A stretch of DNA of 64,000 nt from Solwaraspora sp. WMMD406 (GTDB taxonomy: Bacteria; Actinomycetota; Actinomycetes; Mycobacteriales; Micromonosporaceae). The position numbers were made by a program, and so were the translations under genes. The notes beneath the pieces are model-generated. The model had not been told where the DNA came from, did no database searches, and saw only the letters and a list, made by a program, of their open reading frames with translations. Location: positions 1,364,001 through 1,428,000 of the forward strand of contig NZ_JARUBF010000001.1 of assembly GCF_029626025.1 (NCBI RefSeq). The letters are read 5' to 3'. Of this stretch, positions 1-64,000 are shown one piece after another (positions within the stretch are counted from its first letter, which is position 1; each line of letters begins with the position of its first letter).

Positions 1-486
1 TACGCAACCGCTGTGTTCAGCATGAACCAGGTAGAAGTGCCTGCCGAGGAGATCGAACGCAAGGTCGAGGTGCGGATGCGTCGCGCGCGGCTACTGACTC
101 GGATCGAGCCGTACCTACCCGGGTTCGGCATAGTGCTCGACGAGTCGATCCTGCGTCGGCCGATCGGCGGCGGGCGGACGATGGCTGCTCAACTTCGCCG
201 TCTCGCCGAGGCTGGTGAGCTACCGAACGTCTCGATCCGGGTGCTGCCGTTCAGTGCCGGGTTGCATGCTGGTCTGATGGCACACGGGCCGTTCACCATC
301 CTGGATTTCCCAGAACCGAACGAGCCAACGACCGTCTATGTCGAGGAGCTGACGGGCGCGCTGTTCCTCGATCGGCCGGACGAGGCTGAGCGGTACGCTT
401 GGACCTTCACCGACATCGCTGGCCGGTCGCTGAGTGAACAGGCCAGCCGTGACCTCTTCTGGCGGGCGGCGAAGGAGTACGAGTAA
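1..486 (+). CDS. Helix-turn-helix regulator, DUF5753 C-terminal part (partial)
   Basis: The reading frame is open from base 1 (YATAVFSMNQ...), so the gene starts before the window and only about 161 C-terminal residues are seen. The visible part has DUF5753 features: an EEIERKVEVRMRRARLL segment, then LPNVSIRVLPFSAGLHAG and a hydrophobic FTILDFPE strand. In this family the missing N-terminus carries an XRE-type DNA-binding domain. The stop overlaps the start of the DUF397 gene by one base (TAATG), the usual pairing of these Scr1-like regulators with DUF397 proteins in actinomycetes. The regulatory role is inferred from the family; targets are unknown. Confidence 0.85.
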   Translation, partial: YATAVFSMNQVEVPAEEIERKVEVRMRRARLLTRIEPYLPGFGIVLDESILRRPIGGGRTMAAQLRRLAEAGELPNVSIRVLPFSAGLHAGLMAHGPFTILDFPEPNEPTTVYVEELTGALFLDRPDEAERYAWTFTDIAGRSLSEQASRDLFWRAAKEYE

Positions 487-686
487 TGACCGAGTTCTCT
501 GGATCTATCTGGCGGAAGAGCAGCCGGTCCAACAACCAGGGCCAGTGTGTCGAGGTGGCTGACGGGCTGGGTGGGGTCGTCGGGGTGCGGGACTCCAAGG
601 ATCCGGCTGGTCCGGTGCTGGCGGTCGCCCCGGCGAGCTGGTCGGCCTTCATCGCGGCGACCAAGGCCGGTGCCCTCACCAGCTGA
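486..686 (+). CDS. DUF397 domain protein
   Basis: A 66-residue protein with the DUF397 signature: WRKSSRSNNQGQCVEVA near the N-terminus, VGVRDSKDP in the middle and W-x-AFIAATKAG near the end. It starts inside the stop of the upstream DUF5753 regulator, so the two are probably translationally coupled. In actinomycetes such proteins sit beside helix-turn-helix/DUF5753 regulators, and several pairs influence development or antibiotic production. DUF397 is thought to be the regulator's partner, sometimes described as antitoxin-like, but its biochemistry is not settled. The length is normal for the family. Confidence 0.88.
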   Translation: MTEFSGSIWRKSSRSNNQGQCVEVADGLGGVVGVRDSKDPAGPVLAVAPASWSAFIAATKAGALTS

Positions 687-755
687 CGGGCGTCGTTCAC
701 TCCGTCGTGAGCACGTCGGTCGCCGGTACGGGGAGACCCATACTGCGGATCCTGC

Positions 756-793
756 TGATCCCCCACGGGGATCATGATCCCCGTGGGGGATCA
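756..793. repeat. 38-bp perfect doubled palindrome, copy 1
   Basis: TGATCCCCCACGGGGATCA is followed directly by its exact reverse complement, giving 38 bp of perfect dyad symmetry. Each 19-bp half is itself an inverted repeat (TGATCCCC-CAC-GGGGATCA), so the element holds four TGATCCC half-sites in alternating orientation. It lies 69 bp after the DUF397 stop and 109 bp before the DUF3800 remnant. A second element with the same plan but different inner bases lies at 40062-40103. It could be a tetrameric operator, a cruciform or REP-like repeat, or a bidirectional terminator. No T-run follows, which weakens the terminator reading. Confidence 0.85.
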
Positions 794-902
794 CTCCAGA
801 ACGCGGTATCCCTACCGCCGGGCGGCAGCGCGCCTCCGCCCGTCGAAGGCTGACCAGACTGAAGATCGATGCGAGGCACGGAAGCCCGACTATGCTCTGC
901 TG

Positions 903-1438
903 GTGCTTCTGACCTACGTGGACGAATCCTTCACGGACGGCTGGTACTGGATAGGCGCTCTGCGGTCGCCGCCCACGACGTTACGATCACCCTGCGTGGC
1001 GTCGACCGGACCGGTCTGGCAAAGCGGTACACATCGCCGAAGCCTGCGCACGACATCGTCCTGTCTCATCTGCTGGAGCGAGTCGACGCATATGCCGCGA
1101 AGGAACAACAGTTGGCGCTCGTGATCGCAGACAAGGTCGACAACCCGGCCCGCCACCGCGCGGACCTGACTCGGTACCGAACCGATGGCACCGGCGGCTA
1201 CCGCTCTCGGCAGATCACCCGGATCGTCGACACCCTGCACTTCGCGCCGTCACACAGCTCCCGACTTGTCCAGGCCGTCGACCTGGTGACGTTCCTGCAT
1301 CGGCGACTCATGACGGTGACCGAGTCGGACCGGAGGGCAGCCGCGGTCAACGAGCGCATGTGGTCCTGGGTGCAACCACGGGTGTACCACGCATGGTGTT
1401 GGAACCCGGCGCGCCAGACGCACAAAGGGCCCGCGTAA
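903..1438 (+). pseudogene. DUF3800 protein remnant (internal deletion and frame change)
   Basis: DUF3800 proteins are RNase H-like proteins of unknown role that begin with a Y-x-DES motif. From GTG 903 one frame reads VLLTYVDESFTDGWYWIGAL, the family start. That frame loses similarity near 955. The conserved rest (AHDVTITLRGVD, LVIADKVDNPARHRADL, IVDTLHFAPSHSSRLVQAVD, then WSWVQPRVYHAWCW) continues in another frame up to the TAA at 1436-1438. Compared with the usual 220-260 residues, roughly 60 are missing at the junction near 955-975. An internal deletion that also changed frame is the simplest reading. A shorter product starting downstream cannot be excluded but would lack the DES motif. 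Confidence 0.7.
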
Positions 1439-1446
1439 GCGGGCCC
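1427..1446 (+). terminator. Hairpin at the end of the DUF3800 remnant
   Basis: GGGCCCGC-GTAA-GCGGGCCC forms an 8-bp all-GC stem with a four-base loop that contains the stop codon. There is no T-run, as is common for GC-rich actinomycete terminators. The 180 bp from here to the thiamine promoter hold no gene I can support. Confidence 0.55.
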
Positions 1447-1629
1447 CAAGGCGGTTGCGGGAACCCCGGAGGGCCTCCTGCGTTATCGACGATAGCATGA
1501 CTACCAGTAACCACCCGCGCCGATGAGAAAGCTGGCATCACCTCAGCGCGGCCTGTCTGGCTGGCGGTGAGCCTGCTCACGGCAAGCAGCGGGCGGGACG
1601 GCGGATCGAAGGTTGCCACGGATCAGCTC

Positions 1630-1658
1630 TTGGCGGATCGGCGCGTCCGTCGTACGGT
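1630..1658 (+). promoter_or_regulatory. Putative promoter of the thiamine operon
   Basis: TTGGCG (1630-1635) and TACGGT (1653-1658) are separated by 17 bp, a good match to a vegetative actinomycete promoter. Transcription would start near 1665, just before the riboswitch. Confidence 0.5.
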
Positions 1659-1670
1659 AACAAGCAAGTA

Positions 1671-1762
1671 ACCCACGGGAGCCCGGTGCACCGGGCTGAG
1701 AGGGAGGCTGACGCGGCCTCCGACCGTCGAACCTGATCCGGGTAATGCCGGCGCAGGGAGGA
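1671..1762 (+). promoter_or_regulatory. TPP riboswitch (THI box)
   Basis: The RNA carries the THI-box core: GGGAGCCCGG and CCGGGCTGAGAGGG around the pyrimidine-binding helix, then CGAACCTGATCCGGGTAATG and CCGGCGCAGGGAGG at the pyrophosphate side. The last segment contains the purine-rich ribosome-binding sequence (GGGAGGAG) for thiE at 1771. Ligand binding probably hides that site, which is the usual translational control in actinomycetes. It governs a seven-gene thiamine operon. Confidence 0.95.
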
Positions 1763-1770
1763 GTCTTGCC

Positions 1771-2442
1771 GTGCCGTCCCTTGGGCGACTGCATCTGCTC
1801 ACCGACACCCGACCCGGGTGCGACCCGCTCGGCGTACTGCGGGCCGCGCTGGCCGCCGCCGAAAACGCCGACGCCACCGCCGACCTGGTCGTGCAGGTAC
1901 GCGTCGAGGACGACATGTCCGACCGGGACGCGTACGAGTTGACCGTCCGTGCGGTCGCCGAATGCACCGCGTACCAGGTGACCTGCCTGGTCAACGACCG
2001 GCTGCACGTCGCGCTCGCCACCGGTGCGGCCGGCGCGCACGTCGGCGCGTTGGACCTGCCGGTCGACGCCGCCCGCCGGGTGCTCGGGCCGGCCGCGATC
2101 CTCGGTGCCACCGCCCGCAACCCGGTAGCCGGGCGGGCGGCGGTCGCCGCCGGGGCGACGTACCTGGGGGTCGGGCCCTGCTACGCCACCGGCACCAAGA
2201 CCGGGCTGCCCGACCCGATCGGGCTGGCCGGGCTGGCGGCCGTCACCGGCGCGGTAGACGTGCCGGTGATCGCGATCGCCGGGGTCACAGTGGACCGGGT
2301 GCCGCAGCTGCTGGCCGCCGGGGCGTACGGGGTCGCGGTCGTGGGCGCGATCGCCGCCGCCGCCGATCCGGGCCGGGCCACCGCCGACCTGCTGGCGGCG
2401 GTACGACAGCGGCCGGACACCCCGATGGGCGCGACACGATGA
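1771..2442 (+). CDS. thiE: Thiamine-phosphate synthase (first of two ThiE/TenI-family proteins)
   Basis: A 223-residue TIM-barrel protein that would join HMP pyrophosphate to thiazole phosphate to make thiamine phosphate. It starts at GTG 1771 just after the riboswitch Shine-Dalgarno. Recognisable ThiE features are CLVNDRLHVALATGA, GAHVGALDLPV, ILGATARNP, YLGVGPCYATGTKTG (phosphate-binding T-x-T-K) and a glycine-rich C-terminal phosphate loop. One oddity is the usual Q-x-R-x-K strand near residue 43, which reads QVRVE, so the lysine that normally contacts the pyrophosphate seems to be Glu. A second family member is encoded at 4551, so the division of labour between them is uncertain. It overlaps thiO by 4 bp (ATGA). 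Confidence 0.85.
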   Translation: MPSLGRLHLLTDTRPGCDPLGVLRAALAAAENADATADLVVQVRVEDDMSDRDAYELTVRAVAECTAYQVTCLVNDRLHVALATGAAGAHVGALDLPVDAARRVLGPAAILGATARNPVAGRAAVAAGATYLGVGPCYATGTKTGLPDPIGLAGLAAVTGAVDVPVIAIAGVTVDRVPQLLAAGAYGVAVVGAIAAAADPGRATADLLAAVRQRPDTPMGATR

Positions 2443-3577
2443 CCGGGTCGGCCGCGAGCGCGGATGTCGCGGTGGTCGGCGGCGGGCCGATCGGGATGGG
2501 CATCGCCTGGCGGTGCGCGCAGCGTGGCCTGCGTACCGTGCTGTTCGACCCGGCACCCGGATCCGGGGCGTCCTCGGTGGCCGCCGGCATGCTCGCCCCG
2601 GTAGCCGAGTCGCACTTCGGCGAGGCCGAGCTGACCCGGCTGCTGGTCGACTCGGCGGCCCGCTGGCCGGCGTTCGCAGCCGAGCTGACCGCCGTCACCG
2701 GCCAGGATATCGGCTACCGCACCGACGGCACGCTGGTCGTCACGCTCACCGACGACGACCGGCGGGAGGCGGAGCGGCTCTGGGCGTACCAGCGGAGTCT
2801 GGAACTGCCGATCACGCTGCTGCGCGCCACGGCGCTGCGCGATCGCGAACCGGCGCTGGCGCCGAGGGTGCGCGGCGGTGCGCTGATGCCCGACGACCAT
2901 CAGGTCGACCCGCGTCGGCTGGTCGCGGCGCTGGACACCGCGCTGAACCGGGCCGGGGTGACCGTCGTCCCGAAACCGGTCACCGAGCTTTCCACACTGG
3001 ACGCCGAAGTGGTCGTGGTGGCCGCCGGCTACGGCTCGGCGGCGCTGACCGGGCTGCCGGTTCGGCCGGTCAAAGGCCAGATCCTGCGGCTGCGGGCCCC
3101 CGCCGGCAGCGTCGGGTTCAAGCACGTGATCCGGGGGTACGCCGACAGCCGGCACGTCTACCTGGTGTCCCGCGCCGACGGCGAAGTGGTGGTCGGCGCC
3201 ACCGTCGAGGAACGAGGCGACACCACCGTCACCGCCGGCGCGGTGCTGGAGCTGCTGCGCGCCGCCGCCGACCTGCTACCAGAGATCGCCGAGTACGAGC
3301 TGGTCGAAGCGCGGGCGGCGGCCCGGCCGGGTACGCCGGACAACGCGCCGCTGCTCGGCTGGTACCAGCCGAGAATCGTCGGCACATCCGGCGGCGCCGG
3401 CGGGAGGCGGGTGCTGGTCGCGACCGGGCATCACCGGCACGGCATCGTGCTCACCCCGGTGACCGCCGACCTGATCGCCGGACTGGCCGCCGGTGGCGCG
3501 CCGGACCCGGCGTTGGCGCTGTTCGAGCCTGGTCGGTTCACCACGGCGATGACGCCGACAGCAGGGGAGGAGGACCC

Positions 3578-3587
<10 letters not shown>
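2439..3587 (+). CDS. thiO: Glycine oxidase ThiO
   Basis: An FAD-dependent amine oxidase of 382 residues that oxidises glycine to dehydroglycine for thiazole formation, the aerobic alternative to ThiH. The N-terminus has the dinucleotide-binding motif VAVVGGGPIGMGIAWRCA, followed by SSVAAGMLAPVAE, typical of DAO-family enzymes. The C-terminal ATGHHRHGIVLTPVTA segment closes the FAD site. The start overlaps the thiE stop (ATGA) and the end overlaps thiS by 10 bp, so translation is coupled. Its presence and the absence of thiH agree with aerobic thiazole synthesis. Confidence 0.93.
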
Positions 3588-9184
<5,597 letters not shown>

Positions 9185-9272
9185 GCCGGGAGGTTACGGC
9201 GAGCCGGTGAGGCTGTCGACCGCAGAGCACCGTCGGTCGACCGCAGGCCACCGCCGGTACGGCGGCGGTCGG

Positions 9273-10214
9273 TCAACCGAGCTGCGGTAGCACCTCGGCG
9301 CCGACCAGCTCCAGGTGGTCGAGATCCGTCAGGTCGATGAACCGCAGATGGACCCGGGTGGCGCCGATCGCGGCGAATTCGCCGATCCGGTCGACCAACT
9401 GCGCCGGCGAGCCGACCACCGGGTCCTCGGGCGGCAGCGCGCTCTTCTCGTGCAGCGGCGCGGCCCGGCGCCGCGCCTCGGCGTCGGAGCGACCGATCGC
9501 GATGACGATGCCGGCGGAGAACGTGAGCGGAGCCCGGTCCTGTTCGGTCCGTCCGAACCGCAGACAGGCCTCGGTCACCCGCTCGTAGGCCGTTGCCGTC
9601 TGGGCCACCGAGGTGAACGGCATGTTGAACTCGTCGGCGTAGGTGGCGGCCAGCTCCGGAGTACGTTTCGGCCCCCGGCCACCGATGATGATCGGCGGCC
9701 CGGGCTGCTGGACCGGCTTGGGCAGCGCCGGGGCGTCGACCAACTGGTAGTGGTCGCCGTAGTGGGTGAACCGCTCACCGACCGGGGTACGCCACAGTCC
9801 GGTGATCACCTCGAGCTGTTCGGCGAGCCGGTCGAAACGCTCACCGACCGGCGGGAACGGCAGCCCGTACGAGGTGTGTTCCCGCTGGTACCAGCCAGCG
9901 CCGATGCCGAGGTCGACCCGACCGTCGCTCATCTGGTCGACCTGCGCGACCATGACGGCCAGTGGACCGGGCAGCCGGAACGTCGCCGAGGTGACCAACG
10001 TGCCGAGCCGGATCCGCGACGTCTCACGCGCCAGCGCCGCCAGCGTCAGCCATGCGTCGGTGGGACCGGGCAGAGCCAGGTCCTCACCCATCGACTGGTA
10101 GTGGTCGGCGCGCAGGTAACCCTCGAATCCGGTCTCCTCGGCGAGCCGGGCCAGCCGGAGCTGGTCGTCGTAGCTCGCGCCGCGATGCGGCTCGGTGAAT
10201 ACGCTGACCCGCAC
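9273..10214 (-). CDS. Luciferase-like (LLM) F420/FMN-dependent oxidoreductase
   Basis: A 313-residue TIM-barrel LLM-family protein. Family features are VFTEPHRG, EGYLRADHYQSMG near residue 40, IRLGTLVTSATFRLPGPLA, the strand VDLGIGAGWYQREHTSYG and PIIIGGRGPKRTPELAATYA. I chose GTG 10214, one base after the stop of the ATPase gene, so the two are a two-gene unit on the minus strand. Cofactor (F420 or FMN) cannot be told from sequence alone. LLM enzymes coupled to SsuB/TauB-type transporters include alkanesulfonate monooxygenases, so a sulfonate-like or heterocyclic substrate is plausible but unproven. Confidence 0.88.
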   Translation of the reverse strand: MRVSVFTEPHRGASYDDQLRLARLAEETGFEGYLRADHYQSMGEDLALPGPTDAWLTLAALARETSRIRLGTLVTSATFRLPGPLAVMVAQVDQMSDGRVDLGIGAGWYQREHTSYGLPFPPVGERFDRLAEQLEVITGLWRTPVGERFTHYGDHYQLVDAPALPKPVQQPGPPIIIGGRGPKRTPELAATYADEFNMPFTSVAQTATAYERVTEACLRFGRTEQDRAPLTFSAGIVIAIGRSDAEARRRAAPLHEKSALPPEDPVVGSPAQLVDRIGEFAAIGATRVHLRFIDLTDLDHLELVGAEVLPQLG

Positions 10215-10215
10215 G

Positions 10216-11028
10216 TCAGTGCCCTCCGATCCCGGCCGGTGCCGGTGCGACCCGGTGCCGGGCACCGAGTCCTGCGTCGTGTTCCATCAGCACCTCGTGC
10301 AGGTCGGCGCTGCAGCGGGCGACCTGTTCGGTGTGGGCGTTGCGGCCCAGGCTGCGCGGCCTCGGGATGTCGATCGGCACGATCTTGCGGATACGTCCCG
10401 GTCGTGGGCTGAGTACCACCACCCGGTCGGCGAGCAGGATCGCCTCGTCGATCGAGTGGGTCACGAAGACGATGGTGGCCGAGCGTTCCATGTGGATCCG
10501 CTGGAGTTCGACGGAGAGTTCCTCGCGGGTGAGGGCGTCGAGCGCGGAGAACGGCTCGTCCATCAGCATGACCCGGGGTTCGGCGATCAGTGACCGGCAC
10601 AGCGAGACTCGCTGCTGCATGCCACCGGAGAGCTCGTGTGGCAGCCGCTTCTCGAAGCCACCGAGGCCGACCATCTCCAGCAGCTCCAGGGCCTTGGCCC
10701 GGTGCCGACCTCGCCGCCAGCCGAAGATCTCGACCGGCAGCAGGACGTTGTCCAGCACCGAACGCCAGGGCAGCAGCGCCGGGCGTTGAAACAGCATCGC
10801 GATGTCGCGTCGCGCCCGGACCACCTGCTCACCGCCGACGACGACCGAGCCGTCGGTGGCCGGCAGCAGTCCGGCCACCAGCCGCAGCAGGGTGGACTTG
10901 CCGCAGCCTGACCGGCCCACGACGGCGACGAACTCGCCCTCGGCGACCGTGAGATCGATGCCTCGCAACGCTTCCACGGTGCCCGAGCGTCCAGTGAAGG
11001 TCCTACTGACCCCGGTGAGCTGGATCAT
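10216..11028 (-). CDS. ABC transporter ATP-binding protein, SsuB/TauB/ThiZ type
   Basis: A 270-residue nucleotide-binding subunit of the nitrate/sulfonate/taurine/HMP importer class. Walker A is GRSGCGKST (about residues 38-46), the Q-loop is MLFQRPALLPW, the signature is LSGGMQQR, Walker B is VMLMDEPFSALD and the H-loop is FVTHSIDEA. It is divergent from the binding-protein gene at 11343 and shares a 314-bp region with it. The permease is encoded in a third unit at 12750. Together they make one apparent importer: lipoprotein, permease and ATPase. Confidence 0.93.
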   Translation of the reverse strand: MIQLTGVSRTFTGRSGTVEALRGIDLTVAEGEFVAVVGRSGCGKSTLLRLVAGLLPATDGSVVVGGEQVVRARRDIAMLFQRPALLPWRSVLDNVLLPVEIFGWRRGRHRAKALELLEMVGLGGFEKRLPHELSGGMQQRVSLCRSLIAEPRVMLMDEPFSALDALTREELSVELQRIHMERSATIVFVTHSIDEAILLADRVVVLSPRPGRIRKIVPIDIPRPRSLGRNAHTEQVARCSADLHEVLMEHDAGLGARHRVAPAPAGIGGH

Positions 11029-11123
11029 GCGGCTGGTTACTTTCTGTGCCTGGTATCCATCCTGAGTCGATCAACAGCCGGCACAGAGTATCCGGATCGT
11101 GCCCGGCACGCATCACCCAACAG

Positions 11124-11141
11124 GTAAACACTTTTGTTTAC
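11124..11141. promoter_or_regulatory. Palindromic operator candidate between ATPase and binding-protein genes
   Basis: GTAAACA-CTTT-TGTTTAC is a 7-bp perfect inverted repeat and is AT-rich in a very GC-rich intergenic region. It lies between the divergent genes at 11028 and 11343, where one repressor could control both. A related site, GTTAGCACATTTGTTCGC, lies before the permease gene. No TPP riboswitch sequence is present in this 314-bp gap. Confidence 0.5.
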
Positions 11142-11342
11142 GTTCCGATACGCGCGGTGCCCGCCTGTCGCATTGGTGCGGTTTCCCTCGTACGCTGTTG
11201 CCCGCGAAGTTCCCGACGCGATCGCGGCGTTCGGTCCGGCCCCCACGGGCCAGACGCCGCACCGGACCAACTACCCCCTCCGGTTGGCACGGCGACCTGC
11301 GGGTTTGTCGAGCGACCTCCGGTTGGAAAGGACACAACGTTC

Positions 11343-12377
11343 ATGACAAGGCTCACCCGTACGATCGCTGTCTCGGCTCTAGCGGCAGCGCTCGCGGTCA
11401 CTGCCGGCTGTAGTTCCGACGATGGTGACCAGGCCGCCGCCAGCGGCGGCGAGGCATTGAAGAAGGTGACATACCTCACGTCTTTCGGTAACTTCGGCCG
11501 GGACTCCTACGCCTGGGTCGCCAAGGACAAGGGCTTCTTCGAGGAAGCCGGCTTCGACGTCGACATCAAGCCGGGCGCCGGTACCGGCGACAACATCAAG
11601 ACCATCGTCGGTGGCCAGGCGGAGTTCACGCCGATCGACCTGACCGGTGGCCTGCTGCAGTTCGGCAACGGTGAAGCCAAGGACTTCGTGGTCGTCGCCG
11701 GCATCCAGCAGCGGACCATGGCGGCGATCATCGCGCTCGAAGGCAACGGCATCACCACCCCGAAGGACCTCGAGGGCAAGAAGCTCGCCGACGCCCCGGG
11801 CTCGGTCGTCCGTAACCTGTTCCCGACCTACGCGTCGCTCGCCGGCATCGACGAGACCAAGGTGGAGTGGGTCAACGGCGCCCCGCAGACCCTGATGGGC
11901 ACCCTGGCATCCGGATCGGTGGACGGTATCGGCCAGTTCGTGGTCGGCAAGCCCACCGTCGAGACGGTCGCCCAGGGCAAGACCGCTGTCGTCCTGCCGT
12001 ACAGCGACATCATGACGGACCTGTACGGCAACGTCCTGATCACCTCGACGAGGATCGCCGAGGAGGACCCCGAGATGGTCAAGCGGTTCAGCGCCGCGCT
12101 GCTGAAGGGCCTCGAGTACAGCATCGCCAACCCGCAGGAGGCCGGCGAGATCCTGGCGAAGAACGTGGACGAGGCCAACCCGGCCGCCGCCGCCGCCGAG
12201 CTCGACCTGATGGCCGCGTTCGTCAAGTCGACCAGCTCCGGCGTACCGGTCGGCGCGTTGGACAGCCAGCGGATCGCGCGCAGCATCGCGATCCTGCAGG
12301 GCGCCGGGGCGATCCCGCCCGGCCTGGAGCCCGAGCAGGTCGTCAACTTCGACCTGGCACCGAACGCCGCGTCCTGA
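11343..12377 (+). CDS. NMT1/THI5-like substrate-binding lipoprotein
   Basis: A 344-residue periplasmic-type binding protein with a lipoprotein signal (TRTIAVSALAAALAVTAGC, lipobox VTAGC). The mature part has YAWVAKDKGFFEEAGFDV, IVGGQAEFTPIDLTG and PKDLEGKKLADAPGS, which belong to the NMT1/THI5/SsuA-like class binding pyrimidine precursors, nitrate or sulfonates. ATG 11343 follows a GGAAAGGAC site. A strong hairpin (12384-12423) ends the unit before the permease. Proximity to the thiamine operon suggests an HMP-like ligand, but no riboswitch precedes it, so a different substrate is equally possible. Confidence 0.88.
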   Translation: MTRLTRTIAVSALAAALAVTAGCSSDDGDQAAASGGEALKKVTYLTSFGNFGRDSYAWVAKDKGFFEEAGFDVDIKPGAGTGDNIKTIVGGQAEFTPIDLTGGLLQFGNGEAKDFVVVAGIQQRTMAAIIALEGNGITTPKDLEGKKLADAPGSVVRNLFPTYASLAGIDETKVEWVNGAPQTLMGTLASGSVDGIGQFVVGKPTVETVAQGKTAVVLPYSDIMTDLYGNVLITSTRIAEEDPEMVKRFSAALLKGLEYSIANPQEAGEILAKNVDEANPAAAAAELDLMAAFVKSTSSGVPVGALDSQRIARSIAILQGAGAIPPGLEPEQVVNFDLAPNAAS

Positions 12378-12383
12378 CGGACG

Positions 12384-12423
12384 GGAAGGTGGGCCGACCG
12401 CACAGGCGGTCGGCCCACCTTCC
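12384..12423 (+). terminator. Terminator after the binding-protein gene
   Basis: A perfect 18-bp stem (GGAAGGTGGGCCGACCGC and its complement) with an ACAG loop. It separates the binding-protein transcript from the permease gene 327 bp further on. Confidence 0.85.
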
Positions 12424-12602
12424 GCGCGGTACCCGGCAATCGGGCCGGGCTAGCTTTCTGCTTCGCCGACCACAGCCGACCCGAATCAACGGCAGGGGAC
12501 GGAGTGGCGCCAATCGGTCTCACGCAGTCACACAGACGTCACTTCCACCAGCCCGGCGGTAGGCCCGGCCGGCGTGGTTTGTCACCGGGAAGGCAACGCC
12601 AC

Positions 12603-12621
12603 GTTAGCACATTTGTTCGCA
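12603..12621. promoter_or_regulatory. Operator-like site upstream of the permease gene
   Basis: GTTAGCACATTTGTTCGCA aligns with the palindrome at 11124-11142 at 13 of 19 positions, sharing the C-A-C-x-TTTGTT core. It lies 129 bp before the permease start. The rest of the 12424-12749 gap shows no gene that I can support. Confidence 0.35.
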
Positions 12622-12749
12622 CGCCGGATGTCCCGGTGCGCGGGTCATAGACGTCGATCCGCCTCGATGGCTGATCGACGTCCCTGCCCTGCTCCGCAGG
12701 AGTCCGTTTCCTCCCGGCCTGAGGCCGGAGAATCCACGGAAGGCATCTG

Positions 12750-13586
12750 ATGACCGTACTCAAACCGGCCCAGGCCCCGCCGCTGCGCGGGTTCAGACCG
12801 AGGGTGCGCCTCGGTGGCTCCCGCGCTGGCGTGGTGCTGCTGCCGTTGCTCGGCATGGTGGTCGTGGTCACCGGGTGGTGGCTGGCGACAAGCGTGTTCG
12901 AGCTGATCCACCCGGTGGTGCTGCCGCCCCCGCAGGACGTGTACACCGCGTTCCAGCCGCGGGTCGTGCGGCTGTTGGAGCACACTCTGGTGACCACCAC
13001 CTCGACCGTCGTGGGGTTCGTGCTCTCCAGCGTCGCCGGTATCCTGATGGGACTGGTGCTGGCCGGCTCGCAAGTGGTCGAGCGGATGTTCTCCCCGCTG
13101 CTCGTGGCGGTCAACGCCGTACCGAAGATCGTGATCGCGCCCCTGCTCGTGGTCGCCCTGGGGTGGGGCCAGCGGCCGATCCTCACCATGGTCTTCCTGC
13201 TCTGCTTCTTTCCGATCGTGCTCTCCACGGTGACCGGCCTGACCTCCACTCCGGCCGATCTGGCGGAACTGGCCAGATCGCTGGACGCGTCCCGCTGGCA
13301 GGCGTTCCGCAAGGTCCGGTTGCCGGCCGCGTTGCCGCAGATCTTCGTCGGACTGAAGGTCGCCATGCCGCTGGCGGCGACCGGCGCGGTGCTCGGCGAG
13401 TTCTTCGCCTCCGACAAGGACGGTCTGGGCTTTTTCATCGTGCAGACCAGCGGTATGGGCAACACCGCCGCCACCTGGGCGGCGGTCGTCCTGGTCGCCG
13501 CGATGAGCATCCTGCTCTACTTCGGTGTCGTCCTCGTCGAACGGCTCTTTCTGCCCTGGGTCCGGGAGACCACCTCGGCTCGCTGA
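12750..13586 (+). CDS. ABC transporter permease, SsuC/TauC/ThiX type
   Basis: A 278-residue permease with six predicted membrane segments (for example GVVLLPLLGMVVVVTGWWLA and TMVFLLCFFPIVLSTVTGL). The cytoplasmic EAA-like loop reads LAELARSLDASRWQAFRKVR then LPAALPQIFVGLKVA, where the ATPase docks. An ACGGAAGG sequence precedes ATG 12750. It is the likely membrane partner of the ATPase at 10216 and the lipoprotein at 11343, although it sits in a separate transcription unit. Confidence 0.93.
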   Translation: MTVLKPAQAPPLRGFRPRVRLGGSRAGVVLLPLLGMVVVVTGWWLATSVFELIHPVVLPPPQDVYTAFQPRVVRLLEHTLVTTTSTVVGFVLSSVAGILMGLVLAGSQVVERMFSPLLVAVNAVPKIVIAPLLVVALGWGQRPILTMVFLLCFFPIVLSTVTGLTSTPADLAELARSLDASRWQAFRKVRLPAALPQIFVGLKVAMPLAATGAVLGEFFASDKDGLGFFIVQTSGMGNTAATWAAVVLVAAMSILLYFGVVLVERLFLPWVRETTSAR

Positions 13587-13640
13587 GGAGTCGAGGGAGC
13601 CTCACCGGCGAGACGCCGGTACGGGAATCAAGAGACACGT

Positions 13641-13669
13641 AGGGCCGGGTCCGTGACGGACCCGGCCCT
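13641..13669. terminator. Bidirectional terminator between convergent genes
   Basis: AGGGCCGGGTCCG-TGA-CGGACCCGGCCCT has 13-bp perfect arms and a three-base loop. It lies between the permease (plus) and the binding protein ending at 13691 (minus). A smaller hairpin (ACCGGCG-AGA-CGCCGGT) lies just upstream. Confidence 0.85.
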
Positions 13670-13690
13670 ATCGTCGATCGTCGCGCCTGG

Positions 13691-14878
13691 TCAGCTTGCC
13701 AGCCGCCAGCGTCCACCCCGGGACACCAGCATGGTCAGCGCCTGCGGCATCAACCCGGAGTGGTTGTCCGGCGTCATCCGGATCGGTCCGGACAGTCCGT
13801 CGAACTGGGTGGTCTCCAGGACGTCCCGGATGTCCTCCCGACTCACCGAGTTGTCCTCGCCGGTGGCGCTGGCCACCGCGTCGGCGATCAGTTGAACCGC
13901 GTCGGCGGCGAACGACGAGAATCCGTAGTAGCTGCCGAACCGGGCGGTGTAGTCGCGGAACCACTGCTTGCGGGCGGCCTTGGCCGGAGTGGTGGCGATG
14001 ACGTCGTCGATCACCATCGTCTGGGTGAAGACCAGGTTGACTCCTTCGGTGCCGCCTGCCGCCCCACCGGTCAGGAACAGGTCCCCGGCGGCGGCCGCGT
14101 CGAAGAAGATCGGACCTGGATAGTCGAGCTGGGCGGCGCTGTCCGCCGCCAGGGCCGCTTGCTCCGCGGACGTCCAGATCAGCAGGGCACCCGGCTCGTC
14201 TTCCTCCGCCAGAGCGGCGACCGCCTGGCTCACGTCGGTGTCGGTGGTCCGGACCTGTTCCGTACCGACCAGATCGATGCCGATCTTGTCGAGTTCCGCG
14301 GACATGATCCGCAGTCCGTCCTGGCCGTATTCGTCGTCGGTGTGCAACAGGCTCGCCTCGTCGATGTCGAGGCGGCGCAACTCGCTGGCGATGGTGGCGG
14401 CACTGTCGGTGGCGTTCGGGCCGAGCTTGAACATGTACCGGCGTTCCGCCACCGGCGCGGCCACGGCGGTGGCCGGAGCGAGGGAGATGGTGGGCACGCG
14501 CTTGTCGTTGATGGTGCGGGCGGCGCCGACCGCGCAGTCGCTGCAACTGCCCATGATGATCGCCGTGACCTGCGAGTCGCTGGTGAAGTCGCCGATGTTA
14601 CGTAGGGACTCACTGGGGTCGGAGCGGTTGTCCCGTACGTCGAGTCGTACGGTGCGCCCGCCCAGCAGGCCCGATTCGTTGATCTGCTCAACTTTGAGTT
14701 CGAGCGCCCGCTGGTAGCCCTTGCCGACTGCGGCCGCCGCGCCGGACAGTTCGAGGTCGGCGGCGATGACGATGTCGCCGCCCGCCGCGGTGTCGTCGGC
14801 GAACTGGCAGCCGGCAAGCATCGGCACCAGCAAAGTAGACGCCAGGGCGGTGAGCAGGGCGGAACGGGTGGGCCTCAA
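13691..14878 (-). CDS. Branched-chain amino-acid-type substrate-binding lipoprotein (orphan)
   Basis: A 395-residue type I periplasmic binding protein of the Leu/Ile/Val-binding class. The signal peptide ends at a lipobox (VPMLAGC). The mature part has DIVIAADLELSGAAAAVGKG, RTVRLDVRDNRSDP, AIIMGSCSDCAVGAA and LLHTDDEYGQDGLRIM. I chose TTG 14878 because GGAGG stands 6 bases upstream; longer forms would add an unlikely leader. No permease or ATPase of this class is near, so it may not be a transporter part. It is divergent from the conservon kinase gene and may serve as a ligand receptor for it (inference). Confidence 0.83.
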   Translation of the reverse strand: MRPTRSALLTALASTLLVPMLAGCQFADDTAAGGDIVIAADLELSGAAAAVGKGYQRALELKVEQINESGLLGGRTVRLDVRDNRSDPSESLRNIGDFTSDSQVTAIIMGSCSDCAVGAARTINDKRVPTISLAPATAVAAPVAERRYMFKLGPNATDSAATIASELRRLDIDEASLLHTDDEYGQDGLRIMSAELDKIGIDLVGTEQVRTTDTDVSQAVAALAEEDEPGALLIWTSAEQAALAADSAAQLDYPGPIFFDAAAAGDLFLTGGAAGGTEGVNLVFTQTMVIDDVIATTPAKAARKQWFRDYTARFGSYYGFSSFAADAVQLIADAVASATGEDNSVSREDIRDVLETTQFDGLSGPIRMTPDNHSGLMPQALTMLVSRGGRWRLAS

Positions 14879-15345
14879 GTCATTCCTCCAGGTACGCGGC
14901 AGGTGCGGGCCGGCCGTTTCGGGGGCGGACACGTTCGCCGACGTCCTCAATAGAAGTCTTGCCGGCGGCATGCCGTACGGTGTGCGCGGAACCTGCGAAC
15001 GTGGGAAACCTTGCCAATGGCCGTCGCTCTGGTCAAGCGCGCCGGTCAGCTGGTAGTTCGGGACAGCTGTCCCATATGTTGGCAACGAGGACTGGTTGCG
15101 AGCGTTAACTTTGCCGATACAAACATCTGTGGAACTTCCATCCGCCCTGATCAGGGCGGTGTCATGAAGATATCGTCCGGTAGCTCTAGGGTAGATCCGG
15201 GTCGTCCGACCGATTTCTGCCCGGCTGAGGCTTCCCAACTGGGTCTACTTCTGGTGAAATCGCGGCCGTGCCGCATGCGGCGCTGGCCGTTGCAGCAGGC
15301 ATCGGCCGGCAGTCCGCGGGTGGAGATAACGACGGAGGCGATGTC
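14879..15345. other. Divergent intergenic region, binding lipoprotein / conservon
   Basis: A 467-bp region with no gene I can support. It contains a 14-bp palindrome GGGACAGCTGTCCC (15060-15073) and an AT-richer stretch around 15101-15135 where a conservon promoter could lie. A GGAGG site at 15334-15338 serves the kinase start. Confidence 0.5.
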
Positions 15346-18300
15346 GTGAGGACCGGACCGACGACCCTGCCCGACAACGGACCGCGCAAGCGCCGCGCGC
15401 CGCTGCGCTGGGTACCTCGGCTGAGGGATGCCCGGATCAGGTCCAAGTTGGCGCTCATCCTGGTCGTCCCCTTGGCCGCCGTGGCCGCCCTGGCGACGGT
15501 ACGTCTGGTCGACGTCGGCCAGGGCGCGCTCGAAGCCCGGCTGGTGAGTTCCCTGGCGGCGCTCTCGACCGACGTCTCGGCGTTGGCTCAGGACGTCCAC
15601 AAGGAGCGGATGGCCGCGCTGACGTTGCTGGCCTCCGACGACGCCGCCGCGGAAAGCTACAACGCCCGGGTCCGGCGTACCGACGAGAGCATCGCCGCGT
15701 ACGCTGCCGAGCGCGCCGCCGTGGGCGAGGTGCCGACAGCCGTCGAGCGCCAGCTCATCGACATCGACGACCACCTCGGTACGTTGAACGCGACCCGCCA
15801 GGAGGTGCTGGACCGCCGCCAGATGCCGGTGCCGGAAGCGGTGCTGCGCTACGGGGTCATCCTGTCCGACCTGGCCTCCTACGGCGAGATCCTCGGTCAG
15901 GTCTCGGGTGAGGGCGAGGTGCCGGACAGCCTGCGGGCGGTCTCCGCGTTCGCCCGGGCCAAGGCGGCCACCGCCGAAGAGGAAGCCATCGTCTTCGCCG
16001 CGCTCTCCGCCGGGCAGCTCGACGAGGAACAGTTCTCCTCCTACCTCGCCACGCTCACCAGCCAGCAGGAAGCGCTGCTGTCGTTCTCGCTGACCGCCTC
16101 CCCGTGGGAGCAGGACCTGGTCAACACCAGCGTCACCGGTGACGCGGTCTTCCTGGCCGACCGGGTGGCCACCGAGATCACCAGGTCGGTCGGCCAACGG
16201 GCCACCCTCGGCCCGGACGAGGCGGCCCGCGCGGTCGGCGCGGTCAACGATCTGATGCGGTGGGCGGAGATCCAGCTGGAGTCCCAGCTGCTCGACCGGG
16301 CCTCCCAGGTCAGCACCGACGTCACCCGGCAGGCGATGACCGAGTCGGCCCTGGTGCTGATCGCGCTGGTGCTGGCCATCGCGCTCGCGGTCGTGCTGGC
16401 CCGGTCCTTGAACAGCTCGCTGCGGCGGCTGCGGGAAGGCGCCATGGCGGTGGCCAACCGGGACCTGCCCGAGGCGGTCGCCAAGCTGCGGGACATCAAC
16501 GATCTCAACGACCGGGGTCCCGAGGAGATCGTCCGGAACCTGCGTGATCCGATCCGGCTACCCAACCGCGACGAGGTCGGCCAGGTCGGCCAGGCCTTCA
16601 ACGTGGTGCACCGGGAAGCGGTCCGGATCGCGGCCGAGCAGGCCGCGCTACGGGCGAGCGTCTCGGCGATGTTCCTCTCGCTGGCCCGACGGAGTCAGAC
16701 GCTGGTCGACCGGATGATCGGCGAGCTCGACATGATCGAGCGCGGCGAGGAGGACCCCAAGCGACTCGCCCAGCTGTTCCAGCTGGACCACCTGGCCACC
16801 CGGATGCGCCGCAACGACGAGAACCTGCTGGTCCTCGCCGGCGCCGACTCCAGCGCCCCGCGCCGCGAGGACGCGCTGCTGGTCGACGCGCTGCGGGCCG
16901 CGCAGTCCGAGGTCGAGCTCTACAACCGGATCGAGTTCGGCACCGTCGACACCGACATCCTCATCTCCGCGCACGCGGTCAACGACGTGGTACGGCTCGT
17001 CGCCGAGCTGCTCGACAACGCCACCCGGTTCTCCCCACCGACCACCACCGTGGTCGCGGACGCCCGGCGGCTGCGTGACTACGTGCTGATCCAGGTCGAG
17101 GACCGTGGACTCGGACTCTCCGAGGAGCAGTTCGACAACCTGAACCGCCGACTCGCCGCGCCTTCCACGATGGACGTGTCGGCGTTCCGGCTGATGGGGC
17201 TCGCGGTGGTGAGCCGACTCGCCGGCCGGTACGGCATCCGGGTCGAACTGCGCCCGAACGTCGAAGGCGGCACGGTCGCCCAGGTCACCCTGCCCAGCAG
17301 CATCCTGGTGCTGCCGCAGCGCAGTCGCGAACCGGTGATGAGCCGGGGACGGCTGTCATCGGCGGAGCCGGTGTCCGCCGCACCGACCTCGGGCGGCAGC
17401 TGGTCGCCGGTTTCCGCGCCGCCGACGTCGCCGGCCCTGCCGGGGCGGACCGCGACCCTCACCGACCAGTGGCAGAACGCCCGATCGTCGCAGTGGAACG
17501 CGGTGGCCGGAGCGAACACGGCCGCCTTCTCGGTGACCGCCGGCGCCGCCGGACCGCTGTCCAACGCGCCGACGTCCGGGGCCCTGTCCAACGCGCCGAC
17601 GTCCGGAGCGTTGTTCAACGCGCCGACGTCCGGGCCGGCGGCGGGTTCGATCTCGCCGCGTACCGCAGGTCCGGTGCCCGGGCCGATGGCCGGACCGGCA
17701 CCACCGGTGATGAGCCCGGCGATGTTGGCTTCGCCGGCTCCCGCGCCGGCACCCCCGGCACCCCCCGCCCCGACGGCCCCCGCCGCAGCCGGGCCGGATC
17801 TGGCGGCGAGTGTCGGCACTCCGACCGTGGCGTACCCGACGGTGCGCCCCTCCACGTTGCGCGGATACGCCGACCAGGGAGTCATCCCGGCCACCGCGCA
17901 TCCGATGTCGCCGGTGGTGCGACCGGCAGCCCAGCTTCCACAAGGACCGGTCGCCGGTGCGACCGGCGTCGGGGCACGCCCCGACGAGCCCGCCGAGATG
18001 CCGCCGATCTTCCGGGAGATGGAGGCGGTCTGGTTCCGGGCCCACGGACAGGCCGAGACGAGCACCTTCCAGCGACCGGCCGGGGGGTACGGGCCGAACA
18101 CCGGTGGTGCCGCCAATGGCGTACCGCTGTCTGGTGACTCAGCCGCGACGCTCGGCGCACCGTCCGCGACCGCCCCCACCCGGCCACCACTGCCGGCACG
18201 CAACCCGGGGCAGTCGGCACCACCACCGGCGGCGTACTCTGCTCCGGTGCAGCCGAACGCCGCACCACATTCCGCCGCCGCGCCGGCCGACGTACCGTCC

Positions 18301-18642
18301 ACTCCGGCCCCCAGCAGTCTGGGGGCGGCGGGTGCCATTCCACGGCAACGCACCGGAGGGACGGACACCTGGCGTACCGCTGCTGACGAAGGGTGGGCGC
18401 GGGCCAGCCAGGCGGCCGAGCCGGAGGTGGCCGGCACCACCCGGTCCGGCTTGCCGAAGCGCCGTCCACAAGCGCAGCTCGTGCCGGGCGGTGTCGAGTC
18501 CAAGCCCAGCCGGTCGACGGCCCGGCGTACCCCGGACGAGGTCCGTGGCCTGCTGTCGGCATATCACCGTGGCGTACAACGTGGCCGGACCGTCGGCACG
18601 GAGCAGTACGGCGCCACTTCAACCAAGGAGACCAGCGAATGA
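15346..18642 (+). CDS. Conservon sensor histidine kinase with NIT-type extracellular domain (CvnA)
   Basis: A 1098-residue membrane kinase. TM1 is LALILVVPLAAVAALATVRLV (about 35-55). An extracellular helical region follows with nitrate/nitrite-sensing (NIT) features (HKERMAALTLLAS; AKAATAEEEAIVFAALSAG). TM2 lies near 335-355, then a HAMP-like linker, and an ATPase domain with N-box VRLVAELLDNATRFSPP (about 548-564) and G-box EDRGLGLSEEQ. The dimerisation region LFQLDHLATRMRRNDENLL is the atypical one of conservon kinases. From about 665 to the end it is a Pro/Ala-rich tail with NAPTSG repeats. GTG 15346 has GGAGG 7 bases upstream; an upstream start at 15268 is less likely. It overlaps cvnB by ATGA. 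Confidence 0.9.
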   Translation: MRTGPTTLPDNGPRKRRAPLRWVPRLRDARIRSKLALILVVPLAAVAALATVRLVDVGQGALEARLVSSLAALSTDVSALAQDVHKERMAALTLLASDDAAAESYNARVRRTDESIAAYAAERAAVGEVPTAVERQLIDIDDHLGTLNATRQEVLDRRQMPVPEAVLRYGVILSDLASYGEILGQVSGEGEVPDSLRAVSAFARAKAATAEEEAIVFAALSAGQLDEEQFSSYLATLTSQQEALLSFSLTASPWEQDLVNTSVTGDAVFLADRVATEITRSVGQRATLGPDEAARAVGAVNDLMRWAEIQLESQLLDRASQVSTDVTRQAMTESALVLIALVLAIALAVVLARSLNSSLRRLREGAMAVANRDLPEAVAKLRDINDLNDRGPEEIVRNLRDPIRLPNRDEVGQVGQAFNVVHREAVRIAAEQAALRASVSAMFLSLARRSQTLVDRMIGELDMIERGEEDPKRLAQLFQLDHLATRMRRNDENLLVLAGADSSAPRREDALLVDALRAAQSEVELYNRIEFGTVDTDILISAHAVNDVVRLVAELLDNATRFSPPTTTVVADARRLRDYVLIQVEDRGLGLSEEQFDNLNRRLAAPSTMDVSAFRLMGLAVVSRLAGRYGIRVELRPNVEGGTVAQVTLPSSILVLPQRSREPVMSRGRLSSAEPVSAAPTSGGSWSPVSAPPTSPALPGRTATLTDQWQNARSSQWNAVAGANTAAFSVTAGAAGPLSNAPTSGALSNAPTSGALFNAPTSGPAAGSISPRTAGPVPGPMAGPAPPVMSPAMLASPAPAPAPPAPPAPTAPAAAGPDLAASVGTPTVAYPTVRPSTLRGYADQGVIPATAHPMSPVVRPAAQLPQGPVAGATGVGARPDEPAEMPPIFREMEAVWFRAHGQAETSTFQRPAGGYGPNTGGAANGVPLSGDSAATLGAPSATAPTRPPLPARNPGQSAPPPAAYSAPVQPNAAPHSAAAPADVPSTPAPSSLGAAGAIPRQRTGGTDTWRTAADEGWARASQAAEPEVAGTTRSGLPKRRPQAQLVPGGVESKPSRSTARRTPDEVRGLLSAYHRGVQRGRTVGTEQYGATSTKETSE

Positions 18643-19049
18643 ACAGGCCAGCAGCTATTCAGGACATGGGTTGGCTGCTCAGCAACTTCGCCGACAGCGT
18701 CGCCGGCATCGCGCACGTGGTGGCTGTCTCGGCTGACGGGCTGTTGCTTGCCTCCTCCCGTGATCTGCCTGCGGATCGTGCCGACCAGCTGGCCGCCATC
18801 ACATCCGGTGTGGTGAGTCTGACTGACGGCGCAGCCAGGATGTTCAGCGCCGGTGGCGTACTGCAGACTGTGATCGAGATGGACAGTGGGTACCTCTTCC
18901 TGATGTCTATCAGCGACGGGTCGTCCATGGCGGTTCTCGCCGCGCGTAGCTGCGACGTGGGCCAGGTCGGGTACGAGATGGCGCTGCTGGTGGAGCGGGT
19001 CGGTGCCGCCCTGGTCCCGCTGCCCCGCGAGGCCGTGGGCAGGGCCTGA
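18639..19049 (+). CDS. Roadblock/LC7 domain protein (CvnB)
   Basis: A 136-residue roadblock/LC7 fold protein: MGWLLSNFADSVAGIAHVVA, VSADGLLLASSRDLP, then VIEMDSGYLFLMSISDGSSM and GQVGYEMALLVERVG. In conservons this subunit acts as a membrane-associated partner of the GTPase. The start overlaps the kinase stop (ATGA), with an AAGGAG site upstream. Gene order kinase-roadblock-DUF742-GTPase is the standard cvnABCD arrangement. Confidence 0.95.
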   Translation: MNRPAAIQDMGWLLSNFADSVAGIAHVVAVSADGLLLASSRDLPADRADQLAAITSGVVSLTDGAARMFSAGGVLQTVIEMDSGYLFLMSISDGSSMAVLAARSCDVGQVGYEMALLVERVGAALVPLPREAVGRA

Positions 19050-19126
19050 TCCGCCGCTGAAGTTCCGCCACACGAAAGACCGTCGACGGTGACGTGCCAG
19101 TCAACTCCCGAGGAGGTGACCGCTGA

Positions 19127-19492
19127 ATGGGACAACCACGAGAAGACCCGCGCGGAGCGCTGGTCAGACCTTATGCGGTCACCCGGGGCCGCACCGAACC
19201 ACGCCAGCACATCGCGCTGGAGGCGGTCCTGGTGGCATCCGCCGCAGCGGTCACCGAGTCCCGATTCGCCGGGCACGACAAGCATCGAATCGCCACGATC
19301 TGTGACAACCGTGCCCAGTCCTTGGCGGAGATCGCCGCGTACACCCGGCTGCCGCTGGGTGTCGCGCGGGTCCTCGTCGCCGACATGGTCGCCGACGGTC
19401 TGCTGACGTTGCACAGCGCCGCTCCGGTAGAGGCGTACGAGGAGCGGATGGAACTTCTTGAGAGGGTACTAAGTGGACTTCGCAGGCTATGA
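19127..19492 (+). CDS. DUF742 protein (CvnC)
   Basis: A 121-residue DUF742 protein with a winged-helix-like core: LVRPYAVTRGRTEP at the N-terminus, HRIATICDNRAQSLAEIAA in the middle, LPLGVARVLVADMVADGLL and a leucine-rich end. A CGAGGAGG site precedes ATG 19127. Its end overlaps cvnD by 20 bp. The family is found almost only in conservons; its molecular role is not firmly known. Confidence 0.94.
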   Translation: MGQPREDPRGALVRPYAVTRGRTEPRQHIALEAVLVASAAAVTESRFAGHDKHRIATICDNRAQSLAEIAAYTRLPLGVARVLVADMVADGLLTLHSAAPVEAYEERMELLERVLSGLRRL

Positions 19493-20096
19493 CCGCGCTG
19501 GCGTACGCCAGAACAAGGGGATCACCTCCGCGAAGATCGTCATCGCGGGTGGTTTCGGGGTCGGCAAGACCACCCTGGTCGGGGCGGTCTCGGAGATCAC
19601 GCCACTGACGACAGAGGCGTTGATGACCTCGGCCGGCGTGGGCATCGACGACCCGTCGAAGGTGCCGGGCAAGGAGACCACGACGGTCGCGATGGACTTC
19701 GGCCGGATCACCATGGCCGACGACCTGATTCTCTACCTGTTCGGCACCCCCGGCCAGACCCGGTTCTGGTTCATGTGGGACGAGATCATCCGGGGTGCGG
19801 TAGGTGCGGCCGTGCTGGTCGACACCCGCCGGATCGCCGACGCGTTCGCCCCGCTGGACTACTTCGAGAACCGTCAGTTGCCGTACCTCGTCGCTCTGAA
19901 CTGCTTTGACGGGGCGCCGCGCTACGACGTCGAGGAGGTACGGGAGGCGCTCGCCATCGCTCCGCACGTACCGCTGGTGATGTGCGACGCGCGGGACCGC
20001 GACTCGACCAAGGGCGTCCTGGTGACCGTCGTCGAGCACGCGATGGCGACGCTTCGGGCCGAGCACGGACGCGGCTACCCGGCACCGGTCGGCTGA
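19473..20096 (+). CDS. Conservon GTPase (CvnD)
   Basis: A 207-residue small GTPase-like protein. The P-loop is GGFGVGKTT (about residues 26-34), the switch II-like motif is FGTPGQTRFWFMWDE and the base-recognition region is LNCFD, an N-x-x-D variant of NKxD. The GTG start at 19473 lies within cvnC, so expression is tightly coupled. In this system the kinase, roadblock and DUF742 proteins are thought to control its nucleotide state at the membrane. Its stop codon lies in a partly duplicated 16-bp segment. Confidence 0.95.
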   Translation: MDFAGYDRAGVRQNKGITSAKIVIAGGFGVGKTTLVGAVSEITPLTTEALMTSAGVGIDDPSKVPGKETTTVAMDFGRITMADDLILYLFGTPGQTRFWFMWDEIIRGAVGAAVLVDTRRIADAFAPLDYFENRQLPYLVALNCFDGAPRYDVEEVREALAIAPHVPLVMCDARDRDSTKGVLVTVVEHAMATLRAEHGRGYPAPVG

Positions 20097-20108
20097 TCTC
20101 CGGTGCCG

Positions 20109-20142
20109 GTCGGCTGACACCCGGTACCGGGTGTCAGCCGAC
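20109..20142. terminator. 34-bp palindromic terminator after the conservon
   Basis: A perfect palindrome with 17-bp arms (GTCGGCTGACACCCGGT and its complement), lying between the convergent conservon and nnaR. It can act in both directions. Confidence 0.8.
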
Positions 20143-20168
20143 GAACGGCAGTCGAGCCAGCCCGGATC

Positions 20169-20210
20169 GTGATCCGGGCCGGCTCAGTCGTGATCCGGGC
20201 CGGCTCAGTC
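20169..20210. repeat. 21-bp tandem repeat spanning the nnaR stop
   Basis: GTGATCCGGGCCGGCTCAGTC is present twice without change. The copy at 20190-20210 contains the nnaR stop codon (minus strand 20207-20205). Confidence 0.9.
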
Positions 20211-21293
20211 GACCGGGAGCCGGTAGCCGCGCTTGACCACGGTCTGGATGACACCCGGCGTGCCGAGCCCGGCTCGCAACCGGGCCACCGCCATCTCCAC
20301 CGCGTGCTCGTCGGCACCGCGCGGCAACGTACGTAGCAGCGCGGCGCGGGACAGCACCCGGCCCGGGGTCTGCGCCAGCGCCCGCAGCACGGCCATCGGT
20401 GCCGGTGCCAGCGGACGGAGTTCGCCGTCGACCAGGGCGGCGTGACCGCGCAGGGTGAGCAGGTGCCCGCCGACCTTCAGGTTGACCGCCCGCCGGGGAA
20501 GTTCGTCGACGAGGGTGCGGACCAGGGCACCCAGCCGGGCCCGGGCCGGTGCGACCACCGGCACGCCGTGCCGGCGCAGCGGTGCCGCGGTGACCGGTCC
20601 GACGCAGGCGGCCAGTACGTCGGCGCGTAACGCGTCCAGGACGGCCTCGCCGTTGGTGCCGGCGGCCCGCAGCAGAGCGCCGACCGCCTGCGCGGAGGTG
20701 AAGGTGACCGCGTCGACCAGCCGTCCGGTGACCAGGTCGACGAGCCGGTGCAGCGGGGCCGGGTCGGCCGGTGGTGCCCACCGGTAGACCGGCACCTCGA
20801 TCACGGTGGCGCCGGCCGCCTCCAACGCCGCGGTGCACTCCGACTGCCGGTCGCCGTGCAACTGCATGGCGACGACCTGACCGGCCACGCCACGCTCCCG
20901 CAGGTGGTCGACGACTTCGTCGCAGCTTTCCGAGGCAGGGGACCATTCGTCGTGCAGTCCGGCGGCGCGGATCGCGCCCCGGGCCTTCGGCCCCCGGGCC
21001 ACGATGTAGGCGCCACCCAGCACCGCCCGCAAGGGCTCGGCCAACCCCCAGCCTTCGGCGGCTTCCAGCCAGCCGCGCATGCCGATTCCGGTGTTGGCGA
21101 CCAGGACGTCCGGCGGATCGTCCAAGCAGGCCCGGGTCGCGGCGCGTAGTTCGGTGTCGTCGGCCAGCGGCACGATCCGCAGCGCCGGGGCGAGTACGAC
21201 CCGTGCGCCGCGCCGTTCCAGCAGCGCCGCGAGTTCGTCGCGTCGCCGGTCGGCGGTGACACCGATGGTGAACCCGGACAACTCGCCCGACAT
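20205..21293 (-). CDS. nnaR: NnaR-type regulator: uroporphyrinogen-III synthase-like domain fused to winged helix
   Basis: A 362-residue fusion. Residues about 1-255 form a HemD-like domain (GFTIGVTADRRRDELAALL, PDVLVANTGIGMRGWLEAA, VDAVTFTSAQAVGALL). Residues about 270-362 form an OmpR/GlnR-type winged helix (APAPMAVLRALAQTPGRVLS and ending TVVKRGYRLPVD). This architecture is that of NnaR, a co-activator of nitrate/nitrite assimilation acting with GlnR in actinomycetes. The start overlaps the nirD stop (TGATG), making it part of a nirB-nirD-nnaR operon. The HemD part may bind a tetrapyrrole or have lost catalysis; sequence alone cannot decide. Confidence 0.9.
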   Translation of the reverse strand: MSGELSGFTIGVTADRRRDELAALLERRGARVVLAPALRIVPLADDTELRAATRACLDDPPDVLVANTGIGMRGWLEAAEGWGLAEPLRAVLGGAYIVARGPKARGAIRAAGLHDEWSPASESCDEVVDHLRERGVAGQVVAMQLHGDRQSECTAALEAAGATVIEVPVYRWAPPADPAPLHRLVDLVTGRLVDAVTFTSAQAVGALLRAAGTNGEAVLDALRADVLAACVGPVTAAPLRRHGVPVVAPARARLGALVRTLVDELPRRAVNLKVGGHLLTLRGHAALVDGELRPLAPAPMAVLRALAQTPGRVLSRAALLRTLPRGADEHAVEMAVARLRAGLGTPGVIQTVVKRGYRLPVD

Positions 21294-21655
21294 CAGTGAT
21301 CCCGCCGTCGGCCGAGCACTTCGATCAACCCGTCGCGGCAGCGCACCTGGTAGGTCGGCACGGCGACGTCCGGCAGGTCGAGGCATTGCCCGGTACGCAG
21401 GTCGTAGACCTGCTTGTGCAGTGGGGAGGCGACGGTCGGCGCGTCGCCCCGGGTACCGACGATCCCCCGGGACAGTACGTAGGCACCGGTGACCGGATCC
21501 TGGTTGCCCACGGCGTAGAGCGTCCCGTCGTAGGTCCGGAAGATCGCCACCTGTTCGCCGTCGACCAGGGCGGCCACGCCGCGTTCCGGCTCCACCCGGC
21601 TGTACGGGCACACCGGTGTCCACCGGCCGGCGACGTTGACGGTCTGCACGCTCAT
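21293..21655 (-). CDS. nirD: Nitrite reductase small subunit NirD
   Basis: A 120-residue Rieske-fold small subunit of NADH-dependent assimilatory nitrite reductase. It has RWTPVCPYSRVEPERGVAAL, YAVGNQDPVTGAYVLSRGI, TVASPLHKQVYDLRTGQC and a C-terminal LPTYQV-like strand. As usual for NirD, the Cys/His ligands of true Rieske proteins are incomplete (only parts such as SPLHK remain). The start overlaps the nirB stop (ATGA), and its end overlaps nnaR. Confidence 0.95.
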   Translation of the reverse strand: MSVQTVNVAGRWTPVCPYSRVEPERGVAALVDGEQVAIFRTYDGTLYAVGNQDPVTGAYVLSRGIVGTRGDAPTVASPLHKQVYDLRTGQCLDLPDVAVPTYQVRCRDGLIEVLGRRRDH

Positions 21656-24285
21656 CGGCGTACCTCCAGGGTGGTCGGGAGGCCGAGCACGACGGGCCGG
21701 CGTTCGCCCGCGGCCGGCACTGGCTGGCCCCGCTCGACCTCGAAACTGATCGACGGGTCCGGGGTGTCCGGCGCGTTGACGAAGGAGGTGAAGCGGCGCA
21801 GCCGCTCCGGGTCGTCGATGGTGTCGCGCCACTCGTCGGAGTAGGACTCGACGTGGCGGGCCATCGCCTCGTCCAGTTCGGCGACCAGCCCGAGCGAGTC
21901 GTCGATGATCACCGATCGCAGGTGGTCCAGGCCGCCGTCCATCGCGTCGATCCAGGCGGCGGTGCGTTCCAGCCGGTCGGCGGTACGGATGTAGAACATC
22001 AGGAAGCGGTCGACGACGCGGACCAGTTCCTCGGTGGACAGGTCACTGGCGAACAGGTCGGCGTGTCGGGGGCGGAAGCCGCCGTTGCCGCCGACGTAGA
22101 GGTTCCAGCCGAGGTCGGTGGCGATGATGCCGAAGTCCTTGCTGCGGGCCTCGGCGCACTCGCGGGCGCAGCCGGAGACCGCCGACTTGATCTTGTGTGG
22201 GGCGCGGAGGCCCCGGTAGCGCAGCTCCAGGGCGACGGCCAGGCCGACCGAGTCCTGTACGCCGTAGCGGCACCAGGTAGAGCCGACACAGGACTTCACC
22301 GTGCGCAGCGCCTTGCCGTACGCGTGCCCGGATTCGAAGCCGGCGTCGACCAGCCGGCGCCAGATCTTGGGTAGCTGCTCCACCCGGGCGCCGAACAGGT
22401 CGATCCGCTGCCCGCCGGTGATCTTGGTGTAGAGGTTGAAGTCGCGGGCCACCTCGCCTATGACGATCAGCTTCTCCGGGGTGATCTCCCCGCCGGGAAT
22501 CCGGGGGACGACCGAGTAGGTGCCGTCGCGTTGGATGTTGGCCAGGAAGTGGTCGTTGGTGTCCTGCAGGGCGGCCTGTTCGCCGTCGAGCACGTAGCCG
22601 TTGCCCAGCGACGCGAGGATCGAGGCGACCGCCGGCTTGCAGATGTCGCAGCCCCGACCCCGGCCGTGTTCGGCGACCAGCTGGGAGAAGGTGCGGATGC
22701 GCCGGACCCGGACGAGGTCGAACAGCTCCTGACGGCTGTGGTCGAAGTGTTCGCAGAGCGCGGTGGACTGGGCCACCCCGGCGACGGAGAGCAGCTGCTT
22801 GAGCATCGGTACGCAGGACCCGCAGCTGGTGCCGGCCCGGGTGCAGGCCTTGATGCCCGCGACGTCGGTGCAGCCGTCGCCGATCGCACCGAGGATCTGG
22901 TCCTTGGTGACCGCGTTGCAGGAGCAGACCTGAGCGCTGCCCGGCAGCGCGTCGATGCCGGCCCCGCCGGCCCCGTCGGAGCCGGCCGGGGCGAGCAGCG
23001 CCAGCGGCGGGCCGGGCAGTGGTCCGCCGACGCTGGCCCGCAACGTCGGGTACGCGGTGGCGTCGCCGACCAGCACTCCACCGAGCAGGGTCCGCGCGTC
23101 GTCGGAGAGGACCAGTTTGGCGTAGACCCGGGTCGCCGGGTCGGTGAACGTGACGTCCAGGCAGTCGGCCGTGGTGCCGTGCGCGTCACCGAACGAGGCG
23201 ACGTCCACACCGAGCAGCTTGAGCTTGGTGGAGGTGTCCGCGCCGGGGAAGCTCGCCGTGCCGCCGAGCAGCCGGTCGGCGACCACCTCGGCCATCGCGT
23301 AGCCGGGGGCGACGAGTCCGTAGCAGCGGCCTGGTTCGCCGGCCACGCTGACCGCGGCGCATTCGCCGACCGCCCAGACGTGCGGGTCGCTGGTCTGACA
23401 GTGGGCGTCGACCGCCACGCCGCCGCGTTCGCCGACGGCCAGCCCGGCGGCGCGGGCCAGGTCGTCGCGGGGCCGGATGCCGGCGGCGACCACCACCAGG
23501 TCGGTGTCCAGTTCGGTGCCGTCGGTGAGGGCGACGCCGCGTGGCGTGCCATCGGGGCCGGTCCGGATCGCCGACGTCGCGGTTCCCAGATGTACGTGGA
23601 CGCCGAGGTCTTCGACGTAGCGGCGCAACATCGACCCGCCGGCCTCGTCGACCTGCACCGGCATCAGCCGGGGGGCGAATTCCACCACGTGGGTACGCAG
23701 GCCCAGCAGGCGCAGCGCGTTGGCCGCCTCCAGGCCGAGCAGGCCGCCGCCGATCACCGTACCGACCCGTCGGCCCGCCGTCGGGTCGGTGGCGAACTCG
23801 CGGATCGCGACCAGGTCGTCGAGCGTGCGGTAGACGAAGACGCCGTCTCGCAGACCGCCGGCCGGCGCACCGCCGCTCCCGGTTCGTCGGGAGCCGGAGT
23901 CGGCGTCGGCGTCGGAACTGGCGTCGGCGTCGGCGGGGCGGTGCGCGCCGTCGATCGGCGGTACGAACGCGTACGAACCGGTGGCCAGGACCAGGGCGTC
24001 GTAGCCGTACTCGCCGTGGTCGGTGCGGACCACCCGCCGGTCCCGGTCGATGTGCCGGGCCGGTTCGCCCAGCCGCAGCTCGACCGCGTCGTCCGGGGTG
24101 TGCAGGCTGAGCTCGTCGGCGCCGACCCCGTCGAAGAAGGCCGACAACCGGACCCGGTCGTACGCCGGGCGGGTCTCCTCGGCCAGCACGGTGACGTGCC
24201 AGCGGCCCTCGGTGTCCCGGGAACGCACCGCCTCGACCAGCCGCTGTCCCACCATGCCGTTGCCGATGACGATCAACCGCTTCAC
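21652..24285 (-). CDS. nirB: Nitrite reductase large subunit NirB
   Basis: An 877-residue cytoplasmic siroheme enzyme reducing nitrite to ammonia with NAD(P)H. Order: FAD/NAD domain (LIVIGNGMVGQRLVEAV; ATGSYAFVPP; VIGGGLLGLEAANALRLLG), BFD-like [2Fe-2S] domain (CSCNAVTKDQILGAIGDG, about 452, then CTRAGTSCGSC), a second cysteine cluster, then the siroheme/[4Fe-4S] domain (CVGSTWCRYG near 665, SGCAREC near 703). The length is normal apart from a low-complexity loop near residues 117-140 rich in Asp-Ala and Gly-Ser. It is the first gene of nirB-nirD-nnaR. No nitrate reductase or transporter gene is in the window. Confidence 0.97.
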   Translation of the reverse strand: MKRLIVIGNGMVGQRLVEAVRSRDTEGRWHVTVLAEETRPAYDRVRLSAFFDGVGADELSLHTPDDAVELRLGEPARHIDRDRRVVRTDHGEYGYDALVLATGSYAFVPPIDGAHRPADADASSDADADSGSRRTGSGGAPAGGLRDGVFVYRTLDDLVAIREFATDPTAGRRVGTVIGGGLLGLEAANALRLLGLRTHVVEFAPRLMPVQVDEAGGSMLRRYVEDLGVHVHLGTATSAIRTGPDGTPRGVALTDGTELDTDLVVVAAGIRPRDDLARAAGLAVGERGGVAVDAHCQTSDPHVWAVGECAAVSVAGEPGRCYGLVAPGYAMAEVVADRLLGGTASFPGADTSTKLKLLGVDVASFGDAHGTTADCLDVTFTDPATRVYAKLVLSDDARTLLGGVLVGDATAYPTLRASVGGPLPGPPLALLAPAGSDGAGGAGIDALPGSAQVCSCNAVTKDQILGAIGDGCTDVAGIKACTRAGTSCGSCVPMLKQLLSVAGVAQSTALCEHFDHSRQELFDLVRVRRIRTFSQLVAEHGRGRGCDICKPAVASILASLGNGYVLDGEQAALQDTNDHFLANIQRDGTYSVVPRIPGGEITPEKLIVIGEVARDFNLYTKITGGQRIDLFGARVEQLPKIWRRLVDAGFESGHAYGKALRTVKSCVGSTWCRYGVQDSVGLAVALELRYRGLRAPHKIKSAVSGCARECAEARSKDFGIIATDLGWNLYVGGNGGFRPRHADLFASDLSTEELVRVVDRFLMFYIRTADRLERTAAWIDAMDGGLDHLRSVIIDDSLGLVAELDEAMARHVESYSDEWRDTIDDPERLRRFTSFVNAPDTPDPSISFEVERGQPVPAAGERRPVVLGLPTTLEVRR

Positions 24286-24857
24286 GCCGGTACCTCCGCA
24301 CCAGGGTTCGCACTGGATGACTGGTCGACGTTCCTGTCGTACCGCCCGGCCTGGTGCGGGCAGTGCCTGGCCGCCCGGTGCGGGCAGTGCCTGGCCACGG
24401 CCCGGGTGGTGCGGTCCCGGCCCCGTCCGATGGTCGCCTCCACACTGCCTGGCATGTGCGAAGCGTGCCGCTGGGCGATTTCGCCGTGAGGTCTCGATTG
24501 TTTCGAGCCTGCTAAGTGCCCCTCACACGGAGCCCGGCCAGAGGGTTGGTTGCCCGCCGGGGCGGTAGGCGGGGACGGGAGGTGAGGCGTACCCGCGTTT
24601 TGACCGTCCCGTCGGTCACGGGTATCGTTGCCTGCTGTTGTGTGACAGCCGCAGCGGCGTTCCCTCGCCGGGTTCGTCACCCAGCCGTGGCGTCCGCCGC
24701 AGGGGGCCTCCGCAGGGTGGCAGGCCAGCCAGGGTATGCTTGTCGTTCGCGCGCGCGTTCCTCTACGGGTTGCCCGGTCATCGGGTCGTCCTGCGGCCCG
24801 CGCGTCACCCGACGACCGACGCGCGACCCCAGACCGACGACGAGACAAGGTAGACCT
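24286..24857. other. Divergent intergenic region nirB / rplM with direct repeat
   Basis: A 572-bp region with no gene I can support. It contains a 20-bp exact direct repeat GGTGCGGGCAGTGCCTGGCC (24353-24372 and 24377-24396) close to nirB, an inverted repeat CTCGA-TTGTT-TCGAG (24493-24507) that could be a regulator site, and a TATGCT -10-like hexamer (24735-24740) that may belong to a rplM promoter. Confidence 0.5.
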
Positions 24858-25301
24858 GTGCGTACGTACAGCCCGAAGCCGGGTGAGATCGAGCGTCAGT
24901 GGCACGTGATCGATGCTTCTGACGTCGTGCTGGGCCGCCTGGCCACCCACGCCGCCACGCTGCTGCGCGGCAAGCACAAGCCCACGTTCGCGCCGCATGT
25001 CGACACCGGTGACTTCGTCATCGTCGTCAACGCCGGCAAGGTGGCGTTGACCGGCAACAAGCGGCACACCAAGGTCGCCTACCGGCACTCCGGCTACCCC
25101 GGCGGGCTCAAGCAGGTCGGCTACGACGAGCTGCTGTCCAAGCGCCCCGAGCGGGCGATCGAGCTGGCCGTCAAGGGCATGCTGCCGCACAACAAGCTCG
25201 GCAACAAGCTGATTCGCAAGCTCAAGGTTTACGCGGGCGCCGAGCACCCGCACGGCGCGCAGCAGCCGGTGCCGTTCGAGATCAAGCAGATCGCGCAGTG
25301 A
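24858..25301 (+). CDS. rplM: 50S ribosomal protein L13
   Basis: A 147-residue L13: [57 protein letters not shown] and [20 protein letters not shown]. The start is GTG 24858; the weak AAGGTAGACCT upstream is the only ribosome-binding candidate. It forms the conserved rplM-rpsI pair. L13 helps early 50S assembly by binding 23S rRNA. Confidence 0.97.
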
Positions 25302-25321
25302 GCGCGGGCGAAGGAAACAGC

Positions 25322-25840
25322 ATGACCGACACCACCGAGGCCGACCCGGTCGCCGTCGCTGACACCGAGACCGAGACCGAGGTGGCCGCTGAGCCGGCCG
25401 TCGAGGTGACCAGCGTCGCGGCACCCGCGCCCGTCGTGCGTACGCCACGCGGTGAGCGCCCGATCCAGACCGTCGGGCGGCGCAAGGAAGCCATCGTCCG
25501 GGTCCGGATCGTCCCCGGCTCTGGCAAGATCACCTGTAACGGTCGGGAGCTCGAGGAGTACTTCCCGAGCAAGGTGCACCAGCAGCTGATCCGCGAGCCG
25601 TTGGCCACCGCCGAGAAGGCCGAGGCCTTCGACGTGGTCGCCAACCTGCGCGGCGGCGGCATCACCGGCCAGGCCGGGGCGCTGCGGCTGGGGATCGCCC
25701 GCGCGCTGTGCGCCAACGACATCGACGACCGTCCGGCGCTCAAGAAGGCCGGCTTCCTGACCCGTGACGCTCGGGTCAAGGAGAGCAAGAAGTACGGCCT
25801 CAAGAAGGCCCGTAAGGCTCCGCAGTACTCCAAGCGTTAA
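25322..25840 (+). CDS. rpsI: 30S ribosomal protein S9
   Basis: A 172-residue S9 with an acidic, variable N-terminal extension (about 45 residues, TETETEV-rich) and the conserved core [41 protein letters not shown]. The basic C-terminal tail [12 protein letters not shown] reaches the P-site tRNA. I chose ATG 25322 because of the GAAGGA site upstream. A GTG at 25298 overlapping the rplM stop (GTGA) is possible and would add 8 residues. A clear terminator follows. Confidence 0.96.
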
Positions 25841-25857
25841 TTCGTGCACGGCTGAAC

Positions 25858-25912
25858 GGACGGCCGGGGTGCTCCCTGTACGGGGGGTTTCCCGGCCGTC
25901 CGTCCATTTTTG
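25858..25912 (+). terminator. Rho-independent terminator after rpsI
   Basis: GGACGGCCGGG (25858-25868) pairs with CCCGGCCGTCC (25891-25901), followed by a five-T run (ATTTTTG). This is the most classical terminator in the window. Confidence 0.9.
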
Positions 25913-26061
25913 TCCAGATAAGTTAACGTGTTCGCCGATCGGCAGTATCTTCATCGGTTGCCGGACCAGCCCCGGTCGGGTACCGCACGGACCCGGTGAG
26001 CCCGTGGGCCGACACGGGGCAGACTGAGGTCGGTAGGCGCGAGAACCGGAGGGTGACAGCT

Positions 26062-27426
26062 ATGGCGCGGTTGTTCGGCACCGATGGCGTACGCGGGCGG
26101 GCCAACGCGGATCTCACCCCCGAGCTGGCGCTGGCGGTCGCGGTCGCCGCCGCGCACACCCTGGCCGAACACGACCCCAGTCATCAGCCGATGGCCGTCG
26201 TCGGCCGAGATCCCCGGGCCAGCGGCGAGATGCTGGAGGCGGCCGTCGTCGCCGGGCTGACCAGCGCCGGCGCGAACGTGCTCCGGGTCGGAGTGCTGCC
26301 CACCCCCGGCGTCGCTTTCCTGGTGGGCGAGACCAAGGCCGACTTCGGGGTGATGCTGTCCGCCTCGCACAATCCGATGCCGGACAACGGCATCAAGCTC
26401 TTCGCCGCCGGCGGCCACAAGCTGCCCGACGACATGGAGATGAAGATCGAAGCCGCGATCCAGTCCGCGATCGAAGCTGACGGATCGATCGGGCGGCGAC
26501 GTCCCACCGGTGCCGGTGTCGGCCGGGTGCACGACCTGCTCGACGGGGCCGAACACTACATCGGGCACCTGGTCAGCACGGTCGGTCATCGGTTGGACGG
26601 GCTGAAGGTGGTGGTCGACTGCGCCAACGGCGCGGCCGCCGAGGTCGGCCCGGTCGCCTACCGGGAGGCCGGTGCCGAGGTCATCGCGATCAACGCCGAG
26701 CCGGACGGACTCAACATCAACGACGGTTGCGGCTCGACCCACCTGGACGTGGTCCGCGCGGCGGTGCTGGAACACCGCGCCGACCTGGGTATCGCCCACG
26801 ACGGCGACGCCGACCGCTGCCTGGCGGTCACCGCCGACGGCACCGAGGTCGACGGCGACGAGATCATGGCGATCCTCGCGCTCGGCATGCGCGAGGCCGG
26901 CACCCTGACCGGAAACACCCTGGTCGCGACGGTGATGAGCAACCTCGGTCTGCGCCTGGCGATGTCCCGGGAAGGCATCACGCTGGTCGAGACCAAGGTC
27001 GGCGACCGGTACGTCCTGGAGGAGCTGCGCGCCTCCGGGCTGGCCCTGGGCGGGGAGCAGAGCGGACACATCGTGATGCCCGCGTACGCCACCACCGGCG
27101 ACGGCATCCTCACCGGCCTGCACCTGATGTCCCGAATGGCCGCCACCGGGGCCTCGCTGGCCGAGCTGGCCGCGACCATCACCAAGCTCCCGCAGGTGTT
27201 GATCAACGTGCCGGTCGGGGACCGGACCGTCGGCGCGGGAGCCCCGGCCGTCCGCGCGGCGGCCGAACAGGCCGAGGCGGAGCTCGACGGCACCGGACGC
27301 GTCCTGCTGCGGCCCTCGGGCACCGAGCCGCTGGTCCGGGTGATGGTCGAGGCGGCGACCGTGGAGATCGCCCGGTCGGTCGCCGAACGGATCGCCGACA
27401 CCGTACGCGCCGCCAGCCCCGCCTGA
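26062..27426 (+). CDS. glmM: Phosphoglucosamine mutase GlmM
   Basis: A 454-residue alpha-D-phosphohexomutase that makes glucosamine-1-phosphate for UDP-GlcNAc. The N-terminus [19 protein letters not shown], the phosphoserine loop [15 protein letters not shown] (Ser near residue 102), the metal loop DGDADRC, the sugar-binding GGEQSGHI and the phosphate-binding [12 protein letters not shown] are all intact. GGAGGGTGA precedes ATG 26062. glmS lies 2.7 kb downstream, so two steps of the same pathway are close but not in one operon. Confidence 0.97.
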
Positions 27427-27484
27427 TCGCGGTCAGCTTCCTGTCTGCCCGTCGGCCGTCGGCGTCGGCCCGGTTCGTGTTCGC

Positions 27485-28808
27485 CTACTCCTGCGGGCCG
27501 GCGTCCGGTGTCGACAGCGGCCGTACCCGGGCCAGGTTGGTGGAGAAGGTCCCCTCCGGGCTGATCAGGAACAGCTCGTCGTCGGTGCACCGGTATCCGA
27601 CCGGCTGCGAGGTGAACTCGGCGACGGTCTCGCGCTGGAGTTCGTCGCCCCGGAAGAGGCGGATGACCGCGTCGACTCTGGTGTACGACTCGATCAGTAT
27701 CGCGTCTTCCGCGTGGTAGCTGCCGGTGGCCTCTGGTCGAAGGTGACCCGCCAGGTACCCACCAGGTACCCACCCAGGCAGGGGTCGACGCCAGGGGGAT
27801 ACGCGGAATCGGTCGACGCGCCCGACGGCTCCGGTGACGGGTCCGCCGAGCTGTCCGGGTCGCCGGTCGGCAGCAACGGAACGAGCGCCCCGGCGAGGGC
27901 GAGCAGCCCGACCAGCGCGCCGCCCAGCAGCGCGGTCGCCGCCGCCGGCATCCGGCTGGACCCGCCCACAGGAACATCGCCGACAGGTCGGCGGCGGAGA
28001 TCCCCGCCGCGGTCAGCGCCCGTTCGACGGTGACGACGGTACGTGCGACGACCGGCGCGGCGAGCTCGTCGAGTTCCTCGCGACCGAGTGGTACGTCGAC
28101 GTCGAGCAGCGACAGGTGGATCGTCGTCATCGAGGTCCGCGACAGCATCTCCTTCACGGCCTTGACGTTGCGCCACAACTGCTGGCGGGCGCGGCGGTCG
28201 CCGACCGATCCGGGCCGGTCGAGCCGCTCCCACAGCGCCGGGGATCCGGCGGCCCGCAGATGCCGCACGATCGCCGCGTCGATGGTGCCGGCCCCGAAGT
28301 CGTAGACCACCACTCGTCCGCCGTCGGGGACCAGGTCGCCGGCGATGTGCGCGAGATGGTGCGCGGCGGCGACCGGTTCGTCCAGCAGCCTGGTCCCGGG
28401 CGGCGCGGCGTCGGCCAGCACCGCGCGCCGGACCGGCACCCAACCGGCGGGGCAGGTGAGCGTCACCTCCAGATCGTCGGCACCGTCGGCCACCACCGAC
28501 CGGGCGGCCAGCAGCACCCGGTCGATGACCGCCCGGTACAGCCGGGTGACCGGGATCTCGGTGTCGGCGAGCAGGACCGTGCCGTCGTTGACGCGAAGCT
28601 TCGGGTGCGGTTCGAAGGCCGCAGGCGTCGACATCGCCATGTGCAGCGCGTCCTCGCCGGTGAGCAACCGCCCGGTGAGATCGAGACAGACCGCCGACGG
28701 CAGCAGTGGAGACCCGTCGAACAGCAGCGGTCGCGGCTCCCGTCCGGCGGGGGCGATCACCGCGACCGTGGACGAGGTCCCGAAGTCGATGCCCGGTCGG
28801 GTACGACG
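27485..28808 (-). pseudogene. Hsp70-like protein with membrane segment, frameshifted
   Basis: An Hsp70/actin-like ATPase gene broken in at least two places. The N-terminal motif PGIDFGTSSTVAV (near 28793) has no upstream start codon in frame before it meets the aminotransferase gene. The ATPase part continues (LLDEPVAAAHHLAHI, VVVYDFGAGTIDAAIV, NVKAVKEMLSRT) to about 27965, then the frame changes. The next frame holds a membrane segment (ALLGGALVGLLALAGALVPLL) and a GYLVGTWRVTF strand. Near 27725 a second frame change leads to ILIESYTRVDAVIRLFRGDE and the TAG at 27487-27485. Three reading frames with coherent protein text point to a decayed gene or sequencing errors. Confidence 0.72.
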
Positions 28809-28809
28809 G

Positions 28810-30015
28810 TCAGTGCGGACGCAGCGTGGCCAACCGCCGGGTGGCCTCAGCCAGGACCTCGGGGCGCTTGCAGAAAGCGAAGCGCACCAGCAGCCGGCCG
28901 GCGTCGGGGTCGTCGTAGAAGACCTGCGTCGGTACGGCCACCACCCCGCACCGTTCCGGCAGCGACCGGCAGAACTCCAGCCCGTCGGTGCCGCCCAGTG
29001 ACGTGATGTCGGCGGTGGCGAAGTAGGTGCCCTCCGGTACCAGCACCCGGAATCCGGCCGCCGACAGCCCGGCGACCAGTTGGTCGCGCTGGGCCTGCAT
29101 GCTGTCGCGCAATCCGGTGAAGTAGCTGTCCGGCAGGTCGAGCGCCACCGCGACGGCCGGCTGCAGCGGTGCGCCGTTGACGAAGGTGAGGAACTGTTTG
29201 ACCTGGGTGGTGGCGGCCACCAGGGAGGGCGGACCGCTGGCCCAGCCGATCTTCCACCCCGTACAGGAGAAGGTCTTGCCGGCGGACGAGATGCGCAACG
29301 TCCGCTCGCGCATTCCGGGCAGCGCGGCCAGCGGGACGTGCGGGGAGTCGGCGTCGGTGAAGACCAGGTGCTCGTACACCTCGTCGGTGACCGCCCAGAC
29401 GTCGTGCCGCTGGCAGAGTTCGGCGATCATGGTCAGCTCGGCGACGGTGAAGACCTTGCCGGTCGGGTTGTGTGGCGAGTTGAGCAGCACCAGCCGGGTA
29501 CGCGGGCCGAAGGCGGCCCGCAACGCCGCTGGGTCGAAGGCGTATCGGCCGTCGCCGTCGGGCCGCAGGGTGACCGGCCGGCGGACCGCGCCGGCGAGCG
29601 CGATGGACGCGGCGTACGAGTCGTAGTAGGGCTCAAAGCAGATCACCTCGTCGCCCGGCTCGCACAGGGCGAGGATCGCGGCGGTGACCGCCTCGGTCGC
29701 CCCGGCGGTGATCAGGATTTCGGACTCCGGATCGTAGTCGAGCCCCCAGAACCGGCGTTGGTGTCCGGCTATGGCCGTCCGCAGGGCGGGTATGCCCCGC
29801 CCGGGTGGGTACTGGTTGTGCCCGTCGCGCACGGCGTCGGCGGCGGCGGCGAGCATCGCTCTCGGTCCGTCGGTGTCCGGGAAGCCCTGGCCGAGGTTGA
29901 CCGCCCCGGTGCGTACCGCAAGTGCGGACATTTCGGCGAAGATCGTCGTCCCGAACGGGCGCATGCGACGGACCAGGGCGTTGACGTCGGCGGGTGCGTC
30001 AGGGGAGGTGACCAC
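28810..30015 (-). CDS. PLP-dependent aminotransferase, class I/II (DapC-like)
   Basis: A 401-residue fold-type I aminotransferase. Hallmarks are VNLGQGFPDTDGP, AGATEAVTAAILAL, LLNSPHNPTGKVF, VTDEVYEHLVF, the PLP lysine in SSAGKTFSCTGWKIGW and the Arg near the end (RLLVRFAFCKRPE) for the carboxylate. Actinobacterial relatives are often annotated as N-succinyldiaminopimelate aminotransferase or kynurenine/methionine aminotransferases; substrate cannot be fixed from sequence. It starts at GTG 30015. The broken Hsp70-like gene follows directly. Confidence 0.92.
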   Translation of the reverse strand: MVTSPDAPADVNALVRRMRPFGTTIFAEMSALAVRTGAVNLGQGFPDTDGPRAMLAAAADAVRDGHNQYPPGRGIPALRTAIAGHQRRFWGLDYDPESEILITAGATEAVTAAILALCEPGDEVICFEPYYDSYAASIALAGAVRRPVTLRPDGDGRYAFDPAALRAAFGPRTRLVLLNSPHNPTGKVFTVAELTMIAELCQRHDVWAVTDEVYEHLVFTDADSPHVPLAALPGMRERTLRISSAGKTFSCTGWKIGWASGPPSLVAATTQVKQFLTFVNGAPLQPAVAVALDLPDSYFTGLRDSMQAQRDQLVAGLSAAGFRVLVPEGTYFATADITSLGGTDGLEFCRSLPERCGVVAVPTQVFYDDPDAGRLLVRFAFCKRPEVLAEATRRLATLRPH

Positions 30016-30153
30016 CTGGCAACTCTATGCGGTCCATCGAAGCCGGTGACGGCACCCGCGCTTGGTCCGGTCTTAGGTGAATTGAGGGAAAACTGATCAG
30101 GGATGGTGCTTGATCCTAGGGGTTATGCGCACCATGGATGAGCGATCGTGGGC

Positions 30154-30159
30154 TAAGCT
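30154..30159 (+). promoter_or_regulatory. -10-like hexamer just before glmS
   Basis: TAAGCT lies 7 bp before the glmS ATG, and no Shine-Dalgarno sequence is visible upstream of that ATG. This spacing fits a leaderless mRNA, which is common in actinomycetes. No convincing -35 box is seen. Confidence 0.35.
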
Positions 30160-30166
30160 ACGGGTC

Positions 30167-32081
<1,915 letters not shown>

Positions 32082-32095
<14 letters not shown>

Positions 32096-33668
32096 CCACC
32101 TCGTCCTGGTGGCCCGCGCCGAGCACGATGCGGGCCATCGCGTCCAACGCCGGATTGCCGTCGTTCCAGTAGCCCAGATGCCCGGCCGGGTCACCGGCGA
32201 ACACCCGCGCCCCGAAACCAGGATCGTTGGGGTCGTGACCGAACCACAGCCGGTCGTCCGACCACCAACCGGGCACCGCCGCGTGCCGGATCACGTCGTT
32301 GGTCGCGGTCGTCGCCCAGACCTGCCCGGCCGGCATCGCCAGCTCGTCCACATGATCCACCCCGACCCCGGGTGAACCGACGAAGACCAGATTGTCGACC
32401 GGCATCCCGGGAGCCCGGGCGGCGGTGCCGACCACCAGCGAACCGTAACTGTGCCCCAACACGGTCAACTCGGCCGCGTCGTCGTGCCCGGTGGCGCGCA
32501 GGCCCTGCTGGAACCGGAGCAGGTCGTCGGCGGCGCGCTCGGCCGGCCCGGCGCTCGCCGCCTCGTCGACGAACGCCGGGGCCGCGTAGTCGAGCCACAA
32601 CACCGCGGCGGTCAGCTCCGTCGGTGCCAGCTCCTGGCACCGACCGAGTACCCGTTCGGTGCGATCCAGCTCCCCGGCCACCCGGTCCAGTCCGCTACCC
32701 ATCCCCGGCACGTAGGTCAGCACGTTGTCGGCCTGATCGGGATCACCCAGGGCGAGGACCACCCGGCCGGTCGACCGGGGACCGTCCCCGGTCCAGGCGG
32801 CACCGCCCGCCACGTCCAGCAGGTACGCCCGGGGACCGGACTCGGCGGCCAACCGGTCGGTGACCCGGTCCAACCCGGCCAGCAGCCGGTCGATCCGCCG
32901 CAACTCGGGCACCGAATCCCACGGCACTGTCTCCCGGGCCAGCAGCCGGTCGCGTTCGGCCAGCAACAGCTCGCGTTCCCGCGCCAACACCGACCGGTTG
33001 GCCTGGTCGCGGGCGGCGGCCGGGATCCCGTCGAGCCCACCCAGCCAGCCCGGGTCGTGCCGGATCAACCAGCGCCGGGCGGCGTCGTCGAGCGCCAGCC
33101 ACCAGTCCCGCACCGCCGCCGGATCGGCCCCGGCCGCCGGCCGGGTCGGCGGCGGACGCTCCGGCCAACCCTGGTCGGCGGCGGTGGCGACCGCGTCGAG
33201 CCGGCTCGCCGCGTCGGCGTCGGCGGTGGCCGCCAAGGCGAGCGCGGTGCCGATCCCGTCGGCCACCCGACGCGCCGCCGCCAGCGTCGGACCGTCCGGA
33301 CGGGTACGGGCCGGATCGGCCCACACCCGCCCGTCCCGATCGATCGACAGGCCCAGCCGATCAGCGGTGTCGACCCAGCCGGCGAGCACCGACTTGGCCC
33401 GGGCCAGCCGCTCGGCGTACCCGCTGAGGATCTGATCCAGCACGCAGGGGACAGCGGCGGCGACGACGGCGACCCGGTCCCGCAGCCCGGCGAGGTGCCG
33501 ATCGGCGGTGCGCGCCGCCAGCCCCGTCCAGCCGGGCCGCAACCCGCCGGCGGCGTCGTCGAGACCGGCCAGCCGCCGGGCGAGCATCTGCTCCTGCCGC
33601 CGCCAGGCCAGGGCCGCCCGACGCCAGGCCGGCGGATCGGCGGCCCACAACTGCCGGTAGGTGATCAC
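32082..33668 (-). CDS. DUF1023 alpha/beta hydrolase
   Basis: A 528-residue protein. The first 300 residues are helical and resemble WXG100/PPE-type leader regions (VITYRQLWAADPPAWRRAALA; repeated LARERELLLAERDRLL). The C-terminal 220 residues are a DUF1023 alpha/beta hydrolase: nucleophile elbow TVLGHSYGSLV, NLVFVGSPGVGVDHVDEL and a C-terminal GHLGYWNDGNPALDA with the likely catalytic His. The start GTG 33668 overlaps the stop of the small upstream gene (GTGA). This pair is typical of actinomycete clusters thought to be linked to type VII secretion, but no secretion genes are in the window. Confidence 0.85.
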
Positions 33669-33967
33669 CGGGTCAGCCGGCGTTCGGCCCGGTCGTCGGC
33701 GTCCCGGTAGCCGTCGACGGCCTGCTCGACGGCCCGGCCGGTCGCCGCCACGTCGGTGCCGATCTGGCAGAGCCGGCGATGCACGGCGGTCTCGACCTCG
33801 GCGAGCAGACCGGCCGCCGCCCATCCGGTGGCGATCACCGTCAGTTCCGGGTCGCCGGCCAGACCGTACGCCAGTCGGTGGCCCAGCTCGGTGAGCCGCC
33901 GCGCACCGGCGCGCAGCACCGCCGGGCGTACCTCGATCAGTTCGTCCTCACCCGCTGGCTCACGCAC
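33665..33967 (-). CDS. Small helical protein upstream of DUF1023 hydrolase
   Basis: A 100-residue, helix-rich protein (EVRPAVLRAGARRLTELGHRL; AEVETAVHRRLCQIGTDVAAT; QAVDGYRDADDRAERR). Length and helical pattern recall WXG100/EspC-like proteins, although no WXG motif is present. I chose GTG 33967 because GGGGAGG stands 5 bases upstream; an earlier start near 34099 would add a Pro/Arg-rich leader. It is translationally coupled to the hydrolase. Function unknown. Confidence 0.7.
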   Translation of the reverse strand: MREPAGEDELIEVRPAVLRAGARRLTELGHRLAYGLAGDPELTVIATGWAAAGLLAEVETAVHRRLCQIGTDVAATGRAVEQAVDGYRDADDRAERRLTR

Positions 33968-34160
33968 GAGCGCCTCCCCGTATGCCGCGCGGCCGACGGC
34001 ACCCGAACCGTCGGCGGTCGCGTCGACCGTACGGCCGCGATCGACCCGCGCGGGCGGCCTGTGGACAGCCGACCCGGAACAGGGCCCGCCACTGTCCACA
34101 CCCGTTGCGTGGGCGGCCGACAGCGGTTAGCCTGCGCCGCCGTGGCCGGCGGCCGGTAGG

Positions 34161-35657
34161 GTGACGATCGTGATTCCGGTGTGGCGGGTGGCCGACGTAC
34201 GCAACGCGGAGAAGGCCCTGATGGCGACGGTGCCGCCGGGCACGCTGATGCAGCGGGCCGCCGCCGGCCTGGCCCGCCGGTGCGCGTTGCTGCTCGCCGA
34301 GCGGGGCGGCGTCTACGGTGCCCGGGTGCTGCTGCTGGTCGGCTCCGGCGACAACGGCGGAGACGCGCTGTACGCCGGCGCCCGGCTGGCCCGGCGCGGT
34401 GCCCGGGTGAGCGCCCTGTTGCTGCGGCCGCAGCGGGTCCACGCCGACGGCCTGACCGCCCTGCTGGCAGCCGGTGGGCGTACCACCGACGACCCAGGCA
34501 CGCCCTCGGACCTGGTCGTCGACGGCATCACCGGGATCGGCGGCAGCGGCGGACTACGCGAGCCGGCGGCGAGCGCCGTCGCCAGCGCGGTACGGTCCGG
34601 TGCCCCGCTGGTCGCCGTCGACGTACCGAGCGGGGTGACGGTGGACACCGGCGGACTGCCCGAACCGGTCGGCGGCGGCAACGGTACGACGACCGTCGTG
34701 TCGGCCGACGTGACGGTCACCTTCGGCTGCCTCAAACCGGCCTTGCTGGTCGGCCCGGCGGCAACGTACGCCGGCCAGGTGGACCTCGTCGACATCGGGC
34801 TGACGCCCTGGCTGCGGGGCGACCCCGCGTTCCAGGTGCCGGACCGGGCGGACGTGGCCCGCTGGTGGCCCCGGCCCGGACCGGCGGCGGAGAAGTACAA
34901 CCGTGGGGTGGTCGGCGTCGCGACCGGATCGGCCACCTACCCGGGTGCGGCGGTCCTCTCCGTCGGGGGCGCGCTCGCCGGGCCCACCGGCTTGGTCCGC
35001 TACGCGGGCGGTGCCGCCGAACAGGTGCTGGCGCACCACCCGTCGGTGATCGCCACCGGCCGGGTGGCCGACGCGGGCCGGGTACAGGCCTGGGTGTGCG
35101 GCTCCGGACTCGGCGGTGGTGCGGCCGCCGCCGCCGAACTGCGGGCGGTGCTGGCCGCCCCGGTCCCGGTCGTGCTCGACGCCGACGCGTTGACCATGAT
35201 CGTCGACGGAACCTGGTCCGATCTGCTCCGCGACCGCCGGGCACCGACCGTGGTGACCCCGCACGACCGCGAGTTCGCCCGACTCGCCGGGCAGGCGCCG
35301 GGCGACGACCGGGTCGGTGCCGCGTTGCGGCTCGCCGCCTGGATGCAGGCCACCGTGCTACTCAAAGGCGACCGTACGGTGGTCGCCCACCCGGACGGCC
35401 GGGCCTTCGTCAACACCACCGGCAGCCCGGCGCTGGCCACCGGCGGCACCGGCGACGTCCTCGCCGGCTTGCTCGGGTCGCTGCTGGCCGCCGGTTTGCC
35501 CCCCGAACGCGCCGCGCTCGCCGCCGCGTACGCGCACGGCCTGGCCGGGCGGGCCGCCAGCCGGCGCGGTCCGGTCACCGCCGTCGACGTGGCGGCCGCA
35601 CTACGTCGAGTGGTCGCCGACCTGACCAGCGGGGAACCTGCCCGATCAGGTGACTGA
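34161..35657 (+). CDS. nnr: Bifunctional NAD(P)H-hydrate repair enzyme Nnr
   Basis: A 498-residue fusion. The N-terminal YjeF_N domain (NAD(P)HX epimerase) has LMQRAAAGLARRCA, LLVGSGDNGGDALYAGARLA and DGITGIGGSGGLR. The C-terminal ribokinase-like domain (ADP/ATP-dependent NAD(P)HX dehydratase) has GPAAEKYNRGVVGVATGSA, VLDADALTMI and ATGGTGDVLAGLLGSLLAA. It repairs hydrated NADH and NADPH in the cytoplasm. The start is GTG 34161, with an in-frame GTG at 34170 as alternative. It precedes alr with a 17-bp gap, as in many actinomycetes. Confidence 0.95.
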   Translation: MTIVIPVWRVADVRNAEKALMATVPPGTLMQRAAAGLARRCALLLAERGGVYGARVLLLVGSGDNGGDALYAGARLARRGARVSALLLRPQRVHADGLTALLAAGGRTTDDPGTPSDLVVDGITGIGGSGGLREPAASAVASAVRSGAPLVAVDVPSGVTVDTGGLPEPVGGGNGTTTVVSADVTVTFGCLKPALLVGPAATYAGQVDLVDIGLTPWLRGDPAFQVPDRADVARWWPRPGPAAEKYNRGVVGVATGSATYPGAAVLSVGGALAGPTGLVRYAGGAAEQVLAHHPSVIATGRVADAGRVQAWVCGSGLGGGAAAAAELRAVLAAPVPVVLDADALTMIVDGTWSDLLRDRRAPTVVTPHDREFARLAGQAPGDDRVGAALRLAAWMQATVLLKGDRTVVAHPDGRAFVNTTGSPALATGGTGDVLAGLLGSLLAAGLPPERAALAAAYAHGLAGRAASRRGPVTAVDVAAALRRVVADLTSGEPARSGD

Positions 35658-35674
35658 TCAGTAGGCTGGAGCCC

Positions 35675-36789
35675 ATGTGGCAGGCGGAGGTGCGGATCGA
35701 CCTGGAGGCGATCCGGGAAAACGTGACCCGACTGCGGGCCGGCACCAGTGCTGAGCTGATGGCCGTGGTCAAGGGCGACGGGTACGGGCACGGCATGCTC
35801 GCGGCCGCCCGGGCGGCCATCGACGCCGGTGCCGACTGGCTCGGGGTCTGCACCCTCGGCGAGGCGCTGGAGCTGCGCCGGGCCGGGCTCACCACACCGG
35901 TGCTCGCCTGGCTGCTGGCACCGGGTCTGCCGTTGCACGAGGCGGTCGCCGCCGACGTCGACCTCGGCGTGGGCAGCCAGGGGCTGTTGGCCGAGGCGGT
36001 GAGCGCGGCGCGGCACGCCGGCCGGCCGGCCCGACTCCACCTCAAGATCGACACCGGGTTGTCCCGGGGCGGCGCCACCGGCGACGACTGGCCCGACCTG
36101 GTCGAGGCGGCGGCCAAGGCGCTATCCGATGGCATCGTGGACATCGTCGGCGTCTGGAGCCACTTCGTCTTCGCCGACGCACCCGGGCACGCCACCATCG
36201 ACCGCCAGCTCGCCGCGTACCGTGACGGGCTGGCCGTGGCCGAACGGCTGGGCGTGCGGCCACGCTACCGGCACCTGGCCAACTCGGCGGCCACCCTGAC
36301 CCGGCCCGACACCCACTTCGACCTGGTCCGGCCCGGGATCGCGGTCTACGGGCTCTCCCCGGTGCCCGGAGAGCGCTTCGGACTGCGGCCGGCGATGACG
36401 GCGCAGGCCCGGGTGATGCTCACCAAACGCGTCCCGGCCGGCCAGGGCGTCTCGTACGGGCACACCTACCACACCGAGCGGGAGAGCACCCTGGCCGTCG
36501 TGCCGCTCGGCTACGCCGACGGCGTGCCTCGGCACGCCTCCAACACCGCACCGGTCCTGCTGGCCGGCCGGCGCCGCCGGATCGCCGGCCGGGTCTGCAT
36601 GGACCAGATCGTGCTCGACTGCGCCGACGACCCGGTCGCCGCCGGTGACGTCGCGATCCTCTTCGGCGACGGCACCCGGGGCGAGCCGACCGCCGACGAC
36701 TGGGCCGAGGCGGTGGGCACCATCAACTACGAGATCGTGACCCGGTTCGGCAGCCCACGAGTCCCCCGCGTCTACTCGGGGACCCGGCC

Positions 36790-36793
<4 letters not shown>
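35675..36793 (+). CDS. alr: Alanine racemase
   Basis: A 372-residue fold-type III PLP enzyme making D-alanine for peptidoglycan. The PLP lysine is K33 in AVVKGDGYGHG (most relatives have KADAYGHG). The catalytic Tyr is in the GYADGVPR region, and other blocks are HLKIDTGLSRGG, HLANSAATLT and GRVCMDQIVLDC. The length is normal. The end overlaps the following hydrolase gene by ATGA, so alr, hydrolase and tsaE form one coupled unit. Confidence 0.96.
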
Positions 36794-37928
<1,135 letters not shown>

Positions 37929-37932
<4 letters not shown>

Positions 37933-38435
37933 CGATCCGGGTACGCCTGACCGAGTTGGCACACACACACGAGTTCGGCCGCCGGCTCGGCGGGCTGCTG
38001 CGCCCTGGTGACCTGGTGGTGCTGGCCGGACCACTGGGTGCCGGAAAGACCGCCCTGGTGCAGGGAATCGGCGCCGGCCTCGGGGTACGTGGCGACATCA
38101 CGTCGCCGACCTTCGTGATCGCCCGGGTGCATCCGCCGGATCCGGCGCGCGGCGGGAAGCTCACCCTCGTCCACGCCGACGCGTACCGGCTCGGGGCCGC
38201 CGCCGACCCGCGTGCCGAGATCGACGATCTCGACCTGGACGCCGACGTCGACGAGTCGGTCACCGTGGTCGAGTGGGGTGAGGGGATGGTCGAACAGCTC
38301 GCCGACGCGCACCTGCTGGTCCGGATGCACCGGGCCGAGGACGACGAGTCCCGGGTGGCGGAACTACGCGCCACCGGAGCGGACTGGGTGGCCCGACTCG
38401 CCACCCTGGACGGTGCTGTCGTACCGGGCCCGTAG
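37929..38435 (+). CDS. tsaE: tRNA t6A synthesis ATPase TsaE
   Basis: A 168-residue P-loop ATPase of the t6A37 tRNA-modification machinery, which cycles the TsaB-TsaD complex. Walker A is GPLGAGKTALVQG (about residues 34-46). The switch SPTFVI and the Walker B-like VVEWGEG are present. The start overlaps the hydrolase stop (ATGA). Its partners tsaB and tsaD lie 1.8 kb downstream, separated by ung and a helix-turn-helix gene. Confidence 0.95.
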
Positions 38436-38508
38436 GGTGCGAGCGCACCCCCGTACCGATCCTCACGGCACCCCCCCCGTGCCGGTCCTCATGGAAGGCG
38501 TCACCCCG

Positions 38509-39210
38509 ATGCTCGATCTGCCGGAGCTTCTGCCACCAGCCTGGGCGGCGGAGCTCGCCCCGCACCTCGACGCCGCCCGCACTGCCGCCCTGGGTGAGTT
38601 CGTCGCCCGGGAGTACGCGACCCAAAGCGTCTTCCCACCCCAGGAGGACCTGTTCACCGCCTACCGGCTCTGCCCGCCGGACCAGTGCCGGGTGCTGATC
38701 CTCGGCCAGGATCCGTACCACCGGGTCGGTCAGGCCCACGGGCTCAGCTTCAGCGTGCGGGACGGGGTGTCGATCCCGCCGTCACTGCGTAACGTCTTCA
38801 AGGAGCTCAGCGCCGACGTCGACGTGCCGATGCCGCGCAGCGGCGATCTGACCGGCTGGGCGGCGCAGGGCGTACTGCTGCTCAACGCGGTCCTGACCGT
38901 GCGGCAAGGCAAGCCCAACTCGCACGCCGGAGCGGGGTGGGAGGAGTTCACCGACGCCACGATCCGCGCGCTCGACGCCCGTGACCAGCGGATCGTCTTC
39001 CTGCTCTGGGGTGGCTACGCCCGCCGCAAGCGTGAGCTGATCGGCAACCCGTCGCACGTGGTGCTGGAGGCCGGCCATCCCAGCCCGATGAACCCGCGCG
39101 GGTTCCTCGGCTCCCTCCCGTTCAGCGCGACCAACAAGGCGCTCGCCGACGCCGGGCTGCCGACCATCGACTGGAGCCGCACCGGCGGTCAGCACGATTC
39201 GGGGCAGTGA
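38509..39210 (+). CDS. ung: Uracil-DNA glycosylase
   Basis: A 233-residue family-1 UDG that removes uracil from DNA. The catalytic water-activating motif is ILGQDPYHRVGQAHGLSFS, followed by PPSLRNVFKEL, LLLNAVLTVRQGKPNSHA and the DNA-intercalation loop GHPSPMNPRGFLGS. I chose ATG 38509, with GGAAGG about 10 bases upstream; an ATG at 38491 would add six residues. The helix-turn-helix gene converges on its end. Confidence 0.95.
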   Translation: MLDLPELLPPAWAAELAPHLDAARTAALGEFVAREYATQSVFPPQEDLFTAYRLCPPDQCRVLILGQDPYHRVGQAHGLSFSVRDGVSIPPSLRNVFKELSADVDVPMPRSGDLTGWAAQGVLLLNAVLTVRQGKPNSHAGAGWEEFTDATIRALDARDQRIVFLLWGGYARRKRELIGNPSHVVLEAGHPSPMNPRGFLGSLPFSATNKALADAGLPTIDWSRTGGQHDSGQ

Positions 39211-39219
39211 CGGCCCGGG

Positions 39220-39942
39220 TCAATCCGTCGCGGGGTGACCGTCGCCCCGGGCCCCTCGTAGCTGGCGATAGCGGCGCAGCAGGTCAGCGGTGTGTGGGTC
39301 GGCGATCTCCACCTCGGTCAGCGGCACGACCGGATACGTCTCGCCGTCGTGGCGGATCTCGATCCGCTCCGGCACCTCGTCGGACATCCGGGCGTGGATC
39401 TCGCCGGCCATCGTCCGCCAGCGGTGCGCTCCGGGCTCACGAGGATCGACGGGGAGGTGCCCGTACTCCTGCCACTTGTCGTACCACCGGCGGGCGTACA
39501 TCCGGGTCAGCCAGTCGGTGACGGCGGCGGCCTCGGACCAGAGCAGGACCACGTGCACCCCGGGCGCCGGCACCGGTACCCCGTGCAGCAACGCGGCCGT
39601 CGGACCGTCGAAGACGTAGCTGATCCCGGTGGCGCGTTGCCGGAACCGGGCGACGTCGGTGTCGCCGAGCCGATCGGCGAACGGACGGGTGCCGGCACCG
39701 GCGAGGAGCCGATCGACGTGGGCGTCGAGGTCCTCCACCCCGATCGTGAGCTGGCGGTCCATGGCCGCGAACAGCCGTTCGACCAGCGCCAGGCTCGGCG
39801 TCTGCACACCCCGCTCGATCCTGGCCAGGCTCGCCTGACCGACACCGGCACGGCTCGCCAGCGCACGCTGGGTGAGCAGGCGGGACTCTCGTTCCTGGCG
39901 CAGCGTGGCACCGAGAAGTGCGGCAAGTCGTCCGTCGGTCAT
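39220..39942 (-). CDS. XRE-type helix-turn-helix regulator with uncharacterised C-terminal domain
   Basis: A 240-residue protein. Residues about 5-60 are an XRE helix-turn-helix: LGATLRQERESRLLTQRALA, then VGQASLARIERGVQTPSLA. The remaining 170 residues contain YVFDGPTAALLHGVPVPAPG and AVTDWLTRMYARRWYDKWQE, slightly like AbiEi-type antitoxin regulators, but I do not recognise the family. ATG 39942 was chosen because the conserved part starts there. The gene interrupts the tsaE-tsaB neighbourhood in opposite orientation and is followed upstream by a palindromic operator candidate and the doubled palindrome, which suggests acquisition as a unit. Confidence 0.82.
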   Translation of the reverse strand: MTDGRLAALLGATLRQERESRLLTQRALASRAGVGQASLARIERGVQTPSLALVERLFAAMDRQLTIGVEDLDAHVDRLLAGAGTRPFADRLGDTDVARFRQRATGISYVFDGPTAALLHGVPVPAPGVHVVLLWSEAAAVTDWLTRMYARRWYDKWQEYGHLPVDPREPGAHRWRTMAGEIHARMSDEVPERIEIRHDGETYPVVPLTEVEIADPHTADLLRRYRQLRGARGDGHPATD

Positions 39943-39990
39943 CTGCGGATGATCCAGTCGCCGCCGGTCGGCGTCCACGTGTCTGACGTG

Positions 39991-40005
39991 GATTCGACTC
40001 GAATC
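39991..40005. promoter_or_regulatory. Palindromic operator candidate upstream of the helix-turn-helix gene
   Basis: GATTCGA-C-TCGAATC is a perfect 7+1+7 palindrome 49 bp before the regulator start. Nearby, CCGGGACACGGT occurs twice (40018-40029 and 40038-40049), 20 bp apart, so on the same helix face. Autoregulation is a natural guess. Confidence 0.45.
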
Positions 40006-40061
40006 GCTTGTCCCGGACCGGGACACGGTGTTTCGGCCCGGGACACGGTAGTGCGTTTGCG

Positions 40062-40103
40062 GTTGATCCCGCAGGGGGATCATGATCCCCCTGCGGGATC
40101 AAC
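40062..40103. repeat. 42-bp perfect doubled palindrome, copy 2
   Basis: The left arm (40062-40082) begins GTTGATCCCGCAGG and ends GGGATCA; the right arm is its exact complement. Like copy 1 at 756-793 it has the plan TGATCCC-N6-GGATCATGATCC-N6-GGGATCA. The inner six bases differ between copies (CCACGG versus GCAGGG) but each is matched by its partner arm. It lies between the helix-turn-helix gene and tsaB. Confidence 0.88.
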
Positions 40104-40206
40104 GCGAAATCGATTATGGGTTCCCGGGGTGGGTGGCCGGCACCGGACGGCGCGCTGTGGGCACCGGCGCGACGGTCGCCGGAGGTGCCCGGTTAGGGTG
40201 CATACC

Positions 40207-40923
40207 GTGCTGGTATTGGTGCTGGACTCGTCGACGCCCGCCGTGACCGTGGCGCTGGCCGAGGTCACGGCCGACGAGGTGCGGCCGCTGGCAGCACGGT
40301 GCACCGTCGACGCCCGGGCACACGGGGAACTGCTCGCCCCGCAGATCACCGCGGTCCTGGCCGAGGCCGGTGCGGCACCGGCCGACCTGGCCGGGTTGGT
40401 CGCCGGACTTGGCCCTGGGCCGTTCACCGGCCTGCGGGCCGGCCTGGTCACCGCTGCCAGCATCGCCCACGCCCTCGGGATCCCGGCGTACGGGGTCAAC
40501 TCGCTCGACGCACTCGGCCGTGACGCGGCTGGTCCGGGCACGGCCGGTCGTGCCGCAGTGGCCTCCGGCACGTTGTCGGGCCGGACGCTGGTGGCCACCG
40601 ACGCGCGGCGGCGGGAGATCTACTGGGCGGTCTACTCGGACGGAGTACGGGTCACCGGGCCGGCCGTGGACACCCCGGCAGCGGTGGCGGCGGCCCTGCC
40701 CGGCCTCGGTGTCACGGTGGCGGTCGGTGACGGAGCGCTACGCTACGCCGACCAGCTCGGGGTCCCCGTACTGCCCGAGCCACGCTTTCCCGCCGCGTCA
40801 CGGCTGGCTGAACTCGCCGCCGACCGGGTCCGCGCGGGGGCGCCCACCGAGCCGCTGACCCCGTGCTATCTGCGCCGACCCGACGCGGTCGCGGCGACGA
40901 CCCGCAAACCGGTGCTCACGTGA
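40207..40923 (+). CDS. tsaB: t6A synthesis protein TsaB
   Basis: A 238-residue actin-like pseudo-ATPase that partners TsaD. It starts LVLVLDSSTPAVTVALAE, and has AGLVAGLGPGPFTGLRAGLV and VNSLDALGRDA. I chose GTG 40207 because the family begins at this strand; GTG 40198 is an alternative. It is followed by rimI with a GTGA overlap, the usual tsaB-rimI-tsaD order. Confidence 0.94.
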   Translation: MLVLVLDSSTPAVTVALAEVTADEVRPLAARCTVDARAHGELLAPQITAVLAEAGAAPADLAGLVAGLGPGPFTGLRAGLVTAASIAHALGIPAYGVNSLDALGRDAAGPGTAGRAAVASGTLSGRTLVATDARRREIYWAVYSDGVRVTGPAVDTPAAVAAALPGLGVTVAVGDGALRYADQLGVPVLPEPRFPAASRLAELAADRVRAGAPTEPLTPCYLRRPDAVAATTRKPVLT

Positions 40924-41378
40924 CCACCACCATCACCCGGTTCCGGTGGTGGCACATCGACCAGGTGCTCCCGATCGAGGCGGACCTGTTCGGTGCCGAG
41001 CGCTGGTCGGCCGAGATGTTCTGGAACGAGCTGGCCAACGGCCACCACTACCTCGCCGCACTCGACGCGGCCGGTGACGTGGTCGGTTACGCCGGACTGA
41101 CCGTCGCCGGCGCACCCGGCGCACCGGACGAGGCGTGGGTGCAGAACATCGCCGTCCGGCGGGACGTCCAACGGCACGGTCTCGGCCGTACGCTGCTCGG
41201 CCGGCTGCTGGACGAGGCGGCCCGGCAGGGGGCCCGGCGGACCATGCTCGAAGTCGCGGTCGACAACGCCGGCGCGCAGCGGCTCTACGCGGCGTACGGG
41301 TTCGAACCGGTCGCCGTACGGCGCGGCTACTACCAACCCAGCAACACCGATGCTCTGGTGATGATGCGAGATGGCTGA
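40920..41378 (+). CDS. rimI: Ribosomal protein S18 alanine N-acetyltransferase RimI
   Basis: A 152-residue GNAT acetyltransferase. The acetyl-CoA-binding motif is [18 protein letters not shown], and [27 protein letters not shown] is the standard RimI C-terminal region. GTG 40920 overlaps the tsaB stop; the end overlaps tsaD by 8 bp. It acetylates ribosomal protein S18 in well-studied relatives. Confidence 0.92.
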
Positions 41379-42417
41379 CGAACCCCTGGTCCTCGGGATC
41401 GAGACCTCCTGCGACGAGACCGGAGTCGGCATCGTCCGTGGGCACACGCTGCTCGCCGACGCGCTCGCCTCCAGCGTCGACGAGCACGCCCGGTTCGGCG
41501 GGGTGGTGCCCGAGGTGGCGAGCCGGGCCCATCTGGAAGCGATCGTGCCGACCATGCGGCGGGCCCTCGACGACGCCGGCGTGACGTTGGCCGACATCGA
41601 CGCTATCGCGGTGACCGCCGGGCCGGGCTTGGCCGGTGCGCTCCTCGTCGGGGTCGCCGCGGCCAAGGGGTACGCGGTCGCCGCCGAGAAACCGATCTAC
41701 GGGGTCAACCATCTCGCGGCGCACGTCGCGGTCGACACCCTCGAACACGGGCCGCTGCCGGAACCGGCGATCGCCCTGCTGGTCTCCGGCGGGCATTCGT
41801 CGTTGCTGCTGGTCGACGACCTGACCGCCGGGGTCACCCCGCTCGGCGCGACCATCGACGACGCGGCCGGGGAGGCGTTCGACAAGGTGGCCCGGCTGCT
41901 CGGTCTGCCGTTCCCCGGTGGTCCGCCGATCGACCGGTCGGCCCGCGAGGGTGATCCGGCCGCCATCGCCTTCCCGCGCGGGCTGACCGCGCCGAAGGAC
42001 CTCGCCGCGCACCGCTTCGACTTTTCGTTTTCGGGTCTGAAGACCGCCGTCGCCCGCTGGGTCGAGGCCCGGCAGCGGGCCGGCGAACCGGTGCCGGTCG
42101 CGGACGTGGCCGCGTCCTTCCAGGAGGCGGTCTGCGACGTACTGACCGCCAAGGCAGTCGACGCCTGCCGGGACCGGGGCATCGAGACCCTGGTCATCGG
42201 TGGTGGGGTGGCCGCGAACTCGCGGTTGCGCGCGCTGGCCGAGCAGCGGTGCGCACGCTATGGCATCCAGGTACGGGTGCCTCGGCCCAAACTGTGTACC
42301 GACAACGGCGCGATGGTCGCCGCGCTCGGCTCGCACCTGGTCGCGGCCGGGGTACCGGCGAGCGCCCTCGACCTGCCGGCCGACTCCGCGCTGCCGCTGA
42401 CCGTGGTGAGCGTGTAA
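41371..42417 (+). CDS. tsaD: tRNA N6-adenosine threonylcarbamoyltransferase TsaD
   Basis: A 348-residue ASKHA-fold enzyme that transfers threonylcarbamoyl to A37 of ANN-decoding tRNAs. It has [15 protein letters not shown], the metal-binding [10 protein letters not shown] (His-x-x-x-His), [48 protein letters not shown] and CTDNGAMVA. It overlaps rimI by 8 bp and couples to the next small gene by TAATG. Confidence 0.97.
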
Positions 42418-42683
42418 TGTCCGGCGACGTGATCGTGCGGATGTGGGAAGCGAAGGCCGAACCGTCCCGACTCGCCGAGCTGCTCACCTGGGTGTGCGAC
42501 ACCGCGCTGCCCGAGATCGAGCACAGTCCGCTGCATGTGGCCAGTGAGGTGTTTTCGTCCACCGACGACCGGCTGGTCGTGGTGTCGAAGTGGCGCAGCA
42601 GTCCGGCCTCCCTGCCGGAACCGCCGCTGCGCCTGGTCACCCGGCCGCCGCACAGTTGGGACTTCACCCAGGTCGACCGCTGA
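42417..42683 (+). CDS. Conserved hypothetical protein, possible ferredoxin-like dimer fold
   Basis: An 88-residue protein starting within the tsaD stop (TAATG). It has a strand-helix-strand pattern (VIVRMWEAKAEPSRLAELL; LHVASEVFSSTDDRLVVVSKW; LVTRPPHSWDF) that resembles small alpha-beta barrel proteins of the antibiotic-monooxygenase type, without a catalytic motif I recognise. Coupling to tsaD suggests co-expression only; function unknown. Confidence 0.75.
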   Translation: MSGDVIVRMWEAKAEPSRLAELLTWVCDTALPEIEHSPLHVASEVFSSTDDRLVVVSKWRSSPASLPEPPLRLVTRPPHSWDFTQVDR

Positions 42684-42765
42684 GCCTCCGCCCGGACCGG
42701 GATCTCGACCCGGACCGGAAATTCGGTGGCTCGCCTATCGGGCGACGGCCTAGTCTCGCTGAGTC

Positions 42766-44475
42766 ATGCGCCCGTTACCCGAACCCGACCCCGGAGTGCC
42801 CGACCCACGGTCGCCCGGGCGGTACCTGCTGTGGCTGGTCGGCAAGGTCGGGCCGGCCCTGACGGCGGCCGCGCTGCTGTCGGTGGTGTGGACGGTGAGT
42901 CAGGCGTTGATGCCGGCGGTGGTCGGGGTGGCCATTGACAGTGGACTCGCCGACCGGGACGCCGCCGCCCTGCGGAACTGGGGACTGGTCCTGCTCGGTC
43001 TGGGGCTGCTCCAGGCCACCGCCGGAGTCGTCCTGCACCGGTTCGCGGTGTTCGTCTGGCTGTCCACGGCCTACCGGACCACGCAGATCACCGTACGGCA
43101 GGCCAACCGGCTCGGCGCAGCCCTGCCGAAACGGCTGGCCACCGGCGAGGTGGTGAGCATCGGCACCGCCGACATCAGCAACCTCGGCAGCGCCATCGAG
43201 ATCGTCAGCCGGGCAAGTGGCGCGCTCGTCGCGATCGTGGTGATCACCGCGATCCTGCTGGCCACATCGGTGCCGCTCGGGCTCGTGGTGCTGGTCGGCG
43301 TACCGCTGCTGATGGCGGTGGTGGGCGGCCTGGTCCGGCCGCTGCACCGCCACCAGCAGGTGTACCGCGACCAGCAGGCCATTCTGGCGACGCTCGCGAA
43401 CGACATCGTCACCGGGTTGCGAATCGTACGGGGGGTGGGCGGCGAGCGGGTCCTCGCGACGCGCTACCGGACCGAATCGCAGGAGCTGCGCCGACGCGGG
43501 GTCCGGGTCGCCGGGGTCGAATCCCTGCTCGAAGCCGCCCAGCTGCTGCTGCCCGGCATGTTCCTGGTCCTGGTGACCTGGCTGGGGGCCCGGTTCACGC
43601 TGTCCGGTGAGATCACCGTCGGCCAGCTGGTGGCCTTCTACGGATACACCGCGTTCCTGGTCGGCCCGATCCGGACGCTCAGCGAGTTCATCACCACCGA
43701 GACCACCGGGTACGTCGCGGCCCGCCGGGTCGTCGGCCTGCTCGCCTTGGCACCCGAGCTGACCGACCCGCCCGCGCCGAAACCGGTGCCCCGGCTGCCC
43801 GGCGTGCTCTTCGACGCGGTTTCCGGGTTGCGGGTGGCCCCGGGCCGGCTGACGGCTGTCGCGGCCAGCGACCCGGCGGCGGCGACCGCGCTGGCCGACC
43901 GGCTCGGGCGCTACGTCGACGCCGAGGTCACCCTGGCCGGCGTACCGCTGCGGGAGCTGGCGCTCGGCGCGGTCCGGGAGCGGATCCTGGTGGCCGACAA
44001 CGACGCCCGGCTGTTCACCGGCCGGCTCCGCGACGAGCTGGACATCGTCGGCGGCGCGGCCGATGACGAGCTGACCTCGGCCCTGGTCGCGGCGAGCGCC
44101 ACCGACATCGTGGCGGCGCTGCCCGACGGGCTCGACGCCCGGGTCGCCGAGCGGGGCCGGGAGTTCTCCGGCGGCCAACAGCAGCGGCTGCGGCTGGTCC
44201 GGGCGTTGCTGGCCGACCCGCCGTTCCTGGTCCTGGTCGAGCCGACCAGCGCGGTGGACGCCCACACCGAGGCCCGGATCGCCGGGCGACTGCGGGCCGC
44301 CCGGTCCGGTCGCACCACCGTCGTGTGCAGCACCAGCCCGCTGCTGCTGGACCAGGCCGATCAGGTGGCGTTCCTGTACGACGGCAAGGTGGTCGCCGAA
44401 GGCACCCACCGGGCGTTGCTGGAGCGCGAGCCACAGTACGCGGCGCTGGTCACCCGGGGTGGTGACCAGCCGTGA
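42766..44475 (+). CDS. ABC exporter half-transporter with degenerate nucleotide-binding site (subunit A)
   Basis: A 569-residue type IV ABC half-exporter. About residues 20-310 hold six membrane helices (for example GALVAIVVITAILLATSVPLGLVVL). The nucleotide-binding domain lacks a Walker A: the region that should read GxxGxGKST is AVAASDPAAATALADRLG. Walker B has Val in place of the first Asp (FLVLVEPTSAVD), and the H-loop His is missing (VVCSTSPLLLDQ). Its signature, FSGGQQQRLR (about residue 467), is intact. It therefore can lend its signature to subunit B's site but cannot hydrolyse ATP itself. It overlaps subunit B by GTGA. Confidence 0.9.
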   Translation: MRPLPEPDPGVPDPRSPGRYLLWLVGKVGPALTAAALLSVVWTVSQALMPAVVGVAIDSGLADRDAAALRNWGLVLLGLGLLQATAGVVLHRFAVFVWLSTAYRTTQITVRQANRLGAALPKRLATGEVVSIGTADISNLGSAIEIVSRASGALVAIVVITAILLATSVPLGLVVLVGVPLLMAVVGGLVRPLHRHQQVYRDQQAILATLANDIVTGLRIVRGVGGERVLATRYRTESQELRRRGVRVAGVESLLEAAQLLLPGMFLVLVTWLGARFTLSGEITVGQLVAFYGYTAFLVGPIRTLSEFITTETTGYVAARRVVGLLALAPELTDPPAPKPVPRLPGVLFDAVSGLRVAPGRLTAVAASDPAAATALADRLGRYVDAEVTLAGVPLRELALGAVRERILVADNDARLFTGRLRDELDIVGGAADDELTSALVAASATDIVAALPDGLDARVAERGREFSGGQQQRLRLVRALLADPPFLVLVEPTSAVDAHTEARIAGRLRAARSGRTTVVCSTSPLLLDQADQVAFLYDGKVVAEGTHRALLEREPQYAALVTRGGDQP

Positions 44476-46301
44476 CCACGCTTCCGGTGGCCGGGCCGGC
44501 GCAGGTCCGCCGATACACCCGTACGGTGATCCGCCGGCATCCCCGGATGCTCGCCACCGCGATCGCCCTGCACGCGGCGGCGGCGGTCGCCGGGCTGGCC
44601 GCACCGCGACTGCTCGGCGGCCTGGTCGAGGCGTTGTCCGCCGGCACCGTCGCCGCGACGGTGGACCGTACCGCGTTGGCCATCGCGGGGTTCCTGATCC
44701 TGCAGTCGGTGTTGGCCCGCTACGCGCACGTCGCCTCGTCCCGACTCGGCGAGCGGGTGCTCGCCACGCTGCGGGAGGAGTTCGTCGAGCGGGTGCTGGC
44801 CATCCCGCTGGCCACGGTGGAGCGGGCCGGCACCGGCGACCTGCTGACCCGTACCTCGCGGGACGTGTCGGCACTGTCGCGGACGGTGCGGTTCGCGGTC
44901 CCGGAGACGCTGATCGCGCTCAGTACGGCGACCTTCATCGTCGGCGCGCTGATCGTGCTCGGCCCGCTGATCGCGGTGCCCTGCCTGATCGTGGTCCCGG
45001 TGCTGTGGGCCGGCACCCGGTGGTACCTGCGGCGGGCACCCGAGGCCTACTTGCGGGAGAGCGCCGCCTACGCGGACATCACCGACGGGTTGGCGGAGAC
45101 CGTCGAGGGGGCGCGGACCGTGGAGGCGTTGCGGCAGCAGGACCGCCGCCGGCTGCGGACCGACGCCGACATCCGCCACCAGTACGCCACCGAGCGTCAC
45201 ACCTTGTGGTTGCGGACCGTCTGGTTCCCGATCATCGAGATCGGGTACGTGGTGCCGGTCGTCGCCACCCTGGTGATCGGTGGCTGGTTCTATCTGCGCG
45301 GCTGGGTCAGCCTCGGCCAGGTCACCGCCGCCGTCATCTACGTGCAGATGCTCAGCGGACCGCTGGACCGGCTGCTCAACTGGCTCGACGAGCTGCAGAT
45401 CGGCGGCGCGTCGCTGGCCCGGCTGCTCGGGGTCGCGCAGGACGACGGACCGTCGCCCGCGCCGACGGCCGCCGGGCAGTCCGGGTCGGCGGAGCCGGCC
45501 GCCGGGTCGACTGAGCCGACGACTCGATCGGCGGAACCGGTGGCCGCCCGGGATGTGCGGTTCAGCTACGTCGACGGGCACGAAGTGCTGCGCGGGGTGA
45601 CCCTGGTGCCGCGTCCGGGCGAGCGGATCGCCATCGTCGGACCGTCCGGCGCCGGCAAGTCCACTCTCGGCCGGCTGATCGCCGGTGTGCTGCGGCCCAC
45701 CGCCGGGGCGGTCACCGTCGGCGGGATGCCGCTGGCCGACCTCGGTCCCGACCAGCTGCGGTCTCGGGTCGCCCTGGTCACCCAGGAACATCATGTGTTC
45801 ATCGGTACGGTCCGGGACAACGTGGCGTTGGTCCGGCCGGACGCCACCGACGATCAGGTACGGGCTGCCCTGGCGGCGGTCGACGCCCTGGACTGGGCGA
45901 CCGAGTTGCCGGCGGGGCTGGCCACCGTGGTCGGTGCGGGTGGGCATCCGCTGTCGGCGGCGCAGGCGCAGCAGCTGGCGCTGGCCCGGCTCGTGTTGGC
46001 CGATCCGCAGACGTTGGTGCTGGACGAGGCGACCTCGCTGATCGATCCGCGTACCGCCCGGCAGTTGGAGCGGTCGCTGGCCGCGGTGCTGCACGGGCGG
46101 ACGGTGATCGCGATCGCCCACCGGCTGTTCTCCGCCCACGACGCCGACCGGATCGCGGTCGTGGAGGACGGTCTGATCAGCGAGCTGGGTTCGCACGACG
46201 AGCTGGTCGCCGCCGGTGGCTCGTACGCCGCGCTGTGGCGGTCCTGGCACGGTGCGGACGTCACCACCGCTGCGGCCACCACCACCGGCCCGCGCGGCTG
46301 A
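44472..46301 (+). CDS. ABC exporter half-transporter with intact Walker motifs (subunit B)
   Basis: A 609-residue half-exporter: six helices in the first 320 residues, a Pro/Ala/Ser-rich linker (about 335-360) and a nucleotide-binding domain. Walker A GPSGAGKSTLGRL (about 390), Walker B LVLDEATSLID and the H-loop IAIAHRL are intact, but the signature is LSAAQAQQLALAR instead of LSGGQ. With subunit A this gives one good site (B Walker plus A signature) and one dead site (A Walker plus B signature). The substrate is unknown; the stop codon lies in a 15-bp degenerate repeat. Confidence 0.93.
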   Translation: MTTLPVAGPAQVRRYTRTVIRRHPRMLATAIALHAAAAVAGLAAPRLLGGLVEALSAGTVAATVDRTALAIAGFLILQSVLARYAHVASSRLGERVLATLREEFVERVLAIPLATVERAGTGDLLTRTSRDVSALSRTVRFAVPETLIALSTATFIVGALIVLGPLIAVPCLIVVPVLWAGTRWYLRRAPEAYLRESAAYADITDGLAETVEGARTVEALRQQDRRRLRTDADIRHQYATERHTLWLRTVWFPIIEIGYVVPVVATLVIGGWFYLRGWVSLGQVTAAVIYVQMLSGPLDRLLNWLDELQIGGASLARLLGVAQDDGPSPAPTAAGQSGSAEPAAGSTEPTTRSAEPVAARDVRFSYVDGHEVLRGVTLVPRPGERIAIVGPSGAGKSTLGRLIAGVLRPTAGAVTVGGMPLADLGPDQLRSRVALVTQEHHVFIGTVRDNVALVRPDATDDQVRAALAAVDALDWATELPAGLATVVGAGGHPLSAAQAQQLALARLVLADPQTLVLDEATSLIDPRTARQLERSLAAVLHGRTVIAIAHRLFSAHDADRIAVVEDGLISELGSHDELVAAGGSYAALWRSWHGADVTTAAATTTGPRG

Positions 46302-46352
46302 CCGCTGCGCGGCTGGCCAGTGTGGGGCTGACCAGTGTGCGGCTAACCGGTG
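46297..46352 (+). repeat. 15-bp degenerate tandem repeat spanning the exporter stop
   Basis: Units GCTGACCGCTGCGCG, GCTGGCCAGTGTGGG, GCTGACCAGTGTGCG and a partial GCTAACCGGTG follow head to tail. The first contains the stop of subunit B and the last reaches the stop of the convergent ROK gene (46343-46345). Confidence 0.8.
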
Positions 46353-47554
46353 GTGGCGTCGAGGGGGTCGGCGAGCAGCCGTTCGAAGGCGAGTTCGGCG
46401 GCGCCGATCAGCGCCGCGTCGTCGCCGAGCTTCGGCGTCCGCAGCCGGACGTGTTCCCGGCAGGCCGGCAGCGCGTTGGAGTTGAGCCGGCTGCGGACGT
46501 GTGCGGCCGCCGCCAGGTAGACGTCGCGCAGCGTTCCGCCGAAGATCACCGTCTCCGGGTTGAAGATGTTGACCAGGTTGGCGACGCCGAAGCCGAGCCA
46601 GTCGCCGACCTGGCGGATGGCGAGTTGCGCGCTGCTGTCGCCCCGGTCGGCGGCGTCGACGACGGCCAGCACCGCCTCCCGGCCGACCGCCCCGGTCCGC
46701 CCGGCGGCCCGTACCAGGGCGTGTTCGCCGATCTCGGTTTCCCAGCAGCCACGGGATCCGCACAGGCAGGGCCGGCCACCGGGGTGCACCACCATGTGGC
46801 CGACCTCCCCGCCGTACCCGCCGTGGCCGGTGACCCGGCGTCCGCCGGCGATGATGCCGGCCCCGACGCCGACGTCGCCGTACAGGTAGACGACGTTGTC
46901 GCAGGCGACCGCCGCGCCCCGGGCGTGTTCGGCCAGCGCGCACAGGTCCGACACGTTGCCGACCAGCACGCCCCGGTCGTTGCCGAACGCTTCGGTCAAC
47001 GTCGGCCCGAGCGCCTCGGCCAGCGCCGGGCCGAGCGGTTCGTCGACCCAGCCCATCGTCGGCCCGAGCCGGACCATGCCGTCGTCGCGGCGGACCATCC
47101 CGCAGACCGCGACCGCGCTGCCGACCAGGACCGACCCGGCCGGTACGGCCTGGTGCAGTTCCTTGACGAACCCGGCGAGCGGGCCGACCGACTCGGCGGC
47201 CAGGGTGCCTCTGGGCCGGTCGGCGGTCCGCTGGTCGAGGATCCGGCCGCCCAACCCGACCCGGGCCGCCCGCAGCTGGTCGACCTCGATGCTCAGCGCG
47301 TACGCGTACACCCGCTGTGACTCGGGCCGGACGACCAGCGATGGTCGTCCGGCCCGCCCGGTTTCCCGCCCGCCGCCTTCGCTGACCAGGCCGGCGGCGG
47401 CCAGGTCGGCGGTGAGTGCGCCGATGGTGCTGCGGTTGAGGCCGAGGGCGGTGGTCAGTTCCGCCCGGGAGGTGGCGCCGTGCAGGTGTACGTGGCGGAG
47501 GAGCGCACCGAGGTTCTGCCGGCGGATCTCGTCCTGGCTGGGCCCTGCCCGCAT
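46343..47554 (-). CDS. ROK-family transcriptional repressor (XylR-like)
   Basis: A 403-residue repressor. Residues about 10-65 form a winged helix (EIRRQNLGALLRHVHLHG; TTALGLNRSTIGALTADLAA). The rest is a ROK sugar-kinase-like domain: GVGVGAGIIAGG, GEVGHMVVHPGGRPC and the zinc motif CLCGSRGCWETEIG. ROK repressors of this type usually bind the transported sugar or its phosphate and control an adjacent ABC importer, here the three genes encoded directly upstream on the same strand (47574-50845). Confidence 0.92.
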   Translation of the reverse strand: MRAGPSQDEIRRQNLGALLRHVHLHGATSRAELTTALGLNRSTIGALTADLAAAGLVSEGGGRETGRAGRPSLVVRPESQRVYAYALSIEVDQLRAARVGLGGRILDQRTADRPRGTLAAESVGPLAGFVKELHQAVPAGSVLVGSAVAVCGMVRRDDGMVRLGPTMGWVDEPLGPALAEALGPTLTEAFGNDRGVLVGNVSDLCALAEHARGAAVACDNVVYLYGDVGVGAGIIAGGRRVTGHGGYGGEVGHMVVHPGGRPCLCGSRGCWETEIGEHALVRAAGRTGAVGREAVLAVVDAADRGDSSAQLAIRQVGDWLGFGVANLVNIFNPETVIFGGTLRDVYLAAAAHVRSRLNSNALPACREHVRLRTPKLGDDAALIGAAELAFERLLADPLDATTG

Positions 47555-47573
47555 CGGTCCGTCGTCTCCGGGG

Positions 47574-48830
47574 TCAACGGGATCCGGTGGCGGCCCGGCG
47601 GCGCGACAGCGCGTCGACGCTGGCTGCCAGCAGCAGTACCAGTCCGGTGAACACGAACTTCACCCCGGAGCTGACGTTCATCAGCGCCATGCCGTTTTCG
47701 ATGACGGCGACCACGGCACCGCCGAGGACCGCGTCGAGGACCCGGCCTTTGCCGCCGAAGAGGCTGGTGCCGCCGATCACCGCCGCGCCGACGGCGAACA
47801 GCAGCACGTTGCTGCCGCCGGTGTTGGCGTCGACCGAGTTGCTCCGGCTGGCGGCGACGATGCCGCCGACGGCAGCCATCGAGGAGCAGATCATGAACGC
47901 GGAGATCCGGATCCGGTCGACGTTGATGCCGGCCCGGCGGGCCGCCTCGCGGTTGCCGCCGACGGCGTAGATGTGCCGGCCGTAGGCGGTGCGCCGGAGC
48001 ACGAACGTCCAGAAGATCAGCAGTACGACGATGATCGGCACCACGATCGGCACCCCGCGCAGTGAGGTGAGCAGCGGGTTGACGCTGCGTTCCTGGTTGA
48101 GGATGTAGACGGCGGCGCCGGCGACCGCGATCAGTACGCCGATCCGGGCCAGCACGACCACCATCGGGTCGGTGACCAGGCCCTTGGCGGAGCGGCTGCG
48201 GTAGCGCAGCAGCTGGATCAGCGCGAACCCGGCCACGCCGACGCCGAAGATCGCCCAGCCGACGAGCGGTGGGACGTTACGGTTGACGATCGCGATCAGG
48301 ACGTCGTCGCGCAGCGAGATGTTCGTCCCGCCTTTGATCAGCAGCAGCACGAGGCCCTGGAAGGCGAGGAACGCGGCGAGGGTGACCACGAACGACGGGA
48401 TGCCGACCTTGGCAACGAGGATGCCGAGTGTGGTGCCGATCAGGGTGCCGGTGGCGATCGCCGCGAGAACGGCCACGTACCAGGGCAGTCCCATCTCGGT
48501 GGAGACGACCGCCAGGATCGCGGCGCAGACGCCGCTGGCGAAGCCGGCGGACAGGTCGATCTCGCCGAGCAGCAGGACGAAGATCAGTCCCATCGCGATC
48601 AGGATGACCGCGCCGCCTTGGATGAACAGGTTGGCGAAGTTGCCGGCGGTGAAGAAGTTGGGCCGCACGATCGAGAAGACGGTGCAGAGCACGACGAGGC
48701 CGAGGATGGCCGGCAGCGCGCCGAGGTCGCCGCCGCGGACCCGTGAGAAGTAGTTGCGCAGGTGTTCGCCGACGCCGGAGGACGCGGCCGGGGCGGCGGG
48801 CCGCTGGGCTGTCGTGGTGGCGGTGCTCAT
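47574..48830 (-). CDS. Sugar ABC transporter permease, XylH/RbsC type
   Basis: A 418-residue permease with 10-12 hydrophobic segments (AILGLVVLCTVFSIVRPNF; AVILIAMGLIFVLLLGEIDLS; VVTLAAFLAFQGLVLLL). GEIDLSAGFASGVCAAI and GGTSLFGGKGRVLDAVLGG are typical of the BPD_transp_2 family for ribose/xylose. It couples to the ATPase gene by an ATGA overlap (ATPase stop at 48829-48827, permease ATG at 48830-48828). The substrate is likely xylose or a related pentose, inferred from the binding protein. Confidence 0.93.
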   Translation of the reverse strand: MSTATTTAQRPAAPAASSGVGEHLRNYFSRVRGGDLGALPAILGLVVLCTVFSIVRPNFFTAGNFANLFIQGGAVILIAMGLIFVLLLGEIDLSAGFASGVCAAILAVVSTEMGLPWYVAVLAAIATGTLIGTTLGILVAKVGIPSFVVTLAAFLAFQGLVLLLIKGGTNISLRDDVLIAIVNRNVPPLVGWAIFGVGVAGFALIQLLRYRSRSAKGLVTDPMVVVLARIGVLIAVAGAAVYILNQERSVNPLLTSLRGVPIVVPIIVVLLIFWTFVLRRTAYGRHIYAVGGNREAARRAGINVDRIRISAFMICSSMAAVGGIVAASRSNSVDANTGGSNVLLFAVGAAVIGGTSLFGGKGRVLDAVLGGAVVAVIENGMALMNVSSGVKFVFTGLVLLLAASVDALSRRRAATGSR

Positions 48831-49633
48831 CGGTCGGCTCCCGGTCCGGTGGTGGCGGTGTACTCGGCGCCGTTGTCGGCGGGCAGGCCGAGCTGACCGC
48901 TGCGACCGGCGGTGATCAGTTCCACGATCTGTGCGTGGGTGATCTCGGTGCTGCGTACCTGGGCGACCATCTGGCCGAGGTACAGCGCGGCGATCCGGTC
49001 GGATACGGCGAAGACGTCGTTCATGTTGTGCGAGATCAGCACGACGGCGAGGCCGTTGTCGGCGAGCCGGCGGACCAGTTCCAGCACCTGGGCGGTCTGC
49101 GCGACGCCGAGCGCGGCGGTGGGCTCGTCGAGGATGACGACCTTGCTGTTCCAGAGCACCGCCTTGGCGATGGCGACGGTCTGGCGTTGGCCACCGGAGA
49201 GGCTGGCGACGAGTTGGCGCAGCGACTTGACGGTTCGTACGGACAGACCGGCGAGGGTGTCGGCGGCCATCTGTTCCATGGTGGTCTCGTCGAGCACGAG
49301 CCCGGAGCGCTTTTCGCGGCCCAGGAACATGTTCTGCACGATGTCGAGGTTGTCGCAGAGCGCGAGGTCCTGGTAGACGACCTCGATGCCGTGCGACGCG
49401 GCGTCACGCGGGTTGTGGATGTGCACCCGGTGGCCGTTGACCAGGACTTCGCCACCGTCGATCGGGTGGATGCCGCTGATGCATTTGACCAGGGTGGATT
49501 TGCCGGCACCGTTGTCGCCGACGAGCGCGGTGACCTCGCCGGGATGGACGTCGAAGTCGACGTCGCGCAGCACCTGGACGGGACCGAAGTTCTTGTTGAT
49601 CCCGCGCAGTTGCAGCAGAGGGGTCGCGGACAC
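48827..49633 (-). CDS. Sugar ABC transporter ATP-binding protein (single-domain)
   Basis: A 268-residue ATPase: ATPLLQLRGINKNFGPVQVL, Walker A GDNGAGKSTLVKC, signature LSGGQRQTVAIAKA, Walker B VVILDEPTAALGVAQT and H-loop VVLISHNMNDVF. XylG and RbsA normally carry two fused ATPase domains (about 500 residues); here there is one, so the importer probably uses a homodimer. GTG 49633 has AAGGAG 9 bases upstream. A large hairpin lies between this gene and the binding-protein gene. Confidence 0.93.
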   Translation of the reverse strand: MSATPLLQLRGINKNFGPVQVLRDVDFDVHPGEVTALVGDNGAGKSTLVKCISGIHPIDGGEVLVNGHRVHIHNPRDAASHGIEVVYQDLALCDNLDIVQNMFLGREKRSGLVLDETTMEQMAADTLAGLSVRTVKSLRQLVASLSGGQRQTVAIAKAVLWNSKVVILDEPTAALGVAQTAQVLELVRRLADNGLAVVLISHNMNDVFAVSDRIAALYLGQMVAQVRSTEITHAQIVELITAGRSGQLGLPADNGAEYTATTGPGADR

Positions 49634-49679
49634 GGGTGGGTCTCCTTCGTCGGGGGTGTCCGTCCAGGCGGTGCCGCTG

Positions 49680-49726
49680 CCACGGGTGCCACCTGGTGGG
49701 TCGGACCTGCCAGGTGGCACCCGTGG
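49680..49726 (-). promoter_or_regulatory. Intercistronic hairpin between binding-protein and ATPase genes
   Basis: CCACGGGTGCCACCTGG (49680-49696) pairs perfectly with 49710-49726 around a 13-base loop. It can shield the binding-protein mRNA or attenuate transcription so that more binding protein than ATPase is made, as known for many sugar importers. Confidence 0.75.
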
Positions 49727-49756
49727 TCGGCAGCCGGTCGGGCCGGCGCGCCGGGA

Positions 49757-50845
49757 TCAGCTGATGCCGGCCTCGGCGCAGAGCGTGGCGTACTCGTCGA
49801 CGCAGAGTTCCTCGGCGGTCACGTACCCGTCGTCCACGACGTCCTTCACGTTGTCCTGGTAGATGGCCTGCGGAGCGAGCAGGACCGCCGGCACCTCACG
49901 GTTGGTCTCGGTGTCGACGACGGTCTGCGAGGTCTCCTTGCGCTCGCCGTTGGCCAGCCCGATCGCCAGGTCGGCGGCGGCCTGCGCCTCGGCCTTGATC
50001 GCCTTGTAGACGGTCATGCACTGGTCGCCGGCGAGGATGTTCTGCAGGCCCTGCGGCGTGGCGTCCTGCCCGGTGACCGGGACCTGGCCGTTGAGCTGGT
50101 TGCGCTTGAGTACCGAGATCGCCGCGTTGCCTAGGCCGTCGTTGGCGGCCAGCACGCCGTCGATCTCGCCGCCGGTCTGGGTCAGCATCTGCTCGAAGAT
50201 GGTGGCGGCCTGGGTGTTGTCCCAGTCCGGCACCCATTGGTCCGGGCCCTTGGTGTATTCGCCGGACTCGTACAGCGGGTCGAGCACGCCGTCGTAGCCG
50301 GCTTTGAACAGGGTGGCGTTGTTGTCGGTCTGCGAGCCGTTGAGGGTGGCGATCGTCGGGTTCTGCACGCCGGCGTCGGTCAGGCACTTGACCAGGCCTT
50401 CGCCCTGCAGGGTGCCGACGGCTTCGTTGTCGAAGCTGACGTAGTACTCGGCGGAGCCGCCGAGGGTGAGCCGGTCGTAGTCGATGGTGGAGACGCCCTG
50501 CTGCTTGGCCTTGTCGAGGACGGCCTTGCCGGTGCCGGAGTCGAGATTGACGATCATGAGGACGGTGACCCCGTCGGTGATCATCTGGTCGGCGATCGTC
50601 TGGAACTGGGCCTTGTCGCCCTGAGCGTTCTGGATGACGTGATCGACGTTGGCGGCCTCGAACGCTTCCTCCAGGAAGCGCCGGTCAGCGGTCTCCCACC
50701 GGTCGGAGGAGGCGCTGTCCGGCAGGATCACGCCGATCTTGGGCGTGGGCGCGCTGGTGTCGGTGCCGGTGTCATCGCCGCAGGCGGTCAGGCCACCGGC
50801 GAGCAGTACGCCGACGGCTGCGGTGCTGAGGATCCCTTTGCGCAT
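49757..50845 (-). CDS. Xylose-type sugar-binding lipoprotein (XylF-like)
   Basis: A 362-residue binding protein with lipoprotein signal ILSTAAVGVLLAGGLTAC. The mature part has KIGVILPDSASSDRWETADR, VIQNAQGDKAQFQTIADQM, DYDRLTLGGSAEYYVSFDN, AANDGLGNAAISVLKRNQ and GQDATPQGLQNILAGDQCM, as in D-xylose-binding proteins. ATG 50845 has AAAGGA upstream. It is the first gene of the importer operon and is preceded by a ROK-type operator overlapping the promoter. Confidence 0.93.
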   Translation of the reverse strand: MRKGILSTAAVGVLLAGGLTACGDDTGTDTSAPTPKIGVILPDSASSDRWETADRRFLEEAFEAANVDHVIQNAQGDKAQFQTIADQMITDGVTVLMIVNLDSGTGKAVLDKAKQQGVSTIDYDRLTLGGSAEYYVSFDNEAVGTLQGEGLVKCLTDAGVQNPTIATLNGSQTDNNATLFKAGYDGVLDPLYESGEYTKGPDQWVPDWDNTQAATIFEQMLTQTGGEIDGVLAANDGLGNAAISVLKRNQLNGQVPVTGQDATPQGLQNILAGDQCMTVYKAIKAEAQAAADLAIGLANGERKETSQTVVDTETNREVPAVLLAPQAIYQDNVKDVVDDGYVTAEELCVDEYATLCAEAGIS

Positions 50846-51010
50846 CGCACGGGTCCTTTCAGGGGTGATGTTCGCGTTCAAGGGGCTTTGGACTATCAGG
50901 TGCGGTTCGGGGCGTTTCTGCTGCGTCACTGTGCGTTTCGGTGGTGACGGGCTCCGGAACCCGTCGGGCGACGGCGTCGACCAGGGTCATCGGCCGCTCT
51001 TCGTACTTTT

Positions 51011-51031
51011 GTTGTGTCCGGCAACGTATTA
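51011..51031 (-). promoter_or_regulatory. Promoter and ROK-type operator of the sugar importer
   Basis: Read on the minus strand, TAATAC (51031-51026) is a good -10 box, with TCTTGT 17 bases upstream. Directly after it comes GTTG-N7-CAAC (51025-51011), where transcription would start. A repressor bound there would block initiation. Confidence 0.55.
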
Positions 51032-51072
51032 GGAGTGTGGCGTCCAGCACAAGACCGTAGAGCTCACCAGTT

Positions 51073-51100
51073 TTGTTGCCAGCGATAACAATTCGGCAAC
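51073..51100. promoter_or_regulatory. Second ROK-type operator candidate
   Basis: TTGTT-N9-AACAA (51073-51091) and the overlapping GTTGCC-N14-GGCAAC (51075-51100) form nested inverted repeats about 60 bp from the first site. Both share TTTTGTTG. DNA looping between the two sites is possible. The rest of the 50846-51171 gap shows no gene. Confidence 0.45.
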
Positions 51101-51171
51101 GTGGCAGACATCTGCCCGTCGCCCGCCTGCCAGCCGACCAGAGATCGGCAGCGGATCCACCGCGTCTACGG

Positions 51172-51651
51172 TCAGTGGCCGGAGATCGGGGCCGATCGGG
51201 CACCGGTCAGCGCGACGAGGTCGCCGGGAGCCAGGCTCAGCTGCAGTCCCCGCCGGCCGGCCGAGACGTAGATCTCGGCGAGGGCTTCGGCCGAGGAATC
51301 CAGCACCGTCGGCAGGAGCTTGCGCTGCCCGAGCGGACTGATCCCGCCCCGGACGTACCCGGTGGTCCGTTCGGCCACGGACCGGTCGGCCAGCAGAGCG
51401 CGCTTGCCACCGAGCGCCGCGGCGAGCGCCTTGAGGTCCAGCTCCCCGGTGACCGGCACGATGCCGACCGCCAGCGCTCCGTCGACCTGCGCGACGAGCG
51501 TCTTGAATACCCGGTCCGCGTCGACCCCGAGTGCGGCGGCCACCGCCGCGCCGTAGTCCGGCGTGTCCGGCGACACCTGGTACGGATGCAGGCGGAAGGC
51601 GATCCGTCGTTTGGTCAGCAGTGCCGTCGCCGGGGTAGCCGTGCCTGCCAT
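51172..51651 (-). CDS. ybaK: YbaK/EbsC-type aminoacyl-tRNA deacylase
   Basis: A 159-residue YbaK-family protein that hydrolyses misacylated Cys-tRNA(Pro) in studied relatives. It has AFRLHPYQVSPDTPDYG, VFKTLVAQVDGALAVGIVP with the conserved Lys, and RTTGYVRGGISPLGQRKLLP, the characteristic glycine-rich loop. The length is normal. It lies 11 bp after the methyltransferase gene on the same strand. Confidence 0.94.
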   Translation of the reverse strand: MAGTATPATALLTKRRIAFRLHPYQVSPDTPDYGAAVAAALGVDADRVFKTLVAQVDGALAVGIVPVTGELDLKALAAALGGKRALLADRSVAERTTGYVRGGISPLGQRKLLPTVLDSSAEALAEIYVSAGRRGLQLSLAPGDLVALTGARSAPISGH

Positions 51652-51662
51652 GGCGTCGGACT

Positions 51663-52973
51663 CTACCGGCCCGTTGGCTCGTGCGTCCCGTCGATGTCCG
51701 GTGGGGAGAGGTCCGCCGGGCGGGCGAGGATGGCGGTGGGCGCACCGTCGATCCGGGTGAGCACCAGCGTGGCCGCGTCACCGCCGCCGGACCCCGGCCG
51801 AATCCGCAGGTCCCGACGGAGCTGGGCCGGGTCCAGCGCCGAACCGCGTTTGAGGATCTCCAGCCGCGTGACGCCCCGCTCGCGCAGCAGCGCCCGGAGC
51901 CGCTTCAACGAAAACGGCAGGACGTCGGTGATCTCCAGACAGCGGCCGTACGGGGTCGGTACCGCGGTGTCGGCGTAGACGTAGGCGATCGAGGCGTCGG
52001 CGAGGGCCCCGTCGACCGTCGCGGCGAACGCGGCGACCAGGTGGGCCCGGATCACACTGCCGTCCGGGTCGTACAGGTAGCGGCTCCCGTCCTGCTGGTG
52101 GCCGTGCACCGGCCGGACCGGCACCGGTTCCGTACCGTCGCCGGTCAGCTCGACCGCCGCGCGGCCGGTGCGCAACAGGGTGGCCCGGCGAGCGACCTGC
52201 GCCAGCGGCCCGCACCACAGCGCGGCCTCGACCAGGTCTCGGTCGACGCTGACCCATTCGGCCTCGGCACCGGCGGGAATCAGGGCGTGGTCGACGCCGG
52301 GCGCCACCTTCACCACCGTTCGGGGCACCCGCTCGACCAGCGCCTGGACGAAATCCCACGGCGGGGAGTAGCTCTTCGGGTCGAACGTTCGCCGACCGGT
52401 GGCCGAGCGTCGGGCCGGGTCGCAGAAGACCGCGTCGTGGCCGGCGACGTCGACGGTGGTCGCGTCGGCGCAGACGACCGTCACCCGGTCGGCGACTCCG
52501 GCGGCCCGCGCGTTGGCCGCCGCCAGCGCGGCGGTGCCGGGGTCGGCGTCCACCGCGTACACGCGGATGCCGGCGCGGGCGGCGGCGAGGGTGTCCGCGC
52601 CGAGACCGCAACCGAGGTCGGCGAGGGTGCGCACGCCGGCAGCGCGCAACCTGGCGGCCCGCCGGTTCGCGACCACCGCCCGGGTGGCCTGCTCCAGGCC
52701 GGCTCGGGTGAAGAACATCCGGGCGGCGTCGGGTCCGAACTTGCCGACCGCGCGGCGCCGCAGGTCGGCCTGGGTCAACGCGGCGGCGGCGAGGTCCGCG
52801 CCGATCCCGGTGGCGCGCAGGGCGGCGGCCGCCGCGAGCGGGTCGGCGCCGGCCGGCCCGGCGGTGATCTCCGCCGCGCTGACCAGGGCGGCTTCGCCGT
52901 CCGGGGTACGCAGGGCGGCCAGTTGGTCCGGGTGCACCGCGACATTGTCCACGCTCGGCCATCCGGCTAGCAC
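51663..52973 (-). CDS. Class I SAM-dependent methyltransferase, THUMP-like domain type
   Basis: A 436-residue protein. The SAM-binding motif I is TLADLGCGLGADTLAAA, acidic motif II is VYAVDADPGTAALAAANA and motif IV is AVFCDPARRSATGRR. The C-terminal part (EITDVLPFSLKRLRALLRER; LEILKRGSALDPAQLRRDLR) matches the THUMP-like region of predicted rRNA/tRNA methyltransferases in actinomycetes. The start is uncertain: GTG 52973 lies inside a CIRCE element, and GTG 52952 (seven codons later) is plausible. If the first is used, HrcA could affect this gene as well as groES. Confidence 0.88.
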   Translation of the reverse strand: MLAGWPSVDNVAVHPDQLAALRTPDGEAALVSAAEITAGPAGADPLAAAAALRATGIGADLAAAALTQADLRRRAVGKFGPDAARMFFTRAGLEQATRAVVANRRAARLRAAGVRTLADLGCGLGADTLAAARAGIRVYAVDADPGTAALAAANARAAGVADRVTVVCADATTVDVAGHDAVFCDPARRSATGRRTFDPKSYSPPWDFVQALVERVPRTVVKVAPGVDHALIPAGAEAEWVSVDRDLVEAALWCGPLAQVARRATLLRTGRAAVELTGDGTEPVPVRPVHGHQQDGSRYLYDPDGSVIRAHLVAAFAATVDGALADASIAYVYADTAVPTPYGRCLEITDVLPFSLKRLRALLRERGVTRLEILKRGSALDPAQLRRDLRIRPGSGGGDAATLVLTRIDGAPTAILARPADLSPPDIDGTHEPTGR

Positions 52974-52993
52974 TCCGTACGGTCGACTGCTAA
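52967..52993. promoter_or_regulatory. CIRCE element (HrcA operator), upstream copy
   Basis: CTAGCACTC-N9-GACTGCTAA matches the consensus TTAGCACTC-N9-GAGTGCTAA at 16 of 18 positions. It overlaps the start region of the divergent methyltransferase gene. Confidence 0.88.
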
Positions 52994-53000
52994 TCTGCGA

Positions 53001-53027
53001 TTAGCACTCTCGGACCGAGGGTGCCAG
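53001..53027. promoter_or_regulatory. CIRCE-like element, downstream copy
   Basis: TTAGCACTC (perfect left arm) -N9-GGGTGCCAG (6 of 9 matches on the right arm). It lies 7 bp after the first CIRCE; centre-to-centre distance is 34 bp, about three helical turns. Both lie upstream of groES. Confidence 0.72.
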
Positions 53028-53168
53028 CCCGCCGGCCCACGCCGGAGGGCGAAACGCCAGGCGGACCGGCACCCGCGACGACGGACCCGCCCGGTGGCAT
53101 GAGGCAGATTGACGCCGGTTGCTCCGTGTGACCGGCACCAAAACCAGATACCCCAGGAGGGTATGCCC

Positions 53169-53477
53169 GTGACTACCGCGACCAAGGTTGCGATCAAGCC
53201 GCTCGAGGACCGGATCCTGGTCCAGGCGAACGAGGCTGAGACCACCACGGCGTCGGGCATCGTGATCCCCGACACCGCCAAGGAGAAGCCGCAGGAGGGC
53301 ACCGTCCTCGCTGTCGGCCCGGGCCGCGTCGACGACAAGGGCAACCGGATCCCGGTTGACGTCAACGTCGGCGACACGGTCATCTACTCGAAGTACGGCG
53401 GCACCGAGGTCAAGTACGCCGGCGAGGAGTACCTGGTGCTCTCCGCCCGCGACGTCCTCGCCGTCATCGAGAAGTGA
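53169..53477 (+). CDS. groES: Co-chaperonin GroES
   Basis: A 102-residue GroES, the lid of the chaperonin. It has [18 protein letters not shown], the mobile loop [37 protein letters not shown] and the C-terminus [16 protein letters not shown] chose GTG 53169 because AGGAGG stands 8 bases upstream; ATG 53163 would be only 3 bases from that site. It is regulated by HrcA through the CIRCE elements. Confidence 0.97.
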
Positions 53478-53494
53478 CCTATTGCCAGTCCTGA

Positions 53495-55243
<1,749 letters not shown>

Positions 55244-55287
55244 CCCGCACCTGCTCCATCCGCTCCACCCGCTTCACCTGTTCCACC

Positions 55288-55348
55288 TGAATCCGCGTGA
55301 TCAGGTCATCTGGGCGGCCCGCCGCCCGGTCCTGATCACGCGGATTCA
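55288..55348. terminator. Long stem-loop after groEL1
   Basis: TGAATCCGCGTGATCAGG (55288-55305) pairs perfectly with 55331-55348, and the loop carries an inner GGGCGG/CCGCCC hairpin. It could end the groESL transcript or belong to a dispersed palindromic repeat family. Confidence 0.7.
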
Positions 55349-55389
55349 CGCGTCTCGTCGACCCACCTGATCCGACGTATCGTCGGGCG

Positions 55390-56994
55390 ATGACGCAGCA
55401 GGCGACATCGCCGATCCGCCAGCCATCCGTCAGCCGTACGCCGGGGTGGCTCGCCGCCCTCGCCGGGGTGGCCGCCGCAGCCGTCGCGCTCGGGATCGCC
55501 GAGGTGATCGCGGTCTTCACCGGTGCCCGGTCCGCACCGCTGGTCGCGGTCGGCGGGGTCGTCGTCGACACCGTTCCCGAGCCGCTCAAACAGTTCGCCA
55601 TCGCCCTGTTCGGGGTGCACGACAAGACCGCGCTGCTGATCGGCACCGCCGTACTGCTGGCGGGATTCGCCGCCGTCATCGGCGTGGCGGCGGCCCGACG
55701 GCCGATCGTCGGCGACCTCGGCATCGCCGTGTTCGGTCTGATCGGCGCAGTCGCGGCCGTGACAAGGCCGCAGTTGGGCGTGGCGGCGGTGCTACCGGCG
55801 CTGCTCGGCTCGCTTGCCGCGGCGATGCTGCTCCGTGCGCTGGTGACAGGTCCGCTGCGGCCCACCGGCGCGGCCGAGCCGGTTTCGCCGGCCGCAGCAG
55901 ACCCGGTGACCATGCCCGGGGTCGGGGCGGCCGACCGGCGGCGGTTTCTGTCCGCCGTCGGGGTCAGCGTCGGCGCCGCCGCGCTGGCCGGTGCCAGTGG
56001 GCGCTGGGCGGCGCAACGCCGTAGCGTGGTCACCGCCCGCGCCGCCGTCATGCTGCCGGCCGCCACCGACGTCGCCGTACCCCTGCCGTCCGGTGTGGAC
56101 CCACAGGTGCCGGGTCTGAGTCGGTACGTCACCGCCAACAGCGACTTCTACCGGATCGACACCGCGTTGGTGGTGCCCCGGATCGACCCGGATCAGTGGC
56201 AACTGCGGATCCACGGCCGGGTGGCCACCGAGATCACCGTCAGCTACGCCGACCTGCTCGGGATGGATCTGGTCGAGCGGTACGTCACCCTGGCCTGCGT
56301 GTCGAACGAGGTCGGCGGGGACCTGATCGGCAACGCCCGCTGGCTCGGCGTACCGGTGCGGGAACTGCTCACCGCCGCCGGCCCGCTGCCCGGCGCCGAC
56401 CAGGTGGTCGGCCGGTCGGCCGACGGCTGGACCTGCGGTACGCCGACCGAGGCGCTGCTCGACGGGCGCGACGCGCTGCTCGCGGTCGGGATGAACGGCG
56501 AACCGCTGCCGGTCGAGCACGGGTTCCCGGTCCGCATGGTGATGCCCGGCCTGTACGGCTACGTGTCGGCCTGCAAGTGGATCACCGAGCTGGAGCTGAC
56601 CAGCTTTGCCGACTTCGACGCCTACTGGGTGCCGCGTGGCTGGTCGGCGCAGGGGCCGATCAAGACCCAGTCGCGGATCGACACGCCGCGCCAGCGGGCC
56701 GAGTTGGCCGCCGGCACGGTGCCGGTGGCCGGCGTCGCTTGGGCACAGCACCGGGGGATCAGCGCTGTCGAGGTACGGGTGGACGACGGCCCCTGGCAGT
56801 CGGCGACGCTTGCCCCGGCGGTTTCGGACGACACCTGGGTGCAGTGGGTGTGGCAGTGGCCGGCCACGCCGGGCGAGCACGTCCTGACGGTCCGGGCGAC
56901 CGACGCGACCGGCGAGACGCAGCCGGAGCAGCGGCAGTCGGTCGCCCCGGACGGGGCGACCGGCTGGCATACGATCCGGGTCACCGTGGCCTGA
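55390..56994 (+). CDS. Membrane-anchored sulfite-oxidase-like molybdopterin enzyme
   Basis: A 534-residue protein. Residues 15-155 hold four hydrophobic segments (WLAALAGVAAAAVALGIAEV; TALLIGTAVLLAGFAAVIGV). A twin-arginine-like DRRRFLSAVGVSVGAAALAG follows near 183. The oxidoreductase domain (about 225-410) has the molybdenum-ligating Cys in TLACVSNEVGGD (near 303) and GFPVRMVMPGLYGYVSACKW. A C-terminal Mo-cofactor dimerisation domain (about 420-530) ends the protein. Relatives are periplasmic sulfite- or nitrate-type oxidases of unknown substrate. The multi-helix N-terminus is unusual compared with bacterial SorA/YedY. Confidence 0.9.
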   Translation: MTQQATSPIRQPSVSRTPGWLAALAGVAAAAVALGIAEVIAVFTGARSAPLVAVGGVVVDTVPEPLKQFAIALFGVHDKTALLIGTAVLLAGFAAVIGVAAARRPIVGDLGIAVFGLIGAVAAVTRPQLGVAAVLPALLGSLAAAMLLRALVTGPLRPTGAAEPVSPAAADPVTMPGVGAADRRRFLSAVGVSVGAAALAGASGRWAAQRRSVVTARAAVMLPAATDVAVPLPSGVDPQVPGLSRYVTANSDFYRIDTALVVPRIDPDQWQLRIHGRVATEITVSYADLLGMDLVERYVTLACVSNEVGGDLIGNARWLGVPVRELLTAAGPLPGADQVVGRSADGWTCGTPTEALLDGRDALLAVGMNGEPLPVEHGFPVRMVMPGLYGYVSACKWITELELTSFADFDAYWVPRGWSAQGPIKTQSRIDTPRQRAELAAGTVPVAGVAWAQHRGISAVEVRVDDGPWQSATLAPAVSDDTWVQWVWQWPATPGEHVLTVRATDATGETQPEQRQSVAPDGATGWHTIRVTVA

Positions 56995-57072
56995 TCACCT
57001 GGCTGGCGCTTGCTCTGGCTGACTCTGCCGCGAGTGGGTCGCTGGATGTCCCGCCGCTGGCGGGCGGGTGCG

Positions 57073-57465
57073 TCAGGCGGCTGAGCTGTCCCGGCGTTGG
57101 TCCGGCACGGTCGACTTGTGCGGCCGGCCGAGGCGGCGCTCCAAACGGTCGACGTCGACCCGGTAGCGGCGGCGGTCGGCCAGATCCTCCCAGCCGACGG
57201 CGAGCAGCCGGAGTCGTTCGGACTCGCTGAAGCCGCCCCACACCCCGTACGGCTCGCGGACCGACAGCGCGTGTGCCGCGCATTCAGGGCGTACCGGGCA
57301 GGTACGGCAGACGGCCTTCGCGCCGGACTCCCGGCGGCTGCGCGACGATCCGCGTTCGCCGTCGGGGTGGAAGAACTGCGCGCTGTCGCGGCCACGGCAG
57401 GCCCCGAGCATCTGCCATTCCCACAGGTCGACGATAGGTCCGGGCAGCCTGCGTACGTCCGACAT
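57073..57465 (-). CDS. WhiB-family iron-sulfur regulator
   Basis: A 130-residue Wbl protein. The four cluster cysteines are C23 in MLGACRGRD and C53, C56 and C62 in AVCRTCPVRPECAAHAL, followed by the turn GVWGGFSESERL and a basic C-terminal region. AAGGAGGGGTGGAAG before ATG 57465 is a strong ribosome-binding site. It lies divergent from the bldM-like gene and near guaB, the same neighbourhood as in Streptomyces. Wbl proteins bind [4Fe-4S] and act with sigma-A. Confidence 0.94.
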   Translation of the reverse strand: MSDVRRLPGPIVDLWEWQMLGACRGRDSAQFFHPDGERGSSRSRRESGAKAVCRTCPVRPECAAHALSVREPYGVWGGFSESERLRLLAVGWEDLADRRRYRVDVDRLERRLGRPHKSTVPDQRRDSSAA

Positions 57466-57492
57466 CTTCCACCCCTCCTTCCGCGCGGCACC

Positions 57493-57532
57493 CGCGCGGC
57501 ACCATCGGGTCCTTGCGCGCGGCACCATCGGG
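57493..57532. repeat. 17-bp direct repeat upstream of whiB
   Basis: CGCGCGGCACCATCGGG occurs at 57493-57509 and 57516-57532, 23 bp apart, within the whiB leader or promoter region. It may be a recent duplication or a regulator site. Confidence 0.75.
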
Positions 57533-57740
57533 CCGGGCAGCCGGCCGCGCGTGCGCCAGTCCTTCGTGAACACCCCGATACCCCCGAGGCGATCGGCTCA
57601 ATCGTGTCGACGGCAACCTGCGCCGGACATGGCATCGTCGACGCGGCCGACTGACCTGAACTTTCATCTTTTTTCGCGCCAAAGCACCCGAGTGAGCTGG
57701 CTAGCCGTGATCTCCTGCTGTCTGGGAGAGGGGAGTCACA

Positions 57741-58736
57741 GTGCGCAAGGTCCTCGTGTGTGTCCGAACGGTCGACGCGGCCCAGAACATCAACGCCGCC
57801 GCCGCTCGACTCGGTCTCTCCGCTGGCATTCGGACCGCGGTCTCCGAACCCGAGGTGATGCTGCGGCTGTCCGAACGGCCGGCGGAGATCGTGCTCGCCG
57901 ACACGGCTCTGGCCAGGCCGGACAGCGCCAGCTTCACCCGTCGGGTGCTGGCGCGTTCGCCCGGCAGCGTCGTCGTGCTGTTCGGCGCCGAGGATCCGCA
58001 GGTCGCGTCGGCGGCGATGGCGGCCGGCGCACGAGGCCTCATCCGTGGGGCGGACGACCTGGTCAGCGTGGTCGCCAAGACGCTACTGCTGCTCGCGGCC
58101 CCGGGCCGGGCACAACCGGTGATGCCGGCCGCACCGGCGGTGCTGGCCGAGCATGCCGCCGGCGGGTCGACGTCGCAGGCGACGGCGGGCGGCACCGGGT
58201 CGACGCCGGTCCAGGCCGCCACTGGTACGGCGGGACCAGCCGCACCGGTGGCGGCGACGATCGGTGCCACCACCGGCACCCGGCCCGCCGCGCATCCGGC
58301 GGACGCGGGCGGCCAGACGGTGGTGCCCAATCAACGCGACGACGCCGCACCGGCGACCGCCACCCAGACCGCACCGGTGGCGGAGTCCGACGGTGCCGCG
58401 CCGGCCGCCGGCGCAGCTGCCACCCCACCTGCTGCCGGCCCAGCTGCTGCCGAGCCGGCCGGCGGCGCGGTCCAGTCCGGCGGCCCGGTATCCGTCGGTG
58501 GCCCGGTGCTGTCCGGTGGTCCGACCTCGGCGCTACGGCGGATCGGCCTCACCGAACGGGAGCTGCAGGTCCTGCGAGGCATGGCGGAAGGCAGGAGCAA
58601 CGGCGAGATCGGTCGTGAACTGTTCGTCTCCGAAGACACGGTGAAGACCCACGCCCGACGGCTCTTCCGCAAGCTGGGCGCCCGCGACCGGGCACACGCG
58701 GTGGCGACGGGATTCCGTACCGGCCTGGTCGCCTGA
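57741..58736 (+). CDS. bldM-like: BldM-like atypical response regulator with long linker
   Basis: A 331-residue regulator. The first 115 residues are receiver-like (KVLVCVRTVDAAQNINAAAA; IVLADTALARPD), with an Asp at the phosphoacceptor place but without the acidic pair at the first strand and without the conserved Lys. About 145 residues of Ala/Pro/Thr/Gly-rich linker follow. The C-terminal LuxR/NarL helix-turn-helix (LTERELQVLRGMAEGRSN; ELFVSEDTVKTHARRLF) closely resembles that of Streptomyces BldM, a developmental regulator known to act without phosphorylation. The start is GTG 57741, after GAGAGGGGAG. The neighbours whiB, DUF5319 and guaB support the BldM relation. Confidence 0.82.
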   Translation: MRKVLVCVRTVDAAQNINAAAARLGLSAGIRTAVSEPEVMLRLSERPAEIVLADTALARPDSASFTRRVLARSPGSVVVLFGAEDPQVASAAMAAGARGLIRGADDLVSVVAKTLLLLAAPGRAQPVMPAAPAVLAEHAAGGSTSQATAGGTGSTPVQAATGTAGPAAPVAATIGATTGTRPAAHPADAGGQTVVPNQRDDAAPATATQTAPVAESDGAAPAAGAAATPPAAGPAAAEPAGGAVQSGGPVSVGGPVLSGGPTSALRRIGLTERELQVLRGMAEGRSNGEIGRELFVSEDTVKTHARRLFRKLGARDRAHAVATGFRTGLVA

Positions 58737-58780
58737 CCGTACGGCCTGGTCGTATGGCCTCACCGTACGGCTTGGTCGCC
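58722..58780 (+). repeat. Degenerate tandem repeat spanning the bldM-like stop
   Basis: GGCCTGGTCG begins units at 58722 and 58743, and GGCTTGGTCG at 58769; the units end in CCGTAC. The stop codon lies in the first unit. Confidence 0.7.
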
Positions 58781-58823
58781 GAAATCGGCGCGGAGCCGAC
58801 GCCCGTGGGGAGCGCGCGGGCGG

Positions 58824-59231
58824 TCAGTGCTGGTGGTCCGGGTCCTCGGACTCCTCGTGCAGGGTGTCGTGCACCCCGTCGGCGTAACCCCGGGCGTACT
58901 CCCAGGTCACGTAATGGTCCGGATCCGGGTTGAAGGCCGGCTCGTGCACCCGCGGGCGACCGGAGCTGAGCAGGTGCCGCAGGTTGCCCCGGAGCAGATC
59001 CCAGTCGAAGTAGTGCGGTTCGCGGCAGTCCTCGCACTCGATCACCAGACCACGGATGCCGACCGCACCCAGCAACGCCTGGTAGACCTCCAGGTCCGCC
59101 AGGTCCTCGATCACGTCCTGCCGCTCGGCTGCGGTCAACGTGTCGGGCTCCGCGTCGTCGGTGATGTCGTCCAGCCCGGCCGCCGGATCGGCGGGGTCGC
59201 CGCTGAACGGATCGATCGGCTCCTCGTGCAC
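58824..59231 (-). CDS. DUF5319 protein
   Basis: A 135-residue acidic protein with the DUF5319 pattern: HEEPIDPFSGDPADPAAGL, RQDVIEDLADLEVYQALLG, VIECEDCREPHYFDWDLLRG and YVTWEYARGYADGVHDTLHE. The CEDC motif may bind metal. GTG 59231 was chosen because the conserved family start is there; a GGAGG lies almost directly before it, so initiation may be unusual. Function unknown. It is conserved beside guaB in many actinomycetes. Confidence 0.88.
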   Translation of the reverse strand: MHEEPIDPFSGDPADPAAGLDDITDDAEPDTLTAAERQDVIEDLADLEVYQALLGAVGIRGLVIECEDCREPHYFDWDLLRGNLRHLLSSGRPRVHEPAFNPDPDHYVTWEYARGYADGVHDTLHEESEDPDHQH

Positions 59232-59244
59232 CCCTCCACCGTAG

Positions 59245-61020
<1,776 letters not shown>

Positions 61021-61093
61021 CCTTCGCGGTCCGAGCGGTCCGAGCCGGCCGGCGGCTGCGTGCCGCCGGCCCGTCCACAACTGGAGTGACACC

Positions 61094-62212
61094 ATGCGTG
61101 ACGTGGTCGAGATCGGGCTGGGCAAGACCGCGCAGCGCGGCTACCACCTGGACGACATCGCCATCGTGCCGAGCCGGCGCACCCGGGACGTCGACGACGT
61201 CTCCACCGCCTGGCAGCTCGACGCCTACCAGTTCAAGATCCCGTGCGTGGCGCACCCGTCGGACGCGACGATGAGCCCGGCCAGCGCCGCGAAGCTCAGC
61301 GAGCTGGGCGGACTCGGGGTGCTCAACGTCGAAGGGCTCTGGACCCGCTACGAGGATCCGAGCAAGGTCCTCGCCGAGCTTGCCGGCATGGACGACGACG
61401 AGCCGGCCACCAAACGGCTGCAGGAGGCGTACGCCGAGCCGATCCGCCCCGAACTGATCGCCGAACGGGTCCGGCAGATGCGTGACGGCGGCGGCACTGT
61501 CGCGGTCCGGGTCTCACCGCAGCACACCCTGGCGTTGGCCCCGGTGATCCTCGACGCCGGCGTGGACATCCTGGTCATCCAGGGCACCATCGTGTCGGCC
61601 GAGCACGTCTCCACCACCGACGAGCCGCTGAATCTCAAGGAGTTCATCGCCGACCTGGACCTGCCGGTAGTGGTCGGCGGCTGCACCGACTACAAGACGG
61701 CGCTGCACCTGATGCGTACCGGCGCGGCCGGCGTGATCGTCGGCATCGGCGCCGACGAGTGGTCGACCACCGACTCGGTGCTCGGCATCCGGGTGCCGAT
61801 GGCGACCGCGATCGCCGACGCCGCCGCCGCCCGCCGTGACTACCTGGACGAGACCGGCGGCCGGTACGTGCACCTGATCGCCGACGGCGACCTGCAGACC
61901 TCCGGCGACATCGCCAAGGCGCTGGGCTGCGGTGCCGACGCGGTGATGCTCGGCGAGCCGCTGTCGCTGTGCGCCGAGGCCCCGGCGACCGGGGCCTGGT
62001 GGCATTCGGTGGCCAGCCACCCGAAGCTGCCGCGCGGCGCGTACGGGGTGGCCGGCGAGTCGCTGGGCGACATGGAGCAGCTGCTGTTCGGCCCGGCCGA
62101 CGAGCCGGACGGGCAGCTCAACCTGTTCGGCGGGCTGCGCCGGGCGATGGCCAAGTGCGGCTACCGCGACCTCAAGGAGTTCCAGCGCGTGGGGCTGGTC
62201 CTGGACCGGTGA
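61094..62212 (+). CDS. guaB3: GuaB3-type IMPDH-family protein
   Basis: A 372-residue IMPDH/GMPR-fold protein without CBS domains. It starts RDVVEIGLGKTAQRGYHLDD and has SEHVSTTD-like phosphate loops and [19 protein letters not shown]. The loop that carries the catalytic Cys in GuaB reads VGIGADEWSTTDSVLGI here, so the Cys is absent. GuaB3 proteins are found beside guaB across actinomycetes. Members from other phyla have been assigned GMP reductase-like activity; whether this holds here is open. The stop overlaps the next start (GTGA). Confidence 0.92.
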   Translation: MRDVVEIGLGKTAQRGYHLDDIAIVPSRRTRDVDDVSTAWQLDAYQFKIPCVAHPSDATMSPASAAKLSELGGLGVLNVEGLWTRYEDPSKVLAELAGMDDDEPATKRLQEAYAEPIRPELIAERVRQMRDGGGTVAVRVSPQHTLALAPVILDAGVDILVIQGTIVSAEHVSTTDEPLNLKEFIADLDLPVVVGGCTDYKTALHLMRTGAAGVIVGIGADEWSTTDSVLGIRVPMATAIADAAAARRDYLDETGGRYVHLIADGDLQTSGDIAKALGCGADAVMLGEPLSLCAEAPATGAWWHSVASHPKLPRGAYGVAGESLGDMEQLLFGPADEPDGQLNLFGGLRRAMAKCGYRDLKEFQRVGLVLDR

Positions 62213-63672
62213 CACCCAGCCGTAGCCGTAGCCGTAGCCGCAGCCGTAGCCGTACGTCGGTCGTCGCCGCGACGGTGGCGGTGGTGCTCGCCGCCGGTGC
62301 CGCCAGCGCCGGCTGTGGCGTACTGCCGGTGCTGCTCGACCGGGCGTCGCAGCCGGCGGGCGACTTCGAGCCCGGCGCGGTCGGGATCGGCGACCCCTAC
62401 TTCCCGTCGTACGGCAACGGCGGCTACGACGTCGCCGGCTACGAGTTGGCGTTGCGCTACGACCCGGCGACCCGCCAGCTCGACGGCACCGCCACGATCA
62501 CCGCGACCGCGACCATGGACCTGTCCCGGTTCAACCTGGACCTGGCCGGCCTGGACGTCGCGGACGTCGACGTCGACGGCCGGCCGGCGCAGCACCGCCG
62601 CGACGACGACGAACTGGTCGTCACCCCGGCCGCCGGGCTGCCCGACGGGTCGGCGTTCACCGTCGTCGTCGCGTACGGCGGCGAGCCGGAGCCGCTGATC
62701 AGCCGCGACTTCGGTGAGGGTGGTTTTCAGGTCACCGACGACGGGGCGATCGCGCTCGGCCAGCCCGAGTCGGCCAGCACCTGGTTCCCGGTCAACGATC
62801 ACCCGGCGGACAAGGCGACCTTCGACCTGGAGATCACCGTGCCGGACGGGCTGGCGGCGGTCAGCGTCGGCGCGCCGGGGGAGACGACCAGCGCCGACGG
62901 CTGGACCACCTGGCGCTGGTCGGAGTCGACCCCGCTGGCCAGCTACCTGACCACCCTCGTGATCGGCGACTACCGGGTGGAGACCAGCACCCACGCCGGT
63001 CGGCCGATGGTGATCGCCGTCGACGCCGACCTGCCCGAGGGCGGCGCGGCCGAGCAGGCGATGGCCCGGACCGGGGAGATCGCCGACTACCTGGAGACGG
63101 TTTTCGGGCCGTACCCGGTGGACGCGTACGGCGGGATCGTGGTCCGTGACGACCGGATCCGCTACGCCCTGGAGACCCAGTCCCGGCCGGTGTACGGCGA
63201 CGTGTTCTTCGACCGTGGCCCGGAGACGTGGGTGGTGGCGCACGAGTTGGGCCACCAGTGGTTCGGCAACAGTGTGTCGCTGCTGCAGTGGCGGGACATG
63301 TGGCTCAACGAGGGCTTCGCGACGTACGCCGAATGGTTGTGGTCGGAGCACGACGGCGCGGCCACCGCCGACGAGATGTTCGACCGGGAGTACGAGCGCA
63401 CCGACTGGACGAACCCGGCGGGTGATCCCGGTCCGGCGGGGATCTTCAGCCAGGCGGTCTACAAGCGGGGCGGGATGACGGTGCACGCGCTGCGGCGCAC
63501 GGTCGGCGACGACGCGTTCTTCCGGTTGCTGCGGACCTGGGCGGCGGAGTACCGGGGCGGCAACGCCACCACCGAGCAGTTCGTCACGGTCGCCGAGCGG
63601 GTCACCGGACAGCCACTGCGGGAGTTCTTCGACGAGTGGCTGTACGGCGACACCGCCCCGGCGAAACCCTGA
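62209..63672 (+). CDS. M1-family metallopeptidase lipoprotein
   Basis: A 487-residue aminopeptidase-like protein. After a Ser-Arg-rich N-terminus (six-base tandem repeats at 62218-62254 encode repeated Ser-Arg) comes a lipoprotein signal ending ASAGC. The N-terminal beta domain has STWFPVNDHPADKATFDLEI, then the M1 motif WVVAHELGHQWFGN (His345, Glu346, His349) and NEGFATYAEWLW (Glu368). The exopeptidase GxMEN motif is replaced by RYALETQSRP, as in many actinomycete M1 proteins. It is probably anchored outside the cytoplasmic membrane. It starts at GTG 62209 overlapping the guaB3 stop. Confidence 0.92.
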   Translation: MTPSRSRSRSRSRSRTSVVAATVAVVLAAGAASAGCGVLPVLLDRASQPAGDFEPGAVGIGDPYFPSYGNGGYDVAGYELALRYDPATRQLDGTATITATATMDLSRFNLDLAGLDVADVDVDGRPAQHRRDDDELVVTPAAGLPDGSAFTVVVAYGGEPEPLISRDFGEGGFQVTDDGAIALGQPESASTWFPVNDHPADKATFDLEITVPDGLAAVSVGAPGETTSADGWTTWRWSESTPLASYLTTLVIGDYRVETSTHAGRPMVIAVDADLPEGGAAEQAMARTGEIADYLETVFGPYPVDAYGGIVVRDDRIRYALETQSRPVYGDVFFDRGPETWVVAHELGHQWFGNSVSLLQWRDMWLNEGFATYAEWLWSEHDGAATADEMFDREYERTDWTNPAGDPGPAGIFSQAVYKRGGMTVHALRRTVGDDAFFRLLRTWAAEYRGGNATTEQFVTVAERVTGQPLREFFDEWLYGDTAPAKP

Positions 63673-63706
63673 TCGTCTTCTTATCGCTGGGTCGGCTGGC
63701 CGGTGC

Positions 63707-63979
63707 TCAGTCCGGGTCCGAGGCCAGGTCGTCCTCCTCGTCGTGGTAGTCCTGCATCAGCCGGGCCGGCGGCAGGTGCGACTCCGGGTCCGACGGGCGC
63801 GGGCCTTCCGGGCCGTCGGGTCCGACCCGGACGAAGGTCTCGACCCGGGTCACCCGGCAGCGGACCCCTTCGACCTCGAAATCGTCGGTACGGGGCGGCC
63901 GGTGCTCCTCGCGGGCCCGCTGGTACGCGGCCCGGAACTCGTCCAGCGAGGTGTCCTCGTCCAGGCGGATGTCGGGCAT
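63707..63979 (-). CDS. Small acidic hypothetical protein
   Basis: A 90-residue protein with a helical N-terminal part (DTSLDEFRAAYQRAREEHR), a short strand pair (DDFEVEGVRCRVTRVETFVRV) and an acidic tail (DYHDEEDDLASDPD). I do not recognise the family. ATG 63979 or GTG 63982 could start it. The last 18 bases of the window hold nothing I can support. Confidence 0.6.
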   Translation of the reverse strand: MPDIRLDEDTSLDEFRAAYQRAREEHRPPRTDDFEVEGVRCRVTRVETFVRVGPDGPEGPRPSDPESHLPPARLMQDYHDEEDDLASDPD

Positions 63980-64000
63980 CACGAACGATCCGGCGTCCCG

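Follow-up and report, generated by a model that had tools for sequence, protein, structure and literature searches.

Paired palindromes in Solwaraspora sp. WMMD406 belong to a dispersed intergenic hairpin repeat that may be reshaped by template switching

Introduction

What keeps a long palindrome symmetric while its letters change? The question is raised by two elements in the window, that is, the whole stretch of 64,000 nucleotides analyzed here (Solwaraspora sp. WMMD406, contig NZ_JARUBF010000001.1, positions 1,364,001 to 1,428,000). An earlier note on this DNA had described perfect palindromes of one plan at 756-793 and 40062-40103, with arm differences matched from side to side, and direct reading bears out both observations. 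The plan itself, given as TGATCCC-N6-...-N6-GGGATCA, also stands, except that the spacer between TGATCCC and GGGATCA is better written as N5. The first palindrome consists of TGATCCC-CCACG-GGGATCA followed by its own reverse complement and is perfect over 38 nt. The second is perfect over 42 nt and comprises the 38-mer at 40064-40101 and two extra matched pairs, which were read by eye. With up to three mismatches allowed in its fixed letters, the 38-mer pattern matches twice in the window and in none of 100 dinucleotide-preserving shuffles. The features surrounding both elements are collected in Table 1.

Table 1. Elements and neighboring genes in the window (positions counted from its first letter)
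Feature	Position	Strand	Basis
DUF5753 part of HTH-type regulator, upstream of element 1	13..486	+	Pfam PF19054
DUF397 gene, ending 69 nt before element 1	486..686	+	Pfam PF04149; missed by gene caller
Element 1, whole unit of ~92 nt (outer arms and hairpin)	729..820	.	Covariance model R1
Element 1, perfect 38-nt palindrome, TGATCCCCCACGGGGATCA and its reverse complement	756..793	.	Direct reading; inverted repeat 100%; pattern search with shuffles
Helix-turn-helix gene, divergent from the tsaB-like gene, starting ~120 nt from element 2	39220..39942	-	Pfam HTH_3/HTH_31
Element 2, whole unit of ~92 nt	40037..40128	.	Covariance model R1; ssDNA fold
Element 2, perfect 42-nt palindrome around TGATCCCGCAGGGGGATCA and its reverse complement	40062..40103	.	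Direct reading; pattern search for 38-mer
tsaB-like gene, starting 105 nt past the 38-mer of element 2	40207..40923	+	Pfam PF00814; site compared across species

A dispersed repeat family

The two palindromes are members of a dispersed hairpin repeat family with 31 copies in this genome (G000; 7.16 Mb, three contigs). The 38-mer pattern occurs there 19 times exactly and 29 times at up to three mismatches, while the same pattern read backward, used as a control, does not occur. In 16 of the 19 exact copies the variable bases are symmetric too, the exceptions lying at 6103475, 6757489, and 6809270. The covariance model R1, trained on 27 copies (26 from G000 and one from G001), detects 31 elements in G000, of which 26 are training copies. 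Both window elements belong to the training set, and they are matched at G000:C1:1364729-1364820 (both strands, E 3.7e-17 / 9.2e-16) and at G000:C1:1404037-1404128 (E 1.9e-24 / 2.7e-22).

Stacked copies resemble one another outside the palindrome as well, in both directions, and a half consensus near GGRACCNATAYTNCGTTTNGCGGC emerges ahead of TGATCCC. The repeated unit measures about 92 to 95 nt and consists of conserved outer arms flanking a hairpin with a 4-nt loop. Within one genome, the mean similarity between copies is slightly over background at 45-60 nt from the center and reaches background beyond about 60 nt. Solitary halves were considered as possible ends of a parent insertion sequence. 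This candidate was rejected, as the eight intact 19-mers outside the exact doubles sit in degenerate doubles, bar one half-lost copy. Some paralogous or duplicated regions carry an element in matching or almost matching positions (L006 and L030; L003, L015, and L092; L269 and L273).

The family is present in all seven genomes of the genus (G000 to G006). Among 200 sampled genomes of the bacterial family, 22 from 5 of the 44 genera match at E <=0.001; the weak matches in G028, G060, and G167 (L079-L081) look doubtful, the usual core being missing or the palindrome poor. The exact 38-mer has no match in genome_contigs or viral_contigs, in a search that may omit near records. A plasmid or phage origin was set aside on the absence of the exact 38-mer from viral_contigs and on one copy (L013) that has no match in either collection. 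For the comparison of congeners, 161 element positions set by script were reduced to 142 distinct copies in which 16 or more of the 23 stem pairs are intact. The reduction removed 12 exact duplicates and seven copies under 16/23, three of which (L063, L014, and L033) were kept in the ortholog search. For this comparison 80 regions were taken, and copy numbers in the relatives are minimum values.

The copies fall into species dialects. With strands merged, the commonest loop is CAAG in G001 (20/30), G003 (19/26), and G004 (17/21), CAAA in G006 (15/23), AATT in G005 (5/9), and AATC in G002 (3/6). The commonest, although never the sole, stem arm is TGATCCCCCTGCGGGAT in G000, TGATGCCACAGGTGCAT in G001, G003, and G004 (33 of 52 arms in G003), TGATCCCGTTGGGGGAT in G006, and GTATTCCTC..GAGGAAT in G002 and G005. 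Within one dialect the cores are alike and the arms differ from copy to copy.

Hairpin versus operator

The earlier note had read each element as four TGATCCC half-sites around a self-complementary center. This description holds in the species of the window and mostly fails in its relatives. The loop is CATG in 21 of 27 G000 copies, which makes the hairpin look like a perfect dyad; across the seven congeneric genomes, by comparison, the 4-nt center is self-complementary in 37 of 142 copies. In the relatives it is mostly a non-symmetric tetraloop, so a four-half-site dyad is not the general plan. Because the loop is usually not self-complementary elsewhere, the constrained object is the hairpin rather than the set of half-sites. 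The uninterrupted stem reaches at least 16 bp in 94 of the 142 copies and at most 12 bp in the other 48.

Covariation between the arms, a check proposed in the earlier note, exceeds both shuffled and slid controls. On the 27 copies (26 from G000, one from G001), the long hairpin scores 0.270; shuffles average 0.122, and slid partners do not exceed 0.089. Two-sided cells number 83, against 43.0 in shuffles, and none of 500 shuffles is as high. In the same copies, 12 pairs show a two-sided change of any kind, a count not above shuffles, since 134 of 500 reach it. On A2, a set of 40 copies from several species, the score is 0.467 with 192 two-sided cells, where shuffles give 0.135 and slid partners no more than 0.091. 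The effect size is favored because the structure was taken from these sequences and the 40 copies were partly picked for clear, even-centered symmetry. Near-duplicates and weak or odd copies (among them L063, L072, L078-L081, L095, and L097) were left out of A2, which likewise favors pairing. The covariation supports the claim that the symmetry is not due to chance and is kept up.

These results bear directly on the possibility, raised by the four half-sites, that the element is an operator bound by two dimers of a regulator, one on the dyad formed by each 19-bp half. In keeping with an operator, the half consensus TGATnCCnCnGnGGnATCA comes close to a dyad by itself, and the 40 copies agree fully in 12 columns. 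Two dimers, however, need no mirrored variable bases, yet those bases covary, and a structure of two short hairpins scores 0.129 on the 27 copies, below the long one. In addition, the near copies at 262852 and 2970760 carry a matched change within otherwise fixed letters that keeps the long palindrome and spoils the short one.

The neighboring genes point the same way. The earlier note had placed a helix-turn-helix gene beside each palindrome. Pfam confirms this for both window copies: the HTH of the regulator upstream of element 1 precedes the window start, and a longer copy of the locus (L004) gives HTH_31 and DUF5753. As a rule for the whole family, the association does not hold. An HTH-family match is found in 3 of 30 neighbor proteins scanned (57 listed), one of the three under the curated cut-off, and the neighbors of family copies range over acetamidase, GDSL lipase, glycosyltransferases, methyltransferases, subtilase, and DUF families. 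An HTH-linked operator was rejected as a general account on the grounds of this heterogeneity. With most copies also lying past gene 3' ends, the operator reading is very unlikely.

Genomic placement and a possible RNA role

According to the home-made gene caller used throughout, none of the 142 copies lies within a gene; 57 are in tandem, 45 in convergent, and 13 in divergent contexts, and 27 have no resolved context. Convergent or tandem gaps thus hold 102 of the 115 resolved copies. As a small control, the window's own gaps of at least 100 nt (n=21) comprise 10 tandem, 8 divergent, and 3 convergent ones. In tandem copies, the hairpin center lies at a median of 128 nt from the upstream stop and 262 nt from the next start, and 41 of the 57 are closer to the stop.

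Such placement past gene ends is what would be expected of RNA hairpins that serve as bidirectional terminators or 3'-UTR stabilizers, kept by ordinary pairing selection and compensatory point mutations. The stability of the structure fits as well: four elements folded as single-stranded DNA give z from -5.5 to -8.2, with a 17-bp stem, a CATG loop, and z -5.5 for element 1 and z -7.6 for element 2. Other observations speak against this role. When tandem copies are oriented by gene direction, their 1140 stem cells contain G.U pairs (25) in no clear excess over A.C (17), with 47 other mismatches. The A1 and A2 consensus sequences contain no intrinsic-terminator T-run after the stem, and 13 copies are situated between divergent genes. 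An Rfam scan of 13 loci returned no family at gathering score on the elements, and all sub-threshold matches were to microRNA-precursor models; a known structured RNA family was excluded as a candidate on this basis. Like bidirectional intrinsic terminators, the elements form stable hairpins beyond a stop codon, in many cases between convergent genes. Unlike terminators, they have a core and outer arms conserved across the family. The RNA reading is considered somewhat unlikely, and further results on either side of it come from the orthologous sites.

Orthologous sites

Flank matching, with limits set in the script, gave 94 matches and from these 52 ortholog pairs at 30 sites. Fourteen of the 52 pairs rest on a single flank, and pairs that share a site lack independence; at one of the 30 sites, paralogs (L003/L015/L092/L273) are combined. 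A close clade of G001, G003, G004, and G005, picked after the loops had been seen, contributes 42 pairs. Divergence within these pairs is 7.0% in the aligned flanks, 2.5% in the 15-bp core, 17.3% in the loop, and 9.5% in the next five pairs of the stem. The low divergence of the core is compatible with selection, including selection on an RNA hairpin, but homogenization from copy to copy would give the same.

The loop changes in a particular manner. In the 42 close pairs it is identical in 24, one base off in 7, exactly reverse-complemented in 9, and otherwise two bases off in 2. Consequently, 9 of 11 two-base differences are exact reverse complements, as spacer inversion would produce, whereas two random base changes in a 4-mer would turn it into its own reverse complement with a chance of about 1/54 (own arithmetic, equal rates). 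Both orientations occur at 6 of the 30 sites, five with CAAG/CTTG and one with CAAA/TTTG, and each site has at least one pair matched on both flanks. Of the possible one-step intermediates, a single site shows CATG opposite CAAG, and no site shows CTAG. The clearest flip, L084/L089, lies in nearly unchanged flanks and conserved arms; the least secure is at the L220 site, where the outer arms differ. Three of the six flipped sites were spotted by eye before the count, and the other three (L220, L221, and L191) come from loci fetched or compared later.

Mutation by quasipalindrome correction and template switching at hairpins is the subject of PMC8794818, PMC8604942, and PMC7202029, and inversion of the spacer between two arms is a template-switch product described in PMC8604942. 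The present elements resemble these cases in that arms are made to match and the spacer is inverted; they differ in that the changes lie in a dispersed repeat of bacteria and arose naturally as species diverged. The opposite loops at orthologous sites hint, as far as sequence comparison goes, at template switching between the arms of the hairpin. Pairing selection on RNA, by contrast, leaves reverse-complemented loops unexplained.

The stems change less tidily. Over the 52 pairs, 76 stem cells pass on one side from paired to unpaired, against 27 that differ on both sides and still pair. Two pairs account for eight of the 27 each: L063/L270, whose hairpin center the script mis-set, and L197/L062, which differ over the whole element. 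Their removal leaves 70 against 11, and the 42 close pairs give 47 against 5. The earlier note had named arms that vary without symmetry in other strains as evidence against its idea, and this is found in part, one-sided changes being common between close species. Since they outnumber matched changes, matching lags behind mutation and is not immediate, with the reservation that repair to the old letter would be invisible. A predominance of one-sided changes is also what later compensation in an RNA hairpin would leave. Clear two-sided changes in place are seen at L008/L176, at L219/L234, and at site A (L011/L061 versus L063/L270); two-sided changes also occur at the tsaB site. At site A, the stem beside the core reads GGGCG in both arms in G000 and G001 and CATCG in both arms in G002 and G006.

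Of the two explanations offered in the earlier note, selection for dyad symmetry or a copying process that makes palindromes, the latter gains support from the flipped loops, and the former is compatible with the conserved core. The four-half-site dyad as the general plan is not supported.

Loop flips and arm matching could also come from short-tract gene conversion between dispersed copies. Within a genome, many copies have the same palindromic stem, as the G003 arms illustrate, which makes donors in either orientation plentiful, and exchange between like-stemmed copies could turn a loop round. Nevertheless, the shared homology amounts to only about 18 bp per side of the loop, and the stem next to the core varies from copy to copy, yet is often matched within a copy. 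Gene conversion, in place of events within one hairpin, is regarded as a decidedly unlikely source of the flips and the matching.

The site of element 2 allows a wider comparison. The adjacent gene is presumably tsaB, Pfam itself assigning it to the TsaD family, and its best TsaB relatives are from Micromonospora (62-66% identity). Palindromes with other letters occupy the orthologous gap in G002 and G005 (20/25 pairs), G006 (18/25), Micromonospora sonchi (L117, 20/25), and M. marina (L119, 22/25). In G161, from another genus, the arms pair with an offset. Weaker cases are L115 (17/25) and G004, with rearranged halves (15/25), and half-like remnants are visible by eye in G001 and G003. Among 18 tsaB loci of genome_contigs (L114-L131), clear palindromes of the same plan occur in L117 and L119, whereas L116, L118, and L120 have palindromes with other letters upstream of tsaB. 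L124 and L125 reach 18 and 19/25 pairs within G+C-rich repeats, L124 with 190 nt upstream only, and the rest reach 15 to 17/25. Run on 19 tsaB loci of genome_contigs, R1 gives a single match (L115, E 0.0028) and misses L117 and L119, which are seen by symmetry only. The loop ATTC is common to M. sonchi, M. marina, and G006 at this site, and the stems differ, as would be expected if the site had been inherited and the stem altered in place.

Mobility and comparison with known repeats

REP, BIME, and REPIN repeats are short dispersed intergenic palindromes with paired inverted units, tens of copies per genome, and species variants (in part after PMC8266576). The present family shares this description, being dispersed, palindromic, and multi-copy (31 in G000) and, with no copy in called genes, intergenic. 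It differs in three respects. In 18-nt windows, the GTAG tag stands at the stem foot in 3 of 284 arms versus 21 of 568 control windows, and CGTC in 21 of 284 versus 67 of 568, so neither is enriched. Y1_Tnp (PF01797) has no match at E 0.001 in G002 and G006, both of which carry copies; matches occur in the other five of the seven genomes, several in multi-copy loci. Finally, the two inverted units abut and form one hairpin with a 4-nt loop within a unit of about 92 nt. A present need for a RAYT was rejected on the tag test and on the lack of a Y1 match in two of seven copy-bearing genomes; an extinct or unrecognized enzyme could still have acted.

The Y1 loci L104-L113 (G000, G001, G003, G004, and G005), which are taken to be IS200/IS605-like, resemble one another along 0.6 to 1.8 kb, with identities of about 82 to 99.8%, and are multi-copy in G001 and G003.

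MITEs are non-coding, dispersed elements of around 100 bp with inverted ends. The hairpin family is similar in size, non-coding nature, inverted ends, and dispersal. It is unlike them in that neither a parent insertion sequence nor a target duplication was found and in that nearly the whole unit is one hairpin.

A MITE- or REPIN-like non-autonomous repeat still moved by some enzyme, whose symmetry reflects a hairpin intermediate in transposition and whose differing copies at one site reflect re-insertions, must also be weighed. The species dialects with many alike cores and the conserved outer arms agree with it, as do different dialects at one orthologous site (L197/L062; the tsaB site). In the gap of L012, moreover, G005 (L157) and G002 (L159) have GTATTCC-type hairpins, while G001, G003, G004, and G006 have none above 15/22 pairs. 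Among 20 stretches of the L012, L013, and L038b regions taken from relatives, however, no clean filled and empty pair with a target duplication was found, the gaps being diverged or rearranged; for want of such a site, transposition is presumed rather than read directly. The differing arms within a dialect also count against continued movement, as does the scarcity of very recent jumps: leaving L245/L246 aside, the only such sign among compared copies is L269/L273 in G006, yet there the likeness extends outside the element. The G003 copies L245 and L246 are identical over 120 nt and agree at 67% ungapped over 1.7 kb. The L084/L089 flip within conserved arms is not what re-insertion would leave, and G006 and G002 bear copies yet give no Y1_Tnp match. 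Ongoing mobilization is therefore possible but not probable.

Proposed mechanism and significance

The account considered somewhat more probable than not is a dispersed REP-like hairpin repeat of about 92-95 nt, intergenic and mostly past gene 3' ends, that undergoes template switching between its arms and retains its core. In this account, the hairpin would be extruded from single-stranded DNA at replication, and the polymerase would sometimes switch template from arm to arm. Such a switch could invert the loop and rewrite one arm from the other, allowing the palindrome to outlive changes in its letters. The TGATnCC..GGnAT core may be kept constant within a species by protein recognition or by homogenization between copies, while dialects turn over between species. 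The enzyme that disperses the element need not be a resident Y1 transposase. Of these steps, only dispersal and template switching have direct evidence in the sequences, and that for template switching would serve equally for conversion between copies.

REP/BIME repeats have been proposed to act at 3' ends or on DNA topology. By analogy, the hairpin might do so at its sites, which is the least certain step.

A bolder version treats the elements as self-repairing hairpins, in which arm copying at replication renews the symmetry, letters drift into dialects, the same gaps remain occupied, and spread depends on non-HUH machinery; taken as a whole, it is rather unlikely.

Arm covariation is usually read as proof of structural selection. 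Because a flipped loop marks a mutational event, the mapped orthologous hairpins, with their mostly asymmetric loops, let the shares of selection and template switching in arm matching be asked in living genomes. The family is also a sign that REP-like repeats can occur here with no usual tag and, in two of the genomes, with no match to a Y1 transposase. The open-licence literature yielded nothing on this subject for REP in actinobacteria or Micromonospora, for REP with template switching, or for palindrome and repeat families of Micromonosporaceae, and the actinobacterial terms looked for are absent from the available part of PMC3733652.

Additional observations

Several minor features were noted during the analysis. 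At G000 C1:4662671-4662743 (L083:1672-1744), a single 19-mer lies between matched arms, as if half of the element had been deleted across the palindrome. In L148 (G004, tsaB site), the halves appear by eye to be direct and not inverted, as if one half had been turned round. A stretch of about 2.7 kb (L141:2854-5564) recurs at least twice in every one of the seven genomes, and two of its G000 copies (L002 and L038) bear the element at the same end. The GTATTCC-type hairpins L157 (G005), L159 (G002), and L171 (G005) form 18 to 19 of 22 pairs; L157 and L159 lie in the gap in which G000 carries L012. Short palindromes around GGGGCCAGGC in L118 (Micromonospora sp. CP22) and L120 (Verrucosispora sediminis) perhaps represent a second dispersed palindrome family.

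Within the window, positions 20109-20142 form a perfect 34-bp palindrome, GTCGGCTGACACCCGGTACCGGGTGTCAGCCGAC, whose sequence is unrelated to the hairpin element. A TPP riboswitch over the Rfam gathering score occupies 1665-1776 (L004 2410-2521), immediately ahead of the gene at 1771-2442, which looks like thiE.
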